57,457 nucleotides of DNA from Actinomycetota bacterium (GTDB lineage: Bacteria > Actinomycetota > Geothermincolia > Geothermincolales > RBG-13-55-18): contig JAQVFR010000020.1 of NCBI GenBank assembly GCA_028697145.1, positions 1-57,457 of the forward strand. Direction: 5' to 3'. Position 1 is the first letter of the stretch; the number at the start of each line of letters is the position of its first letter. The translations under genes were made by a program, and so were the position numbers. Shown here in pieces: positions 1-57,457 of this stretch. The notes beneath the pieces were generated by a model that was not told where the DNA came from, did not search any database, and was given only the letters and a program-made list of their open reading frames with translations.

Positions 1-1651
1 TGTCGAAGTCCCCCGCCGTCGCGCCCTCGGCCAGGTACCAGTCGGCGATGGCGGGCACGAAGGTCACCACCACCTCGTGGTATTCCGTGACGTTCTCGAT
101 GGTGTAGACATCGGTGGGGGTGGGCTCGACCGCCGCGCCGTTGTCGGTCACCGAGCCCACGCGGTAGCCCTCGTCCGGGATGAGGGCGATGACGGCCGTG
201 CCGCCTACGGGCACCGCCTGCATCTCGGGGTCGACCATGCCGTGGCCGCCCTCCACCGCCGCCCTCACGATGCACTGGCTGATGTCGGCGGAGTACCAGA
301 TCTGGTAGTAATCATCCACGCTGCCATAACCGTGCCAGGCCGCGTGGGGGTTGCCGTTGATGTCCACCGCTATCTGGGGGGCGCCTTGCTCGTAGGTCGA
401 CTGGGTGGAGAGGGACAGCGGCTCGGACCAGCCCGAGCCCAGGTTCGCGGTGTACCAGATGTCCTCGTCGTCCCCGTCCGAGACCACGTGGGGATGGTCG
501 AACGGGTCCACCGCTATCCACGGCAGCCACGAGCCGTTGTGGCCGTGGTCGCCGGAGAGCAGCACCGGGTAGGACCAGTCGCCGCCGGCGTTGGTGGCGT
601 AGACGACGGAGCAGTCCCCGCCGTGCGTCTCGTTGTGGCCGTGGAAGACCACGTGGGCGGCGCCCACCGAGTCGACCGCTATATTGGGGGAGTAGGGCGA
701 GCTGTCGTCGGGGGAGATGTTCTCCGGCGTGGACCAGGCGCCGCCGGCATTGTCGGCGTACCAGATGAGCCAGTCGTATCCGTCTGCGTCATAGCCCTCC
801 CAGACCACGTGCACGCTGCTGCTTGAGTCCACCGCCATGCGGGGGGCTCCCTGATCGTAGCTCGATTGTGTGGAGAGAGACAGCGGCTCGGACCATCCCG
901 AGCCCAGGTTCGCGGTGTACCAGATGTCCTCGTCGTCCCCGTCCGAGACCACGTGGGGATGGTCGAACGGGTCCACGGCTATCACCGGCGGATACGAACC
1001 GCTGTGGCCGTGGTCGCCGGAGAGCAGCACCGGGTAGGACCAGGTACCGCCGGCGTTGGTGGTATAGACGACGGAGCAGCCCCCGCCGTAAGTGCTGTTG
1101 TGCGCGTGGAAGGCCACGTGGGCAATGCCCGCCGAGTCCACCGCGATATTGGAGTAATAGGGGTAGTCGTCGTCGGGGGAGAGGTTCACCGGGTCGGACC
1201 AGGTGCCGCCGGCGTTGGTGGCGTACCAGATCAAGGACTCACTCCCGTCCGCATCGTACCCCTCCCAGACCACGTGGGCGTTGCCGTCCGGGTCCAGCGC
1301 CAGGCGGGGGTAATACTGTTCGTATTCGGACTGCGTGGAGACGAGTTCCTGGGCGGACCAGGCGCCGCCGGCGTTGGTGGCGTACCAGATGGAGCCTCCA
1401 TACCAATAATCAATGTATTCGCTCCAGACTATGTGGGCGGCGCCGGCCGCATCCACCGCCAGCTGAGGTTCCTCATGGTGGTAGTCCGATGGCGTGGAAA
1501 CCTCATGCGGGTCGGACCAGGCCGGTGACGCCAGGGCGGCCGGCAGGCAAGCAAGGACCAGGAAGGCTGCCAGCAGGACCACCGTCCCCAGGGAAATCCC
1601 TGTCCTCGCCGGCCGCCCCTCCGCACCGGGGGCGCGTTCTCTTGATCTCAT
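1..1651 (-). CDS. Exported propeller-like repeat protein, 3' end beyond the window
   Basis: The reading frame opens at ATG 1651 behind GGAGG (about 1657-1661) and stays open to base 1, so the C-terminus is missing; about 550 residues are visible. Residues 1-45 form a signal peptide: a basic start, a long hydrophobic core, then LPAALASPAWS. Next come about eight ~51-residue repeats, each ending like IWYATNAGGAW and containing IAVDxxGxxHVVxxG, which look like beta-propeller blades. A divergent InlB-B/Flg_new-like segment follows (VEGGHGMVDPEMQAVPVGG, then FVPAIAD). The visible end, WYLAEGATAGDFD, is the opening of the same ~107-residue module that is repeated in the protein at 36878-39268. The protein is probably secreted or wall-associated, with unknown ligand. 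Apparent plus-strand frames here are shadows. Confidence 0.8.
   Translation of the reverse strand, partial: MRSRERAPGAEGRPARTGISLGTVVLLAAFLVLACLPAALASPAWSDPHEVSTPSDYHHEEPQLAVDAAGAAHIVWSEYIDYWYGGSIWYATNAGGAWSAQELVSTQSEYEQYYPRLALDPDGNAHVVWEGYDADGSESLIWYATNAGGTWSDPVNLSPDDDYPYYSNIAVDSAGIAHVAFHAHNSTYGGGCSVVYTTNAGGTWSYPVLLSGDHGHSGSYPPVIAVDPFDHPHVVSDGDDEDIWYTANLGSGWSEPLSLSTQSSYDQGAPRMAVDSSSSVHVVWEGYDADGYDWLIWYADNAGGAWSTPENISPDDSSPYSPNIAVDSVGAAHVVFHGHNETHGGDCSVVYATNAGGDWSYPVLLSGDHGHNGSWLPWIAVDPFDHPHVVSDGDDEDIWYTANLGSGWSEPLSLSTQSTYEQGAPQIAVDINGNPHAAWHGYGSVDDYYQIWYSADISQCIVRAAVEGGHGMVDPEMQAVPVGGTAVIALIPDEGYRVGSVTDNGAAVEPTPTDVYTIENVTEYHEVVVTFVPAIADWYLAEGATAGDFD
280..1510. repeat. 465-bp in-gene tandem repeat, about 2.6 copies
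   Basis: Equivalent anchors (gtggag followed by a stretch encoding the GWSEPLSLSTQ segment) occur at 405, 870 and 1335, exactly 465 bp (155 codons) apart. The first two copies are nearly identical over more than 100 bp, while the third has diverged. Each unit carries three blade-like motifs. The period is a multiple of three, so the reading frame of the exported protein is kept and blade number could change by recombination. Confidence 0.8.
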
Positions 1652-2103
1652 CCGTTTACCTCCTTGTTCAGCATTAACTGTCGGACTTTGCGCTGTTTCC
1701 CATGAATCCGGAAGATATTTCGCAAGCTGAAGGCTCAGCGCCTTTTCCGGATGTTTTTGCAGCCGCAAGTGCTGGTGGAACATCTTCTATATTCCCAGTT
1801 GCGGGCCATGTGAAACCGTACTGGAAGCGGGGCATCTCGCACGCCTTTCTTTGTATCCATACTGTATATAATAAGGTAGGAATTTCCTTTGTGCCAGTCC
1901 ACTAGAACATGTCCTGTTCCACCCGGGGGTACGGAATTCGCCAGCGAGGAAGTCGGGGTTGGAGGGCAGGTGCAGGTGGAAGGGGATGAGCGTGGCCACC
2001 CCCCCGATCGGATGGACCGCGAGGATTGTGAGTCCTGCGCGGGTAATCAACGAACGCGTCGCCGCGACGTACGCGGCAGGGGGCGGGAACATGCGCGCGG
2101 GGC
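1652..2103. other. Intergenic region, 452 bp, no supported gene
   Basis: This gap separates the starts of the exported repeat protein and the end of the crotonase, both on the minus strand. Short frames exist on both strands, but none has a convincing ribosome binding site or recognisable motifs. The part from about 1660 to 1910 is less GC-rich than its surroundings and probably holds the promoter of the exported protein gene; I could not fix -35 and -10 boxes with confidence. Confidence 0.5.
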
Positions 2104-2904
2104 TCATTCGCCCCTGAAGACGGGGTCGCGCTTCTCGCGAAAGGCGGCTATGCCCTCGCGGGCGTCCTCGCTGGCCAGGGCCCTTGCCTGGATATCCTCT
2201 ATCTCATCTCTCTGGGAAGCGGTGAAGGCGGGGACGGGGGACATCATGCGCAGCAGTCTCTTGTGCCCTGCCAGCGAGAGGGGTGCTCCGGCGGCGATCT
2301 CGCGGGCGAGTTTCAGCGTGAAGTCCTCCACGTCTTCCGGGGGGACCAGGTAGTCGAGCATGCCCATCTCCTTCGCCTCCGCGGCCTCGAAGAGGCGGGC
2401 GGTGAAGAACACCTTCTTGGTGGCGGCGTAATCCAGGTTGCGGATGAAGCGATGCAGCCCCTCGGGCGGGTACACGATGCCGAGGCGCACCGGGGGCATG
2501 CCCATACGGCACCCCTCGGCGCCGACGCGCAGGTCGCAGGCCATGCTGGTCTCGCATCCCGCCCCCACGCAATAACCACGGATCATGGCGATCACGGGAA
2601 AGGGCGCGTCCTCCACGGCATCGAGGCAGAACTGCAGGGGCCCCTTGGCCGCGATCTGGTCCTGGATGCCCGAGGGCAGCCCCTCGGGCAGGGCGGAGAG
2701 GTCCATGCCCGCCGAGAACGCCTTGTCCCCGGCGCCGCGCAGGACGGCACAGCGCACCTCCTTCTCGTCGGCGAGCTGGCGCATGGTCTGCCCCAGGGAG
2801 ACCAGCAGGGTGGAGGAGAGGGCGTTACGGCGCTGGGGCCGGTTGAGGGTCAGCACCGCCAGCGCATCTTTTTTCTCCACCAGCAACTCCGCCTCCTGGT
2901 TCAT
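2104..2904 (-). CDS. Enoyl-CoA hydratase/isomerase (crotonase) family protein
   Basis: A 266-residue crotonase-fold protein, the usual family length, with start ATG behind GGAGG five bases upstream. It shows the N-terminal LTLNRPQRRNALS strand, the oxyanion-hole segment FSAGMDLSAL and the GYCVGAGCETSMACDLRV helix. The family acts on acyl-CoA thioesters in the cytosol. Aligned by eye to rat enoyl-CoA hydratase, the two catalytic glutamates (rat E144 and E164) fall on Pro (MPPVRLG) and Lys (TKKVFF), so hydratase activity is doubtful. An isomerase, decarboxylase or thioesterase-like role is possible. It stands alone, with the 2TM protein gene upstream on the same strand. Confidence 0.85.
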   Translation of the reverse strand: MNQEAELLVEKKDALAVLTLNRPQRRNALSSTLLVSLGQTMRQLADEKEVRCAVLRGAGDKAFSAGMDLSALPEGLPSGIQDQIAAKGPLQFCLDAVEDAPFPVIAMIRGYCVGAGCETSMACDLRVGAEGCRMGMPPVRLGIVYPPEGLHRFIRNLDYAATKKVFFTARLFEAAEAKEMGMLDYLVPPEDVEDFTLKLAREIAAGAPLSLAGHKRLLRMMSPVPAFTASQRDEIEDIQARALASEDAREGIAAFREKRDPVFRGE

Positions 2905-3052
2905 GCTGCCCTCCTTCGATGGATTATATCCCGCGCCGCGCGGAGGGGCCCGGGGCAGCGGGATGGTCGCTCTGGCGCGGACGGGCCGCGCCGGGATGCC
3001 GATTCGCCCACGGGAGGCTTTCTCGCGTATGCCGAGACATCATGGAGGTGGA

Positions 3053-3373
3053 TCAGGGCTCTTCCTGCTCTTTGTTTATCCTGTCCATTTCCTTCTGCAG
3101 CATGCGCTCCCTCACCTTGTCGCTGCGTTTGCCGATGAAGTAGCTGAAGATGTGGAAGGCGAGGCCGATGCCCCATCCCAGCATTACCCATACCGGCCAG
3201 AAGTTGCCGGTGTCCGCGCCGGTGAGGGCCCAGATCAGTACGAGGAAGCCGTTGACGATGATATAGGAACCGATATGAGAGTAAAGGGCCATCTTCTGGT
3301 TGACCCGCTTCTCCGCCTTCTCCCTCAGCTCGTCGCTCAACGGCGGGCCGGGGGGCTGCTGCTCCTCTACCAT
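3053..3373 (-). CDS. 2TM domain membrane protein
   Basis: A 106-residue protein with two hydrophobic helices at roughly residues 35-55 (IGSYIIVNGFLVLIWAL) and 65-85 (WPVWVMLGWGIGLAFHIFSY), basic amphipathic flanks and a charged C-terminal tail (KVRERMLQKEMDRINKEQEE) likely to be coiled. This is the layout of the PF13239 2TM family, often found near sensor proteins or as small membrane proteins of unknown role. ATG 3373 is preferred because AAGGAG lies eight bases before it; in-frame GTG codons just upstream sit too close to that site. Confidence 0.75.
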   Translation of the reverse strand: MVEEQQPPGPPLSDELREKAEKRVNQKMALYSHIGSYIIVNGFLVLIWALTGADTGNFWPVWVMLGWGIGLAFHIFSYFIGKRSDKVRERMLQKEMDRINKEQEEP

Positions 3374-3566
3374 GGACACCACTCCTTTTCAAGCCGTGGA
3401 CGGTTTTCGAGTACCTCCATTGTAATCTAAATCGGGCGAAGTGACATGGGACGATGGCCGCTCCGCGCCCGGCCCGCCGCCGCCCCGCTGCCGTTGACAC
3501 GCGGCCTTGCTTATATACATAATTCGACCCGGCGGGGATTTGGAGAAGCAGGGAGGCGAGAGAGAA

Positions 3567-4067
3567 ATGGCGAACGAGGAGCACCTGAAGATACTGAGGG
3601 AGGGCGTAAAGGGCTGGAACAGGTGGAGGCAGGAGGAGCGGGACGTCATCCCGGACCTCTACGGGGCCGACTTGCGCGGCATGGACCTCACTTACATCCA
3701 TCTCATGCGCACGAACCTGGGGGACGCGAACCTTGCGGGGACGATCCTTCGCAAGGCCTTCATGGTGGGGGTTTATCTGCACGGGGCCGACCTTTCCGGT
3801 GCCGACCTCGAGGGGGCCGACATGCGCGGCTGCCATCTCTCCGAGGCGAAACTGGCGGGGGCGAAGATGAAGGGGGCCGTGCTCAACAAGGCCCTGGCCG
3901 TGGGGGTCGACTTCAGCGGCTGCGACATGGAATCGGTGATGATGCTGGGCACCAACCTGGAGAACTCCGATTTCACCGACGCGACCATGAGCGACGTGGA
4001 CCTCACCGACGCCAAGCTCTCGGGCACCGTGACGGAAGGCGTCAAGGGCTACCGCTTCCGCAAGTAA
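3567..4067 (+). CDS. Pentapeptide repeat protein
   Basis: A 166-residue protein starting at ATG 3567 behind GGGAGG. From about residue 30 to 155 it consists of A(D/N)LxX pentapeptides (YGADLRGMDL, LHGADLSGADLEGADMRG, GTNLENSDFTDATMSDVDL), which fold as a right-handed quadrilateral beta-helix. The N-terminal 30 residues (HLKILREGVKGWNRWRQEE) form a helix seen in many cytosolic members of the family. The biochemical role is not predictable: some relatives mimic DNA and protect gyrase, most are uncharacterised. It converges with the unknown gene ending at 4072, only four bases away. Confidence 0.85.
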   Translation: MANEEHLKILREGVKGWNRWRQEERDVIPDLYGADLRGMDLTYIHLMRTNLGDANLAGTILRKAFMVGVYLHGADLSGADLEGADMRGCHLSEAKLAGAKMKGAVLNKALAVGVDFSGCDMESVMMLGTNLENSDFTDATMSDVDLTDAKLSGTVTEGVKGYRFRK

Positions 4068-4071
4068 GCGG

Positions 4072-4914
4072 TCAATATTCGCAGTCGGGGAAGGTGCACA
4101 CCTCGGAGGGCTTCATGGTGCGGTACATCTCGATGCCGCGCCACGGTTCCCCCAGGACGCCGTCCTGGATGGCCCAGGCGCGGCCGCGCACCGTCTTCTC
4201 CGTGCCCGGCATGCGGAAGGGCGTGCTGCCGTCCAGCTTCTGGAAGTACTCGCCGCCGGGCTTGAACCCCTCGTTTATCTCCTCCATCTTGCGGCGCCCG
4301 CGGATGTAGCTGAACCCGTAACCCTCAAAGACGATGGCGTTGTTGTAGGCGAGTGGCTCGACGAGGATCATGTCCTGCCCCATGGCCGCGACGAAGCCTA
4401 TGGCCAGGGGGACGAAGTGCTTGAGCAGCCGCAGCCCTCTCCTTACCTGCCCGGGGGCCAATCCGGCCTCCATGGCCTTTATCTCCTCGGGGATATTGCG
4501 CCTGACCGTGGCGAACTTGGTCCTGCGGCCGGTCTCGTCCAGGTCGGTGTTGAAGCGGGGGGCGTGCGGGTCGTTGATGATGAGGAAGTTGATGTCGATC
4601 TTGAAGAAGGCGGTATCCTCTATCTCCAGGAAGAAGATGCAGTCCTGGTCCTGCGGGTGTTCCCTGACCTCGATGATAGCGTAGGTTGATTTGGGGTTGG
4701 TCTTGAACTCCACCGCGCGCTCCCCGTCCTGGTTGAGGAAGGTCTCGCGGTCGATGTCGAATTGCTCGAACACCCGGCTGGGGATCAACTGGGAATAGAG
4801 GCGTTCCTTCACGCCTTCCTCGAGCTGATTGAGGTCGTGGATATTGCGGTGAGGGGCGTCCTTCGGGAGCGCGTTGAAAGCGTGCGCTATTCCGCCGGTG
4901 CCGTTATCTTCCAT
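4072..4914 (-). CDS. Hypothetical protein, 280 residues
   Basis: ATG 4914 lies nine bases after GGAGG. The product is soluble by inspection, with one moderately hydrophobic helix around residues 165-185 (LLKHFVPLAIGFVAAMGQDMILVEP). It is rich in aromatic and acidic residues (IFFLEIEDTAFFKIDINFLI, VFEGYGFSYIRGRRKMEEI). I do not recognise the family. Codon use and a clean ribosome binding site argue that it is real. It lies downstream of the GMC oxidoreductase pair on the same strand, separated by about 120 bp, so an operon link is possible but not shown. Confidence 0.6.
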   Translation of the reverse strand: MEDNGTGGIAHAFNALPKDAPHRNIHDLNQLEEGVKERLYSQLIPSRVFEQFDIDRETFLNQDGERAVEFKTNPKSTYAIIEVREHPQDQDCIFFLEIEDTAFFKIDINFLIINDPHAPRFNTDLDETGRRTKFATVRRNIPEEIKAMEAGLAPGQVRRGLRLLKHFVPLAIGFVAAMGQDMILVEPLAYNNAIVFEGYGFSYIRGRRKMEEINEGFKPGGEYFQKLDGSTPFRMPGTEKTVRGRAWAIQDGVLGEPWRGIEMYRTMKPSEVCTFPDCEY

Positions 4915-5036
4915 GTCTGTGATCCTCCGCCCTCTAGATTATACGGGGACGCCCCGGTCTTCAAGCTCGCACGGGCCGGGGCATACCCGGGGGTACCGGG
5001 TTGACGGCTCTGGCCGGTTCGACTCCGGGAGGGACG

Positions 5037-6566
5037 TCAGCTTCCCGAGAGGCGGTCGTCGATGAAGCCGGCGCAGCGCATGGCCAGAGCCATGATTGTG
5101 AGCTGGGGGTTGACCCCCGGTGAGGAGGGGATCACGCTGCCGTCGCAGACATACAGGCCCTCCACGTCCCAGCTCTCGCAGGTGTGCCGGACCACCGACC
5201 ACTCCGGGTCGCTCCCCATGCGGCAGGTGCCGAGGGGATGGTAGGCGCTCATGGCCAGGATGTCGGTGGCGCGCACGCGGGAGCGCTCCAGGCGCCGGAG
5301 GTCCCGCGGGCCGGAGAGCTCATAATGTCCCGCGATGGGGGTGAAGACCCTCTTCGCCCCTGCCGCGAACCATACTTCCGCCATGAGGGCGGTGGCCATC
5401 CTGGCTTTATCGACGTCCTTTCCCCGCAGCATGTAGAGAATGCCGGGGCGGTACCCCGGGCGGCGCAGGTCCACCACGCGGCCCCAGGAATCGCTCTCCG
5501 AGACCATCCCCCCGAAGATTCCCATGTTGGGGTAGGAGGCCATGAGAGACGCGTTGCGCTTCCCGGCGAAGGGCAGGGCCAGGGAGTGGACCTCGGGCGG
5601 GACGGTCCCCCCTTCCAGCATGATACCCTCACCTTTGAACTCGTCCACGTAGCAGCTCTGTGGGATTCCCTTGGGCGGGCCCAGGGGCTCACCCATAAGG
5701 GCTATGGTCGAGGTGGCGGGGTGGATCTGCAGGTTCTTTCCCACCTGCCCGCTGGAGTTGGCCAGGCCCTGCTTGAGCAGGAAGTAGGGGGAGAAGACAG
5801 CCCCCGCGGCGAGCACCGTGACCCTGGCCTCCACCTCGATGCGTTGCCCGGTGGGTTTGCCGGTCATCGGGTCTATGAAGAAACCGGTGACGCCGGTGGC
5901 CCTTCCGCCCGCCGTTTTTACGCCGTCCGCGCGGCAGCGGGTGTAGATATCCGCCCCCGATCTTACGGCGTCGGGTATGAAGGAGACGTCCACGCTCTGC
6001 TTGGAGCCGGAAGGGCAGCCGAAGACGCAGGACCCGAAGCCCTCGCATTCCTTGGCGTTGCGCGGCAGCCACCCGCTGGAGAGGCCCAGCTTCTCCGCCC
6101 CCGCCAGGAAGGTGCCCGCCACCTTGCCCGCCACCTCGGGATCGGCCCTCTTCACGAAGAGGAACTCCTCCAGGTGCCCGTAGATGAGGTTGAGCTCCTC
6201 CTCGGTGATGTCGGTGAGGCCGTGGGTGAGGTGCCACTTCTTGAGCACCGGGCGCAGCACCCGCAGCGCCGTGCCCGAGTTTACCGTGGTGGTGCCGCCT
6301 ACGGTCTTGCCCATGGGGAGCAGGACGAAGGGCACCCCCAGGGTGATAGTCTGGCCCGCGTCGCGGTACATCCTCATGTAGGATTCGGCCGGGTTGAGGT
6401 TGAAGTCCTCGCGGGTGAAGTAGCCGCCCTCCTCGAGCACCACCACGGAATAGCCCTCGCCCGCCAGCTCCCTGGCGATGGGGCCGCCGCCCGCGCCGGA
6501 GCCGATGATGGCCACGTCGGCCGAGCGCCTGACGTCGCCCTTGACGTCATGAGGACCGAGTATCAT
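5037..6566 (-). CDS. GMC-family FAD oxidoreductase
   Basis: A 509-residue flavoprotein of the glucose-methanol-choline family. The N-terminus has the FAD-binding Rossmann motif IIGSGAGGGPIARELAGEG with the acidic strand VVLEEGG, and TVGGTTTVNSGTALR is the GMC substrate-domain signature. The C-terminal domain has YHPLGTCRMG (catalytic His) and SSPGVNPQLTIMALAMR (Asn of the His/Asn pair). A Cys-rich insert, CEGFGSCVFGCPSGSKQS, occurs at about residues 185-205. These enzymes oxidise alcohol groups; the electron acceptor is probably not oxygen here. The ATG overlaps the stop of the preceding gene (ATGA, 6563-6566), so the two are translationally coupled. A longer in-frame upstream extension is rejected because it overlaps that neighbour. 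Confidence 0.88.
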   Translation of the reverse strand: MILGPHDVKGDVRRSADVAIIGSGAGGGPIARELAGEGYSVVVLEEGGYFTREDFNLNPAESYMRMYRDAGQTITLGVPFVLLPMGKTVGGTTTVNSGTALRVLRPVLKKWHLTHGLTDITEEELNLIYGHLEEFLFVKRADPEVAGKVAGTFLAGAEKLGLSSGWLPRNAKECEGFGSCVFGCPSGSKQSVDVSFIPDAVRSGADIYTRCRADGVKTAGGRATGVTGFFIDPMTGKPTGQRIEVEARVTVLAAGAVFSPYFLLKQGLANSSGQVGKNLQIHPATSTIALMGEPLGPPKGIPQSCYVDEFKGEGIMLEGGTVPPEVHSLALPFAGKRNASLMASYPNMGIFGGMVSESDSWGRVVDLRRPGYRPGILYMLRGKDVDKARMATALMAEVWFAAGAKRVFTPIAGHYELSGPRDLRRLERSRVRATDILAMSAYHPLGTCRMGSDPEWSVVRHTCESWDVEGLYVCDGSVIPSSPGVNPQLTIMALAMRCAGFIDDRLSGS

Positions 6567-7006
6567 GGCTGTCCCCCCTGCTTCGGTGGGAGGTCGCGGT
6601 CTCGGGTCACTACGCGCAGGGTGGATTCCTCCTTGAGGGCGGCGGCGTCGAAGCCAAGGGGAACCGCGACCTCGGGGCGGCGGTAATAGGACATGAGCAG
6701 CGGCAGGCCGAGCAGGACGCCCACGCCGCGCAGGAGGGGATTGCGCGAGGACATGACGCGATTGAGCAGCTCCTGCTGCTCCTCCACTCCGAGGCGCGAG
6801 AAGGGCCGGCCCTTGAGCAACAGCGACAAGGCTCGCAGGGACCAGTTGCATACGAGGAAGATCACCTTCAGCTCCGGGGCTCCCGCCGCGAAGTACTCCT
6901 CGATGAAGGCGATCTGCCCTTCGGGGTCGAGCGGGGGCACTCCCTCGGGCTCGCCGATGTAGGCGTCCATCAGCTCACGCATCTCGCGGTCGGAAATACC
7001 CTTCAT
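6563..7006 (-). CDS. Small partner of GMC oxidoreductase (gluconate 2-dehydrogenase subunit 3-like)
   Basis: A 147-residue protein with start ATG behind GGAGG. No export signal is evident. It contains helices with a central hydrophobic patch (LLRGVGVLLGLPLLMSYYRR) and ends in a polar tail. Its size, helical content and four-base overlap with the downstream GMC flavoprotein resemble the small subunits that travel with membrane-linked GMC dehydrogenases. The assignment rests on context and general pattern more than on motifs, so a lineage-specific accessory protein is equally possible. Confidence 0.55.
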   Translation of the reverse strand: MKGISDREMRELMDAYIGEPEGVPPLDPEGQIAFIEEYFAAGAPELKVIFLVCNWSLRALSLLLKGRPFSRLGVEEQQELLNRVMSSRNPLLRGVGVLLGLPLLMSYYRRPEVAVPLGFDAAALKEESTLRVVTRDRDLPPKQGGQP

Positions 7007-7257
7007 GGTCCCTCCCTATCTCCCTCGTCTTGCTTGTGTTACGTCGATATTATCACAAGGGATGGGACGGAAGCCCCCTTCCACGGTCGCTTGATCCCTC
7101 GTTCACTTTGCGGGATGATGCCTCAAACGTGCGGGAGCTGGTAGCCCGCCGGGTTGTGGCATGCGGGAGGAACCGGGGGAGCCTCCGGGTTATCATAATC
7201 CTGTAACGGCCGAGGGCAGAGTGCGGAGGGTGATATCGGCTGGAGGAAGGAGACGAC

Positions 7258-7647
7258 GTGAAACGCCTGGGTCTTATCTTCGCGGCGACGCTGGTGGTGG
7301 CAGCCCTGGCGCTGTTGCCGGGATGCGGCAGCGAAAGCAGCCCGCCGCCGGACGAGGGCGGGGGTGCGGAGGGGAAGGCGCAAGCCCTGGTGTTCACCCA
7401 ACCCGGCTGAAGCCCGTGCGGACCGGCCGTGGCTCTCGTGCAGAGCCTGGTGGAAGGGAAGGAAGACGTCATCGCCTTTCGCGAGATCGACGTTTCCCGG
7501 GACCTCGCATCCGCGGACAGGTATCGCATACAGGTAACCCCTACCGTGATCATCCTGGACGCCACGGGGAAGGAGGTGGAGACCTTCGTTGGCATCCCGG
7601 ACGAAGAGGACGTCTCCGGGGCCATCGACGAAGCGGTTTCGCCGTAG
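7258..7647 (+). CDS. Thioredoxin-like lipoprotein with selenocysteine (UxxC), TGA at 7408-7410
   Basis: Reading from GTG 7258 (AAGGAG five bases upstream) gives 129 residues if TGA 7408-7410 is decoded as selenocysteine at position 51. Residues 1-23 are a lipoprotein signal with lipobox LPGC, followed by a Gly/Pro/Glu-rich linker. Then comes a thioredoxin core: ALVFTQPG-U-SPCGPAVALVQSL, IDVSRDLASADRYRI, the cis-Pro loop VTPTVIILDATGKEV and a C-terminal helix. TGA replaces precisely the first Cys of the thioredoxin CxxC. The frame stays open and thioredoxin-like on both sides. A perfect 6-bp hairpin with a 5-nt loop follows at SECIS distance (7431-7447). A conventional caller would report only the fragment after the TGA. 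Likely role: extracytoplasmic dithiol/selenothiol reductant, perhaps serving the convergent Fe-S membrane protein. Confidence 0.85.
7421..7452 (+). promoter_or_regulatory. SECIS-like hairpin of the thioredoxin-like selenoprotein
   Basis: Stem GGCTCT (7431-7436) pairs perfectly with AGAGCC (7442-7447) around the loop CGTGC. An outer GCC/GGT pairing with a small bulge can extend it. The loop begins 27 nt after the TGA and has G as its second base. Both features fall within the described bacterial SECIS pattern (loop about 16-37 nt downstream, G among the first two loop bases). Confidence 0.75.
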
Positions 7648-7726
7648 GGAATCCCCGGTCCGTCCAGGCGGTGAACGCACGATGGCGGCGGAAGGCTTTG
7701 CGGGTGGATCAAGGACAAGCCGCAGG

Positions 7727-8641
7727 CTATCCCGTTGGGCGTGGCGGAGTGCGCATGGGCGCTTCGGCCGCCCCGTGGCCCTCCACTTTCCTGCCCGGCC
7801 TCAGCCCCTCCGCCGGCAGCCTGAACCCGGAGGATATCGCCCCGTATTGGCAGGCCGGCCTGCAAGCCAGGCAGCGGATGCAGTCGGGTGAATTGGGATC
7901 CTCGGAGATGTCGATGTCCACGGGGCACACCTCGCGGCACTTTCCGCACCCGGTGCACTTCTCATCGTCCACGGCCATGCGGTAGAGGCTGACCCGGTTC
8001 ATGAGTCCCCACATCGCGCCCAGGGGGCAGACCGCCCGGCAGAAAGGGCGTTTGGATATCATCATCCACAGCAGAAACGAGGCAAGGATGGCCATCTTCA
8101 GCCAGAAGAACCAGCCCTCGGGCGGAAGAGGCATCTCGGGAGGCACGGCCTTGAGGAAGAGGCCGCCCTCCAGGGCGCCCGCCGGGCACAAGCGCGAGAA
8201 CCAGCTCTGGGCGGTTATGAAGGGGACGAGGGCAGCCACTACGATGAGGAAGAAATACCTGCCCAGGTTGATGCGCCGGGGCAGGCGCAGCTTGGGCAGG
8301 GGAATCCTGTACAGCAGCTCCTGCAGGAAGCCGAAGGGGCAGATCCAGCCGCAGGGGATCCTTCCCGCGATGGCGCCCACCAGTCCTACGGAGGCCAGGA
8401 CGTAGAGGAGCGAGCCGAGGGCCAGCTTGAACTCCCTCACCTTGGGGGAGAGAAGGGTGAAGGCGTGCTGCAGGCTGCCGATGGGGCACGAGAAAGCGGC
8501 AAGGGGACAGGCATAGCAGTTGAAGCCCGGAGCGCATACGTACTTGGCCCCGCCCTGGTAGATGACCCGCGTGCCGAAGTACTGGAAATACGGGTTGAGG
8601 GCGAGGAAGCCGGCGACCTGGGCTATCCTGCGGGCGCGCAC
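7727..8641 (-). CDS. NapH/MauN-type membrane 4Fe-4S protein
   Basis: A 304-residue polytopic protein with about five membrane segments and four cysteine clusters: CYACPLAAFSCPIG, CGWICPFGFLQE, CRAVCPLGAMWG near the membrane, and a C-terminal 2x[4Fe-4S] ferredoxin region CTGCGKCREVCP plus CIRCLACRPACQYG. This is the Fer4_5/NapH architecture that moves electrons across or along the membrane, typically to extracytoplasmic partners. The GTG start at 8641 lies three bases after the UAG of the small selenoprotein gene, has no obvious own Shine-Dalgarno site, and falls in that gene's SECIS stem. Translation is therefore probably coupled to it. The thioredoxin-like selenoprotein gene converges from the other side. 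Confidence 0.85.
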   Translation of the reverse strand: MRARRIAQVAGFLALNPYFQYFGTRVIYQGGAKYVCAPGFNCYACPLAAFSCPIGSLQHAFTLLSPKVREFKLALGSLLYVLASVGLVGAIAGRIPCGWICPFGFLQELLYRIPLPKLRLPRRINLGRYFFLIVVAALVPFITAQSWFSRLCPAGALEGGLFLKAVPPEMPLPPEGWFFWLKMAILASFLLWMMISKRPFCRAVCPLGAMWGLMNRVSLYRMAVDDEKCTGCGKCREVCPVDIDISEDPNSPDCIRCLACRPACQYGAISSGFRLPAEGLRPGRKVEGHGAAEAPMRTPPRPTG

Positions 8642-8661
8642 GGGCTAGACCAGCCCCATGC
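8638..8661 (-). promoter_or_regulatory. SECIS-like hairpin of the CD1871A-like selenoprotein
   Basis: On the minus strand GCAT-G-GGGCT pairs with AGCCC-GTGC around the loop GGTCT (8651-8647), giving nine pairs with one bulged G and one wobble. The loop starts 18 nt after the TGA. GGUCU matches the loop of the E. coli fdhF SECIS as I remember it. The structure contains the UAG stop of this gene and the GTG start of the downstream 4Fe-4S gene. Confidence 0.75.
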
Positions 8662-8803
8662 ATTCGAGTCATATGATGATGGCATGGGCATAGACGGTGC
8701 GCGGCCCCTCGAAGACGGCGGAGATCGCGGCCAGCGCGACAAGGCCCGCGATGAGCAGCCAGGCGGGCCTTATCCTCTTTCCCAGTATAGATATGCTCCT
8801 CAT
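8645..8803 (-). CDS. CD1871A-like one-helix membrane protein with selenocysteine (UxxC), TGA at 8671-8669
   Basis: From ATG 8803 the frame gives 52 residues when TGA 8671-8669 is read as selenocysteine 45 and TAG 8647-8645 as stop. The product has a basic start, one membrane helix (residues about 14-31, WLLIAGLVALAAISAVF) and the tail VYAHAIII-U-LECMGLV. CD1871A-family CXXC proteins of Clostridia are about 45-50 residues, have one helix and end in a motif like KAINICLECIGIG, so TGA replaces the first Cys of CxxC. They are likewise found beside a 4Fe-4S binding protein. GGAGG lies 12 bases before the ATG, slightly far. The TGA is followed by a strong hairpin with the loop GGTCT. The gene would be missed by standard callers. 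Confidence 0.8.
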
Positions 8804-8988
8804 CCTTCGCTCATACCTCCTTTACACATTTTCTATGCGCGTGGCCTCAGCCCTTCACGGGCGGGCCTTTTATTTGCCTCCCGTCCTTTTGGACCCTCGC
8901 CCTGTGCGAGCTACGGCGGAAAACAGATCGCCACGTCTCTCAGCTCCCCGCAGCGGGTTGCGGGCTTGTCCCTGACATGGAGAACGGA

Positions 8989-9023
8989 GGGCTGACCCCC
9001 GGACGCCCGGGTGAGGTCAGCCC
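8989..9023. repeat. GGGCTGACC inverted repeat in a 356-bp intergenic region
   Basis: GGGCTGACC (8989-8997) and GGTCAGCCC (9015-9023) are perfect reverse complements, with a further CCCGG/CCGGG pairing inside, forming a long hairpin. The same GGTCAGCCC core recurs in the element at 10884-11093. The rest of 8804-9159 holds no gene I can support; it must contain the divergent promoters for the selenoprotein/4Fe-4S pair and for the amidase gene. Confidence 0.6.
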
Positions 9024-9159
9024 CCATCATTCGACCACATTAGACAGTTTAATCCGGTACCGGAGCGGGAAAGAGTAATCATAACGCACTAAACGGAGGA
9101 TACAGCAGGATTCAGGATGCGTGGGCACCGCCACGCCGGACCAGGCCGGGTGCGCCGTC

Positions 9160-10002
9160 ATGGAGGAGAGAACGGCATACAGAGAGGACTCAAGTGCGTC
9201 ATGGCTGAAGGCGCTCATCGTCATCCTCTACATCATGGTCTTCATCGTGCTCTTCACCGGCGCCTTCGACCGTCCGCGCACGGAAGACGGCGAGGAGAGC
9301 GTCTCCGGAAGGGAGGAGAGCGCGGATATGTCGCATACGGCTCTTGCCCTCGAGGCGGCGGAGACGGGACCCGCCGGCGGCGGGAATCCCGCCGCAGCGG
9401 GGCGGAAGGCGGAGATAAACGAACTCCTTCCCGGCGACATCCTGCTGGGCAGGTGCAGGATGAGCCTGGTGCCCTCGCTCAATCCCCACAACGGCTGGAC
9501 CCACGTGGCGCTGTACGCGGGCGGCGGGAAGCTGGTCGTGGCGGGCAACCCCGGCTCGGGGGTGGTGGAGCGCAGCATCGCGTCGTGGGCATATCCCGAG
9601 ATGACCTGGGTGGTCCACTTGAGGGTGTCCAGCGCTGACGACCCGACCAGGGAGAAGGCGGTAAGGTTCGCGAAGGGGAAGAAGGGGCGGCCCTACGACC
9701 TCAACTGGCTCGCGAAGCAGGAAGACGGGGACAGCTGGTACTGCAGCGAGCTGGTATGGGCGGCGTACCTCCATGCCAGTGGCGGCAGAATAGACCTGTC
9801 GCGTAGCCCCGGTTGGTTCGGCGTGTCCCCGGACGATATCTTCATGCACGAGGAAACGGAGGTCATAGGCGGACATTTCGAGGCCAAGCCCGACACCACG
9901 TATTCCCTCCTCCTCAAGGCCCTCGCCATATGCTTTCTCGCGGGGGGCGGAGGCGTATTGGCGCCGCACCCCATCTTCAGCCGCGCCCGGCGACGGCGCT
10001 GA
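9160..10002 (+). CDS. Membrane-anchored YiiX-type permuted papain-like amidase
   Basis: A 280-residue protein with a single N-terminal membrane helix (LKALIVILYIMVFIVLFTGAF), a low-complexity linker and a permuted NlpC/P60-like domain (PF05708 type). The first part has LLPGDILLGRC and WTHVALYAGGGKLVV (catalytic His). The second has DSWYCSELVWAAYLH (catalytic Cys), matching the circular permutation of the family. A hydrophobic stretch near the C-terminus (LLLKALAICFLAGGGGVLA) may be a second membrane segment. Members are proposed amidases or thioesterases acting on lipids or cell-wall material. The start is uncertain: ATG 9160 has no strong ribosome binding site, and an in-frame GTG at 9121 would add 13 residues. 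Confidence 0.75.
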   Translation: MEERTAYREDSSASWLKALIVILYIMVFIVLFTGAFDRPRTEDGEESVSGREESADMSHTALALEAAETGPAGGGNPAAAGRKAEINELLPGDILLGRCRMSLVPSLNPHNGWTHVALYAGGGKLVVAGNPGSGVVERSIASWAYPEMTWVVHLRVSSADDPTREKAVRFAKGKKGRPYDLNWLAKQEDGDSWYCSELVWAAYLHASGGRIDLSRSPGWFGVSPDDIFMHEETEVIGGHFEAKPDTTYSLLLKALAICFLAGGGGVLAPHPIFSRARRRR

Positions 10003-10091
10003 ACCCTCCCTCACGCCCTGGAGGGATTAAAGGTTACTATAGGATCATCCGGTTTTCAGGCGGCGCGGAGGAGAGCGAGGAGGTCGAGGGC

Positions 10092-10868
10092 ATGCAGGTG
10101 GAAGTGGAAAAGAGCGGCAAGGTCTACACGGTTATCATCAATCGTCCCGAGGTGAAGAACGCCATCGACTACGAGACATCCCGGCAGCTGGCCGAGGCCT
10201 TCCGCGCCTTCGAGTCCGACGGTTCCGCTTGCGCCGCCGTCCTGTGGGGGGCGCACGGCACCTTCTGCGCCGGCGCGGACCTCAAGGCGCTGGCCGCCGA
10301 CCCGCTGCAGGAAGCCGGGCGCCTCAACGAGGACATGGCGGCGGAAGGTCCCCTGGGGCCGACCCGCATGCTCCTCTCCAAGCCGGTGATCGCGGCCATA
10401 TCCGGATACTGCGTGGCGGGGGGGGTGGAGCTGGCCATTTGGTGCGACCTCAGGGTGGCGGAGGAGGACGCCGTGCTGGGGATCTTCGAGCGCCGCTTCG
10501 GGGTGCCGCTCATCGACGGCGGCACGCAGCGCCTGCCCCGCCTCATCGGCATGAGCCGCGCCCTGGACATGATCCTCACCGGCCGCCCGGTGGGCGCGCG
10601 GGAGGCGTTGGAGATGGGGCTGGTCAACCGCGTGGTGGAGAAAGGTCTGGCACGAGAGGCGGCCGAGGAGCTGGCCGCGCAGCTCGGAGAGTTCCCGCAG
10701 ACGTGCACGCGCAATGACCGCGAGGCGCTCTACCGCGGCATCGGCCGCAACTTCGAAGAAGGGCTGGAGCTGGAGTACAAGCTGGGCATCAAGACGCTGG
10801 AGAGCGGGGAATCGGTCTCCGGCGCCGGGCGTTTCACCTCGGGCGAAGGCAAACACGGTACCTTCTAG
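10092..10868 (+). CDS. Enoyl-CoA hydratase/isomerase (crotonase) family protein
   Basis: A 258-residue crotonase with TVIINRPEVKNAIDYE at the N-terminus, the oxyanion-hole segment FCAGADLKALA, GYCVAGGVELAIWCDLRV and the substrate-loop region GVPLIDGGTQRLPRLIG. By eye, the first catalytic Glu of enoyl-CoA hydratase is kept (FERRFG), while the second reads Asp (ALDMILTG). It is therefore closer to an active hydratase than the crotonase at 2104-2904. ATG 10092 is preceded by GGAGG about nine bases upstream. It is monocistronic as far as visible, and an inverted-repeat element starts 16 bases after its stop. Confidence 0.85.
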   Translation: MQVEVEKSGKVYTVIINRPEVKNAIDYETSRQLAEAFRAFESDGSACAAVLWGAHGTFCAGADLKALAADPLQEAGRLNEDMAAEGPLGPTRMLLSKPVIAAISGYCVAGGVELAIWCDLRVAEEDAVLGIFERRFGVPLIDGGTQRLPRLIGMSRALDMILTGRPVGAREALEMGLVNRVVEKGLAREAAEELAAQLGEFPQTCTRNDREALYRGIGRNFEEGLELEYKLGIKTLESGESVSGAGRFTSGEGKHGTF

Positions 10869-10883
10869 CGGGGTCTGGCGGAC

Positions 10884-11093
10884 GGGGTCAGCCCTTAACA
10901 TTCATCATTTATAGCGGTGCTGACGTCCCGGGACTGCGCGGACCACGATGCCATCACGATATATGGGTGGAAAGGGCTTCCGTCCAGATCCAGATGGCGT
11001 GGCATATCGGGCAAAGCTCTTCAAGTAGCGCGTATCCGGCAGCGTGTATTTGCATACGCGTATAAAAAGTGACGAATGTTAAGGGCTGACCCC
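10884..11093. repeat. 210-bp inverted-repeat (MITE/REP-like) element
   Basis: The 20-base arm GGGGTCAGCCCTTAACATTC at 10884-10903 recurs as its perfect reverse complement at 11074-11093, and the similarity continues imperfectly inward (ATCATTTATA against TATAAAAAGTGAC). The 170-bp interior is AT-richer than the surroundings, has small palindromes and no gene. Size and terminal inverted repeats suggest a miniature inverted-repeat or REP-type element. The right arm supplies the last codons and TAA stop of the SHMT-like gene. Confidence 0.75.
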
Positions 11094-12245
11094 ATTGAAG
11101 GCGGCGGCGAGGTCGCGAACGGTCTTTTCGATCCCGGCGCGGGGCTCACCGCGGTAAACGGCGGCCACGCATGCCGCTACGGCCCTCATCTCGTCCGCAC
11201 CCATACCGCGGTGGGTGATTTCGGCTGTCCCCAGCCTTCCCCAGGCGTCGATGAATATCCCTACGCTTTCCAGGTCGCGGCACAGCTTCTTTCTTTCCTC
11301 TGCGCCGAGGTCCAGCAGGACCTGATGCGAAGAAGTGTAACCGCGCTCGCGGAAGCGCACCGGAATCCCGGACTCGTCCAGGGCGCGGGCGAGGGTGCGG
11401 GAGTTCTCGACCACGCGGGCCCCGTAGCCGGGATCGTCCAGCATCTCCTCCAGGGTCACCCCCAGGGCGGCGATGCGGTTGAGGTGGGGGTTGTCCACCA
11501 GGCCGATGCCGGATTCCAGGTCCAGTTCCAGCATCTTGCGCATGGCATCGGCCATCCGTGGGGAGTCGGTGAGGACCAGGCCGCCCTGCGGCCCGTAAAA
11601 GGTCTTGTGGGTGCTGCCGATGAGCATGTCCGCCCCCTCGCGCAGGGGGTCCTGGAACTCGCCGCAGGCGATGAGGCCGAGCACGTGGGAGCCGTCGTAG
11701 ACAAGCAGGCAGTGGTGGCCGGCCTCTTCCAGGCCCCGGCGTATCTCCCGCACGGGATGGGGGAAGGGGATGAAGGAGGCGCCGAGGAAGGCGAGCCCCA
11801 CCTTCTCCTCCACCAGCAGCTCGACCGTACGTGCCGCGTCGATGGCCATGCTGCCCTCGTCGGCGGGTATGGCAATCCTGCGGCGGTGGAACTTCTCTAT
11901 TCCGAAGGGGTATCCACCGGAGGTGAAGGGGAGCATGGCCACGGCGTCACCCGGGGAGGTGAAGGCGGAAACCGCCGCCAGCACGCAGAGGTTTCCCGAT
12001 ACGGACGAGACAAGCGCGTTCTCCGCACGAAATAGCTTCCGCGCCAGGCCCTCGACGGCCGTGACCATCTCGCGGGCGTAAGACGAGCCGCCGTAACCCG
12101 CGTCCTGGTACCTTCCCGCCAGGTCGCTTGCCAGGGCCGATCGGACCCGTGGCGAGAGGCAGTTCTCCGAGACGACGAGGTTCAACCCGCCCTCGCGCAA
12201 TCGCGCGTGTTGCGCGATGAGGTTCTCTATCCCGGAATCGGTCAA
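11079..12245 (-). CDS. Serine hydroxymethyltransferase-like PLP enzyme
   Basis: A 388-residue fold-type I PLP enzyme. It has the SHMT-like N-terminal segment LNLVVSENCLSPRVRSAL and YQDAGYGGSSYAREM, the PLP-contact segment VYDGSHVLGLI and the Schiff-base lysine in IGSTHKTFYGPQGG. It is shorter than typical SHMT (about 415-430) and lacks some folate-site features I would expect. Candidates are a divergent SHMT or a related aldolase or amino-acid-modifying enzyme. The start is TTG 12245, seven bases after GGAGG. Its last residues (NGVSP) and stop lie in the right arm of the inverted-repeat element, so the original C-terminus may have been altered. Confidence 0.75.
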   Translation of the reverse strand: MTDSGIENLIAQHARLREGGLNLVVSENCLSPRVRSALASDLAGRYQDAGYGGSSYAREMVTAVEGLARKLFRAENALVSSVSGNLCVLAAVSAFTSPGDAVAMLPFTSGGYPFGIEKFHRRRIAIPADEGSMAIDAARTVELLVEEKVGLAFLGASFIPFPHPVREIRRGLEEAGHHCLLVYDGSHVLGLIACGEFQDPLREGADMLIGSTHKTFYGPQGGLVLTDSPRMADAMRKMLELDLESGIGLVDNPHLNRIAALGVTLEEMLDDPGYGARVVENSRTLARALDESGIPVRFRERGYTSSHQVLLDLGAEERKKLCRDLESVGIFIDAWGRLGTAEITHRGMGADEMRAVAACVAAVYRGEPRAGIEKTVRDLAAAFNGVSP

Positions 12246-12312
12246 ACTGTCACCTCCCGCCTCTGATGATACTACTCAATGGAAGCGAGAGGGACATGCG
12301 ATCGGCGGTCGT

Positions 12313-12723
12313 TCAAGACCTGGTTCCACCGCAATCGTGACAGCATCCCTTATGAACGTTGATCGTGCCTCCACAGTCGGTGCACGTCCACCTTTCTTCT
12401 TCTAACCTGATGAACGCACGGATGCCACGGGCTTTTATGTTTTCGAGGTTGTCGAGCATGCTCATACGGTATTTGGTGCGGTACCTCTTGTCCAGGCGCT
12501 TCAACCTGTCGCATGGCACCCTCTCGCATTCGAAGCAGTATCTCGCCTTGCTTCCTCGAAACGTGATGCAGTTCTTGATAATGCAGTCTCTGCAGGAAAC
12601 CGGTTTACCGGCATCGGGTCCCCTGCAGCCGGGACACCTGTTGCGTTCTCTCAGGAAAGCGTAACAGATGCGGCAGTTCATCCCACAGGGAGCGACGAGT
12701 GAGACTTTGTCCGTAAACCTCAT
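12313..12723 (-). CDS. DUF3795-type cysteine-rich protein
   Basis: A 136-residue cytosolic protein. The N-terminal half has the DUF3795 pattern CGMNCRICYAFL, RCPGCRG, CRDCIIKNC and RYCFECERVPCDRLKRLDKRYRTKY. The C-terminal part adds a zinc-ribbon-like pair, WTCTDCGGTINVHKGCCHDCGG. The cysteines probably bind zinc or an Fe-S cluster; the function of the family is unknown. No strong ribosome binding site precedes the ATG at 12723. The gene lies downstream of the rubrerythrin gene but is separated from it by a strong terminator. Confidence 0.8.
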   Translation of the reverse strand: MRFTDKVSLVAPCGMNCRICYAFLRERNRCPGCRGPDAGKPVSCRDCIIKNCITFRGSKARYCFECERVPCDRLKRLDKRYRTKYRMSMLDNLENIKARGIRAFIRLEEERWTCTDCGGTINVHKGCCHDCGGTRS

Positions 12724-12762
12724 GACGACTCATTATACAAACGGGATCTGGTCTTGGATGTG

Positions 12763-12792
12763 GAAAGGGCCCGGACCGGCCCGGGCCCTTTC
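12763..12792 (-). terminator. Terminator hairpin after rubrerythrin
   Basis: A perfect 12-bp stem, GAAAGGGCCCGG against CCGGGCCCTTTC, encloses a six-base loop 15 bases after the rubrerythrin stop codon. No long T-run follows, but position and stem strength support an intrinsic-type terminator. Confidence 0.75.
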
Positions 12793-12806
12793 AGGAATGC
12801 CTGCGA

Positions 12807-13298
12807 TCAGTCGATCTTCTTGAACATCTTCTTGGGGGCGCCGCAGATGGGGCACTTCTCCGGGGCTTCCCCCTCCACGGTGTTGCCGCACACCTGGCAC
12901 ACGTAGATATCGGTCTCCTCGTTGCTCCCCAGGTTGTCCAAGGCCTTCCCGTAGAGCCCGGCGTGGATCTCCTCCACCGCGTTGGCGTTGGCGAAGGACA
13001 TCGCGGCGGCGTCGTTGCCCTCGGCCTTGGCGCGCTCGATCATCCCCGGGTACATCGACTTGAACTCCTCGGTCTCCCCGCCGATGGCTTCCTTGAGGTT
13101 ATCCTCGGTGCTGCCGATGCCCCCCATCACGCGCAGGTGGGCGTGGGCATGCACCGTCTCGGCGTCGGCCGCGGCGCGGAAGAGCTTCGCCACCTGGGCG
13201 TAGCCCTCATCGTCGGCCTTCTTCGCGAAGGCCAGGTACTTGCGGTTGGCCTGCGATTCGCCGGCGAACGCCTCCTTGAGATCGTCCATGGTGCTCAT
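12807..13298 (-). CDS. Rubrerythrin
   Basis: A 163-residue non-haem diiron protein with a C-terminal rubredoxin domain. The ferritin-like part has ESQANRKYLAFAKKADDEG, ADAETVHAHAHL, GETEEFKSMYPGMIERA and NAVEEIHAGLY, which hold the carboxylate and His ligands. The rubredoxin domain has YVCQVCGNTVEG and EKCPICGAPKKMF. It reduces hydrogen peroxide with electrons from rubredoxin or NADH oxidoreductases and protects anaerobes from oxidative stress. ATG 13298 follows AGGAGG by five bases. The gene appears monocistronic and ends at a strong hairpin. Confidence 0.93.
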   Translation of the reverse strand: MSTMDDLKEAFAGESQANRKYLAFAKKADDEGYAQVAKLFRAAADAETVHAHAHLRVMGGIGSTEDNLKEAIGGETEEFKSMYPGMIERAKAEGNDAAAMSFANANAVEEIHAGLYGKALDNLGSNEETDIYVCQVCGNTVEGEAPEKCPICGAPKKMFKKID

Positions 13299-13460
13299 TT
13301 CAACCTCCTGAGTAACTGCATACGACTTACCAATACATTCTTCCCGGATCGCCAGAATATAATGCAGGCAAAGCAAGGATAGCGACCATGATGTATATCA
13401 CGGGCGGCGCCGCCGAAACGCCGCTTATCCCATCGCGGGAACCGCCACGCCGCCCCTCGC

Positions 13461-13495
13461 AATGCGGTTTTTGCGTGGTAAGGAAAAACCGCATT
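13461..13495. terminator. Hairpin between rubrerythrin and the redox operon
   Basis: AATGCGGTTTTT (13461-13472) pairs with AAAAACCGCATT (13484-13495) around an 11-base loop. The A/T tract inside the stem makes it terminator-like in either direction; it lies downstream of the ferredoxin that ends the minus-strand redox block. The remainder of the 331-bp gap 13299-13629 contains no supported gene and should hold the rubrerythrin promoter. Confidence 0.5.
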
Positions 13496-13629
13496 CGCGA
13501 TGAAACCGGCGTAGGGGCGTGCGCAGAAGGATAAACGCTCGTCTACGCTGTTACCAGCCCCGAGGACTATGGGGTCGGTCGGAGCGGAGCGTATAGAGCG
13601 GACCCAAGGCTCGGGCCAGAAACGCGCTC

Positions 13630-13914
13630 TTAGCCGTACTCTATTACTACGCCGGTGCCGCCGGCGGGGTAGGAGAAGTCTATGGCCCCGGGCTCGCACA
13701 CCTCCCAGCAGGCGGCGCACTCCACGCACAGCTCCTGGTACCTGACGGCGAGCTTGGCCTTGCCCTGCTTCACAGCCCAGAGGTTGAAGGAACAGACGAA
13801 AGAGCACAGGCCGCAGCCGTTGCACTTCTCGCGGTCGTAGGAGATGAAATCCCCCATCTTGTCCGTGTCCACGCGTTTTACCAGCTCGAAGAAATCGAGT
13901 TCTATCTCACTCAT
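13630..13914 (-). CDS. FixX-like/2[4Fe-4S] ferredoxin, last gene of the Etf redox block
   Basis: A 94-residue ferredoxin-like protein with CNGCGLCSFVCSFNLW and CVECAACWEVCEPGAIDF, ending in an IDFSYPAGGTGVVIEYG tail like that of FixX/EtfX proteins. It starts one base after the stop of the FixC-like gene, behind GGGAGG. FixX-type ferredoxins accept electrons from, or form part of, FixC/Etf-quinone-oxidoreductase-like complexes. That is the most likely role here. Confidence 0.85.
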   Translation of the reverse strand: MSEIELDFFELVKRVDTDKMGDFISYDREKCNGCGLCSFVCSFNLWAVKQGKAKLAVRYQELCVECAACWEVCEPGAIDFSYPAGGTGVVIEYG

Positions 13915-13915
13915 C

Positions 13916-15400
13916 TCAACGACCTCCCGCTCCGTACGCTTCCCTGGGCAATGGCGCGTCCTGCTTCGCAGCCGGGTCGAGGAAAGGCGCCAACCCCTTG
14001 GACAGCCGGGCTACTACCTTGAAGAAGTTCTCGTCCGAGAGGCGGCGCAGCCCCGGGACCCTCGGCTTGACCGTCGCCAGGATACGCTTGACGTTTTTGG
14101 GCCAGATGCCCCTGCCCAGGGGTGCGATGTAGGTCTTGCCGAACTCGCCGAACTCCGGCGCCAGGTCCATGAGGTGTTCGAGGTGCTGGTTGAAGCAGTC
14201 CATGTGGGCGTCACCCCAGTCGAAGACGATGGAGAAGGGATGGAGCATGGAGAACTCCAGCAGCAGCTGTATCTGCCGCGCCATGAGCTTGGGGTCGAAG
14301 ATGGAGGAGTTCCAGAGGTTAACGAACTCCTCGCCGAACTCGTGCTCCTTACCCAGGTTGGATGCCCTCCAGCGCCGCTCGTATTCGGCCAGGGCCTTCT
14401 CGGAGGTGTCCCCCCTGGAGATGGCCCAGGCGGCGGTGTTAGCGGCTTCCCGGCCGGAGACGACGGCGTGCCAGATGCCCTCCGCCTCCAGGGGGCAGGG
14501 GAAACCGGCGGCGTCTCCGGCCAGCATCATCCCGGCCATGTAGGTCTTGGGCGGTTTCTTCAGCCACGGCAGCAGGTGGGCCTGGTACTCGCGGGGCTTG
14601 GCCTCTATGGCCCGGCACATGGCCTGGAAACCCGGTATGCTGACGACCTTCTTCATCATGTCCAGGGGCTTCTCGTCCCAGTCGTCGCGCAGCCACTGCC
14701 CCGCCCCGATGTGGAAGCCGTCCCGAAAGTTCACCTGGTAGGTGCCGTACAGGGGACCGAACCAGCACCACTCGGCGTTGCCGATGATGTCGTCCATCTT
14801 CTGCTCGTTGCAGCCGAAGTCAAGCTGCGGCACCAGGGTGCAGCCGCCGCCCCAGCGGTTGCGCATCCCCGCCTTGCGGGCCATGGTGGACATGGCCCCG
14901 TCCGCGGCGATGACCACCTCCGCCCCGATGGGCTCCCCCTTCTCCGTCTTCACCCCGGTGACCTTGCCGCCCTCCATGAGCACGTCGCTGATGAGGGTGG
15001 AGGTCCTCAACTCGGCCCCGGCCGCCACCGCCTTGCCGGCCAGGAAGGGATCGAGGTCCCGGCGGTAGATGCTGATGCCGTCCATGCCGTGCGGCCAGCG
15101 GTTGGCGCATAGGTCCGAGCCGGTGGTGCCGCAGCGATAGCGCAGGCGATCGTGCTCGTCGATGAGGTTTATCACCACCATCTCTATCTTGCGCACCGAC
15201 GGCAGCTCCTGCAGCTCGCTCATGAGTTCGGGAAAGTCCCGCCACCATCTCTGCCCCAGGCCGCACCCGGAGGAGTTCTTCTCCCCGGATTTTCGCCCCC
15301 GTTCGAAGAAGACGGTCTTCAGACCCGCCTCCGCCGCCGTCTTGGCCGCGTAAGAGCCTCCCGGGCCTCCGCCGACGACCACCACGTCCCATTTCTCCAT
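13916..15400 (-). CDS. FixC-like (Etf-quinone oxidoreductase/geranylgeranyl reductase family) flavoprotein
   Basis: A 494-residue FAD protein with the N-terminal dinucleotide motif VVVGGGPGGSYAAKTAAEAGL, the ERG segment, a central VVIAADGAMSTMARKAG motif and the second FAD motif MMLAGDAAGFPCPLEAEGIWHAV. These are typical of the FixC/geranylgeranyl-reductase superfamily. FixC with FixX moves electrons from EtfAB to quinone or ferredoxin. Here the gene sits just before a FixX-like ferredoxin and downstream of etfA and etfB in the same orientation, matching the Fix/EtfABCX gene set. The start is ATG 15400; GTG 15403 directly before it is less likely. A 190-bp gap without a recognised gene separates it from the preceding flavoprotein gene. 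Confidence 0.85.
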   Translation of the reverse strand: MEKWDVVVVGGGPGGSYAAKTAAEAGLKTVFFERGRKSGEKNSSGCGLGQRWWRDFPELMSELQELPSVRKIEMVVINLIDEHDRLRYRCGTTGSDLCANRWPHGMDGISIYRRDLDPFLAGKAVAAGAELRTSTLISDVLMEGGKVTGVKTEKGEPIGAEVVIAADGAMSTMARKAGMRNRWGGGCTLVPQLDFGCNEQKMDDIIGNAEWCWFGPLYGTYQVNFRDGFHIGAGQWLRDDWDEKPLDMMKKVVSIPGFQAMCRAIEAKPREYQAHLLPWLKKPPKTYMAGMMLAGDAAGFPCPLEAEGIWHAVVSGREAANTAAWAISRGDTSEKALAEYERRWRASNLGKEHEFGEEFVNLWNSSIFDPKLMARQIQLLLEFSMLHPFSIVFDWGDAHMDCFNQHLEHLMDLAPEFGEFGKTYIAPLGRGIWPKNVKRILATVKPRVPGLRRLSDENFFKVVARLSKGLAPFLDPAAKQDAPLPREAYGAGGR

Positions 15401-15593
15401 CACCCATCTACCCCCTTCGGTAGCGTTATCGGGGCTGCGAGCACTGGTGCGGAATGGAATGCGAGAGTTCCTGTTTCGAGGCGCCTTTTACTGGAACACG
15501 AAAACCGTCCGGAAAAATCCACCCCCTCTGCCATGAAATGAGAATCCCCGGAACGGAGCAGCGGCGAAGCCCTCCGTTCCGCATATCCGGCAT

Positions 15594-17270
15594 CTATGAC
15601 GGTGGGCCCTCTTCGCTCCAGGTCAGCTTGGCGACCATGCGGTCCAGCGTCTCCCTGATCTCCGGGTCTATCTTGGAGAGATCGATATCGACCTCGTCGC
15701 AGTACATGCCGGTGTCGGCGGCGCGCCTGGCGTCCAGGAAGAGGGAGATCTTCTTCTGCCATTCGTTGTAGTGCCCCATCATGGGGCTGATGACCTCGCG
15801 CAGCCTTGCGTCGGTTACCGAGAGCGGCTCCATGCACATCTCCATGGCGGCCACCGAGAACTCGACGAACAGGGGCTCCAGCGACGCCAGGTGCTTCGGG
15901 TCGCGCGCGTTGTACTGGAAGATCTCCTCGCAGTGCCCCCAGGTGTTCTGCTCGTAGAGGGCCATGAAGGGGTTGTCGGCGAGGTCGTCCAGGATGCCGC
16001 CCCTGTCTATCCACCTCTGCTTGATCTTCTCGCCCTTCTCGGCCCAGTCCATCTGCGTGTCCCAGGCCTCGTTGCGGGCGAGGGCGGTGCTGAACAGCCC
16101 GCCGGCGCGGAAGACCATGGGGATGGCGCTGACCCGCAGGAAGTTCATGACCATCATGGGCCCGATGGCGGCGGCCTGCATGGTCTCCATGGACAGCCCT
16201 CCCTGCCCGGAGACGATCTCTTTAAGCACGGCTTCCTGGAAAACGATCTCGTCCTCCGAGTTGCCCACGAGGATGATGGTGCAGCCCCATTTCAGCGTCT
16301 TGCTGAGCACGTCCCTGAAGGCCCTGGTCCTGGACACGTTCTGCAGCAGGTGGGGGGCGAAGGTGTTGACGTAGGCGCCTACGGCCGTGCGCGTGAAGAT
16401 ATATGCGAGCTCCGATTCGCCCATCTTGTAGACGGCCTCGTCCAGGCTGGCGCGGTCGGGGAAGAAGCAGAGATGGAACCTCATGTGCTCGGGCGGCTCG
16501 GTCTGGGCGTCCAGCATAACCCCCTCCGTCTTCATATGCGGGGGGCCCGGCCAGTTGTAGAGCTTGAGAGAACATTTGGTAAAGATACCCAGACCGCCCA
16601 GGGCGCCGGCGGAGCCGCGCATGATGCCGCGCAGGGAGGGTCCGGGGCCGTCCGGGCTGAACCAGCCCAGGCCGGAGTCCAGGGACCCCACTCGCAGGAC
16701 CTCGCCGTCCGGGAGCACCCATTCCGCGCCCAGGAGGTTGCGGTGGCCGTAGCTCATGTACACCCCGTCCCAGCCCACGCCCCATCCTGAGGTGGCGCTG
16801 GCCAGGGGGGAACACGCGGGGCCCGCCCCGATGATGTGGGCGTTGAGGCCGAGCTTCATGGCCTCGGCCTGCAGTTGGGCGCCGCAGTTGTATGGCTCGA
16901 TCACGGCGTACATGTTCTTCTCGTCGATCTCCAGGATGCGGTTCATCCTGCGCAGGTCCACTTGCACCACGTTGTCGTAGGTGCAGCCGGAGTAGACGCC
17001 CCAGCCGGTGGAGAAGGCCTTGAACTTGAGGCCGTGGCGGTTGCAGGCGCGCACCACCTCCTGCACCTCCTCGGTGCAGGAGGGCAGGACAACGGCAACC
17101 GGTCGCTTGACCCACTTGGCGGGGTCGTCGTTGATGGTGGGCTGCCAGGTGTAGCCGTCGAGTACCCCGGGCTCGCGGGATACGTACTCCGCCCCCACCG
17201 CCGCCTCCAGGTCGCGGTAGGCCTCATCCGAGATGGTCTCGAAGGACTGAGTCATGGTCTCGGAAGTCAT
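15594..17270 (-). CDS. VAO-family FAD-linked oxidoreductase (4-cresol dehydrogenase-like)
   Basis: A 558-residue flavoprotein of the vanillyl-alcohol-oxidase/FAD_binding_4 type. It has RPVAVVLPSCTEEVQEVVRAC (N-terminal FAD domain), FSTGWGVYSG and DLRRMNRILEIDEKN, then ATSGWGVGWDGVYMSYGHRN with GAEWVLPDGEVLRVGS, and a long C-terminal substrate domain. Pattern and length are close to 4-cresol dehydrogenase and vanillyl-alcohol oxidase rather than plain glycolate oxidase. The covalent-FAD residue is not obvious. It starts 13 bases downstream of the CCG Fe-S gene behind a GGGGGTGA-type site. The substrate is unknown; an alcohol, 2-hydroxyacid or phenolic compound is possible. Confidence 0.8.
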   Translation of the reverse strand: MTSETMTQSFETISDEAYRDLEAAVGAEYVSREPGVLDGYTWQPTINDDPAKWVKRPVAVVLPSCTEEVQEVVRACNRHGLKFKAFSTGWGVYSGCTYDNVVQVDLRRMNRILEIDEKNMYAVIEPYNCGAQLQAEAMKLGLNAHIIGAGPACSPLASATSGWGVGWDGVYMSYGHRNLLGAEWVLPDGEVLRVGSLDSGLGWFSPDGPGPSLRGIMRGSAGALGGLGIFTKCSLKLYNWPGPPHMKTEGVMLDAQTEPPEHMRFHLCFFPDRASLDEAVYKMGESELAYIFTRTAVGAYVNTFAPHLLQNVSRTRAFRDVLSKTLKWGCTIILVGNSEDEIVFQEAVLKEIVSGQGGLSMETMQAAAIGPMMVMNFLRVSAIPMVFRAGGLFSTALARNEAWDTQMDWAEKGEKIKQRWIDRGGILDDLADNPFMALYEQNTWGHCEEIFQYNARDPKHLASLEPLFVEFSVAAMEMCMEPLSVTDARLREVISPMMGHYNEWQKKISLFLDARRAADTGMYCDEVDIDLSKIDPEIRETLDRMVAKLTWSEEGPPS

Positions 17271-17283
17271 GCCCCTCACCCCC

Positions 17284-18564
17284 TTATGCCCTGGCTGTCT
17301 CGGTTATGCCCGCCGAGAGCATGACCAGGTCGGCGAGGTCGTAGACGGGCAACTCCAGCCCGGACTCGGCGGCGGCGTCGCGGAAGACCCTCACGCACCA
17401 GGGGCAGGCGGTGACCAGGGCCTCGGCCCCGGTGGCTTTGGCCTCCTCCAGGCGTTCGTTGGCCGTCCACAGCGCGAAGTCGGGCCAGGCCTCGAGCACC
17501 CCTCCCCCGGCGCCGCAGCACCAGGAGTACTCCCTGATGCGCTCCATCTCCGTGAGCTCCACCCCCGGGATGGAGGTGAGGAGGTCGCGGGGCTCATCGA
17601 AGATACCCTTGCGCCCCGAGCGCTTCAGGCTCATGGGGCGCTGGAGCTTGTCTTCGCGCCAGTCGGCGAGGAAGGGCTCTCCCATGCGGCCCAGGTGGCA
17701 GGGGTCGTGGTAGGTGACGAGAAGGGGGACGGACTCCCTCAGGCGCAGTTTTCCCTGCTGGGCCAGGCGCTGCAGGTACTGGGTCACGTGCAGCACCTCG
17801 CAGCCGAGCTCCTTGCCCATGCGGGGGTAGAGGAACTTTAAGTGGGCGTAGCCGTCCGCGCAGGGGGTGACCAGCGTCCTGGCCCCGGAGGCCTTGACGC
17901 GCGAGAGCAGGTCGTCGGCGTAGTTCTCTGCCTCGCCGCGGTAGCCCAGCTCGTAGGCGCGGCCGCCGCAGCAGGATTCCTCGGCCCCGGCGATGCCTAA
18001 GTCCACCCCGGCCTGGAGCATCAGCCGCACCTGGCCCCGCAGCGTGTCCCGCAGGTCGGGGTCGTAGGAGTAGCGGCAGCCGGCGTGGAAGAGGACCTCG
18101 CAGGTCTCCGAGTTGATGTCCTTGAGCCCCAGGCCTTGCGCCCACTCGCCGCGCCTGGCCTTGGGCTCGCCCAGCACGTTGTCCTCGCGCTTCAGGGCGT
18201 CGATCATGGCCATGTGCTCCACGATGAGCTCGCCCTGCTCGATGCAGTAGGCCCTGAGCTCGAGCAGCACCTCGGTGAGGTCGATATCGTCGCGGTATAC
18301 CTTGCAGGCGGTGTCACAGGCCCCGCACATCTGGCAGCGGAAGATGATCTCGGCCACGCTGTCGTTGAGTTCGCTGCGCCCCTCGAGGATGGAATTGCCG
18401 ATGATCATCCTCCCCGAGCCGGAGTAGGCGTGGAAGTTGTAGCGGCAGATGGAGGGGCAGTTCTTGGCGAAGCGCCAGCTCTTGATCTGGTTGAAGGGCA
18501 CCCACTTACAGGAGGAGCAGCGGGAGCAGCCCTCCATGTCCCGCTTGTAGTCGGCGAGCGCCAT
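17284..18564 (-). CDS. CCG-domain Fe-S oxidoreductase (HdrD/GlpC/GlcF-like)
   Basis: A 426-residue protein with an atypical Cys-rich N-terminus (CSRCSSCKWVPFNQIKSWRF, CPSICRYNF), a ferredoxin motif CQMCGACDTACKVYRDDID, and two cysteine-rich CCG domains: HAGCRYSYDP with SCCGGRAYELG, and TYHDPCHLGR with SWCCGAGGG. CCG domains bind unusual 4Fe-4S clusters and pass electrons between flavoproteins and other carriers. The ATG follows the TAG of the upstream flavoprotein gene directly, and another FAD_binding_4 protein follows. The arrangement suggests this protein bridges the two flavoproteins and EtfAB. Confidence 0.85.
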   Translation of the reverse strand: MALADYKRDMEGCSRCSSCKWVPFNQIKSWRFAKNCPSICRYNFHAYSGSGRMIIGNSILEGRSELNDSVAEIIFRCQMCGACDTACKVYRDDIDLTEVLLELRAYCIEQGELIVEHMAMIDALKREDNVLGEPKARRGEWAQGLGLKDINSETCEVLFHAGCRYSYDPDLRDTLRGQVRLMLQAGVDLGIAGAEESCCGGRAYELGYRGEAENYADDLLSRVKASGARTLVTPCADGYAHLKFLYPRMGKELGCEVLHVTQYLQRLAQQGKLRLRESVPLLVTYHDPCHLGRMGEPFLADWREDKLQRPMSLKRSGRKGIFDEPRDLLTSIPGVELTEMERIREYSWCCGAGGGVLEAWPDFALWTANERLEEAKATGAEALVTACPWCVRVFRDAAAESGLELPVYDLADLVMLSAGITETARA

Positions 18565-20031
18565 CTAGACCACCTCCCTGGTGAAGCACAGCTTGCCGCG
18601 GTTGAGCACGCCGTCGGGGTCGAGCATGTCCTTGACCTTGCGCAAGGCGGCCACGGTGTCGGGGCAGCGGGCGTAGGCCAGGTCGGCCCAGGGGCCGTAG
18701 GGCCTCGAGAAGAAGGCCCCGGCCTCGGAGAGGGCCTGGCTTGCGGACGTGAAGAGTTCCCCGGCCTTGGCCGCGTCCGCGGAGTCGTAGTAGAGGGTGA
18801 ACTCCAGGTGCACGTTCCTTCCCTGCTGGATGGGCTGGATGTAGGTGCCGACGCGTTCGGGCGGGTACCCGTGCTTTCCGGCCTCCGCCTCCATCACGGA
18901 GACGAAGTGAGGCACCCGGTCCAGGGTGGTGAGGAAGAAGATATCCATAAAAGCCCCCTTGGGGGCGGCCTTGTAGTAGGGCTCGGGAGAGGGGGAGGCG
19001 AGTATGCGCTCCATCCTTTTGGCCGAGCAGCCCGGCACCTCGGAGGCAGCCATCACCCCCGCCGCCTGGGCGTGGGCGGCCAGGTCCTTCTCCTGGTAGG
19101 CCACGCGCATCTCCGGCAGGTACTCATACCCGCTGACGCCGTAGACCACCGTCCAGGGGGCCATTTGCGCGGCGAGTTCATCCACGCGGGAGGGGTCCTC
19201 GGCCGTGACCGTGGCCAGCTGGCGGGCGGAAAGGATCAGCCACTCATCCCCCAGCTTGGGCCGGAGGGCGCGGTAGGTGAAGTCACTGAGGCGGGAGAGC
19301 CTGGCGTCGGGCACGAAGTAGATGCGGTGGATGGAGGGCTTCACCTCCAGCTTGAGGGTGCACCACATCACCGCGGCCAGAGTTCCCTGGGAGCCCTGCA
19401 CCACTCGCACGAAGTCGGTCTGGGCCGGCCCCATGGGATTCTTCTGCGCTCCCCCGGCCGCCCACTGCTGCTCGAGCGAGCCGGGGCCGGCGGCCGAGCC
19501 GGTGCGGAAGAGGTCGCCGGTGCCGAAGACCAGCTCGGTGCAGAGCATGGGGTCGGTCATGTCCCAGTGGTACTTGGGGATGGTGATGGGCTCGCGCTCC
19601 AGCGCCGAGGCCAGCACCGACTTGCCGCGCTTGGGCAGAAGCGGCATGAGTACCTTGAGGCCCGCCTTGTCCACCTCCGGGATGAGCCGCTCGAAGGTGA
19701 CCCCGGGCTCGATGAGGGCGACCTTGTTGCGCCGGTCCAGGCGCACCAGCTCGTCCATACCCGACATGTCGACGATGACCGCCTCGCCCGCTGGCACCGA
19801 GTCCCCGCGCACGCGGGGAGGGGCGGAGGAGGAAAAGACCAGGTTGATGCCCTCCGCGCGGGCCAGCTTCACCAGCTCGCGCACCTCCGCGGTGGAGCGG
19901 GGCCGCACCAGCAGCTGCGGCTCGCCGCCCGAGACGGGTCCCGCCTGCCGCCAGGTGGCCAGGAGGTCGGGGTCCTCTGACACGTTTTCGCTCCCCACTA
20001 TGGCCGAGAGCTTGTCTTTGTCCATAGCCAT
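18565..20031 (-). CDS. FAD_binding_4 dehydrogenase (GlcD/D-lactate dehydrogenase-like)
   Basis: A 488-residue protein with the FAD-domain sequence LLVRPRSTAEVRELVKLARAEG, the strand VIVDMSGMDELVRLDRRNKVALIEPGV and the cap and C-terminal region ending LRKVKDMLDPDGVLNRGKLCF. This is the usual end of the glycolate/D-lactate dehydrogenase branch of the VAO family. In Acetobacterium, a related LctD protein with EtfAB catalyses electron-confurcating lactate oxidation. ATG 20031 lies six bases after GGGAG. The gene directly precedes the CCG Fe-S gene without any gap. The substrate cannot be named from sequence alone. Confidence 0.82.
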   Translation of the reverse strand: MAMDKDKLSAIVGSENVSEDPDLLATWRQAGPVSGGEPQLLVRPRSTAEVRELVKLARAEGINLVFSSSAPPRVRGDSVPAGEAVIVDMSGMDELVRLDRRNKVALIEPGVTFERLIPEVDKAGLKVLMPLLPKRGKSVLASALEREPITIPKYHWDMTDPMLCTELVFGTGDLFRTGSAAGPGSLEQQWAAGGAQKNPMGPAQTDFVRVVQGSQGTLAAVMWCTLKLEVKPSIHRIYFVPDARLSRLSDFTYRALRPKLGDEWLILSARQLATVTAEDPSRVDELAAQMAPWTVVYGVSGYEYLPEMRVAYQEKDLAAHAQAAGVMAASEVPGCSAKRMERILASPSPEPYYKAAPKGAFMDIFFLTTLDRVPHFVSVMEAEAGKHGYPPERVGTYIQPIQQGRNVHLEFTLYYDSADAAKAGELFTSASQALSEAGAFFSRPYGPWADLAYARCPDTVAALRKVKDMLDPDGVLNRGKLCFTREVV

Positions 20032-20045
20032 ATCTGTCTCCCTTC

Positions 20046-20432
20046 CTATGCCCGCCCGGCCAGTGCCCGCAGGCGCGCACCCAGGGAGGGGGGAGCTTCG
20101 CCCGTGGCCGCCCTGGCCATGGTGGCGCCCATGCCCTTGACCATCATCTTCTTTACCGCCCCTGCGTCCAGCAGCCGGGAGGCCGCGCGCATGAGGCGGT
20201 CGTTGTCGAGATACTTCATGAGGGGACCGGCGCGCTCCAGGAGGCGGTCGATCTTCATCACCGTGGCCTCGTCCGCCTCGTCCAGGCGGTTGAGGAGGTC
20301 CCCCATGTTCATGCCCGTGCTCGCCATCACCTCCTCCATGGCCTTGCCCTGGATGACCATGAACTTGTCCAGCACGCCGTTGCGGTAAGCGCACTGCATG
20401 ACCCTGAAGACCTCCGCGGGATCGAGAGCCAA
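20046..20432 (-). CDS. Small helical protein of the Etf block, unknown function
   Basis: About 128 residues, predominantly helical and charged, rich in Met (VMASTGMNMGDLLNRLDEAD, AVKKMMVKGMGATMARAATG), without cysteines to bind metals beyond one near the start (VMQCAYRNG). No family recognised. TTG 20432 is preferred because GGAGG is eight bases upstream; ATG 20438 is only two bases from that site. It lies 14 bases before the FAD_binding_4 dehydrogenase gene, so it is probably co-transcribed and may be an assembly or regulatory partner. Confidence 0.6.
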   Translation of the reverse strand: MALDPAEVFRVMQCAYRNGVLDKFMVIQGKAMEEVMASTGMNMGDLLNRLDEADEATVMKIDRLLERAGPLMKYLDNDRLMRAASRLLDAGAVKKMMVKGMGATMARAATGEAPPSLGARLRALAGRA

Positions 20433-20576
20433 ACTCATCACCTCCGTTTTTTACGAGCCTATACGTGCCAGGCCTCTACCTTCGGGAAAGCTGAAGGCGC
20501 TGGACACCGTAACGCCGAAGACGGCACCACCGCTTTCGCGATGCAAATTTCCGAAGCCGCAGGTCCTTTGCGGCAC

Positions 20577-21377
20577 CTAGATCACTTTGTCCTGTCTGAG
20601 CGCCAACACCAGGTTCCTTCCCGCCTCCTCCGGCGTCTCGCCCTCCACCATTTTGCAGCGCCTCTCGCGCGAGGGGGCGGCGAGAGCAACCGTGCGCACC
20701 CGCCCCAGTGTGGAGGGGTCCAGGTCCAGGTCCGCCAGGCCGAGCACGGTCTGGGGTATCGCCTTGGCGGCCTTGATGGCCTGCAGGCTCGGATAACGCA
20801 GGTCCCCCACCTCCCCGGAGACGGTTACCAGCGCCGGCAGGGGCGCCTCCACCACCTCGTAGCCATCAGGCAGCACCCTTTCCACCACCACTCCGTCCCC
20901 GGCCACATCTACTTTCTGGGCCAGGGTTATGGCGGGGATGCCCAGGAGCTGCGCCAGCCCCAATCCCACCAGGCCGGCGTTGGTATCGGCCGCCTGGCGG
21001 CCGCAGAGGACGAGGTCGTAGCCGCCGGCCCTGGCGACGGCCGCCGCGAGAAGACGGGCGGTAGCGAAGGAATCGAGGAGGCTCGCGTCCAGGGAGTCCC
21101 CCTCCACGAGGAGGGATGCGTCCGCGCCCACCGCCACCGCCTTGAGGATGACCGCCTTGGAGATCCCCTTTCCCATCGAGATGAGGGTTATGCTTACCTG
21201 CTCGTGCGATTCCTTGATGCGCATGGCCGCCTCGAGGGCGTTCTCGTCGAAGGGGTTGATCACCGGCGGGATGCCGCGGGCGGTCACCTTGAGTTCCGCC
21301 TCGTTGATCTCGAAGGAGGAGGGAGGACCCTCGGGGTCGGGAACCTGCTTGGCGCATACGATGATGTTGAGACCCAT
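20577..21377 (-). CDS. etfB: Electron transfer flavoprotein beta subunit
   Basis: A 266-residue EtfB: NIIVCAKQVPDPEGPPSSFE at the N-terminus, INPFDENALEAAMRIKE, TLISMGKGISKAVILKAVAVGAD, the AMP/FAD-binding segment DLVLCGRQAADTNAGLVGLGLAQLLGIP and the C-terminal recognition-loop region. EtfB pairs with EtfA to carry electrons between flavin dehydrogenases and FixC/quinone or ferredoxin partners. It starts ten bases after etfA. The gene order is A then B, the reverse of the commonest arrangement. Whether it binds the second (bifurcating) FAD cannot be settled by eye. Confidence 0.92.
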   Translation of the reverse strand: MGLNIIVCAKQVPDPEGPPSSFEINEAELKVTARGIPPVINPFDENALEAAMRIKESHEQVSITLISMGKGISKAVILKAVAVGADASLLVEGDSLDASLLDSFATARLLAAAVARAGGYDLVLCGRQAADTNAGLVGLGLAQLLGIPAITLAQKVDVAGDGVVVERVLPDGYEVVEAPLPALVTVSGEVGDLRYPSLQAIKAAKAIPQTVLGLADLDLDPSTLGRVRTVALAAPSRERRCKMVEGETPEEAGRNLVLALRQDKVI

Positions 21378-21387
21378 GCCGCACCCC

Positions 21388-22377
21388 CTATACTTTCGGC
21401 AGCTCTTTGAGGGCAGCGGTGAAGGAGGGAAGTAACTGCTTCCACTCTCCCACCACGCCGTAATCGGAGACCTTGAAGATATAGGCGTCCGGGTCCTTGT
21501 TTATGGCCACTATCTTTCCCGATTCGCTCATGCCTGAGAGGTGCTGGGTGGAGCCGGAGATAGCCACCGCTATGTATATGTCGGGGGCGACGACCTTGCC
21601 CGTGATACCCACCTGGCAGGTGCTCGCGGCCCAGCCCGAGTCGACGGGCGGGCGGGATGCCCCCACGGCGCCGCCCATGAGAGCGGCGATCTCCCGCAGC
21701 TGCCCGAAGCCCTCCTCTCCGCCCATGCCCCTGCCTCCGGAGACCACTACCGGGGCCTCCTCGAGGGGGCACTCCCTGCCGGAGAGGACCTCCTTGCCCT
21801 TCATCTCCAGGCGGGTCTGCGCCGGCGGCGAGACCTCGAGGGGGATTACGGCGGCGGCGGTCCCGGCGGGGGAGGGCGCATCGCCCACCCTCGCCCTCAC
21901 CGTGGCCATGGCCGTCGGTGTCTCCACCCTCTGGGTGGCGAGGGCATTGCCTCCGTATACCGGGCGGGTGAAGAGCACCTCTTCACCCTCTACCCTCAGG
22001 CCAACGCAATCGCTGACGAGGCCGCAATCCAGGGCGAAGGCCAGCCGCGGGAGGAGGTCCTGCCCCATGGAGGTATGTCCGGCGAGAAGCACAAGGGGCG
22101 GCCGTGACCGCAGCAAGCCGGCCAGGACCTCTATATATATCTCGGGGTGGTAGCCGGACAGTGCGGGCTCGTCCAGCAGCAGCACCTCTCCCGTGCCGTA
22201 GCGGGCCAGCTCCTGCGCCGCCGCCTGCGCGCCGCTTCCCAGCAGCACGGCATTGAGGTCGGTGGCCAGGTCGGAGGCGAGTCTCTGCCCCAATCCCATG
22301 AGTTCGAGCGTGAGAGAGGTGGGTTTGAGGCCCTCATCCAACTCGGCCAGAATGTAGATGCCCTTCGCGTCCGCCAA
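21388..22377 (-). CDS. etfA: Electron transfer flavoprotein alpha subunit
   Basis: A 329-residue EtfA. The C-terminal FAD domain is clear: VVSGGRGMGGEEGFGQLREIA, VDSGWAASTCQVGITGKVVAP, YIAVAISGSTQHLSGMSES and VAINKDPDAYIFKVSDYGVVG. Start TTG 22377 gives MADAKGIYILAEL and lies nine bases after GGAGG (22387-22391); a longer ATG start at 22416 would cover that site. It is the promoter-proximal gene of the minus-strand block reaching to 13630 and therefore probably sets the block's expression. The protein is cytosolic and partners with EtfB. Confidence 0.9.
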   Translation of the reverse strand: MADAKGIYILAELDEGLKPTSLTLELMGLGQRLASDLATDLNAVLLGSGAQAAAQELARYGTGEVLLLDEPALSGYHPEIYIEVLAGLLRSRPPLVLLAGHTSMGQDLLPRLAFALDCGLVSDCVGLRVEGEEVLFTRPVYGGNALATQRVETPTAMATVRARVGDAPSPAGTAAAVIPLEVSPPAQTRLEMKGKEVLSGRECPLEEAPVVVSGGRGMGGEEGFGQLREIAALMGGAVGASRPPVDSGWAASTCQVGITGKVVAPDIYIAVAISGSTQHLSGMSESGKIVAINKDPDAYIFKVSDYGVVGEWKQLLPSFTAALKELPKV

Positions 22378-22573
22378 TTTAACCGACCTCCTGACTTCCG
22401 GGGTTGCCCCGAACATGCCATATTGTGGGAAATCTGCCGGACTGCGGTGGTGCTGGGACTGAAGCCGTGAACCAAATATGACTGGCTGTCACATTTTATC
22501 ACCGGGGGTAGGGGCAGTCAATAGAAATTTAACAAAATCCTTGGATTTGTATGGTGTTCTCCCGCGAACCGGC

Positions 22574-22603
22574 GCGGTGCCCCTTGCGGGGTCCTGGCAC
22601 CGC
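22574..22603. repeat. GC-rich hairpin in the etfA/radical SAM divergent region
   Basis: GCGGTGCC (22574-22581) pairs with GGCACCGC (22596-22603) around a 14-base loop. The 372-bp divergent region 22378-22749 contains no supported gene; it must contain the promoters of the etfA block and of the radical SAM gene. The hairpin could be an operator or a leader structure; I see no tract of T after it. Confidence 0.4.
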
Positions 22604-22749
22604 CCTTTGACGCGTACGCGCGGGGGATAATCTTTCTGGCGGTAAAGGCGCGGGGCTGATATAAATATAGAGGCGTAATAAACGGAGACTTGCGCAAGGT
22701 GGCCCTTGCGGCGTCTCCGGCGGTCGAATCGACAGCATACGAGGCATCA

Positions 22750-24279
22750 ATGAACGTTCTATTCGTGCACACCGAGCAGGACCCCTATTCCCCCGACAAG
22801 CCCCTGGAGATCCTGGAACGGGTGCAGTTTGGTATCTCGTATATATCCTCGGTGCTCAAGGAGCACGGCCACACTACGAGGCTGGCGGTGCTGTGCGATG
22901 AGACCGTCCACACCATCGACGAACACATAAGGGGGTTCGACCCCGGCCTGGTCTGTTTCACCTCCGTGTTCACCGAGTACCATATCATCCTCAAGGTCGC
23001 GGCGCGGGTAAAGAAAAGATTCCCGCGGCTCTTCACCCTCCTCGGCGGACCTCATGCCACCCTCAAGCCGGACGAATGCCTGGCGGAGGGGCTCTTCGAC
23101 GCCGTCTGCGTGGGCGAGGGCGAATACCCGACCCTGGAGCTGGTGGAACAGCTGCAGTCGGGCGTCCATCCCTCCGGGATCCCCAACATGCTCATCGTGG
23201 GACCCGGCGGCGAGGTGGAGAGGAACGAGCCGCGCCCCTTCCTGGAGGACCTCGACAGCCTGCCCTTTCCTGACCGTGAGATGTGGACCCCCTGGTGCGC
23301 CAACCCCGAGTCGCGTCCCTCCGTGCTGGTGGGGAGGGGATGCCCCTTCAGCTGCACCTACTGCTGCAACCATGCCCTGCGCAAGACGGCCCCGGGCCGC
23401 TACGTGCGCCTGCGCAGCCCGGAGAACGTGGTCGCCGAGCTGAAGGCCATGAAGGAAGCCCAGCCCGGTTTCGGCGAGGCGTACCTGGAGGTGGAGACCC
23501 TCGGTGTGAACACGGAATGGGCCATCGAGCTGGGCGCTGCCTTGCGCGATTTCAACGCCGGCCTGGACTACCCCATCACCTTCGGTTCCAACCTGCGGGT
23601 GACGCCCAACGCCGACTACAACGAACTCTTCGCCGCCCTGGCGGGCGCAAACTTCCGCTTCCTCAATGTCGGGGTGGAATCGGGGAGCGAGAGGATAAGA
23701 AGAGAGGTGCTGAACCGGCGCTATGCAAACGAGGACATCCTGAGGACGGTCGAGACGGCCAGGAAACACGGCCTGCAGATAGGCATCTACAACCTCATCG
23801 GCCTGCCGGGCGAGACGCCGCGCGATTTCCGGGAGACCACGCGGTTGAACCGCGCATGCCAGCCGGACTGGTTCCTGCTCTCGGTGTTCTACCCGTATCC
23901 CGGCACGGAGCTAAGCGATACCTGCTACAGCCTGGGGCTCATCGACGGACCGGCGGACCCCTACCTGGAGCGCAGGAGGCCGGTGCTCGACATGCCCCAG
24001 TTCAGCAAGAGGCAGGTAGGCAGGAGGCGTGACTGGTTCCCGCTGCTCATCTATCGCGGACACCGGCCGCTCAAGGAGCTGCTGTGGCTGGTGTCCCTGG
24101 CCAAGATATATTCGAACCGCAGGCTGGCGGACGCGCACCGGCGTCTCATGGAAAGGCTTTACGGCAAGAAAGGCCGCGACTATCGGGAATCACCGGAGAT
24201 GGTCTTCTCCCGTAAAAACGAAACGGAGCCCGACGGCGGCGAGAAACTGGTGGACGCGGGAGCCGTGAGCGCGGAGTAA
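22750..24279 (+). CDS. B12-binding-domain radical SAM protein
   Basis: A 509-residue enzyme with an N-terminal cobalamin-binding-like Rossmann domain (residues 1-150: NVLFVHTEQDPYSPDKPLEI, LLGGPHATLKPDE, FDAVCVGEGEYP) and a radical SAM barrel with the cluster motif GRGCPFSCTYCCNHALRK (CxxxCxxC), then NVGVESGSERIRREVLNRRY and IYNLIGLPGET. This is the usual architecture of class B methyltransferases and related enzymes in lipid, cofactor or natural-product pathways. The substrate is unknown. ATG 22750 gives a normal N-terminus for the family; the ribosome binding site is weak. The small unknown gene 24334-24663 follows. Confidence 0.85.
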   Translation: MNVLFVHTEQDPYSPDKPLEILERVQFGISYISSVLKEHGHTTRLAVLCDETVHTIDEHIRGFDPGLVCFTSVFTEYHIILKVAARVKKRFPRLFTLLGGPHATLKPDECLAEGLFDAVCVGEGEYPTLELVEQLQSGVHPSGIPNMLIVGPGGEVERNEPRPFLEDLDSLPFPDREMWTPWCANPESRPSVLVGRGCPFSCTYCCNHALRKTAPGRYVRLRSPENVVAELKAMKEAQPGFGEAYLEVETLGVNTEWAIELGAALRDFNAGLDYPITFGSNLRVTPNADYNELFAALAGANFRFLNVGVESGSERIRREVLNRRYANEDILRTVETARKHGLQIGIYNLIGLPGETPRDFRETTRLNRACQPDWFLLSVFYPYPGTELSDTCYSLGLIDGPADPYLERRRPVLDMPQFSKRQVGRRRDWFPLLIYRGHRPLKELLWLVSLAKIYSNRRLADAHRRLMERLYGKKGRDYRESPEMVFSRKNETEPDGGEKLVDAGAVSAE

Positions 24280-24333
24280 GCGGGAGACCGCGCAGGGAGT
24301 TCAGCAGGATGACGGAGGGAGGCTGAGAAAGGG

Positions 24334-24663
24334 GTGGCCGAGCACGTTCATCAGCCGATGGGGGAGGAAATCCGGAGCATCGCGGGATATTATATGGTCC
24401 TCGAGGAGGGCGTGTTAGAATACAAGGACCGAGAGATTTTATATCTGGTCGAGGCGGCGGTCGTCGACACGTCCTGTTGCGGACGCGGCGGCATGGGCTT
24501 CATAATGGTTCCCGGCTACATAAACATCCTGAAGGCGCGCCGCAACGAAGACGGCCTGTGGGTATCGGACGTCGATAGAGTGGAGGGCGAGGAAGATCGC
24601 AGGGAGATCACCCGGCTTGTGCTCGCGAGACACCCAGGTTTTGGGCAGGTAAATTTTGCCTGA
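24334..24663 (+). CDS. Small hypothetical protein, 109 residues
   Basis: GTG 24334 follows a purine-rich stretch (ggagggaggctgagaaaggg). The product contains IAGYYMVLEEGVLEYKDREILYL and the notable motif VDTSCCGRGGMGFIMVPGYI, then a charged C-terminal half. The CCGxxG motif could bind metal or a thiol ligand, but I do not recognise the family. It lies between the radical SAM gene and the HMG-CoA-synthase-like gene on the same strand, within 55 bases of both, so co-transcription is likely. Confidence 0.6.
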   Translation: MAEHVHQPMGEEIRSIAGYYMVLEEGVLEYKDREILYLVEAAVVDTSCCGRGGMGFIMVPGYINILKARRNEDGLWVSDVDRVEGEEDRREITRLVLARHPGFGQVNFA

Positions 24664-24715
24664 AGCGATATAGGCGGTTTGATTTGAGCAAGGACAAAGG
24701 GAAGGGAGGATGGAC

Positions 24716-26176
24716 ATGGTCGGTATAACATCGTTTGGCGGCTACGTACCCCGTTACCGCCTCAACCGTATGATCATCTTCGGCAGCATGGGCTGGCTGA
24801 ACCCGGTGATCATCTCCAACGCGCGAGGCGAGAAAGCCGTCGCCAACTTCGATGAGGACGCCATCACCATGGCAGTGGCCGCGGGGATGGACTGCCTCAG
24901 GGGAGTGGACCGCTCCACCATCGACGCGGTCTATTACGCCAGCACCACCGCGCCCTACAGGGAGAGGCAGAACGCCAACATCGTGGCAGGCGCGCTGGGG
25001 GCGAGGGAGGAGATACGAACCGCCGATTTCGCGGCGTCCCTGAAATCGGGGACCACGGCGCTGCTCTCCGCACTGGAGTTCGCGGCCGCCAACCAGGGCG
25101 CGAAAGCCGTGGTGTGCGCGGCGGACTGCCGCCTGGCCAAGATGGCCTCCACCCAGGAGATGGTCTTCGGGGACGGGGGAGGAGCTGCGATGGTGGGCGA
25201 CGAGGACGTCATCGCCGAGTACAAGGGAAGCTACTCCGTGTCCTACGATTTCGTGGACCACCTGCGGGGAGCCAACACCAAGTACGACCGCATGTGGGAG
25301 GAGCGCTGGATCCGCGACCTGGGCTACGCCAACTTCATCCCCCAGGTGGTGAACGGCCTGTGCGAGAAGTACGGCCTCAGTCCCGCCGACTTCGACAAGG
25401 TCGTATATCCCTGCTACTACGGCGGCGCGCGCAAGAAGATCAACGGCATTTTCGGCGAAGGTGAGGGCAAGGTGCAGGACGACCTGCAGGCCACGGTCGG
25501 CGACACCGGGAGCGGCCATCCCCTGCTGATGATGGCGGGCGCCCTGGAGACCGCCAAGCCGGGCGATAAGATCCTGCTGGTTTCCTTCGGCAGCGGCTGC
25601 GACGCCCTGTGGTTCGAGGTCACCGACGCCATCTCCAAGAAGCAGGACGGGCGCGGTATATCGCGCTGGCTGGCCAGGCGCGCTGACCTGGACAACTACC
25701 AGAAATACCTGGTCTGGAGGGGCATGGCACCACCCGATACGGGCTTGAGGGGAGAGGTGGACAAGGAGACGCGCTGGTCGCTCGTATGGAGGGAGCGCAA
25801 GGGCATCCTCGGCATGTGGGGCGGCAAGTGCAAGGCCTGCGGCACCCAGCAGTATCCGGCGCGGCGCATGTGCGTCAACCCCGATTGCGGCGCCGTCGAC
25901 CAGATGGAGCCGGTCTACCTTGCCGAGAAGGGAGGCACCATCTTCTCCTACACCGGGGATATGCTGGCAGCCTCGCTCAACCCGCCCGCCGTGTACGGCA
26001 CGGTGTCGTTCGAGGGCGGGGGCAGGACGGTGCTGGACTTCACGGACTGCACCGTGGAGGACCTGGCCGTGGGCAACCCGGTCGATTTCAGCTTCCGCAT
26101 CAAGTTCTACGATCCCAAGCGGGACATAACCAATTACTTCTGGAAAGCCAGGCCCGTGCTGGGGGAGGTGAGTTGA
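24716..26176 (+). CDS. HMG-CoA-synthase-like/KAS III-fold protein fused to a DUF35 Zn-ribbon/OB domain
   Basis: Residues 1-340 follow archaeal-type HMG-CoA synthase (ITSFGGYVPRYRL, MVFGDGGGAAMVGDE, GDTGSGHPLLMMAGALE, FGSGCDALWFEVTD). Residues about 360-486 form a DUF35 domain with zinc ligands CKACGTQQYPARRMCVNPDC and an OB-fold (GTIFSYTGDM, TVLDFTDC). Where active enzymes have the nucleophilic Cys (FACKAGT in archaeal proteins), this one reads ADFAASLKSGTTAL, placing Leu109 at the Cys site. It may therefore be a lyase/aldolase-like or non-catalytic member. ATG 24716 lies six bases after GGAGG. It ends one base before the thiolase gene, whose ribosome binding site is inside it. Confidence 0.82.
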   Translation: MVGITSFGGYVPRYRLNRMIIFGSMGWLNPVIISNARGEKAVANFDEDAITMAVAAGMDCLRGVDRSTIDAVYYASTTAPYRERQNANIVAGALGAREEIRTADFAASLKSGTTALLSALEFAAANQGAKAVVCAADCRLAKMASTQEMVFGDGGGAAMVGDEDVIAEYKGSYSVSYDFVDHLRGANTKYDRMWEERWIRDLGYANFIPQVVNGLCEKYGLSPADFDKVVYPCYYGGARKKINGIFGEGEGKVQDDLQATVGDTGSGHPLLMMAGALETAKPGDKILLVSFGSGCDALWFEVTDAISKKQDGRGISRWLARRADLDNYQKYLVWRGMAPPDTGLRGEVDKETRWSLVWRERKGILGMWGGKCKACGTQQYPARRMCVNPDCGAVDQMEPVYLAEKGGTIFSYTGDMLAASLNPPAVYGTVSFEGGGRTVLDFTDCTVEDLAVGNPVDFSFRIKFYDPKRDITNYFWKARPVLGEVS

Positions 26177-26177
26177 G

Positions 26178-27383
26178 ATGGCGGAAGGAATCAGGGACAA
26201 GGTTGTAATCCTGGGCATGGGATGCACCAGGTTCGGCGAGCGCTGGGACATGAGCGGTGGAGACCTTCTCGTGGAGTCGTTCACCGAAGCCATGGAGGAT
26301 GCCGGAATCGAGAAGAAGGACATCCAGGCCGCGTGGCTTGGCGTGCACATCGACGAGATCAACATCGGCAAGGGCGGCACCTACGCCAGCAACGCGCTGC
26401 ACCTGCCCTTCATCCCCGTCTCCAGGCTCGATAACTTCTGCGCCTCGGGGACGGAGGCCTTCAGGGGCGCCACCTACGGCGTGGCCTCGGGCGCGTGCGA
26501 CATCGCCCTGGCCATCGGGGTGGAGAAGCTCAAGGACACCGGCTACGGCGGGCTTCCGGACTCACCGGCCTTCGGGCAGGAGATGGTCATGGTCGGCCCG
26601 AATGCGACGGCTCCGGGCATGTTCGCGCAGCTGGCGACGGCCTACGCGGCCAAGCACAAGATCAGCATGGACAGGGTGAAGGAGGCCATCACCCACATCT
26701 CCTGGAAGAGCCACCAGAACGGGGTCAAGAACCCGCGGGCCCACCTGAGGAGAGAGGTGAGCAAGGAGCAGATCATGGGCTCCCCCATGGTGGCCTATCC
26801 CCTGGGGCTCTTCGACTGCTGCGGCGTATCCGACGGGTCGGCGGCGGCCATAGTTACCACCCCGGAGATAGCGAAGAAGCTCAAGCCCAACGACCCCCTG
26901 GTCAGGGTGAAGGCGCTGCAGATCGCGGTAAGCTCGGGAGAGGAAGCGGCCTACGACAAGTGGGACGGCGGCAGCGTCATGACCACGCGCGCGGCCTCCA
27001 AGCGCGCTTACGAGGAGGCGGGGATCAAGGACCCGCGCTCCGAGATCTCCATGATGGAGGTGCACGACTGCTTCTCCATCACCGAGCTGTGCACCATGGA
27101 GGACCTGTGGATATCGCCCGACGGCGGTGCTCCGGACGACATCCTGAACGGCTTCTACGACCTGGACGGCCAGATACCGTGCCAGCCCGACGGAGGCCTC
27201 AAGTGCTTCGGCCATCCCATCGGGGCGTCGGGGATCCGCATGATCTTCGAGATGTACAACCAGCTCCTGGGGCGCTGGCCGGAGGACCGCGCGGTGAAGA
27301 ACCCCAAGTTCGGGCTCACCCACAACCTCGGAGGGGTTCCCAACAACAACGTGTGCTCCATCGCCATCTTCGGCGTGGACTGA
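26178..27383 (+). CDS. Thiolase family protein (SCP-x/acetyl-CoA acetyltransferase type)
   Basis: A 401-residue thiolase with a complete active site: RLDNFCASGTEAFRGA (nucleophile Cys88), EVHDCFSITELC, and LKCFGHPIGASGIRMI followed by GLTHNLGGVPNNNVCSIAIFG. This branch cleaves or forms 3-ketoacyl-CoA and is often encoded with DUF35 proteins. It is coupled to the upstream HMGS-like/DUF35 fusion, with GGAGGTGA lying at the end of that gene, and is followed by a strong terminator. A joint enzyme complex, with the DUF35 domain helping bind acyl-CoA, is a reasonable inference. Confidence 0.88.
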   Translation: MAEGIRDKVVILGMGCTRFGERWDMSGGDLLVESFTEAMEDAGIEKKDIQAAWLGVHIDEINIGKGGTYASNALHLPFIPVSRLDNFCASGTEAFRGATYGVASGACDIALAIGVEKLKDTGYGGLPDSPAFGQEMVMVGPNATAPGMFAQLATAYAAKHKISMDRVKEAITHISWKSHQNGVKNPRAHLRREVSKEQIMGSPMVAYPLGLFDCCGVSDGSAAAIVTTPEIAKKLKPNDPLVRVKALQIAVSSGEEAAYDKWDGGSVMTTRAASKRAYEEAGIKDPRSEISMMEVHDCFSITELCTMEDLWISPDGGAPDDILNGFYDLDGQIPCQPDGGLKCFGHPIGASGIRMIFEMYNQLLGRWPEDRAVKNPKFGLTHNLGGVPNNNVCSIAIFGVD

Positions 27384-27407
27384 TCGCTCGCGACCGGCAA
27401 GAAAATC

Positions 27408-27434
27408 GGGGCCGCCGGACTATCCGGCGGCCCC
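27408..27434. terminator. Bidirectional terminator after the thiolase
   Basis: GGGGCCGCCGGA and TCCGGCGGCCCC form a perfect 12-bp stem with a three-base loop, 25 bases after the thiolase stop. Downstream on plus is acacctttatt; on minus, gattttctt. It can serve both the thiolase and the converging minus-strand remnant. Confidence 0.85.
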
Positions 27435-27472
27435 ACACCTTTATTAACCGCTCTGCTTCCGAATACCCGCGG

Positions 27473-27640
27473 TCATCGAGGCCTCGTCGCGCGATACAGG
27501 TAGACGCTGCCCAACGGGGTCTGGACATCCCCCCCTCTTCAACCTGCTCGAATCCCGCCTCCTTCATATACACAGGCAGCATGCACCTTACGCTGTCGGC
27601 CGGAACCAGAGAGAACCGGGCACGGCCGTCACCAGGTTTC
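27473..27640 (-). pseudogene. C-terminal remnant of a SAM methyltransferase, frameshifted
   Basis: On the minus strand, FSLVPADSVRCMLPVYMKEAGFEQVEEG continues, after a one-base shift in a run of seven G, as DVQTPLGSVYLYRATRPR and a TGA stop at 27475-27473. That reads like the C-terminus of a class I methyltransferase (EAGF..VE....TPLGSVYLYRA). No intact N-terminal SAM-binding part precedes it, because the intact plus-strand methyltransferase gene starts at 27706. The rest of the 322-bp gap 27384-27705 holds the terminator and the start region of that gene. Confidence 0.35.
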
Positions 27641-27705
27641 CGGTTGACTGACGGGCGGAGAAAAAGGGAACATGCTCTCAGGGCAGGGGAGCGAAAGGAG
27701 GCCTG

Positions 27706-28419
27706 ATGACTACTGCAAGATGGGAAGAAGTAGCGGAGGACTACAACCGCATCTTCCGCCGGGACGCCTACTACTACGACATCCTGGACATGATCGCCGA
27801 GCGCGTTGAAGCCGGCGGGGGCGCGCGCGTCCTCGACCTGGGCTGCGGGACCGGCAATATCATCGCGCTCTTGCGGGAGAGATTCCCGCGGGCGGCGCTG
27901 TACGGCGTGGATCCCGCCGGGAAGATGGTGGAGCTGGCGGCCGATCGCTTCCGCGAGGAACCCCTGGTGCAGATATGGGAGGGTGAGGGAACGGGAATAC
28001 CGTTCGGCGACGCCTATTTCGACTACGTGGTCTCCAACCTGGCCCTGCATCACGTGCTGCCGGACCGGCGCCATGCCTGCGCCGCCGAGATCTTCAGGGT
28101 GCTGAAACCAGGTGGACGCCTGGTATACTCGGACCTCTTCTGGGACGTGCCCGGCGAGAAGGAGGACCCCGCGCGCTGCCGCGACATCATCGAAAAGATC
28201 ACCGCTTACGCCCTCTATAACCTGGAGATTGGGGCCCGCGAGATGATGCTCTTCCTCTTCGAGCAGCTCCCCCTGCACCTGGACGAGAGAGACGAATACG
28301 TGACCGTGGTCGAGGACTGGCTGGACCCCCTCTCCGCGGCCGGTCTCGTCGGGCTCGAGGTGGTGTTGCCGCCGCACCCCGAGTTCGCCTTCAGGCTGAT
28401 ATGCGGAGCGAAGGCTTGA
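27706..28419 (+). CDS. Class I SAM-dependent methyltransferase
   Basis: A 237-residue enzyme with motif I RVLDLGCGTGNIIALLRERF, the acidic strand LYGVDPAGKMVELAADRF, motif II region IPFGDAYFDYVVSNLALHHV and motif III VLKPGGRLVYSDLF. It belongs to the Methyltransf_11/25 group; the substrate is unknown. The ATG follows AAAGGAGG by five bases. Hydrophobic FLFEQLPLHLDERDEY and the C-terminal IC-GAKA end are intact. It sits alone between a methyltransferase remnant on the minus strand and the selenoprotein gene downstream. Confidence 0.85.
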   Translation: MTTARWEEVAEDYNRIFRRDAYYYDILDMIAERVEAGGGARVLDLGCGTGNIIALLRERFPRAALYGVDPAGKMVELAADRFREEPLVQIWEGEGTGIPFGDAYFDYVVSNLALHHVLPDRRHACAAEIFRVLKPGGRLVYSDLFWDVPGEKEDPARCRDIIEKITAYALYNLEIGAREMMLFLFEQLPLHLDERDEYVTVVEDWLDPLSAAGLVGLEVVLPPHPEFAFRLICGAKA

Positions 28420-28463
28420 CCATGTCGGCCGTACCCTTGGCATGGTGCGCTCACGGGAAAATA

Positions 28464-28486
28464 GGTGGGGTCAAGTCTTTCTCTCC
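28464..28486 (+). repeat. GGGGTCAAG repeat fragment
   Basis: GGTGGGGTCAAGTCTTTCTC resembles the TGGGGTCAGGTCTT ends found with REP-type elements and the arm seen near 35490 in the opposite orientation. No partner arm is visible nearby, so it is probably a decayed copy. Confidence 0.35.
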
Positions 28487-28648
28487 GGTTCCCAGGTAAC
28501 AGTCATGGCCGCGCAATACCCGGCAACAGCGTGCACAAGCCCCATGTGCCATCAGGTGCCGGGGAATGCGGGAAGACAAGACCTGCTCCCGGTCGGGTTA
28601 TAATATGCCTGTCGCGTCGGGCGGCCACACGTTTGGACGGAGGTGGAC

Positions 28649-29626
28649 ATGGACGGCATGGTGAACCGGATCATCGCGGCGTACGCGCGCGCGCGCATCT
28701 TCAAATACCTCAACTGAATGCAGGCCACTTTCAGTACCCTGGTAGGGTACCTGGGGGCAACGGACAGGACGGCGGTCGTCGCTTCCTGCCCGCTGGAGGG
28801 AGGAGGCGCCAGCGAGGGGTCCACCTGCGGCGTGGTGTCCGGGGGGTGCTTCGCCATAGTGCTGGCGCACCTGGCGGACGTCCTCTCACCCGACCTCGCC
28901 AAAGGCGATGCCTTATACGGGCGGCTGAAGGAATACACGCAGTGGTTCGAGCGGGAATTCGGCTCCACGCTGTGCCGCGAGCGCTGCGGCGTGGACGTGA
29001 AGGAACTGGCGGGCTTCATGAACTACCTCTTCACGGGCAAGGTCGTCACCCGCTGCGTCGATCACATCGGCGCCGCCGTGTCGCGCCTCATCGAGCTTGT
29101 CAACCGTCCCCTCGAGGGCGGCGGCGAGGTCACCGACCTGGACCGGCGCCTGGCCGCGAGTGGCGGGTACTGCGCGGCGGATGTACTGCGCGGCGTTCGT
29201 TCCGATACCGGCTACGGCAGCCTCTACCTGGAGCGGCTGTCCCTCGCCCTGGACGGCGGCGTTGGCCTGTCCGGGGGGCTGTGCGGAGCGCTGGCCGGGG
29301 CCCTGCTGCCCATGGGCCTCATCTGGGGCATCGATCCCAGGAAAGAGGGCGTAACGGGGACCGTCGTCCCCTTCCTCAGGGGACACGCGAACCTTTATCT
29401 CGACCGCCGCGAGCCCGAGCTGTGGTCGGTGGCCAATCCCTTCATGCGGGAGTTCAAGGCAAGGTACGGCTCGCTGGAATGCCGGGACATCGTGGGCCGC
29501 CGGTTCGCCGGCGGGGCGGAACTGGCGGAGTTCGTGGAGGCCTCCTCCACGTGCTCCGAGATAAAAGACTGGTGCCGCGAGCGCGCGTCCGGCCTCATCG
29601 CGGACAACACCGTCTTCGCGAGGTGA
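28649..29626 (+). CDS. C_GCAxxG_C_C family redox protein with selenocysteine, TGA at 28715-28717
   Basis: From ATG 28649, five bases after GGAGG, the frame gives 325 residues if TGA 28715-28717 is selenocysteine 23. The sequence reads IFKYLN-U-MQATFSTLVGYLG, where family members have N-C-x-Q-A, followed by EGSTCGVVSGGCFAIVLAHL. A second family domain follows (about residues 160-240: GGYCAADVLRGV and GGLCGALAGALLPMGLIWG) with the ordinary Cys, so the protein is a tandem fusion with Sec only in the first domain. A perfect 7-bp hairpin with loop GGT follows at SECIS distance. An ATG immediately after the TGA gives a false start for standard callers. The role is probably redox-active but undefined; three downstream genes share the strand. 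Confidence 0.85.
28732..28753 (+). promoter_or_regulatory. SECIS-like hairpin of the C_GCAxxG selenoprotein
   Basis: GTACCCT (28734-28740) pairs perfectly with AGGGTAC (28744-28750) around the three-base loop GGT, and two more outer pairs form past a bulged C. The loop starts 24 nt after the TGA and its first base is G. Spacing, small loop and G position match bacterial SECIS elements. Confidence 0.8.
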
Positions 29627-29636
29627 GGATGGGAGG

Positions 29637-29918
29637 ATGGAGAAGCCGCATCCCGAGGATGCCGACCTGATGAAACTGGTGGACCGCTACAAGGCGATGC
29701 TGGAAGACATCGCCGGCTACAAGCTGCGCGCGGCGGCCCTGGGAGGGACCCCCACGGCCGGGAAGAGGATGAACGAGGAGCTGTCGAGGAAATCCAGGGA
29801 GGCGGAGGAGTTGGAGAGGGAGATAGAGGAACTGCGGGCGAAGATCCTGGCCAGGGAAGGCGATATACGCCGGCTAGGGAAGCCGGGACGGCCTGAGACC
29901 GGAGGGAGAAGAGCATGA
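29637..29918 (+). CDS. Small coiled-coil protein
   Basis: A 93-residue charged protein with a heptad-like segment (NEELSRKSREAEELEREIEE) predicted to form a coiled coil, preceded by a helix (LVDRYKAMLEDIAGYKLRAA). No family recognised. It starts ten bases after the selenoprotein gene and ends with ATGA overlap into the nitronate monooxygenase-like gene, so it is a genuine operon member by position. It could be an adaptor or oligomerisation partner. Confidence 0.6.
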   Translation: MEKPHPEDADLMKLVDRYKAMLEDIAGYKLRAAALGGTPTAGKRMNEELSRKSREAEELEREIEELRAKILAREGDIRRLGKPGRPETGGRRA

Positions 29919-30847
29919 AGAGCAGGGTTCCCGGGGTGCTGGGCATCGAGCATCCCATCCTCCAGGGGGGGATGATCTGGGTCTCCGACGCGGTCCTGGC
30001 GGCGGCCGTGTCCGAGGCGGGAGGCCTGGGGGTCATCGGGGCGGGAGGAATGCCGACCGAGACCGTGCGGGAGGAGATAGCGAAGGCGCGGGAGCTGACC
30101 TCGAAACCATTCGGCGTTAACGTTCCCATCCTCAGCCCGTATGCCGAGGGCATCTTCGCGACCGCCGCCGACATGGGGGTGCCCGTGCTCACCACCTCGG
30201 CGGGGAATCCCATGACCTTCACGGCACGCGCCAGGGAAGCGGGGATGAAGGTGGCGCACGTGGTATCCAACGTGCGCATGGCGCGCAAGGCGCAGGAGGC
30301 CGGCGTGGACGTCATCATAGCCGAGGGCTACGAGGCCGGGGGGCACAACGGCTTCGACGAGATAACCACTATGGTCCTGGTCCCCCAGGTTGTGGATGCC
30401 GTCGACGTGCCGGTGGTCGCCGCGGGGGGAATAGGGGACGCGCGCGGCATGGCGGCCGCCTTCGCGCTGGGGGCGGAGGGCGTGCAGCTGGGCACGCGCT
30501 TCCTGGCGTCTCTGGAAAGCCCGGCCCACCCCCGCTATAAGGAGCTCATACTCTCCTCGGGTGATTGCTCCACCGTGATCACGGGCAGGGCATTCGGCCC
30601 GGTGCGCGTGCTCCGCAACAGGCTGGCGGAGACGATATTGCAGGCCGAGGGCGAGGGTATGGCGCCCGAGAAGATCCAGGAGATGATCGGCTCAGGCCGT
30701 TCCGTGAAGGCCTGCCTGGAGGGCGACATGGACGAGGGATCGTTCATGAGCGGCCAGGTCGCGGGCATGATCGGGGAGATCAAGGGCGTGAGGGAGATAA
30801 TTACGGAACTGGTCGAGGGGTATGAGAGAATAATAGCCGCATTATAG
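29915..30847 (+). CDS. Nitronate monooxygenase/FabK-like FMN enzyme
   Basis: A 310-residue TIM-barrel flavoprotein with HPILQGGMIWVSDAVLAAAV, GGLGVIGAGGM, KPFGVNVPILSP, the conserved EGYEAGGHNG loop, VPVVAAGGIGDARG and GAEGVQLGTRFLAS. These are marks of the 2-nitropropane dioxygenase/enoyl-ACP reductase II family. Members oxidise nitronates or reduce enoyl thioesters with FMN. Its start overlaps the stop of the coiled-coil gene. Context with acyl-CoA enzymes makes a FabK-like or related reductase role plausible, but the reaction cannot be fixed from sequence. Confidence 0.88.
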   Translation: MKSRVPGVLGIEHPILQGGMIWVSDAVLAAAVSEAGGLGVIGAGGMPTETVREEIAKARELTSKPFGVNVPILSPYAEGIFATAADMGVPVLTTSAGNPMTFTARAREAGMKVAHVVSNVRMARKAQEAGVDVIIAEGYEAGGHNGFDEITTMVLVPQVVDAVDVPVVAAGGIGDARGMAAAFALGAEGVQLGTRFLASLESPAHPRYKELILSSGDCSTVITGRAFGPVRVLRNRLAETILQAEGEGMAPEKIQEMIGSGRSVKACLEGDMDEGSFMSGQVAGMIGEIKGVREIITELVEGYERIIAAL

Positions 30848-30908
30848 GATCGAAGGCGCCCGCGGAGGGGAGGTCCCCACCCACCCTGGCGTCAGGGGAG
30901 AGGAAGAG

Positions 30909-31646
30909 ATGAAGCTGCACGAGGCCGCGTATACCTCGATCTACGAGAGGGAGGACGAGCACTGGTGGTTCCTGGGGCGCCGCAAGGTGCTGGCGGCGCT
31001 TCTCGCGGGCCTCAACCCTCCGGGGGACTGGCGCGTGCTCGACGTGGGCTGCGGCACCGGGGGCAACTTCTCCTTCCTGGATGCCTACGGCCGCGTGGAG
31101 GGTTGCGACTACTCGGAGGAGGCCATCCGCTTCTGCAGCATGCGCGGCACGCACCCCGCGCGCGAGGCCAGCATCTACGAGCTGCCCTACGAGGACGCGT
31201 CCTTCGACCTGGTCACCTGCCTCGACGTCATCGAGCACCTGCGCTTCGACCTGCCGGCCTTCCTGGAGCTGAACCGGGTCCTCGCAAAAGGGGGATATCT
31301 TCTGGTGACGCTTCCCTGCGGGCCCCATCTCTACAGCGACTTCGACTGCCTGGCGGGGCACCTGCGGCGCTATACCAGGGATGAGATCGAGCTGCTGCTG
31401 CGCGAGGGCGGGTTCGAGCCGTTGCGCATCACCTGCTACACCGCGCTGGTCCACCCCCTCACCCGTTACTACATGTGGCGGGGCGACATCAGCAGCGGCC
31501 GCAATAAGCCCACCCAGGGCATGCAGACCATCATCCCGTCCTCGAACCGGGTCCTGAGGCTGGCCCAGGACCTCGAGGCCAGGATCGTCTCCCGCCGCGA
31601 CCTGCGCCGGGGCTCCTCGGTGGCCGCCCTCGCCAAAAAGTATTAA
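30909..31646 (+). CDS. Class I SAM-dependent methyltransferase
   Basis: A 245-residue methyltransferase with WWFLGRRKVLAALL at the N-terminus, motif I RVLDVGCGTGGNFSFLDAYG, VEGCDYSEEAIRFC, FDLVTCLDVIEHL and VLAKGGYLLVTLPCGPHLYS. The YxxYEREDEHWWFLGRR-like opening is common in methyltransferases tied to glycan or lipid modification. ATG 30909 lies behind a purine-rich gaggggagaggaagag. It ends the gene run that begins with the selenoprotein, followed by a 125-bp gap before the DUF35/thiolase block. Confidence 0.82.
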   Translation: MKLHEAAYTSIYEREDEHWWFLGRRKVLAALLAGLNPPGDWRVLDVGCGTGGNFSFLDAYGRVEGCDYSEEAIRFCSMRGTHPAREASIYELPYEDASFDLVTCLDVIEHLRFDLPAFLELNRVLAKGGYLLVTLPCGPHLYSDFDCLAGHLRRYTRDEIELLLREGGFEPLRITCYTALVHPLTRYYMWRGDISSGRNKPTQGMQTIIPSSNRVLRLAQDLEARIVSRRDLRRGSSVAALAKKY

Positions 31647-31771
31647 GCGTCAGTTAAGGCATTTACAACCGGGTTGATTAATTATAGGATTTAAGGGCTG
31701 GGGGAAACATAGCGGCTTCAGAAAAGCGAGAGAACGATCTCGTGATCCTCGTATCGGCAAAGGAGGGAGAG

Positions 31772-32230
31772 ATGGGAGCACCGGAAGAGACCTATTTTAC
31801 CCCCGTGGTGCCTATGGACTTCACCTACAACTACCGCGTGGGTCCATACATCACGCGCTACCTGGACGGCTTCAAAGACAAGAAGATCCTGGGCTCGAGG
31901 TGCCCGGGGTGCGGCCTGGTGGCCGTGCCCCCGCGCAAGTACTGCGGGGTCTGCAACAAGGTCATGGAGGAGATGGTCGAGGTGGGCCAGGAGGGGACCC
32001 TGGAGAACTTCACCGTCGGTCACGTGACCATCGAGAAAGGCAGGCTCGCCCCCGCCGAAGCCCCCTACGTCCTGGGCCTGGTCAAGCTGGAGGAAGCCAC
32101 CTCGGCGCTGCTGGCCAGGGTGGGGGGTATCGCCCCCTCCGAGGTCAGGACGGGCATGAAAGTGAAGGCGGTATGGAAGGACGAGGCCGCCGGGGACTAC
32201 GACGACCTCGACCATTTCGAGCCGGTATAG
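31772..32230 (+). CDS. DUF35 Zn-ribbon/OB-fold acyl-CoA-binding protein
   Basis: A 152-residue DUF35 protein: an N-terminal helix, rubredoxin-like zinc ribbon SRCPGCGLVAVPPRKYCGVC and a C-terminal OB-fold (EGTLENFTVGHVTI, GMKVKAVWKDEA). DUF35 proteins pair with thiolase-like enzymes (for example BbsA with BbsB, and ChsH2-DUF35 with Ltp2) and appear to bind the acyl-CoA end. ATG 31772 lies five bases after AAGGAGG. It opens a block of DUF35, thiolase-like, thiolase-like and DUF35 genes. Confidence 0.85.
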   Translation: MGAPEETYFTPVVPMDFTYNYRVGPYITRYLDGFKDKKILGSRCPGCGLVAVPPRKYCGVCNKVMEEMVEVGQEGTLENFTVGHVTIEKGRLAPAEAPYVLGLVKLEEATSALLARVGGIAPSEVRTGMKVKAVWKDEAAGDYDDLDHFEPV

Positions 32231-32242
32231 GGGGTGATGCGC

Positions 32243-33388
32243 ATGGATATCAACGTGGCCATAGTGGGATACAGGATGCAGAGCGCCCCGGACCTGGTGA
32301 CCTCACGGGAACGCCTCGTCTTCGAACTCACCCGGGGGCTCTTCGACGACCTGGGCATCGAGCGCACGGACGTGGATACCACGATCCTGGACTCCAACGA
32401 CTTCATGGACGGGCGCACCATCTCCAACGTCTTCATCGATCCGCCGGCCGGGGTCTATATGCGGGACGAGAGCAAGGTGGAGATGGACGCCGCCAACGCG
32501 GTGATCTACGCCTGCATGCGCATCCTTACCGGGCAGTACGACACCGCCATGGTCGTGGGCATCGCGCTCACCGGCTCCCAGGCGAGTCCTTACCTCTACA
32601 TCGAGTACACCCTCAATCCTACCTACGAACGCCAGGTCAAGCTGCTCAACGAGGTCAACGCCGCCGCCTTCCAGGCGCGCAGCTATATCGACAGGTTCGG
32701 CTATTCCGAGAGGCTGCTGGATGACATAGCCGCCCTCTCCCTGGCCAACGCCGCCCTCAATCCCAACCAGGCCCGGCGCATATCCGGCATCACCGCGGAC
32801 AAGGTGGCAGCCTCGGCCATGTACTACGAGCCCCTGCGCGAGCTGCACTGCTACCCGCCCACCGACGGCGGCTGCGCCTTGCTGCTGGCCTCGGAGAGGA
32901 AAGCGAAGGAGCTAACCGACAAGCCGGTGTGGATCAAGGGCATGGGGATGAGCACCGAGACCTACTACCTGGGGGAGCGCAAACTCTACCAGTCAAGCTC
33001 CGCTGCCGAGGCGGCCCAGAGGGCCTACGAGCTCGCGGGGGTGAAGAAGCCCGCTCAGGAGATCGACGTGGCGGAGATATCCGCCCTCTTCGCCCACCAG
33101 GAACCCCTCCTCGCCGAGGCCATGGGCCTCATGGGCGAGGGGAAGGCGGAGCAAGCCTACGCCGCGGGCGAGACCGCCATCGGCGGCAAGCTGCCCATCA
33201 ACCCCTCCGGGGGTGCCCTGGGAGCGCACCCGGTCAGCGTGACCGGCCTCATGCGCGTGGCCGAGGCCGCGCGCCAGCTGCGCGGCGAGGCCGGAGACAA
33301 CCAGGTGAAGAAGGCGGAGCTCGCCGTGGTGCACGGGCAGGACGGGGTATGCGCTCAGCAGAACGCCGTCCTGGTGCTGGGGATATAG
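32243..33388 (+). CDS. Thiolase-like protein lacking the nucleophile cysteine
   Basis: A 381-residue thiolase-fold protein (NVAIVGYRMQSAP, DVDTTILDSNDFMDGR, AQNAV ending, NPSGGALGAHPVSVTGLMRV). The site of the catalytic Cys reads SKVEMDAANAVIYAC, giving Asp82-Ala83 instead of Cys. The HPxG region is partly kept as GAHPVSVTG. It is therefore not an ordinary thiolase. Known Cys-less thiolase-like proteins with DUF35 partners are retro-aldolases of the Ltp2 type in steroid side-chain degradation; that role is an inference. ATG 32243 is chosen behind GGGGGTGA. Twelve bases separate it from the upstream DUF35 gene, and the next thiolase-like gene follows closely. Confidence 0.82.
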   Translation: MDINVAIVGYRMQSAPDLVTSRERLVFELTRGLFDDLGIERTDVDTTILDSNDFMDGRTISNVFIDPPAGVYMRDESKVEMDAANAVIYACMRILTGQYDTAMVVGIALTGSQASPYLYIEYTLNPTYERQVKLLNEVNAAAFQARSYIDRFGYSERLLDDIAALSLANAALNPNQARRISGITADKVAASAMYYEPLRELHCYPPTDGGCALLLASERKAKELTDKPVWIKGMGMSTETYYLGERKLYQSSSAAEAAQRAYELAGVKKPAQEIDVAEISALFAHQEPLLAEAMGLMGEGKAEQAYAAGETAIGGKLPINPSGGALGAHPVSVTGLMRVAEAARQLRGEAGDNQVKKAELAVVHGQDGVCAQQNAVLVLGI

Positions 33389-33400
33389 GGGGTGATGAAG

Positions 33401-34633
33401 ATGCGCAACGTCGGCATCGTCGGCATAGGGTATACGCCCGTCTTCGTGAGCAAACGCAAGGACGTGAACATCTCCGAGATGATCTCCGAGGCGGTCGAGG
33501 CCGCCTTCTCCAACACCGGCCTGGGCCCGAAGGACATCGACGCGGTGGTCTTCGGCAACATGCATACCTTCGAGGGGGTCAACCTGCCCCACCTGTGGGC
33601 GGCGGACTACATCGCCTCCCTGGGCAAGCCCCTGATGAGGATAGCCACCGGCGGCACCACCGGCATGTCCGCCTTCCACGCGGGCTACTATCACATCGCC
33701 TCCGGCCTGCACGACGTGGTCATGGTGGTGACCTACGAGAAGCAGTCGGAGGGCGACTCCCAGGTGGGACTCATGGGCATCATAACCCCCGAGGTCATGG
33801 CCATGATCGCCGCCGGGATCGACGTCACCGGGGGCAGTGGCATGGGGGCCATCGGCGGAGGCAGCGCGGGGGGCATCTCCTTCCAGGCCTCCTCCTACCT
33901 CCACCACTCCGGGGCGGGCATCGAGCACATCGACGAGCAGGCGGCCCTGGAGCGGCGCAACGCGGCCAAGAACCCCTACGCCCACCTCAAGGACCCCGAC
34001 GCCACGGCGGAGAAGGTCGCCCAGACTCCCCTGGTCTCATGGCCCATCCGCTTCGGGCACATCTGCCCTACCTCGGACGGCGCCACCGTGGCCATCCTGG
34101 CCTCGGAGAAGGCGGCGGCCAGGATCACGGAGAAGGCGGCCTGGGTGCACGCGGTGGCCAACTGCGCCTCCGACGCCACCACCGCCAACCTCATCGAGAG
34201 CCAGATCACGGACCCGGCGGAGCACCTGCCGGCCATCATCGCCTCCAGGCAGGCCTACGAGAGGGCGGGCATAGCCGATCCCAAGAAGGAGATCGATTAC
34301 GTGGAGATCTACAACGGCTTCGCCCACCAGGCCCTCATGTACCTGGAGAAGATAGGTATGTGCGAGGTGGGGGAGGCCCATAAGCTCCAGGAGGCGGGAG
34401 AACTGGAGATGAGCGGCCGCATGCCCGTCAACGCCTCGGGCGGCGTGGTCAGCACCAACGCCATCGGCACCTCGGCCATGAACCGCGTCACCGAGTGCGC
34501 CCTGCAGATCCTCGGGCAGGCGGGGGAGCACCAGGTGGAGAAGGACGTGCACAAGGCGGTCGCCCACGGTTGGGGCGGCATGATGCAGTACGTGACCATA
34601 ACCGTCCTGGGCGACAAACCGAAGAAGGATTAA
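33401..34633 (+). CDS. Second thiolase-like protein lacking the nucleophile cysteine
   Basis: A 410-residue thiolase-fold protein (NVGIVGIGYTPVF, KDIDAVVFGNMHTFEG, DYVEIYNGFAHQALMYLE, NASGGVVSTNAIGTSAMNRV). The Cys position reads MRIATGGTTGMSAF, placing Gly85 where a thiolase has Cys. The GHPxG motif is replaced by TNAIGTS. It may be the structural partner of the first thiolase-like subunit or a separate aldolase. ATG 33401 follows the same GGGGGTGA-type site used by its neighbours; it is 12 bases after the upstream gene and 13 before the second DUF35 gene. Confidence 0.82.
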   Translation: MRNVGIVGIGYTPVFVSKRKDVNISEMISEAVEAAFSNTGLGPKDIDAVVFGNMHTFEGVNLPHLWAADYIASLGKPLMRIATGGTTGMSAFHAGYYHIASGLHDVVMVVTYEKQSEGDSQVGLMGIITPEVMAMIAAGIDVTGGSGMGAIGGGSAGGISFQASSYLHHSGAGIEHIDEQAALERRNAAKNPYAHLKDPDATAEKVAQTPLVSWPIRFGHICPTSDGATVAILASEKAAARITEKAAWVHAVANCASDATTANLIESQITDPAEHLPAIIASRQAYERAGIADPKKEIDYVEIYNGFAHQALMYLEKIGMCEVGEAHKLQEAGELEMSGRMPVNASGGVVSTNAIGTSAMNRVTECALQILGQAGEHQVEKDVHKAVAHGWGGMMQYVTITVLGDKPKKD

Positions 34634-34646
34634 GGGGGTGCTCGAG

Positions 34647-35090
34647 ATGGAAGAGACGCGCGTAGTCCAGGGCACGTGGGACATCTCCACCTTCAAGTTC
34701 CGCATCGAAGGAGTGGGGCTGCGCCGTATGCTGGACGGCATGAAGGAAGGCAAACTGGTGGGGACCAGGTGCCATAAGTGCGGCACCGTCTACCTGCCCG
34801 GTCCCTTCTACTGCCGCAAGTGCCACATCGAGATAAACGAGCCCACTGAGGTCAGCGACCACGGCGAGATCATGACCTACACCATCGGCTATGCCGACGT
34901 GCGCGGTAATCCCCTGGATGAGCCGCGTATCGCCCCGGTGGTGAAACTGGACGGCTGCGACTCCTGGATCATGGGGGTGCTGCAGGGGGTCAAGCCGGAG
35001 GACGTGCACGTGGGCATGCGGGTGAAGGTGCAATGGGCCGAGGAGCGGACCGGTTCACTGCAGGACATGGCGTATTACGTACCGGAGTAG
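34647..35090 (+). CDS. Second DUF35 Zn-ribbon/OB-fold protein
   Basis: A 147-residue DUF35 protein with GLRRMLDGMKEGKLVGTRCH, the zinc ribbon CHKCGTVYLPGPFYCRKC and an OB-fold (GEIMTYTIGYADV, GMRVKVQWAEE). It differs clearly from the first DUF35 protein of the block, suggesting that each thiolase-like subunit has its own partner or that both form one larger assembly. ATG 34647 is preceded by GGGGGTG at the usual distance. A hairpin (TCGGGCTCG with CGGGCCCGA, 35099-35125) follows and probably ends the transcript. Confidence 0.85.
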   Translation: MEETRVVQGTWDISTFKFRIEGVGLRRMLDGMKEGKLVGTRCHKCGTVYLPGPFYCRKCHIEINEPTEVSDHGEIMTYTIGYADVRGNPLDEPRIAPVVKLDGCDSWIMGVLQGVKPEDVHVGMRVKVQWAEERTGSLQDMAYYVPE

Positions 35091-35118
35091 AGTGGCGTTC
35101 GGGCTCGTTTGATTAGCG

Positions 35119-35325
35119 GGCCCGAGCCTCGGGGTGGCGGTTTCGCTTATGCAGGAGCCCGGCGGCAAGGCTGGTCGTCGCCCGTGGCTCCTCCGAGCAC
35201 CTTGTCCGCCGGGCTGGCGTCGGTCAAGCAGACGGAGGGCTTGCCCACCCCCAAGGCCAGCGACGCAAAGCGCTGCGGGCCAGGATTTATCCTGGCCCCA
35301 ACCCCCATTACCTCAGACCCAGCGC
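35119..35325. repeat. Dispersed intergenic repeat, copy A
   Basis: This copy lies between convergent genes and contains gcccgagcctcggggtggc, ccgggctggcgtcggtcaag, cagacggagggctt, and the palindrome GCCAGGATTTATCCTGGC with flanking acccccattacctca. The same blocks recur at 39706-39872, 52207-52345 and 56941-57400. The rest of the 433-bp gap 35091-35523 also holds TTGCCAACAGGCAA and a pair of TGACCCCACTGTTG repeats (35498-35523) ending at the stop of the cysteine desulfurase gene. There is no gene in it. Confidence 0.75.
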
Positions 35326-35523
35326 ATCGATAGACAGCCACCCCTGCCGTCTGAGACCACGCCCCCCCCAGGGCAACGCCGGGAAGGACGTGAACCGCTC
35401 GGACACAAGCCATGGGGGTCACATCTTGCACGAACGCGACAAAACCCCAGTTGCCAACAGGCAACATACCGCGGTATGCAAAAAACAAGACCTGACCCCA
35501 CTGTTGACCCCACTGTTGGCCGA

Positions 35524-36672
35524 CTACTGAGATGCTATCTCGCCCAGGGCCTGCAGTAGGTGGTCCACGTCTTCGGCGGTGTTCATGCAGCTGAAGCTGG
35601 CTCTCACGGTGCCGTTCTGCAGGGTGCCGATGGTGCGGTGGGCGAGTGGCGAGCAGTGCAGGCCGGAGCGCACGCAGATGCCGTAGGCTTCGTCCAGCCG
35701 CGAGGCCAACTCCGACGAGGTAAAACCGTTGAGGTTGAATGACACGATGCCGATGCGCCGCTCCCACTCCCGAGGCCCGTAAACGGTGATGCCGGGGAGA
35801 CGTGCGAGACCCTCGAGCAGCAGCCCCGTGAGCTCTTCCTCGTGGCGTCGGACCTCCTCCACCCCCCGCTCCAGGACGAACTCCACCCCGGCGCGAAGAC
35901 CCGCCAGACCCCAGGCGTTGAGGGTCCCGCTTTCGTAGCGGTCGGGAAGGAAGTCGGGCTGCACTTCGCTCTCGGAACGGCTTCCCGTCCCCCCGTACAG
36001 CAGGGGCTCTATCTCACAGCCGGGTGCGATGCACAGGCCCCCGGTCCCCTGGGGTCCGAAGAGCTCTTTGTGACCGGTGAAAGCGAGGTATTGGATACCC
36101 TCGCTCTCCGGCGCGAGCGCAAGCCTGCCCGCGGTCTGGGCGGCGTCCACCAGCAGGGGGATGCCGTGCCGTTCCGCCAGCGCGGCGATGTCGCCTAAGG
36201 GCATCAACCCGCCGGTGACATTGGAGGCGTGGGTGCACGCGACGAGGCGGGTCTCGGGGCGGAGGGCTTCCTCCAGGGCGGACACGTCCAGAACGCCTTC
36301 CCGGGAGCACGCGACGACGGTGTAGGATATGCCCTCCCGCCTCGCCATGGCCTCCAGCGGGCGCCACACCGAGTTATGTTCCAGCGAGGTGATAACGGCA
36401 TGCCCCCCCCGCGCGAGCACTCCCTGGATGACGACGTTCAGCGCCTCCGTCGCGTTCTTGGTGAAGGCCACGCGGGAGGGATCCTTCACGCCGAGCAGCC
36501 GGGCCACCGCTTCCCTTGCCCGTAGCACCTCGCGCCCCGCCTGCAGGGAACGGCGGTGCCCGCTGCGGCCGGGGTTGCCCCCCTTCTCGCGCGCGAAGCG
36601 GTCCATGGCCGCGTAGACCGCCTCCGGCTTCGGGTAGGTCGTCGCCGCGTTATCCAGGTAAATGTCCTGCAA
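35524..36672 (-). CDS. Cysteine desulfurase family (class V aminotransferase)
   Basis: A 382-residue PLP enzyme beginning YLDNAATTYPKPEAVYAAMD, with TKNATEALNVVIQG, ITSLEHNSVWRPLE, VDAAQTAGR, the PLP lysine in FTGHKELFGPQGTGG and the persulfide Cys loop SGLHCSPLAHRTIGT. It matches the am_tr_V_EGC subgroup, often encoded in genomes with selenium genes and DUF3343. Possible roles are sulfur or selenium delivery to Fe-S, tRNA or selenophosphate synthesis. TTG 36672 follows GGAGG by five bases and gives the normal short N-terminus; an upstream ATG lies too close to that site. It is monocistronic as seen. Confidence 0.85.
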   Translation of the reverse strand: MQDIYLDNAATTYPKPEAVYAAMDRFAREKGGNPGRSGHRRSLQAGREVLRAREAVARLLGVKDPSRVAFTKNATEALNVVIQGVLARGGHAVITSLEHNSVWRPLEAMARREGISYTVVACSREGVLDVSALEEALRPETRLVACTHASNVTGGLMPLGDIAALAERHGIPLLVDAAQTAGRLALAPESEGIQYLAFTGHKELFGPQGTGGLCIAPGCEIEPLLYGGTGSRSESEVQPDFLPDRYESGTLNAWGLAGLRAGVEFVLERGVEEVRRHEEELTGLLLEGLARLPGITVYGPREWERRIGIVSFNLNGFTSSELASRLDEAYGICVRSGLHCSPLAHRTIGTLQNGTVRASFSCMNTAEDVDHLLQALGEIASQ

Positions 36673-36877
36673 GACCACCTCCATCCACGCCGTTGCGAAC
36701 ACGGATTATGATATCACGCGAGCCTGGAAGGGCGCTGGCGGAACCAGGGATGCGTGGGACGCGTCAAGAAGTCCTGTATTGCGGTTACGGCGCCCGGCCC
36801 GGTGCTGAGCCTGCGCGGTCAAGGAATATGACGCCGCGGACGATGTTTCAAGGGACTGGAGGATACGAGGGAATTGC

Positions 36878-39268
36878 ATGAGTAAAGAGTCACCGGGAAA
36901 GCTGTTGTCCGTCCTGCTGGCGGCGGCCATGATGACTGCCGCCATCTTCTCCTGTGCCTTTCTGGCGGGAGGAACGGCGCTCGCCCAGGCGACCTTCAAC
37001 GATATCTCGGACCAGCCGGCCGCCATACAGGAGGCCATCGAGTACGCGTGCGGGGCGGGGTACATGCAGGGCTTCGAGGACGGGGGCTTTCATCCCACCG
37101 AGGCCACTACCCGCCTCGACTGCGCCCGCGCCCTGGTCACCATCTTCGACCACACTGGCGAGGCGGCGGACCTCTCCATCACCTTCACCGACCTGCCCGC
37201 GGAGGACCCGGGCCATATCTGGGCCAACCTCGCGGTCAAGCACGGTCTCATGGACAGGCTCGCGGACGGCTCGTTCGCCCCGGCGCAGGAGGTGCTGTTC
37301 GAACGGGTGGCGCTGGGGACAGTGGAGGGTATGGGCTTGAGCGATGTCGCCGCAAACGTGAACACCCTTATCGGCGGTACCCCGCACTACGGCGGGGCGA
37401 TGTCCGTTTTCATGGACCTCCGACTCAAGTACCGCTACAGCAAGGTCTGGCCGGGATCGGCCTATCCGAGGGGAGAAATGGCCCTCACCCTCCACCGCAT
37501 CGACAAGGTTGACAGCTGGCGCCCCTGGTACGTGCGGGACTCGTTCCAGGCCGCACGATGCTCCCTGCCGGCGGCGTCACCGGAACAGCTGCAGACGGTT
37601 GGTTACGCCTTCGAGCGCCTTGGCTGCCCGTACCTGTACGGCGGCGAAAGGGATTCTGAGGGGGGCTTCGACTGCTCGGGCTTCGTCTACAACACGCTGT
37701 CCATACGCATGGGCTATCCCATGATGCGCGTGGCGGACGACCAGGCACGCGACGACCGCTATCTCTACGTCCCGAGGGGGGCCCTGGAGCCGGGGGACGC
37801 CCTGTTCTTCTACGACGAGGCCAACAGCGACCCGTCCGGATATATCGGCCACGCGGGCATGTACGTGGGCAACGGCCTCTTCATCCACTCCGGCAGCTCC
37901 AACGGCGGGGTCAGCATCGAATGCCTGGATAACAACGATTACTGGGATACCCATATCGCCTGGGGGAGAAGGGTGGTGGGTGGCCCCTACAACGACAGGT
38001 TCGACACCTGGCTGCTGCTCTACAACCCCTCGGAGGAGGAGCTTCCGGTCGACGTGCGCTACCTGCTGCCGCAGGACGAGCCGCAGACGCAGACCTATGT
38101 CCTTGCGCCGCACAGCCGCTACACCATCGGCGTCGATAACTATTACATCGACGACGAGGTCTCCATGGAGGTGACCTCCCCGGCGCCGGGAATCGTCTCG
38201 GAGCGGGCCATGTATTTCAACTACCAGGGATGGGCCGACGGCGGGCATGCGGCGGTGGGGACCTCGGAAGCATCGCTGCAGGGCTACTTCGCCGAGGGTT
38301 ACACGGGAAGCGGCTTCCACACCTGGCTGCTTCTGGCCAATCCCACGGACAGCGAGGCGCAGGTGGAGGTCACCTATCTCCTCGAGGGGGGAGAGCCCCT
38401 GGTGAAGACCTATCGCCTGGCCCCATCCAGCCGGTTCACCGTCCTGGTCAACGACGTGGACGGGCTGCCTGCCGGCAACGTCGGTATGAGCTATCGCTCC
38501 CTCAACGGGGTCGCGGTGGCGGCGGAGCGGGCGGTTTACTTCAACTACAGGAACAAGCGAGACGGCCATTGCTCCCAGGCCATCAGCGAGACCTCTCAGA
38601 AGCTCTACCTGGCCGAGGGCTACACCGGGGGAGAGTTCGACACCTGGATACTGCTGGCCAATCCCAACCAGGAGCCCGCCGAGGTTGAGGTCTCCTACCT
38701 GGTTCAGGGCGGCGAGAACGTCACCGAGAGGAGGAGCGTTCCGCCCCGGTCGCGCCTCACCATCTTCGCCGAGGACATGGTCCGGGACGATTCCTTCGGC
38801 GTCACTATCACCTCCCTCAACGGCATGGGCATAGTGGCGGAGCGGGCCATGTACTTCAATTACGGCGGCGGGATGAGGGGCGGCCACTGCTCGGCGGCGA
38901 TAAAGGAGCCGAGAACGAGTCTGTGCCTGGCCGAGGGCTACACCGGCGGGGATTTCGAGACCTGGATACTGCTGGCCAATCCCAACGCCGAGCCGGCCAG
39001 GGCAAGCCTCACCTTCGCCAGGGAGGGCGCCACCGAGATCGTCAAGGACGTTACCATACCGGCCCTCTCGCGCTTCAGCCTGCGGGCCGACGATGTCCCG
39101 GGCTTGGAGGCCTGCTCCTTCTCCACCCGGGTCGATGCGGACGTGCCCCTGTTCATGGAGCGCTCCATGTACTTCTACTACAAGGGTTACTCGGGCGGGA
39201 CCAACTGTCCCGCTCTGGACGGCCCCTCCGAGCACCGTTTCTTCGCCGAGGGATACACCGGCGGGTAG
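36878..39268 (+). CDS. Exported SLH-like/NlpC-P60 protein with LAEGYTGG repeats, possibly C-truncated
   Basis: A 796-residue exported protein: signal peptide 1-36, SLH-like units at about 38-220 (FNDISDQPAAIQEAIEYACG, GFEDGGFHPTEATTRLDCA, WANLAVKHGLMDRLADGSF), and an NlpC/P60 endopeptidase domain at about 235-365 with GGFDCSGFVY (Cys near 265) and GHAGMYVGNGLFIHSG (His near 325). Then come four ~107-residue repeats, each with (F/E)xTW(I/L)LLANP and RA(M/V)YFNY, the later ones opening LAEGYTGG. A fifth opens as RFFAEGYTGG and stops at once, so the C-terminus looks cut short. It probably attaches to the wall through SLH units and cleaves peptidoglycan peptides. The repeat opening also ends the visible part of the protein at 1-1651. 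Confidence 0.88.
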   Translation: MSKESPGKLLSVLLAAAMMTAAIFSCAFLAGGTALAQATFNDISDQPAAIQEAIEYACGAGYMQGFEDGGFHPTEATTRLDCARALVTIFDHTGEAADLSITFTDLPAEDPGHIWANLAVKHGLMDRLADGSFAPAQEVLFERVALGTVEGMGLSDVAANVNTLIGGTPHYGGAMSVFMDLRLKYRYSKVWPGSAYPRGEMALTLHRIDKVDSWRPWYVRDSFQAARCSLPAASPEQLQTVGYAFERLGCPYLYGGERDSEGGFDCSGFVYNTLSIRMGYPMMRVADDQARDDRYLYVPRGALEPGDALFFYDEANSDPSGYIGHAGMYVGNGLFIHSGSSNGGVSIECLDNNDYWDTHIAWGRRVVGGPYNDRFDTWLLLYNPSEEELPVDVRYLLPQDEPQTQTYVLAPHSRYTIGVDNYYIDDEVSMEVTSPAPGIVSERAMYFNYQGWADGGHAAVGTSEASLQGYFAEGYTGSGFHTWLLLANPTDSEAQVEVTYLLEGGEPLVKTYRLAPSSRFTVLVNDVDGLPAGNVGMSYRSLNGVAVAAERAVYFNYRNKRDGHCSQAISETSQKLYLAEGYTGGEFDTWILLANPNQEPAEVEVSYLVQGGENVTERRSVPPRSRLTIFAEDMVRDDSFGVTITSLNGMGIVAERAMYFNYGGGMRGGHCSAAIKEPRTSLCLAEGYTGGDFETWILLANPNAEPARASLTFAREGATEIVKDVTIPALSRFSLRADDVPGLEACSFSTRVDADVPLFMERSMYFYYKGYSGGTNCPALDGPSEHRFFAEGYTGG

Positions 39269-39305
39269 AGGCGGTCCGCGCTGTGGGAAGGAGTGGATCC
39301 TGGAC

Positions 39306-39698
39306 GTGAGCACATATGACCATCAGCCTGACCTGGAGGAGTTCGAGGCCCTGGTCGAGGAGGCGCTGGCGGGTTTTCCCGAGGAATTTCAGAAGCTGGC
39401 CTTCGACAACGTAGCCATTGTGGTGGAGGACATAGCCTCCGCCGCCGACGCAGCCAGAGCCGGCGTGCGTGACCCCATGCAGCTGATGGGCATGTACACC
39501 GGGGTGCCCTACACGCAATGGGGCAGGGACCACTTCGCGCACGCCCCCGACGTCATCAGGATATACCGCCTGCCCATACTGGCCGAGCTGCGCGAGGGGG
39601 AGGACGTACGCGAGAAGGTGCGCGGCGTGGTGCGGCACGAGCTGGCCCACCGCGCCGGGCTGGACGACGACCGCCTGCGCGAACTAGGAGCATATTGA
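39306..39698 (+). CDS. Zincin-like metallopeptidase (PF06262 type)
   Basis: A 130-residue protein with LEEFEALVEEALAGFPEEFQ, a LGMYTGVPYTQWGR-like centre, IRIYRLPILAEL and the zinc-binding helix VRGVVRHELAHRAGLDDDRL (HExxH). This is the compact minimal zincin family found widely in Actinomycetota and other bacteria, cytosolic and of unknown substrate. GTG 39306 is the first normal start in frame; AAGGAG lies 12 bases upstream, so a non-standard CTG at 39300 would be better spaced. It begins about 40 bases after the SLH/NlpC gene. Confidence 0.82.
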   Translation: MSTYDHQPDLEEFEALVEEALAGFPEEFQKLAFDNVAIVVEDIASAADAARAGVRDPMQLMGMYTGVPYTQWGRDHFAHAPDVIRIYRLPILAELREGEDVREKVRGVVRHELAHRAGLDDDRLRELGAY

Positions 39699-39705
39699 TT
39701 GTTGT

Positions 39706-39872
39706 GCCCGAGCCCGGGGGTAACGGTCTTCGCTCCCTGGTTCTTATCAGGCCCGGGGCCTCCAGGTAACGGTCCCGCTCGCAAAGCCTCGCGGAGACCG
39801 ACCTGGTAGTTCCCCGGGCTAGTGGCAGTGCAGATGAGTTCGCTCGGACCGACCCCCGGTACTCGGGCAGTT
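39706..39872. repeat. Dispersed intergenic repeat, copy B
   Basis: It starts gcccgagcccgggggtaacgg, then ggcccggggcctccaggtaa, a segment with ctcgcaaagcctcgc, and ends ctggtagttccccgggct. It fills most of the gap between the convergent metallopeptidase and activator ATPase genes. The central part is nearly identical to copies C and D. Confidence 0.75.
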
Positions 39873-39878
39873 CGTTAG

Positions 39879-40625
39879 CTATGAGGTGTTTGCCGATAAC
39901 GCTGCGCCGAGGGCGCCGACGATCTGCGGATTCTCGGGCACGAGCAGGGGGACGCCGAGCCGGTGTTCCAGCAGGGACCTCAGGCAGGGATTGCGCGCCA
40001 CCCCTCCCGCGAAGACAACCTCCCGCTTCACCCCGACCCGCTTGAGCAGTGAAACGGCGCGGTCGCAGATGGCCTCGTGCAGGCCGCGGGCTATCTCGGG
40101 CCGGGGTGTGCCGCGGGCAATGAGCCCGGTCACCTCGGACTCGGCGAAGACCGTGCACATGCTGGAGATCTTGACCTCGGCCTCGGTCTCCAGGGCGATG
40201 CGGCCCATCTCCTCCAGGGAGAGCCCCATGGCCGCCGCCATCACCTCCAGGAACTTACCCGTTCCGGCGGCACAGCGGTCGTTCATCTGGAAATCGGCCA
40301 CCTTGCCCCCGGGGGCCAGCGAGATGGCCTTGGTGTCCTGTCCGCCGATGTCCAGGATGGTGCGGCACTCCGGAAAGAACTCGTGACATCCGAGGGCGAA
40401 GGCCTTGATCTCCGTGATGGTGCGGTCGGCAAAATTTGCCTGGGCCAGGTGCCTGCCGTAACCGGTAGCCACCAGCAGGTCGAAGCCGCGGTCCTCCAGG
40501 AGCACGCGGCACTGCTCCAGGGGATCGAAGGTGGTCTCCACCACCTCGCTGTGCCTTATGCCGCCGCCGTCCATCTCCACCAGGGCGATGGTGCGCGAAC
40601 CTATGTCCAGTCCGGCTATGGTCAT
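39879..40625 (-). CDS. BadF/BadG/BcrA/BcrD-type activator ATPase (HgdC-like)
   Basis: A 248-residue ASKHA-fold ATPase with IAGLDIGSRTIALVEMDGG (phosphate 1), TILDIGGQDTKAI (phosphate 2), the cluster cysteines in NDRCAAGTGKFLEVMA and ISSMCTVFAESEV, and VVFAGGVARNPCLRSLLE (adenosine region). The dimer holds one 4Fe-4S cluster and uses ATP to inject low-potential electrons into 2-hydroxyacyl-CoA dehydratases, benzoyl-CoA reductases or double-cubane cluster proteins. Its partner is very likely the preceding gene, 160 bases upstream on the same strand. Confidence 0.88.
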   Translation of the reverse strand: MTIAGLDIGSRTIALVEMDGGGIRHSEVVETTFDPLEQCRVLLEDRGFDLLVATGYGRHLAQANFADRTITEIKAFALGCHEFFPECRTILDIGGQDTKAISLAPGGKVADFQMNDRCAAGTGKFLEVMAAAMGLSLEEMGRIALETEAEVKISSMCTVFAESEVTGLIARGTPRPEIARGLHEAICDRAVSLLKRVGVKREVVFAGGVARNPCLRSLLEHRLGVPLLVPENPQIVGALGAALSANTS

Positions 40626-40784
40626 CGTTACCCTACTCTCCTTCCGCAAGCTTGTTCCCGGAGCGGCTCACAGGTAACAAGACGGCTCCCCCGGTAACGA
40701 TCCCGGGGGAGTACGCACTTCAATTCTACAATATACCAGGTGAGCCTTTACGGCTACCGGCATGCAATATCAGGGCGCGAGGGC

Positions 40785-42071
40785 TCAAGCTTTCTCTGCG
40801 CACCCCACCATCTCGATGAGCGCCTGGATGCGCGTGGTGAGCTGACCCGTGTCCTCGCTGCTGTAGTCCGTCTCCAGGTAGAGGAACGGCACCCCCTCTT
40901 TTTCCATCTCCCGTTGCACACTGAAAGCCTCTACGGTATAGGGGTCGCAGAACTGCAGGGAGTAATGGACCACCGCGTCGATATCGTAGTCTTCCACCAG
41001 CTGCTTTATGTGCTCTATGCGCTCCCGGTTAGGGGTGAAGATGGCGCAGTGTATGTTGAGGTAGCGGTCCGCGATATTGTCCAGCAGGGCCTCCGTGTCC
41101 GCGGCGTCCTCTTCCACGAGGTTGTCGAAGTAGCGTATGCCCGTGCACATCTCGTCCATTGCCACCACGGCGCCGGAGGTCTCTATCAGTGTGGCTACCT
41201 TCCAGTTGGGCAGGGCCATGGGGCACCCGGAGAGCAGGATGCGCGGGCGGTGTGCGCCCCCGATGGACACCCCCGCCTTTTTCCGCTCCTCCAGCTCGTC
41301 GCATAGAGCGTTGATCTTCTCCGTCAGGCGCGCGGGATCGTCGTAGAAAGCTATCTGGTCGATGAGCAGCGCGTCGCGTCCGGAGATGACCGGGGGGTCG
41401 CTCTTGCGCAGCTCTTCCAGGCGCAGCAGGGCCTTGCGCTTCTCGTTTACCAGGCGGATCGCATCGCGGATCTGCTTCTCCCCGATCTTCTTTCCGGTCA
41501 TCTCCTCCATGCGCTCCAGCATGCGCCGTATCTCTTTGCGCCAGAGGTCACGGTCGTGCTCCAGTTTCATCTGGGGGACCTCCATTATATGCACGGGTTG
41601 GAGTTCCCCCAGCATCTCGAAGTACTTCTTTTTTCCGTCGCAAGTGGTCTCTCCGACCAGGAGGTCGCATGACTCGATATACGGGCATACCTTCGCTAGC
41701 TTGAACCCGAGGGAGGACTTGATGAGGGCGCAGATGTTGCGGGGCAGGTATTTTTCCGCTTCCTCCGCCGCTACCTGCGCTCCGGCGCAGAGCCCCACGC
41801 ATATGCCTCCCGCGGCGATGATCAGCTCCTCGGGGACGTAAGTGCAGAAGGTGCCCACCACCACAGCGCCAGCTTCGCGGTGCTCGACCAGTTCCTTGAT
41901 ACGCAAGCCGTGCACCTCAGAGAAAACGAAATCGAAATACTCCATGCCCCCGGGGCGACCCTCCTGGCTGAGGATATTCTCTTCGTACATGGGCGGGAGT
42001 ACCTCCAGCAAACCGTCGTGGGCGTCCAGGTCGATCCCGAGCTCTTTCCACATGTCGTGATAATCCGTCAT
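40785..42071 (-). CDS. 2-hydroxyacyl-CoA dehydratase/double-cubane-cluster-like protein
   Basis: A 428-residue member of the HgdB/BcrB/YjiM family: VVGTFCTYVPEELIIAAGG, VCPYIESCDLLVGETTCDGK, ILLSGCPMALPNW, MDEMCTGIRYFDN and VVHYSLQFCDPY carry the cysteines that bind the Fe-S cluster(s). Only one such subunit is encoded, with one activator, which resembles double-cubane cluster proteins (YjiM/YjiL) rather than a two-subunit dehydratase. Such proteins carry out ATP-driven reductions of small molecules; the substrate here is unknown. ATG 42071 lies behind AGGAGG. The DUF3343 gene ends 22 bases upstream. Confidence 0.85.
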   Translation of the reverse strand: MTDYHDMWKELGIDLDAHDGLLEVLPPMYEENILSQEGRPGGMEYFDFVFSEVHGLRIKELVEHREAGAVVVGTFCTYVPEELIIAAGGICVGLCAGAQVAAEEAEKYLPRNICALIKSSLGFKLAKVCPYIESCDLLVGETTCDGKKKYFEMLGELQPVHIMEVPQMKLEHDRDLWRKEIRRMLERMEEMTGKKIGEKQIRDAIRLVNEKRKALLRLEELRKSDPPVISGRDALLIDQIAFYDDPARLTEKINALCDELEERKKAGVSIGGAHRPRILLSGCPMALPNWKVATLIETSGAVVAMDEMCTGIRYFDNLVEEDAADTEALLDNIADRYLNIHCAIFTPNRERIEHIKQLVEDYDIDAVVHYSLQFCDPYTVEAFSVQREMEKEGVPFLYLETDYSSEDTGQLTTRIQALIEMVGCAEKA

Positions 42072-42093
42072 GATACCTCCTGTTGCGTTCTTT

Positions 42094-42336
42094 TTAAACC
42101 CAGCGCGAGCGGTACGGTTCCACGCCCGCATAGATGACATCTGCCGCGTCTAAAGCCTTCTGCGCCGCGCCGGCCAGCTCGCAATCGATGCGCAGCGATA
42201 TGCCGCAATCGACGCTGAACTCTCGTGGAGTGTTGATCACGGAGTGTTTGATCCCCGCTTCCTCGAGGGCTTTCTCACCGCTTAAAGCCTGATGGGTGGA
42301 GTTGAAGAGGACGACGAGGCAATTGTGATCGTTCAT
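42094..42336 (-). CDS. DUF3343 putative Se/S carrier-like protein
   Basis: An 80-residue protein: CLVVLFNSTHQALSGEKALE, the family signature INTPREFSVDCGISLRI with its conserved Cys, then a helix and IYAGVEP end. DUF3343 (PF11823) is annotated as a putative selenium/sulfur carrier and is linked with selenium genes in many genomes. Here it precedes a double-cubane-like dehydratase gene and its activator. A role in delivering sulfur or selenium, or in maturing the partner, fits both the family and the selenoproteins in this window. TATAAT-like boxes occur upstream, at about 42365-42390 on minus. Confidence 0.85.
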   Translation of the reverse strand: MNDHNCLVVLFNSTHQALSGEKALEEAGIKHSVINTPREFSVDCGISLRIDCELAGAAQKALDAADVIYAGVEPYRSRWV

Positions 42337-42472
42337 AAAGATTACTAATCCTTATCATAAGTATAGATTATAGGCTGGATTATAGCGATAAGGAAAGGTA
42401 TGCGCAACCGCACGCCTCGACGGATGTGTTCGCCCCGCTCCGGGTGCAGGGGAAACGGCCTGGATGTCCCGG

Positions 42473-44410
42473 TCAGGCAGCTTCCTTCGGCAGGTTCTGC
42501 AGCGCCTGCGGGTTCTCCACGGAAGCCAGGTCGCCAAGTTCCTCGCCCAGGTATTTCGCCTTGATGAGGCCGCGCACTATCTTGGCGGAGCGGGTCTTGG
42601 GCAGGGCGTTGACGAAATGTATATCCTGGGGCCGATAGGCCTTTCCGGCCGTCTCGCAGACCTTTGACATGATGCTGTCCTTGAGATCGTCCCCGGGGTG
42701 GAAGCCGTCCTTGAGGATGACGAAGCACACGATAGCCTCGCCCCTGGTGTCGTGTGGGACCCCGATCACCGCTGCCTCGGAGACCGCCTCGTGCTCGATG
42801 AGGGCCGCCTCGATCTCCGCCGGGCCGGTGCGGCGCCCGGAGACCTTGATGGTGTCGTCGGAGCGGCCGTGCAGGAACCAGAAGCCGTCGGAGTCCACCG
42901 AGGCCCAGTCCCCGTGGTACCAGATGTCCGGCCAGCGAGACCAGTAGGTCTCGATGTAGCGCTCGGGGTCTCGCCAGAAGCCGCGAGTCATGGACGGGGC
43001 CGGCTTGGTGGCGACCAGGTGCCCCTTCTCTCCGCGCACCGGCTTGCCGTCGTCGTCGAATACGTCGACGGCCATGCCCAGTCCGGGCCCCCTGAGGGTG
43101 ATGGGCTTGAGCTCGGTGATGGGCAGGGGTGAGAGGAAGCAGCCTATTATCTCGGTGCCGCCGCTGATGTTGATGATGGGAAGCCTTCCCTTTCCCACCC
43201 TCTCGAAGAACCACTCCCATGACTCAGGGTCCCAGGGCTCCCCGGTGGAGCCGAGCAGGCGGAGGCTGGAGGTGTCGTGCCTGTCTATCATGTCCTCCCC
43301 GAAACGCATGAGCATGCGGATGGCGGTGGGCGAGATGCCGAACGTGGTGATCTCATGGCGTTCAACCAGTTCCCAGAGGCGGTCGGGTTCGGGGTAGTCG
43401 GGAACGCCCTCGAAGATCAGGAAAGTGCCCCCGAAGTTCATGACCCCTATGATCATCCAGGGCCCCATCATCCAGCCGATGTCGGTTAGCCAGAAGAAGA
43501 CGTCGTCTTCCTTGACGTCGAAGTAATATCCCAGTTCCTTGCAGATCTGGGCCAGGCAGCCGCCATGGGTATGCACCGTGCCCTTGGGCTTGCCGGTGGT
43601 CCCGGAGGTGTAGATCATGAGGGCGTAGTCCTCGGAATCCATTTCCTCCGTGGGGCATTCCTCGGGGAGGTCCCGCAGGTAAGCGTCCATGAGTACGTCG
43701 CGCGCGGGGTCGTAGGGGAAGGACAGCCCGAGATGATCGAATACCAGCACCTTGCGCACCGACGGGACTTGCCTCAAAGCCTCGTCCGCGTTCTCCTTGA
43801 TGGGGTAAGTCTTCCCCCTGCGCAGGGAGCCGTCCGCGGTGATGAGCACCTTCGCCCCGGCGTCCCGGAGGCGGGCCGCCACCGGCTGAGGTCCGAAGCC
43901 GGAGAAGATGGGGATGGCTATGGCGCCGATCTTGAAGCAGGCAAGGAGGGAGAAGACGATCTCGGGAATCATGGGCATGTAGATGCCGACGACGTCGCCT
44001 CTCTCTATGCCCGCGTCGCGCAGCGCCCGGGCCATCCTGCACGTCTCCGCGTACGCTTCCTTGTAGGTATAGCTGCGCACGGCCCCGCCGTCGCCCTCCC
44101 AGATGAAGGCCGTCTTGTCCTTGACGGGCGTCTCCATGTGCTTGTCCAGGCAGTTGAGGACGATGTTGGTCTTCCCGCCCACGTACCACTTGGCCCAGGC
44201 GGCCCCGTCCGACGTGTCCAGGACGCTTTCGTACGGCCTGTACCAGTGGACGTCCAGGTCCTCCATTATGGCGTCCCAGAACCATTCCAGCTCGTCCGTG
44301 CTTCTATTCACCAGCTCCTCATAGTCACATATGCAGTGTTTGCGCATAAACCTGGTGATATTGGACTTCTCGATGTAGTCTCCATATGGCTTCCAGACGA
44401 CCTCGCTCAT
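42473..44410 (-). CDS. Acetyl-CoA synthetase-like AMP-forming acyl-CoA ligase
   Basis: A 645-residue ANL enzyme with the ACS N-terminal domain, YTYKEAYAETCRMARALRDAG, P-loop-like MIYTSGTTGKPKGTVHTHGG, INISGGTEIIGCFLSPLPI, the hinge region FWFLHGRSDDTIKVSGRRTGP and a C-terminal lysine region LPKTRSAKIVRGLIK (catalytic Lys). It activates a carboxylate, acetate or propionate or a related short acid, to the CoA thioester at the cost of ATP to AMP. ATG 44410 is preferred over the GTG at 44422, which abuts GGAGG. Two small ORFs and a consensus promoter lie upstream on the same strand. Confidence 0.9.
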   Translation of the reverse strand: MSEVVWKPYGDYIEKSNITRFMRKHCICDYEELVNRSTDELEWFWDAIMEDLDVHWYRPYESVLDTSDGAAWAKWYVGGKTNIVLNCLDKHMETPVKDKTAFIWEGDGGAVRSYTYKEAYAETCRMARALRDAGIERGDVVGIYMPMIPEIVFSLLACFKIGAIAIPIFSGFGPQPVAARLRDAGAKVLITADGSLRRGKTYPIKENADEALRQVPSVRKVLVFDHLGLSFPYDPARDVLMDAYLRDLPEECPTEEMDSEDYALMIYTSGTTGKPKGTVHTHGGCLAQICKELGYYFDVKEDDVFFWLTDIGWMMGPWMIIGVMNFGGTFLIFEGVPDYPEPDRLWELVERHEITTFGISPTAIRMLMRFGEDMIDRHDTSSLRLLGSTGEPWDPESWEWFFERVGKGRLPIINISGGTEIIGCFLSPLPITELKPITLRGPGLGMAVDVFDDDGKPVRGEKGHLVATKPAPSMTRGFWRDPERYIETYWSRWPDIWYHGDWASVDSDGFWFLHGRSDDTIKVSGRRTGPAEIEAALIEHEAVSEAAVIGVPHDTRGEAIVCFVILKDGFHPGDDLKDSIMSKVCETAGKAYRPQDIHFVNALPKTRSAKIVRGLIKAKYLGEELGDLASVENPQALQNLPKEAA

Positions 44411-44453
44411 GGGCTTTTCCACCTCCCGCTACTCGCTGCCGATTTACGGCGGA

Positions 44454-44657
44454 TCAACAGGCGCTGCGTCTCCTCTCCATAGCCGGTTCCGGATGATCGC
44501 AGGCCTTCGTGCCGGGCCATGACCTCACGAATGCCGGATAGCAGAGGAAATGTGCCAGATGAACGGGCGTGTTTGCCCGGTAGGGTCCCAGGCTGCTGCG
44601 GGCGCGGCCGACGGGTCGGCCTCCCTGGACCACGGGAGCGATTGCCAGATCTTTCAT
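44454..44657 (-). CDS. Small ORF upstream of the acyl-CoA ligase, unknown
   Basis: A 67-residue frame from ATG 44657, eight bases after GGGAGG. The product (KDLAIAPVVQGGRPVGRARS, then RANTPVHLAHFLCYPAF) has no recognisable family. The good ribosome binding site and position in the transcript between the promoter at 44888-44916 and the ligase gene argue for translation. The composition (Arg/Pro-rich) is ambiguous, so it may be a spurious frame in a leader region. Confidence 0.35.
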   Translation of the reverse strand: MKDLAIAPVVQGGRPVGRARSSLGPYRANTPVHLAHFLCYPAFVRSWPGTKACDHPEPAMERRRSAC

Positions 44658-44692
44658 GACCGTTATCCTCCCTTCTGGTGATGCGGTCAAAG

Positions 44693-44851
44693 TCAGGCCG
44701 CCAGAAGCGGCAACCCAAGGAAGAGGCGCTCCACGTCTTCGTCGCTGAAGCGAGCCAGCTCCAATACCTCGTTTTCGCTTTCGCGGACCTCATCCACGAA
44801 AGGCAGCCCCAGGTACCACCTCTCGACCTCGAAATCACTATACATTTTCAT
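44693..44851 (-). CDS. Small acidic protein with a duplicated VERxxLGLP motif
   Basis: About 52 residues from ATG 44851, roughly 30 bases after the predicted transcription start. The sequence contains DFEVERWYLGLPFVDEV and, nearer the C-terminus, SDEDVERLFLGLPLLAA, so EVERWYLGLP and DVERLFLGLP form an internal duplication in a highly acidic peptide. The upstream site is weak (CAGGTGA); ATG 44845 is an alternative. No family recognised. Location directly behind a consensus promoter makes it likely to be expressed. Confidence 0.5.
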   Translation of the reverse strand: MKMYSDFEVERWYLGLPFVDEVRESENEVLELARFSDEDVERLFLGLPLLAA

Positions 44852-44887
44852 CACCTGTTTCTCGAAAGAGATATAACTCCTATGAAA

Positions 44888-44916
44888 AGAATATAATTTA
44901 GAAACAACCATGTCAA
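44888..44916 (-). promoter_or_regulatory. Consensus sigma-70-type promoter for the ligase transcript
   Basis: On the minus strand TTGACA (44916-44911) is separated by 17 bases from TATTCT (44893-44888); an overlapping TATATT is also present. The expected start is near 44881. It lies in an unusually AT-rich divergent region (44852-45199), which also holds a possible plus-strand promoter for the XRE-cupin gene: TTGCCT 45130-45135, 18 bases, TATATT 45154-45159. Confidence 0.7.
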
Positions 44917-45199
44917 TAATCTACCTCATATTTAACACTAATGGCCTTAAAGCTAACATGCTTCGAGAATATAGAGAAAGAAAACGCAGGCAAGCACATC
45001 ATCGGAGCCGCATCTTATTCAATGGGCTCAATAACGCGGAGAATAATATCAATATCAGTTTCACCGAGACCAGTATTCGCGACATACCTGCCATTATCGA
45101 GAAACGACCTCAAGAAGACCCGTATTCATTTGCCTTATCATGGTATGTAAGACTATATTTTCTTTAGGCACTGTATTCTCGACACTAAGGGGGTTTAGC

Positions 45200-45736
45200 A
45201 TGGAGGATATCGGCGCAAAACTGAAGGAGCTGAGGCAGAGCAGGAAACTCACTATCCGAAAGGTCTCCGAGGGGACGGGGTTTTCCATCTCTTTCCTGAG
45301 CAAGCTGGAGAACGGCAAGAGCAGCATCACCATAAAGAACCTCATCAAGCTGACGAACTTCTTCGGCGTGACCTTAGCGGACGTTTTCTCCGGGGAGACC
45401 GCGCGCAAGATCGCCTTTCGCAGGGAGGAGCGGAAGAGGGTGGACAGCCCCGAGTCGGTCACCCTCGAGCTGCTCGTGGACGAGTCGGGGGTCGAGATGG
45501 AGCCCCTCCTCGGCACCTTCAAGGCGCATGCCAGGTATAGAGATCCGATAGAGCACGGCGGCGAGGAGTTCGCCATGGTGATAAAGGGCGAGTTCCGCTT
45601 CGAGTTGGGCAGCTCCGCCCATCACCTCCGCGAGGGGGATTGCGTCTATTTCCAGGGGGCGCAGTCGCACAGCTGGGAGAACATCTCCGGGGAAGAGGGC
45701 AGGCTGCTCATGGTTATAACCCCGCCCAGCGTCTGA
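45200..45736 (+). CDS. XRE-family regulator with C-terminal cupin domain
   Basis: A 178-residue regulator. Residues 1-70 are a helix-turn-helix of XRE type (IGAKLKELRQSRKLTIRKVS, SISFLSKLENGKSSITIKNL). Residues 100-178 form a cupin (HGGEEFAMVIKGEFRFELG, LREGDCVYFQGAQSHSWENI), presumably the sensor for a small metabolite. ATG 45200 follows AAGGGGGT by several bases. It is divergent from the acyl-CoA ligase transcript and lies 153 bases before the heliorhodopsin gene, so the ligase unit, heliorhodopsin and its own gene are all candidate targets. Confidence 0.88.
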   Translation: MEDIGAKLKELRQSRKLTIRKVSEGTGFSISFLSKLENGKSSITIKNLIKLTNFFGVTLADVFSGETARKIAFRREERKRVDSPESVTLELLVDESGVEMEPLLGTFKAHARYRDPIEHGGEEFAMVIKGEFRFELGSSAHHLREGDCVYFQGAQSHSWENISGEEGRLLMVITPPSV

Positions 45737-45889
45737 CCTCCCGCACGCCCTGCCCACTGGAAAAACCGCTTCGCGTGCCCGGCTTGTTTATTATCCGCGC
45801 CAGAGGAAATGATTTACATAGAGGATCGCGGATTGTCCTTCCTTGCGGAAAGCCGGCCGTCGTGCGGCCCCGATCAGAAAGGGGATGAA

Positions 45890-46684
45890 ATGGAGAGAGA
45901 GAATTCAAACACAGCGGGAGAGGAGGCCTTCAAGAGGCTGCGTATCTATAACGCCGTCATGGGGGTTTTTCACCTCGCGCAGGGGATCCTCATGCTGGTA
46001 CTGAGCAACGCGACCTCGCTCCCCCTCACCACCAGCTACCTCAAGGGTGATCCCTTTGCGGGAGGCCAACTGCCCGCCCCCAGCACGGTGGCAAACCTGA
46101 GGTTGGGCCCCATGGTGGCGGCGTTCCTGCTCATGAGCGCTCTGGCCCATCTGCTGCTAGTGATGCCCGGTATCTTCGAGTGGTACGTCAGGAACCTCAA
46201 GAGGGGGATCAACCACGCGCGCTGGATAGAGTATTCCTTCAGCGCCTCGCTGATGATAGTGATCATCGCCATGCTCTCCGGCGTCTTTGACCTGAACGCC
46301 CTCATCCTCATCTTCTTCATGAACATGATGATGATCCTCTTCGGCTGGATCATGGAGCTGCACAACCAGACCACGGAGAGGACCAACTGGACCTCGTTCT
46401 ATTTCGGCTGCCTGGCGGGGATAGTGCCATGGGTGGTCATCGCCCTTTATTTCTTCTCGGCGGTCGCCAGTCCGGAGGCGGGCGTTCCCACCTTCGTGTA
46501 CTTCATCCTCCCCATCCTCTTCGTGTTCTTCAACAGCTTCGCCGTGAACATGGTCCTGCAGTACAAGAAGGTGGGGAAGTGGAGGGACTATCTCTTCGGC
46601 GAGAGGATATACATCCTCCTGAGCCTGCTCGCCAAGTCGGCGCTGGCGTGGCAGGTCTTCGGCGGCGCGCTGCGCGGCTCCTGA
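45890..46684 (+). CDS. Heliorhodopsin
   Basis: A 264-residue protein with seven hydrophobic helices. Family marks include RLRIYNAVMGVFHLAQGILM in helix A, ARWIEYSFSASLMIVIIAML in helix C, WTSFYFGCLAGIVPWVVIAL, FVFFNSFAVNMVLQYKKVGK and helix G SLLAKSALAWQVFGG, whose Lys is the retinal Schiff-base residue. Heliorhodopsins are retinal photoreceptors with inverted topology (N-terminus inside) and are found mainly in monoderm bacteria and archaea; their output is unresolved. ATG 45890 lies behind AAAGGGGA. No retinal synthesis gene is in the window. The gene follows a cupin-XRE regulator gene and converges with an esterase gene. Confidence 0.92.
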   Translation: MERENSNTAGEEAFKRLRIYNAVMGVFHLAQGILMLVLSNATSLPLTTSYLKGDPFAGGQLPAPSTVANLRLGPMVAAFLLMSALAHLLLVMPGIFEWYVRNLKRGINHARWIEYSFSASLMIVIIAMLSGVFDLNALILIFFMNMMMILFGWIMELHNQTTERTNWTSFYFGCLAGIVPWVVIALYFFSAVASPEAGVPTFVYFILPILFVFFNSFAVNMVLQYKKVGKWRDYLFGERIYILLSLLAKSALAWQVFGGALRGS

Positions 46685-46751
46685 AAGGAGGCCGTTCAGC
46701 CGCGGGCCTCGGGGAAGGTGCGGCCTCCGGGGACCGGTGGCCTGCAGGCCC

Positions 46752-47501
46752 TCAAGACAGGCGGTTGATGAACTCGATGCAGCGGTCCACGATAAGCTGC
46801 TGGTCGTTGTCCAGGGTGGCCACGTGGTAGGAGTTCTCCAGCCACACCAGCTCCTTGTCGGTGGAGCTGACGTTCTCGAGGATGAACGGTCCGTTAGCCG
46901 TTGACACCACGTGGTCTTCCCGGGACGAGAAGATGAGGATGGGCGCGGTGATCCTGGCGATATCCGCCTTCGTCACCTTCATGAGCTGGTAGAGTTCGGC
47001 CGCGGCCGCCACCGGCACCTTGTCATAGCACGATTCCTCGGCGTCGGGGTTCTTTATGTCACTCCCCACCCCGGGGATGGTCTTGAGCACGTACTTGACC
47101 ACCGGCGTAAGCGGCATCATGGGATTGAGCTTCGATACCGCCGCGTTGATGGGCATGAGGCCGGCCACCTCGTCCGCGTAGCGCTCTCCCAGGAAGCAGG
47201 TGATGGTCCCGCCCATGGAGAGGCCGGTGACGAACACCTTATCGCAGCGCTCAAGCAGCTCCTGCAGGGCTTTTTCCGCTTCCCCCGTCCATTCCCGCCA
47301 CGTGCGCGTGCCCATGTCCTTCACCGTGGTGCCGTGCCCGGGCAGTCGCGGCCCCAGCACCGTGAAGCCCGCGGCCGCCAGCTTCTCCCCCAGGGGCAGC
47401 ATGCTCTGCGTGCAGCCGGTGAAGCCGTGCACCACCAGCACCCCCGTCTTTCCGCCTTCGAACGAAAACGGTTCGGCATCAGGCCATACTTCCTCGGCCA
47501 T
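46752..47501 (-). CDS. Alpha/beta hydrolase (Est30-like carboxylesterase)
   Basis: A 249-residue serine hydrolase: VLVVHGFTGCTQSMLPLGE (oxyanion side), GPRLPGHGTT, nucleophile elbow FVTGLSMGGTITCF, acid ILIFSSREDHVVST and His ENSYHVATLD. It is close in pattern to the Bacillus/Geobacillus Est30 carboxylesterases and monoacylglycerol lipases, cytosolic. The ATG follows GGAGG. It lies 105 bases downstream of the glycerol kinase gene, which would suit a monoacylglycerol lipase feeding glycerol to GlpK; that link is inferred. Confidence 0.87.
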   Translation of the reverse strand: MAEEVWPDAEPFSFEGGKTGVLVVHGFTGCTQSMLPLGEKLAAAGFTVLGPRLPGHGTTVKDMGTRTWREWTGEAEKALQELLERCDKVFVTGLSMGGTITCFLGERYADEVAGLMPINAAVSKLNPMMPLTPVVKYVLKTIPGVGSDIKNPDAEESCYDKVPVAAAAELYQLMKVTKADIARITAPILIFSSREDHVVSTANGPFILENVSSTDKELVWLENSYHVATLDNDQQLIVDRCIEFINRLS

Positions 47502-47606
47502 CTTCCCCTCCTTTTTCCGGGCGGCGAATCATCGCCTCTACCTTTCGTGCACCCGATCCCACGGCCCCCGCCGGAGCCAGGCTCGCGGGGCCCGCTTCCC
47601 GGTGGC

Positions 47607-49124
47607 CTAATCCCCGGCCTCGCAGGCCATGTCCTCCCTCGCCCAGTCGAGGCTGCGTTCCACGGCACGTCTCCAGTCCCGGCGCATGATAGACACGCGC
47701 TCGCCGGCGGAGGAGTCCGGCATGGCCTCGCGGTCCAGCTTCCAGCGCTCCTCCACCTCCCGCATGCTCTCCCAGAAACCCGTGGCGAGGCCCGCCAGCA
47801 GCGCGGCTCCCAGCGAGGTGGTCTCGGAGATCACCGGGCGGCGCACGGGCACACCCAGGAGGTCGGCCTGGTATTGCAGGAGCATGTCCATGACGCTGGC
47901 ACCCCCGTCCACGCGCAGCTCCTTGAGCGGGACCGATGCCTCGTCGCGCATGACCTCCACCACGTCGGCGGTCTGAAGGGCCATGGACTCGATGACGGCG
48001 CGGGCGATATGCGATCGGTTCGTCCCCCTGGTCATGCCGATGAGCAACGCGCGGGCCCCGGGGTCCCAGTGCGGCGCCCCCAGGCCCACGAAGGCGGGCA
48101 CGAAGTATACGCCGTCGGTGTCATCCACCTGCGCGGCCAGCTCGTCGACCTCGGAGGCGTCATCGATGATGCGCAGCCCGTCGCGCAGCCAGTTGACGGC
48201 CGCCCCGGTGATGAAGATGGCGCCCTCCATGGCGTAGGTCACCCGGCCCCCCATGGACCAGGCCACCGTGGTGAGCAGCCCCTTCCTGGAGATACGGGGC
48301 TCCCCCCCTATGTTCATGAGCACGAAGCTCCCCGTGCCGTAGGTGTTCTTGGTCATGCCGGGATGAAAGCACGCCTGCCCGAAGAGAGCCGCCTGCTGGT
48401 CGCCGGCGACACCGGCGATGGGCGCGGTGATGCCCAGGAAGGACTCCGGGTCGGTCTCCCCGAACACGCCGCACGATTCCTTTACCTCGGGGAGCATGGA
48501 CATGGGGATGGAACACATGGACGCGAGCTCGGGGTCCCAGGTGAGGTCGCGGATGTTGAAGAGCAGGGTGCGGCTGGCGTTGGAGACATCGGTGGCGTGG
48601 ACGCGTCCCCCGGTGAGGCGGTAGATGAGCCAGGAATCCATGGTGCCGAAACACAGCTCTCCGGCTTCCGCGCGCCTCGCTATCTCCGGCTCGTTCTCCA
48701 TGACCCAGGTCAGCTTGGTCCCGGAAAAATATGGGTCCAGCACCAGGCCGGTCTTCTCCCTCACCGTGTCCTCCAGGCCTTCCTCCACGCAGCGGCGGCA
48801 GATATCGGCGCTGCGCCGGCACTGCCAGACGATGGCGTTGCGCACCGGCTCCCCGCTCTCCCGGTCCCATATCACCGTGGTCTCGCGCTGGTTGGTGATC
48901 CCTACCGCCATGACGTCCGCCGCCCCGGCCCCGGCTTCCGCGAGGGCGCGGCGCGCCGCCTCCAGGGTGCGCTGCCATATCTCCTGGGCATCGTGCTCGA
49001 CCCAACCCGGCTGGGGGTAATGCTGCTTGAATTCCAGGGATACGCTGGAGAGAGGCTGCTGGTCGCGGTCGAAGCACATGCACTTGGTCCCGGTCGTTCC
49101 CTCATCGATGGCGAGGATGATCAT
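47607..49124 (-). CDS. glpK: Glycerol kinase
   Basis: A 505-residue FGGY kinase, of normal GlpK length: ILAIDEGTTGTKCMCFDRD, FKQHYPQPGWVEHDAQEIW, VGITNQRETTVIWDRESG, IVWQCRRSADIC, FGTMDSWLIYRLTGG, GVAGDQQAALFGQACF, KNTYGTGSFVLMN and the C-terminal VDGGASVMDMLLQYQADLLG. It phosphorylates glycerol to sn-glycerol-3-phosphate with ATP. ATG 49124 follows GGAGG by four bases. No glpF or glpD adjoins it; the esterase downstream and the PaaK-like ligase upstream are on the same strand. Confidence 0.93.
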   Translation of the reverse strand: MIILAIDEGTTGTKCMCFDRDQQPLSSVSLEFKQHYPQPGWVEHDAQEIWQRTLEAARRALAEAGAGAADVMAVGITNQRETTVIWDRESGEPVRNAIVWQCRRSADICRRCVEEGLEDTVREKTGLVLDPYFSGTKLTWVMENEPEIARRAEAGELCFGTMDSWLIYRLTGGRVHATDVSNASRTLLFNIRDLTWDPELASMCSIPMSMLPEVKESCGVFGETDPESFLGITAPIAGVAGDQQAALFGQACFHPGMTKNTYGTGSFVLMNIGGEPRISRKGLLTTVAWSMGGRVTYAMEGAIFITGAAVNWLRDGLRIIDDASEVDELAAQVDDTDGVYFVPAFVGLGAPHWDPGARALLIGMTRGTNRSHIARAVIESMALQTADVVEVMRDEASVPLKELRVDGGASVMDMLLQYQADLLGVPVRRPVISETTSLGAALLAGLATGFWESMREVEERWKLDREAMPDSSAGERVSIMRRDWRRAVERSLDWAREDMACEAGD

Positions 49125-49143
49125 GTGACCTCCAGTGCTGCGT

Positions 49144-50751
49144 TCAGCCCTCATCAGGAAGGGCGCCTCCGGCGGACCCGTCTTCGTATGCCGCGGGCGT
49201 CGCTGTATCCTCGAAGTCCATGCTCGCCTGGGGGGCGGGCTCCCCGTCAGGCTCGACACGGCCTCCCGCCGCCGGCCTGCGGTCAACAAAACGGCGTTCG
49301 CGGCTCCTGGTATCCAGCCCCAGACGCTCCAGCAAGCCCGTGAGGCTGTGAAAGACGATGCGCGTGGGCGCTATCTCGACCTCCCTCTGCAGCAGTTCCT
49401 GCAGCTCCTTCTCCACGAAGTCCTTCGACATGCCCTCGGCGGGCGTGATGTGGAGATAGAGCTCGTCGAGGTCGTAAGGATCGTCGTTGTGTTTGCGTAT
49501 CTCGAGCTGCCATTCGAGCACGTCCTTGTGCCCGGAGAGCAGGGGGTAGAAGGCGTTGAGGTCGACCAGGGTCCCCTTGAGCTTGGTCAGCTCGAACTCC
49601 TTGTAGTACGAGGAGCGGATGATATCCGTCCCCAGTCGCGGCAGGGAGCGGCCGCAATGCGGGCAGGGAGACATGTTCAGGCCGCCTTTCGCGATGTCCC
49701 CGGTGCGGAAACGCAGCAGGACGCTGCCCCTCCAGTCGAGGGCGGTGTAGACTATCTCGCCGCTCTCCCCGGGTTCCAGGCGGTATCCGCTGTCGGGGTC
49801 GATCACCTCGATGATCTCCATGTCGGGGAAGAGATGGTAACCCGATCCCTCGTCCTTGGACATGGCGGAAGCCCGGCATTCGCTCCAGGCCACCCTCCCC
49901 TCGGTGAAGCCGTAGGTGGAGGCCACGGCCGCCTTCTCCGCTCCCACCTTGGCCAGCAGTTCCTGGATCTTTCCCTTGAGCCCGACGGGCAGGCGGTCGC
50001 CGCCCATGATCAGGGTATGCAGGCTCGAGAAATCGCGCCCGTCGCATGCCGCGAGGCGCAGCAGGTGATAGGCATAACTCGGCGTCGCCGTGAGCACCGT
50101 GCCCTGGAGCCGCTCCAGCGCCTCCAGGATGCGGTGGGTGCCGAGGATACGGCCGCCTCCCGTATGCAGGGCGGGTACCCCCATCGCCTCGGTGGCGAAA
50201 TAGGTCATCCAGAAGGCGAGGTGGGGAGAAAAGGGGAAGGCGTTGATGAGCAGGTCGTCGCGTTTCAGCTCCAGCAGCTCGAACAGCCTCCTTCCCGCCT
50301 CGCGCATGCGCCTGAGGTCGTAGCCCGTGTAGACGATGGGAGTAGGCAGGGCCGTGCGCCCGATGGTGAAGTGATAATGGACGGGGAGGAACTCGTCGTC
50401 GATGAGCCGGTCAAAGCCCTTCTTGCCGTGCGTGAGCCTCGAGTACGCCAGCTTGAGACGCCGGTATGCCCCGACCGACTCCCCGCGTTGCGGCGGCGGC
50501 TGCAACACCACCGAAAAAGGTATTGCGGGATCCTCGGGCAGGGGAGCGATGTCCGCCTTGGTGGTGAAGGGTATGGATGCGAGGTCCCGCGTCGTCCTGA
50601 TCGCGTTCGGCTTGATGCGGTTGTAGTCGAAGAGCTCGTGATAGTAGGGGCTGTTGGGATAGACCATTTCGCGGATGTAACGGACCAGGTGCTGTTCCTG
50701 TGCAGCCAGGTACTGCTTGGCCGGCAGGTGGTCCCAGAGTGTCTTCGGCAT
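49144..50751 (-). CDS. PaaK-like (phenylacetate-CoA ligase family) AMP-dependent ligase
   Basis: A 535-residue ANL-family protein of the shorter PaaK type: IPFTTKADIAPL, TVLTATPSYAYHLLRLAA, AAVASTYGFTEGRVAWSECR, GESGEIVYTALDWRGSVLLRFRTGD and the zinc-like CPHCGRSLPRLG, then the C-terminal subdomain. The usual YTSGTTG loop is not evident (FTIGRTALPTPIVYTG in its place), so substrate activation chemistry may differ. The last 60 residues are low-complexity (RPAAGGRVEPDGEPAPQAS). It starts just 19 bases beyond the glpK start region on the same strand, with GGGGGAGG about ten bases before its ATG. Aromatic or other carboxylates are possible substrates. Confidence 0.78.
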   Translation of the reverse strand: MPKTLWDHLPAKQYLAAQEQHLVRYIREMVYPNSPYYHELFDYNRIKPNAIRTTRDLASIPFTTKADIAPLPEDPAIPFSVVLQPPPQRGESVGAYRRLKLAYSRLTHGKKGFDRLIDDEFLPVHYHFTIGRTALPTPIVYTGYDLRRMREAGRRLFELLELKRDDLLINAFPFSPHLAFWMTYFATEAMGVPALHTGGGRILGTHRILEALERLQGTVLTATPSYAYHLLRLAACDGRDFSSLHTLIMGGDRLPVGLKGKIQELLAKVGAEKAAVASTYGFTEGRVAWSECRASAMSKDEGSGYHLFPDMEIIEVIDPDSGYRLEPGESGEIVYTALDWRGSVLLRFRTGDIAKGGLNMSPCPHCGRSLPRLGTDIIRSSYYKEFELTKLKGTLVDLNAFYPLLSGHKDVLEWQLEIRKHNDDPYDLDELYLHITPAEGMSKDFVEKELQELLQREVEIAPTRIVFHSLTGLLERLGLDTRSRERRFVDRRPAAGGRVEPDGEPAPQASMDFEDTATPAAYEDGSAGGALPDEG

Positions 50752-51068
50752 ATGCGCTCGTCCTCCCCCTATATCCAGGTGCTTTGCGAAGAAATGCAGG
50801 CTCGTCCCAAGCCTCGTTCCTGAATACCGATAGTATCATGAAAGCAAGGCTTTATGCAGCACGACCTGCATATGAACATGCGAACGATGCGGGGGGGCTC
50901 GAGGGAGGAACCTGCGCGGGAAACGAGGATACGGCCCGGGGAACGAACGCGGTCTCCATACCGGGCAACGCGGCGGGAAGGAAGCAGCAGGGCGCAAGGC
51001 AAGGGACGCGGTTTCCCGCGCCCCGCTTCAGATCACGCCTTCCCCCTCCAGGGAGGGGCTTCGGCTCT

Positions 51069-51143
51069 TCAGGTGGCCCCGAGGGGCCAGGGTCTGCAGC
51101 CCTCCGAACAATGAGCCACGCGCGGAAGCATGAAGCGTTTCAT
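51069..51143 (-). CDS. 24-residue ORF with a strong ribosome binding site, possible leader peptide
   Basis: ATG 51143 lies seven bases after GGAGG and encodes KRFMLPRVAHCSEGCRPWPL plus three residues. Its stop falls in a perfect hairpin, TGGCCCC-GA-GGGGCCA (51073-51088), and a second hairpin CCCCTCCAGGGAGGGG follows. The pattern resembles a short translated leader ahead of the PaaK-like gene (starts 50751), though no regulatory target is proven. The remaining gap, 50752-51270, has no other gene that I can support. Confidence 0.35.
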   Translation of the reverse strand: MKRFMLPRVAHCSEGCRPWPLGAT

Positions 51144-51270
51144 CTCGGCACCTCCTTCCTGCGCGGCATGACCCGGCATCAGCCGGGTATTCGCCGCAGT
51201 CATGTCCTCTTCAATATATGATGCCTGTTCGTTTTCTCGCGCATGGATCCGAGGGGAACGCAACGCTCCC

Positions 51271-51702
51271 TCAGTTGATCCGGTAGCATATCTCGCATTC
51301 GCCTACGACGCCGTTCTTACGCACTTCCCGCAGGCTCGCCTTCCGTCCGGAAACCCGCGATATGGAGAAGAGTCCCGTGGGCACTATGGGACACAGGGTC
51401 GTCTCGCCCTGAGCCCGCAGCAGCTCGTTGCCGTGGCAGATATGGCACCCGGTGACCCCGATGCTCAGGTCGTCTCCCTCGCCCTTTACCTCCACGTCCT
51501 CACAGAAGCGCAGCTCCTTCTCCAGGTACTCCTCCAGGGCCTGGTTGAACGCCTCGCCCTCCAGCCTGGTCCCGGTCCGGGCGCGGAATTCCTCCGCCCA
51601 TACGGACCCGATCCTCGACTTGACCTTTTCCACTTCCTTGGCGTTTGCCTTCACCACGGCGCGGTGGTACTTCTTGAAGAACTCGCGATCCATCTCCTCC
51701 AT
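51271..51702 (-). CDS. Cysteine-containing hypothetical protein
   Basis: A 143-residue soluble protein with start ATG behind GGAGGAGG. The C-terminal half has TGCHICHGNELLRAQGETTL, CPIVPTGLF and GECEICYRIN, a set of cysteines that could hold a metal or Fe-S cluster. The N-terminal half is a charged helix bundle (FFKKYHRAVVKANAKEVEKV). Family not recognised. A ferredoxin gene ends 22 bases upstream on the same strand, so the two probably form a small redox operon. Confidence 0.65.
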   Translation of the reverse strand: MEEMDREFFKKYHRAVVKANAKEVEKVKSRIGSVWAEEFRARTGTRLEGEAFNQALEEYLEKELRFCEDVEVKGEGDDLSIGVTGCHICHGNELLRAQGETTLCPIVPTGLFSISRVSGRKASLREVRKNGVVGECEICYRIN

Positions 51703-51724
51703 CTACATCCTCCTCCGTATCGAC

Positions 51725-51946
51725 TCAGACCATCTTCACAGCGCCCAGTTCGCAGGCGTGGGAGCAGTCGCCGCAGAGGCGGCACTTCTCCAGGTCTATC
51801 TCTATCCTGCATTTTCCTCCCGCGCCGTTTCCGCCCGCGATGACGCTGAAGGCTCCATGCTTGCACAGCCTGGCGGCCTTGCACTCCGTGCAGCGTTCCG
51901 CGATATCGCATTTTTCCCTATCTATCCAGGGCATTTTGCTCAGCAT
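51725..51946 (-). CDS. 2[4Fe-4S]-type ferredoxin
   Basis: A 73-residue protein with WIDREKCDIAERCTECKAAR and KCRIEIDLEKCRLCGDCSHACELGAV. The second cluster motif (CxxCxxCxxxC) is standard, while the first has a spaced CxxxxxCxxC followed by LCKHGAF, as in some clostridial and methanogen ferredoxin-like proteins. ATG 51946 follows GAGGAG. It is first in a two-gene unit with the Cys-containing protein and probably passes electrons to it. Confidence 0.82.
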   Translation of the reverse strand: MLSKMPWIDREKCDIAERCTECKAARLCKHGAFSVIAGGNGAGGKCRIEIDLEKCRLCGDCSHACELGAVKMV

Positions 51947-52122
51947 TTGTCATCTCCTCATATACCTATGGGGGTATATTAACCTGGGCGGATGCTTCGC
52001 GCGATGATCTTAGTCAGGGAGCGTGCTCGCCGCGACATCAGTGCTTGAAGGCAACCATGGGACGCGCGGGGTTTAATCGAGGACGAAATGTGGTAGATTA
52101 AATATACAAAGAAGCTGGAAAT

Positions 52123-52194
52123 CAGCTCCCGAGAACAAGCGAGATTGCGGGGATCTCCGCGGCATATGCAGAGATAGGCTTTTCTCGGGAGCTG
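52123..52194. other. 72-nt structured element in a 495-bp intergenic region
   Basis: CAGCTCCCGAGAA (52123-52135) and TTCTCGGGAGCTG (52182-52194) are perfect reverse complements; the 46-base interior has an inner GCGG/CCGC hairpin. It may be a small structured RNA or a transcription-ending structure for the unit on either side. The gap 51947-52441 otherwise contains the dispersed repeat copy C and no supported gene. Confidence 0.45.
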
Positions 52195-52206
52195 TCTTAT
52201 TGGGGC

Positions 52207-52345
52207 GCCCGAGCCCGGAGGTGACTTTCTCACTATGCTTTTCTTCCAGTCCGGTGCCTCCAGGTAACGGTCTCACTCGCAAAGCCTCGCTGCGACCGAC
52301 CTGGTAGTTCCCCGGGCTGGCGACGGTCAAGCAGACGGAAGGCTC
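52207..52345. repeat. Dispersed intergenic repeat, copy C
   Basis: Starts gcccgagcccggaggtgac and contains gcctccaggtaacggtctca, ctcgcaaagcctcgctgcga, ctggtagttccccgggctgg and cggtcaagcagacggaaggct. It is the closest relative of copy D over about 90 bases. It lies before the 3' end of the iron alcohol dehydrogenase gene. Confidence 0.75.
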
Positions 52346-52441
52346 ACCTATGCCTTCAACTCACCTCTTTCAGGATGCCGATCAGGCCGACCCGCTGCCA
52401 TCTGCCTGATCTTAGTGGGGTAGTGCGGATGAAGAGATCTC

Positions 52442-53596
52442 CTAAAGGGCGGTGCGCAGTATGTGGACCAGGTCTTCGAGCACCGAGTCGCGGGGATTGG
52501 AGGAGCGCAGACGGGTGTTCAGGAACGCGTCCGCGGCCAGGGTCTCCACGCTCGTTTCCGCCACCCCCGCCTCTTTCAGGGTCGAGGGGACGGGAAGGAC
52601 GGAGACGAGCTGCTGCACGGCCCCGGCGGCCTCTTCCGCCGCGCGCGGGGCGGGAAGCCCAGACACGTTCTGGCCCATGGCCACGGCCAACTCGCGGTAG
52701 AGTTCCGGGCAGGTCTCGAGGTTGAACCGCATCACGTGGGGCAGGAGGATGGCGTTGGCTTTGCCGTGGGCAAGGCCGAAGCGCGAGCCGACGGCATGGG
52801 CAAGCGCGTGGGCCAGCCCGAGGCTGGCGGAGGTAAAGGCCATGCCCGCCATGAAGGAAGCCAGGGACATGCCTTGGCGCGCCTCCTTGTCCGAGCCGTC
52901 CGCGCAAGCCCGCTCCAGGTTCGCGAAGATGAGCTGCACGGCCTTGAGAGACAGCGCCCGCGTGGGCTCCCAGGCGCGGCGTGATACAAAGGACTCTACC
53001 GCATGGGTAAGGGCGTCCATGCCCGTCGCCGCCGTCAGCCCGGGGGGCATGGTATAGGTCAGTTCGGGGTCGATGAGGGCGAGCACGGGGTAGAGGTTCT
53101 GGCTGACGATGGACATCTTCATATGGCGCTTGCCTCCGGTCAACACGGCCGCCCAGGTCACCTCGCTGCCGGTCCCCGCCGTGGTGGGTACGCAGATGAG
53201 AGGCACGGAACGGCGTGGTATATGCCCCACGCCCTCCCACGAGGCTATCTCGCCCTCGTTGTTCATCCTGGCGGCCACGATCTTGGCGGCGTCCATGGGG
53301 CTGCCGCCCCCCAGCCCGATGACGAAATCGCACCCCTTTTCGCGAGCGAGCGCAACGCCCCTCTCCGCCGTCTCCACGCTGGGATCGGATTCCACCTCGG
53401 CGAAGTGAGAGACGGTTATGCCCCCGCCGCGCAATTCCTTGAGCAGGGTCTCGACGGCAGCGCAGCGCGAGGTGGGACCGCCGCCGGTGACCAGGAAGGC
53501 ATGTTTTCCGAAGCTTTTCGCGAAGGCGCCTATATCAGCGAGGCATCCCTCTCCGAATACCACCTGAACCGGGAAGCGGTAAGTGTTCGTGGTCAA
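52442..53596 (-). CDS. Iron-containing alcohol dehydrogenase
   Basis: A 384-residue type III dehydrogenase: FPVQVVFGEGCLADIGAFA, the NAD-binding FVIGLGGGSPMDAAKIVAA, VPTTAGTGSEVTWAAVL, and the metal-site residues in ATGMDALTHAVESFVS, GLAHALAHAVGSRFGLAHGKANAILLPHVM. It interconverts alcohols and aldehydes with NAD(P)H; substrate specificity is not evident. TTG 53596 gives a typical N-terminus (TTNTYRFPVQVVFGEG) but lies only three bases from GGGGAGG; ATG 53614 is an alternative with no own ribosome binding site. Monocistronic, divergent from the kinase gene. Confidence 0.88.
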   Translation of the reverse strand: MTTNTYRFPVQVVFGEGCLADIGAFAKSFGKHAFLVTGGGPTSRCAAVETLLKELRGGGITVSHFAEVESDPSVETAERGVALAREKGCDFVIGLGGGSPMDAAKIVAARMNNEGEIASWEGVGHIPRRSVPLICVPTTAGTGSEVTWAAVLTGGKRHMKMSIVSQNLYPVLALIDPELTYTMPPGLTAATGMDALTHAVESFVSRRAWEPTRALSLKAVQLIFANLERACADGSDKEARQGMSLASFMAGMAFTSASLGLAHALAHAVGSRFGLAHGKANAILLPHVMRFNLETCPELYRELAVAMGQNVSGLPAPRAAEEAAGAVQQLVSVLPVPSTLKEAGVAETSVETLAADAFLNTRLRSSNPRDSVLEDLVHILRTAL

Positions 53597-53829
53597 GGTC
53601 CTCCCCCTCAGCATTATTGTGGGATGTATCGACGGCGCACGGGCATAAGTTTAGCCGCCGGGAAGGGCGAGGGTCACAACCCCTCGAATATTCTATTGTC
53701 GATGATATATCGTGTCCCTGATCGGGCCGAATCGGGTGGACATAGTGGTTATAGCCTGTGACCTCGGTGACGCAAGTGACGTCTGGGGTCTTGTCGTCGT
53801 GCGCTAATACGGGGGAGGTGCAGACGGAT

Positions 53830-56268
53830 TTGAACGAAAGAGACAAACCCACCACCTTCGATGCTTCCCTGCTGCTCGATGGCGAGGATAGGATCCTCGA
53901 GGGGAACAGGGATGCCGAGGTGTTTCTGGAGAAACCCCTGGAGGAAGTGCGGAAGGCTACCCTGCAAACGGCGAATCCGCAGCTGCATGCGGCCTTGAAG
54001 GAGCTTCTGGCCAAGACCCGGCGTGGCCGGGGCGTGGAGGACTACGCCATGGCCTACAAGGTCGGAAAGCGCCTCATGAGGTTGAACATCAACATGTCGC
54101 CTTACCCCCTCGAGGCCCTGGGCGCGACGGGCACGCTCGTGACCATCAGCAGCGTTGGCATGCGCCCCATGCCGGAGCGGCGCGCGCCGAAGGAGGAGGA
54201 GCTGCCCGCTCCCGAGGAAACCCTCGGCCTTCCCCAGCTCCTGGGGATAATGCCCGAGCCGGCCTTCATCCTCGATCTCGATGCCAATTTCACCTATGCC
54301 AACCCCGCGATGTGCGCCGTTCTCGGGCACGAGGAGGAGGAACTCGTGGGGCGTCCCCTCTCGTTCTTCATGCGCCGCGAGGACGCCAGGAAGGCCCTGG
54401 ATACACTGGTGGAGGCGGCCCGCTCCGCGCCCTGGCGCGGCGAGCTCGAGTTCAACCGCAGCGATGGCGGCATCTCTTTCGTGGCCGTGACCATAGATGC
54501 TCTCAAGGCGGGGCGCGGAAAGGTGAAAAGGCTGCTGGGGATCGGCAGGGACTTCACCTCGGAGGCACGCATACGCAGGGAAAGGGAGGACGAACTGCAG
54601 AGGGTATGGAGCCTGCTCGAGAAGGTGGGGCTGGCGCTGGCCTGTTTTACCCCGGACTTCCGTATTACCCTCCTAAGCCAGTCGGCGGAGGAGGTCCTGG
54701 CGACATCAAGCGACCGTGCCATAGGGACGCCGCTTCCCGACCTCTTCCCGGACGAGAGCCGCAAGGAAGTGGCGTCCCTCCTGGAGAAGGCGGTTGCGGG
54801 GGATGAGATCAGGGATGTCGTGGTGCACGTGGGCAGGAAGAAGAAACGTCGCGCCTTCTTCATGAGCGTCAAGCCGGCCGTGGTGACGGGAGGCGCGGCG
54901 CGGGAATACATGGCCATCCTGAGAGAGGCTGCACACCAGCTCTCGGAGATGGAGGAGGCGGAAGCTCTGCTCAAGGTCTCCCGGAGAAAAGAGAAGATCA
55001 TGGAGCTGGGGCTGCATACGGTGGGGTCCCGGGAATTCGTGGAGAGTTGCCTGCGTGACCTGCAGGAGGAGCTCGGGTGTGCCGCGGCGGCTCTCTTCAC
55101 CATAGTGCGGAGCACGGCGTTATTGCGGGCGCAGATCGGACTCGAGGATGGGGAGGCGAAGGCGCTCGCCGACCTGAGGTTGAGACCGGGACATGCCAGG
55201 CTGTGCGGGATGCTGGTGAAGCTTCAGGTCGAGATCCATGGCGGCGTCCCCCGCAGGGGGTGGGACGAGGTCCACTCCCTGATCGAGAGGGCGGACGTCC
55301 TCCTTCCCATACTCCGCGAGAGGAGATGGCGCGGCATCACCGTGTTTCCCCTGCGGCGCGAGGGGCGGGCGATCGGCGCCATCGCCCTCGCGGACTGCGA
55401 CCAGGTGAAAATGGAAATGGTAGAGGACATGGCCTTTACCGCCGTCGGTGAGGCCGTGGCGTCGGTCCTTGCCGCGCTGGAAGAGAGGGACGCGGGGTCC
55501 CACCCCGCTGGAGGGGAAGGAGGGCATCAGGCCGGCGCGTCAGCGGCGGCGGCGCTTGCGGCGGAGGAGGGTGGCGAGCCTTCGCCCCCGCAAAAGGCAT
55601 CCGCGGAGGGCGATGCCGGCGGCGAGACCAACGACCCCGGGGGCGACATGGAGGGCGGGGCGGCCATCCCGACGGCGCCGATGAAGGAGAAAGAGCACGA
55701 CTATTTCGAGATCGCCAAGGAGCTGAAGGGTGAAGAGTCGCCGCCGGACAATCTGGCCCTCTTCACGGAACCGGTCATCGAACGCTCCATGCCATCCCCC
55801 AAGGGCATCGACCTGGTGGCGCTGCTCAAGGATATCAAGGAATATTATGGCAGAGTGGAGAGGAAGAAAGAGATCTTCCTCGAGATAGAGGACGACCTCC
55901 CCAAGCTGCATACGGACAAGCGCATGCTGCGGGAGACGCTGCTGCAGCTCATCGATAACGCCCGCAAGTTCTCCCCCCCCGATGCCCCGGTCATCCTGGG
56001 GGCCGAGAGGTGGGGAGACGAGGTGCTGCTGCGCGTGGAGGACCAGGGTTCGGGAATCCCCGCGGAGGCCGTGCGGGAGATTTTGGGCTGGGGCCTGGGG
56101 GAAGAGGATTCCGGGGGCAGGGGCAAGGTGCCGCGCGGCGGGCTCTACCTCTGCCGCAAGTACGTGGCGGCCATGGGGGGCGATCTCTCCATCAAGGGCA
56201 AGCCGGGGGAGGGGACGACCGCTTTCGTGAGGCTGCGCGTGCTGCCCTTCATCGGGGAGATGCCGTGA
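53830..56268 (+). CDS. PAS/GAF-type sensor kinase-like protein with HATPase domain but no clear His box
   Basis: About 812 residues without membrane helices: an N-terminal PAS-like unit (FDASLLLDGEDRILEGNRDA), a clear PAS (LLGIMPEPAFILDLDANFTY, GHEEEELVGRPLSFFMR), a third PAS (LALACFTPDFRITLLSQSAE), a GAF-like region (about 385-560), an Ala/Gly/Pro-rich linker and a C-terminal HATPase_c (LLQLIDNARKFS N box, VEDQGSGIP, PRGGLYLCRKYVAAMGGDL). I see no H-box of a dimerisation/phosphoacceptor domain between linker and ATPase. It may act through another protein or need a divergent DHp. Start uncertain: TTG 53830 behind GGGGGAGG, or GTG 53758. The flavoprotein gene overlaps its stop. Confidence 0.78.
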   Translation: MNERDKPTTFDASLLLDGEDRILEGNRDAEVFLEKPLEEVRKATLQTANPQLHAALKELLAKTRRGRGVEDYAMAYKVGKRLMRLNINMSPYPLEALGATGTLVTISSVGMRPMPERRAPKEEELPAPEETLGLPQLLGIMPEPAFILDLDANFTYANPAMCAVLGHEEEELVGRPLSFFMRREDARKALDTLVEAARSAPWRGELEFNRSDGGISFVAVTIDALKAGRGKVKRLLGIGRDFTSEARIRREREDELQRVWSLLEKVGLALACFTPDFRITLLSQSAEEVLATSSDRAIGTPLPDLFPDESRKEVASLLEKAVAGDEIRDVVVHVGRKKKRRAFFMSVKPAVVTGGAAREYMAILREAAHQLSEMEEAEALLKVSRRKEKIMELGLHTVGSREFVESCLRDLQEELGCAAAALFTIVRSTALLRAQIGLEDGEAKALADLRLRPGHARLCGMLVKLQVEIHGGVPRRGWDEVHSLIERADVLLPILRERRWRGITVFPLRREGRAIGAIALADCDQVKMEMVEDMAFTAVGEAVASVLAALEERDAGSHPAGGEGGHQAGASAAAALAAEEGGEPSPPQKASAEGDAGGETNDPGGDMEGGAAIPTAPMKEKEHDYFEIAKELKGEESPPDNLALFTEPVIERSMPSPKGIDLVALLKDIKEYYGRVERKKEIFLEIEDDLPKLHTDKRMLRETLLQLIDNARKFSPPDAPVILGAERWGDEVLLRVEDQGSGIPAEAVREILGWGLGEEDSGGRGKVPRGGLYLCRKYVAAMGGDLSIKGKPGEGTTAFVRLRVLPFIGEMP

Positions 56269-56939
56269 GCTCCGCGGAAGATCTCGCGGTGAAGATACTG
56301 GGCGTAAGCGGGAGCCCGGTGCGTGGCGGCAACGTCGAAGCCCTGCTGGATAGAGCGCTGCACAGCCAGGATGGCGTGCCCGGCGTGACCCACGACATTA
56401 TCACCCTCGCCACCGCCGGGATTGGGGACTGCATACACTGCAACTGGTGCCTGCGCAAGCAGGAGGGCGGGCGCAGGTGCTCGCAGGACGACGGCATGAG
56501 CGCCATCTACCCCCGCGTGGAGGAAGCGGACGTGCTTCTCTTCGCCACCCCGGTCTATTTCGGGCGGCTCTCCGGATACCTTGCCGCCTTCATCGACCGC
56601 CTGCGACCCTACGTGCACGGCAACGTCAGCGCGGGCATGCTGCGCAACAAGGTGGGCGGCTCCATCGCCGTGGCCTGGTTCCGCATGGCCGGCCTGGAGA
56701 TGGCCCTCATCACCATGAACCAGTTCTTCTTCGCCGTGAACATGGTCATCGGCTCCTCGGAGATGGGCCTGCAGGGCGGCTCCGCCTTCTCCTCCCTGCA
56801 TGGCGTGGGGGAGCGGGACGCTGACGACAGGCTGCTGGTGCTGCGGGATGAGCTGGGGATGGCCAGCGCCGCCGCCACCGTGGCCCGTGCGGTCGAGCTC
56901 GCCCGCATCATCAAGGCCGGCACCGCCAGCCTGGGATAG
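56265..56939 (+). CDS. Iron-sulfur flavoprotein (Isf-like, NADPH-dependent FMN reductase family)
   Basis: A 224-residue flavodoxin-fold protein with ILGVSGSPVRGGNVEALLD, the compact cysteine motif CIHCNWCLRKQEGGRRC (CxxCxxC then Cys) that binds 4Fe-4S in Isf proteins, VLLFATPVYFGRLSGYLAAF and a C-terminal helical part. These soluble flavoproteins reduce oxygen species or quinones or serve as carriers in anaerobes. The GTG start overlaps the TGA stop of the kinase gene (GTGA) behind GGGGAG, so they are coupled. A link between kinase signalling and redox state is an inference from this overlap. Confidence 0.87.
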   Translation: MSSAEDLAVKILGVSGSPVRGGNVEALLDRALHSQDGVPGVTHDIITLATAGIGDCIHCNWCLRKQEGGRRCSQDDGMSAIYPRVEEADVLLFATPVYFGRLSGYLAAFIDRLRPYVHGNVSAGMLRNKVGGSIAVAWFRMAGLEMALITMNQFFFAVNMVIGSSEMGLQGGSAFSSLHGVGERDADDRLLVLRDELGMASAAATVARAVELARIIKAGTASLG

Positions 56940-56940
56940 T

Positions 56941-57400
56941 CCGGCCCGGGTCCTCCGGGTATCGGCCCTCGTTCCGGATGCTTTGTAGGCCCGGGGCCTC
57001 CAGGTAACGGTCCCCCTCGCAAAGCCTCGCTGCGACCGAGGAGTTCCCCGGGCTGGCGTCGGTCAAGCAGACGGAAGGCTTCTTTATATCCCCGGTTCTC
57101 GGGCTAGCTGCAGATCTGACAAATATTTTCTTAAAAGGTGATACGCGGATACCTTCCTCCTCCTGCTGCCTGATTCAATGCCCTGTCCGTCTGCGCGCCC
57201 AACGCACTCTCCATAACCCGCCCGTCTGCGCACTCCCGTCCTCTCCCCAATCCGCCACACGGGCTCGGTTTTGCGTCCGAGCCGCAGGCGAGGAATGACA
57301 AGACCGAGCCTTGCCGACACATCAGAGCGGAGCGACGCGAAGCGCTGCGGGCCAGGATTTATCCTGGCCCCGACCCCCATTACCTCAAGCCCGGCGTAAC
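56941..57400. repeat. Dispersed intergenic repeat, copy D, two blocks
   Basis: Block 1 (56941-57085) holds gcccggggcctccaggtaac, ctcgcaaagcctcgctgcga and ccgggctggcgtcggtcaag. Block 2 (57315-57400) repeats from copy A the tract cgaagcgctgcgggccagga, the palindrome GCCAGGATTTATCCTGGC and cccccattacctca. The 518-bp end of the window, 56940-57457, contains no gene I can support. Confidence 0.75.
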
Positions 57401-57457
57401 GATACATAACCTGCCGGTCTGAGCACCCGGCGTTCGCTCAATCGCCCATCCGTCTGC

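Follow-up and report, generated by a model that had tools for sequence, protein, structure and literature searches.

The window analysed here, a stretch of 57,457 nucleotides (contig JAQVFR010000020.1, assembly GCA_028697145.1), comes from an uncultured actinomycetote near Candidatus Solincola. It carries a gene whose frame runs from the ATG at 28649 to the stop TGA at 29624-29626, open throughout apart from an in-frame TGA at codon 23 (Table 1). The product matches the PF09719 (C_GCAxxG_C_C) profile in two stretches (103.7 bits against a curated Pfam cut-off of 27; E 8.9e-30), and each of the two domains has the four cysteine sites of the family, if selenocysteine (Sec) is accepted in place of Cys. 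In domain 1, Sec would replace the first of the four family cysteines, whereas all four are Cys in domain 2, where the counterpart of U23 is Cys175 (TGC, 29171-29173). An earlier note, made from the letters of the window, had already described an upstream part with its own start and GGAGG and a second copy of the domain with an ordinary Cys. Both observations were borne out, and the profile alignment to PF09719 that it suggested as a check recovered both halves of the protein.

Table 1. Features of the locus and of the Sec machinery and candidate selenoprotein genes elsewhere in the same genome (G000)
Feature	Position	Strand	Remarks
SAM methyltransferase gene, upstream	27706..28419	+	closest NCBIfam model DVU_1556, below cut-off; kept beside the gene in several relatives
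GGAGG ribosome-binding site	28639..28643	+	5-nt spacing to ATG 28649
Predicted tandem C_GCAxxG_C_C selenoprotein gene	28649..29626	+	325 residues, Sec at codon 23
First C_GCAxxG_C_C domain	28688..29116	+	U23, C60, C109, C136
TGA, putatively read as selenocysteine (U23)	28715..28717	+	from homologue comparison; context ...FKYLN-U-MQATF...
SECIS-type hairpin GTACCCT-GGT-AGGGTAC	28734..28750	+	7 perfect bp; loop GGU from nt 24 after UGA
Second C_GCAxxG_C_C domain	29147..29602	+	C175, C212, C278, C302; equivalent site never Sec
Small open frame	29637..29918	+	no family match; kept in nearest relatives only
selD	contig 3, 32280-33203		carries one in-frame TGA itself
selA	contig 3, 34047-35417
selB	contig 3, 35465-37348
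tRNA-Sec	contig 3, 37492-37583		79 bits
TGA-bearing molybdopterin oxidoreductases	G000:C26:87116-88390, C16:8747-10018, C3:46190-47758

A scan of named genomes returned 48 tandem homologues, which together with the window gene gave a set of 49. These occur in Actinomycetota (including Candidatus Solincola, Candidatus Geothermincola and others), Thermodesulfobacteriota (Desulfobacterota), Myxococcota, Spirochaetota, Chloroflexota and a few more phyla, as assigned by the tree tool. The codon at the site was TGA in 30 loci, TGT or TGC (Cys) in 18 and GCA (Ala) in one, and each of the 30 Sec-form genes had exactly one TGA. A TGA at this codon is therefore more than chance, since 30 of the 49 homologous loci have it at the exact position and the rest have Cys or, once, Ala. 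The 18 Cys codons in the alignment support the proposal that the TGA in LN-x-MQATF stands at a conserved Cys of the family. The claim that Sec is confined to the first domain also held, because the equivalent site of domain 2 was Cys in 49/49 tandem homologues. Moreover, a separate search among relatives of the window, which overlaps the first scan in several genome records, recovered tandem genes that were 45-73% identical. Twelve of these loci, counting the window, had TGA at the site, and the remainder had Cys or Ala; within the window's own class, 12 of the 20 tandem genes have the TGA. Reading the TGA as Trp was rejected, because homologues have Cys there and the window gene itself terminates in TGA. 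That the stop arose by sequencing error, assembly error or gene decay might be suspected of a single in-frame stop in a draft assembly. However, the same TGA recurs in thirty loci, and the remainder of the gene is intact and selected, which leaves this explanation with a negligible probability.

Three further loci deserve mention. In L081 (Candidatus Solincola sediminis, match 6001-6900) the Sec/Cys site is Ala and the first motif is altered, with domain 2 intact; this form has naturally lost the first site. In a genome of the same genus, within the same assembly as L069, there is a second tandem paralogue with Sec, L073 (match 1480-2424). Finally, a single-domain PF09719 match with one in-frame TGA (G040:C43:15291-15677), from the same genome as L086, is possibly a single-domain selenoprotein.

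If the TGA were a true stop, translation would start at the ATG at 28718, directly after it, and the product would lack the first motif residue. That ATG opens a frame of 302 codons and would be the choice of a gene caller. No ribosome site, however, precedes it, and the residue at the position of Met24 is Asn, Ser, Ala, Gly or Thr in the other Sec homologues, so this ATG is not a conserved start. The upstream codons point the same way. For codons 1-22 the pN/pS ratio was 0.48, close to that of the domains (0.41-0.43), while the 66 nt before the ATG at 28649 gave 0.97. At the protein level these codons are conserved in the family as MDE.VNR followed by YLN-U/C-xQAT, and the substitution pattern indicates that they are under purifying selection. 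In addition, the Cys orthologues read straight across the site, and we consider a true stop very improbable. The earlier note had set its proposal against the case in which the 22 N-terminal codons show no conservation in relatives and homologues start at the ATG after the TGA. What we found is the reverse: Sec and Cys homologues both extend upstream of the site, the 22 codons are conserved and Met24 is not common to the Sec homologues, so the Sec reading stands. Note that a standard gene caller would clip the protein at the Met after the TGA and lose the selenocysteine, and homologues are therefore likely misannotated.

A related explanation is that the UGA acts as a selenium-dependent switch, with the full selenoprotein made when selenium is available and termination, or restart at Met24, when it is not; regulation would then be the point of the codon. 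Sec insertion generally competes with termination, and Met24 does offer a restart in the window gene. Since Met24 is absent from the other Sec homologues, any such restart would be peculiar to the window species; moreover, Cys forms occur without any switch. This explanation seems improbable to us.

The hairpin described downstream of the TGA in the earlier note is indeed a perfect one of 7 bp with a GGT loop; the distance of 24 nt given for it holds for the start of the loop, and the stem begins at nt 17. When the window gene was recoded synonymously 200 times, an equal or better hairpin arose in only 0.5% of cases. The 61-nt segment at the UGA did not by itself have an unusual folding energy (z -0.22), and support for the hairpin hence comes from comparison. 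For this we used a fixed criterion (at least 6 contiguous pairs, a loop of 3-5 with G as its first or second base, and the loop about 15-30 nt from the UGA), under which a hairpin of 6-8 bp with an early G in the loop was found in 29/30 Sec loci versus 2/18 Cys loci. This result, with that of the recodings, upheld the proposal of a SECIS-like element; L073 was the sole Sec locus in which no hairpin was found under the criteria used. The loop is centred near nt 25 in Actinomycetota and near nt 20 in the Desulfobacterota/Myxococcota group. Despite this shift, pairing is kept inside each Sec lineage, and it is broken in Cys relatives. Synonymous change is also lowered over codons 24-45 (pS 0.34 versus 0.50 for the domain). 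Among seven independent Sec/Cys pairs on supported branches the hairpin tracks Sec in four to six and opposes it in none (median p 0.0625, borderline); the unadjusted comparison of hairpin energy between Sec and Cys loci gave p ~2e-4, with relatedness ignored. One Cys-form locus, L071, has a hairpin of 8 bp and loop GGC that spans nt 16-34 counted from the Cys codon, in the same place as the SECIS of its Sec relatives, likely a relic of Sec use.

The genome also has the means to read the codon: selD, selA, selB and tRNA-Sec form one block on contig 3 (32280-37583). Three of the four molybdopterin oxidoreductases found in the genome have one in-frame TGA each and are probably further selenoproteins. 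From these three and the TGA in selD, the host organism appears to use Sec in several proteins. Across the window's class, tRNA-Sec and SelB scored above cut-off in 11/11 genomes with the TGA form; six Cys-form genomes of the class also have Sec machinery. Outside the class, SelA was found in 16/20 Sec-form and 9/12 Cys-form genomes, all of them draft MAGs of unstated completeness, and little can be read from this difference. Machinery as a discriminator of the Sec from the Cys form was rejected, as both sets of genomes mostly have it. On another contig of the host genome an elongation-factor-like match to the SelB model (G000:C32:53752-54945), below cut-off, has two in-frame TGA in the matched stretch and may be decayed or misassembled; a stop-free elongation-factor-like match lies on the same contig (71811-72971).

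The position of the site, its conservation, the hairpin and the machinery are supported by comparison, and from these we infer that Sec would actually be inserted. Very likely, then, the product of 28649-29626 is a genuine selenoprotein, with SelB and Sec-tRNA-Sec reading the UGA at 28715-28717 with the help of the hairpin.

With regard to the origin of the tandem, a quick single-domain tree placed the 49 first domains in one group and the 49 second domains in another, both apart from single-domain relatives. Because first and second domains group separately, the simplest reading of the tree is that one tandem gene would be older than its spread among phyla. The whole-protein tree requires at least eight Sec/Cys changes, six of them forced by supported branches, and all fall in domain 1. 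The most interesting evolutionary point is that the tendency to use Sec is not common to both halves. Speculatively, this could reflect an early division of labour, in which domain 1 exchanges Sec and Cys freely and domain 2 is held to Cys; selenol and thiol versions of one active site would then act in sequence in one chain, perhaps in anaerobic ketone or acyl-CoA metabolism. The fixed contrast, with Sec or Cys in domain 1 and always Cys in domain 2 across several phyla, is a built-in control for what Sec adds to the fold and a pointer to the reactive one among the eight conserved sites. Moreover, the gene offers a series of natural exchanges between Sec and Cys, in most of which the hairpin disappears together with Sec.

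An alignment-based structure model was all-helical and confident (pLDDT 92.8, pTM 0.93); a single-sequence model (pLDDT 40) was discarded. The PDB structure search with the confident model found no solved relative (best E 1.7), and PDB sequence searches, run with the full-length protein or with the profile of the tandem, gave best E values of 0.13-0.29, the top matches being unrelated proteins. We propose one, presumably cytosolic, all-helical protein of two PF09719 domains. Most likely, the reactive site would be the domain-1 selenol, working together with the cysteine of CGxxxG and the remaining conserved cysteines of domain 1, and the all-Cys domain 2 would be its partner, either to transfer electrons or to hold a cofactor or a subunit. 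The protein would be a cytosolic thiol/selenol or Fe-S redox protein; a redox function is suggested by the family name, PF09719 itself being 'putative redox-active', and by the Cys/Sec exchange.

The neighbouring genes give a lead as to the pathway. In the window's relatives the methyltransferase lies upstream, with thiolase-type genes further up and a nitronate-monooxygenase-like or a DUF362-ferredoxin gene downstream; a methyltransferase is also upstream in three Chloroflexota loci. In L086 the gene has a thiolase gene on one side and, on the other, a row of genes of the epimerase, SDR, TPP-enzyme and Zn-alcohol dehydrogenase types. Gene neighbourhood was rejected as a key to function, since neighbours are conserved only in the window's relatives and scattered in most of the Desulfobacterota/Myxococcota loci examined. 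Among the prominent acetone-induced proteins of Desulfococcus biacutus is a PF09719 protein, DebiaDRAFT_04510, whose gene lies near those of a thiolase and a Zn-alcohol dehydrogenase (PMC4103992). Given this protein and the thiolase and acyl-CoA/ketone genes nearby, the best lead, which is not a finding, is a possible link to acyl-CoA or ketone metabolism.

A less likely possibility is that Sec is inserted and U23 coordinates or tunes a metal centre, iron-sulfur or other, in an electron-transfer protein and does not act as a redox thiol. A PF09719 protein of D. ferrophilus has been catalogued as putatively binding Fe-S (PMC8322314), and DUF362-ferredoxin genes adjoin some homologues. In addition, the single-domain family profile matched the CGxxxG segment of split-Soret cytochrome c (1h21; E 5.8e-4), which counts as a hint only. 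That match, however, spans only about 36 positions, and the structure search gave no solved relative. Moreover, reactive sites are where Sec and Cys typically exchange often, whereas Sec is rare as an iron-sulfur ligand.

How does the protein compare with known systems? The earlier note had suggested that a Sec/Cys pair in one tandem redox protein may be new. Sec in the family is not, because selenoproteins of the C-GCAxxG-C-C family have been catalogued before, in two forms; the asymmetry of the tandem was not found described. TIGR01909, named 'C-GCAxxG-C-C family (seleno)protein' by NCBI, resembles the window protein, as does PF09719, in that both halves match, four cysteines are conserved and Sec is known in the family. 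However, TIGR01909 is a single-domain model of 120 positions, whereas the window protein has a fixed tandem form whose Sec is confined to domain 1, and it scored just below the cut-off (46.6 versus 47.4 bits). The best NCBIfam match to domain 1 was the DVU_1555 family (NF045669), also a single-domain model, with a score far below the cut-off (51.7 versus 103 bits). The upstream gene was likewise closest to the DVU_1556 methyltransferase model (NF045667), again far below (77 versus 155 bits). The HUGP/GUXX-star fusion selenoprotein (NF045501) gave part matches in all 19 members scanned, but the window protein scored 41.6 against a cut-off of 325 bits, far below, and the model describes not a tandem but a fusion to a different domain, for which two Sec are listed. 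Split-Soret cytochrome c (PDB 1h21) has the CGxxxG segment in common by profile; unlike our protein, it is a haem protein, it aligns over a short stretch and it was not returned by the structure search.

Also close are the PF09719 selenoproteins tabulated as C-GCAxxG-C-C forms 1 and 2, with one Sec each, as in the window tandem (PMC13188914; one form in PMC9312934). Form 1 has the accession MGD8741185.1 and form 2 WP_012158890.1; these tables give neither the architecture nor the position of Sec. A literature search, which did not extend to the primary papers on these earlier forms, and the NCBI models yielded no text or model for a tandem with Sec in domain 1 only. Judging by reference order, form 1 seems to stem from a 2007 survey of a deltaproteobacterial symbiont of a gutless worm. 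Sec tandems were common in the broader group of that symbiont in our analysis, and form 1 may be the same protein type as the window tandem.
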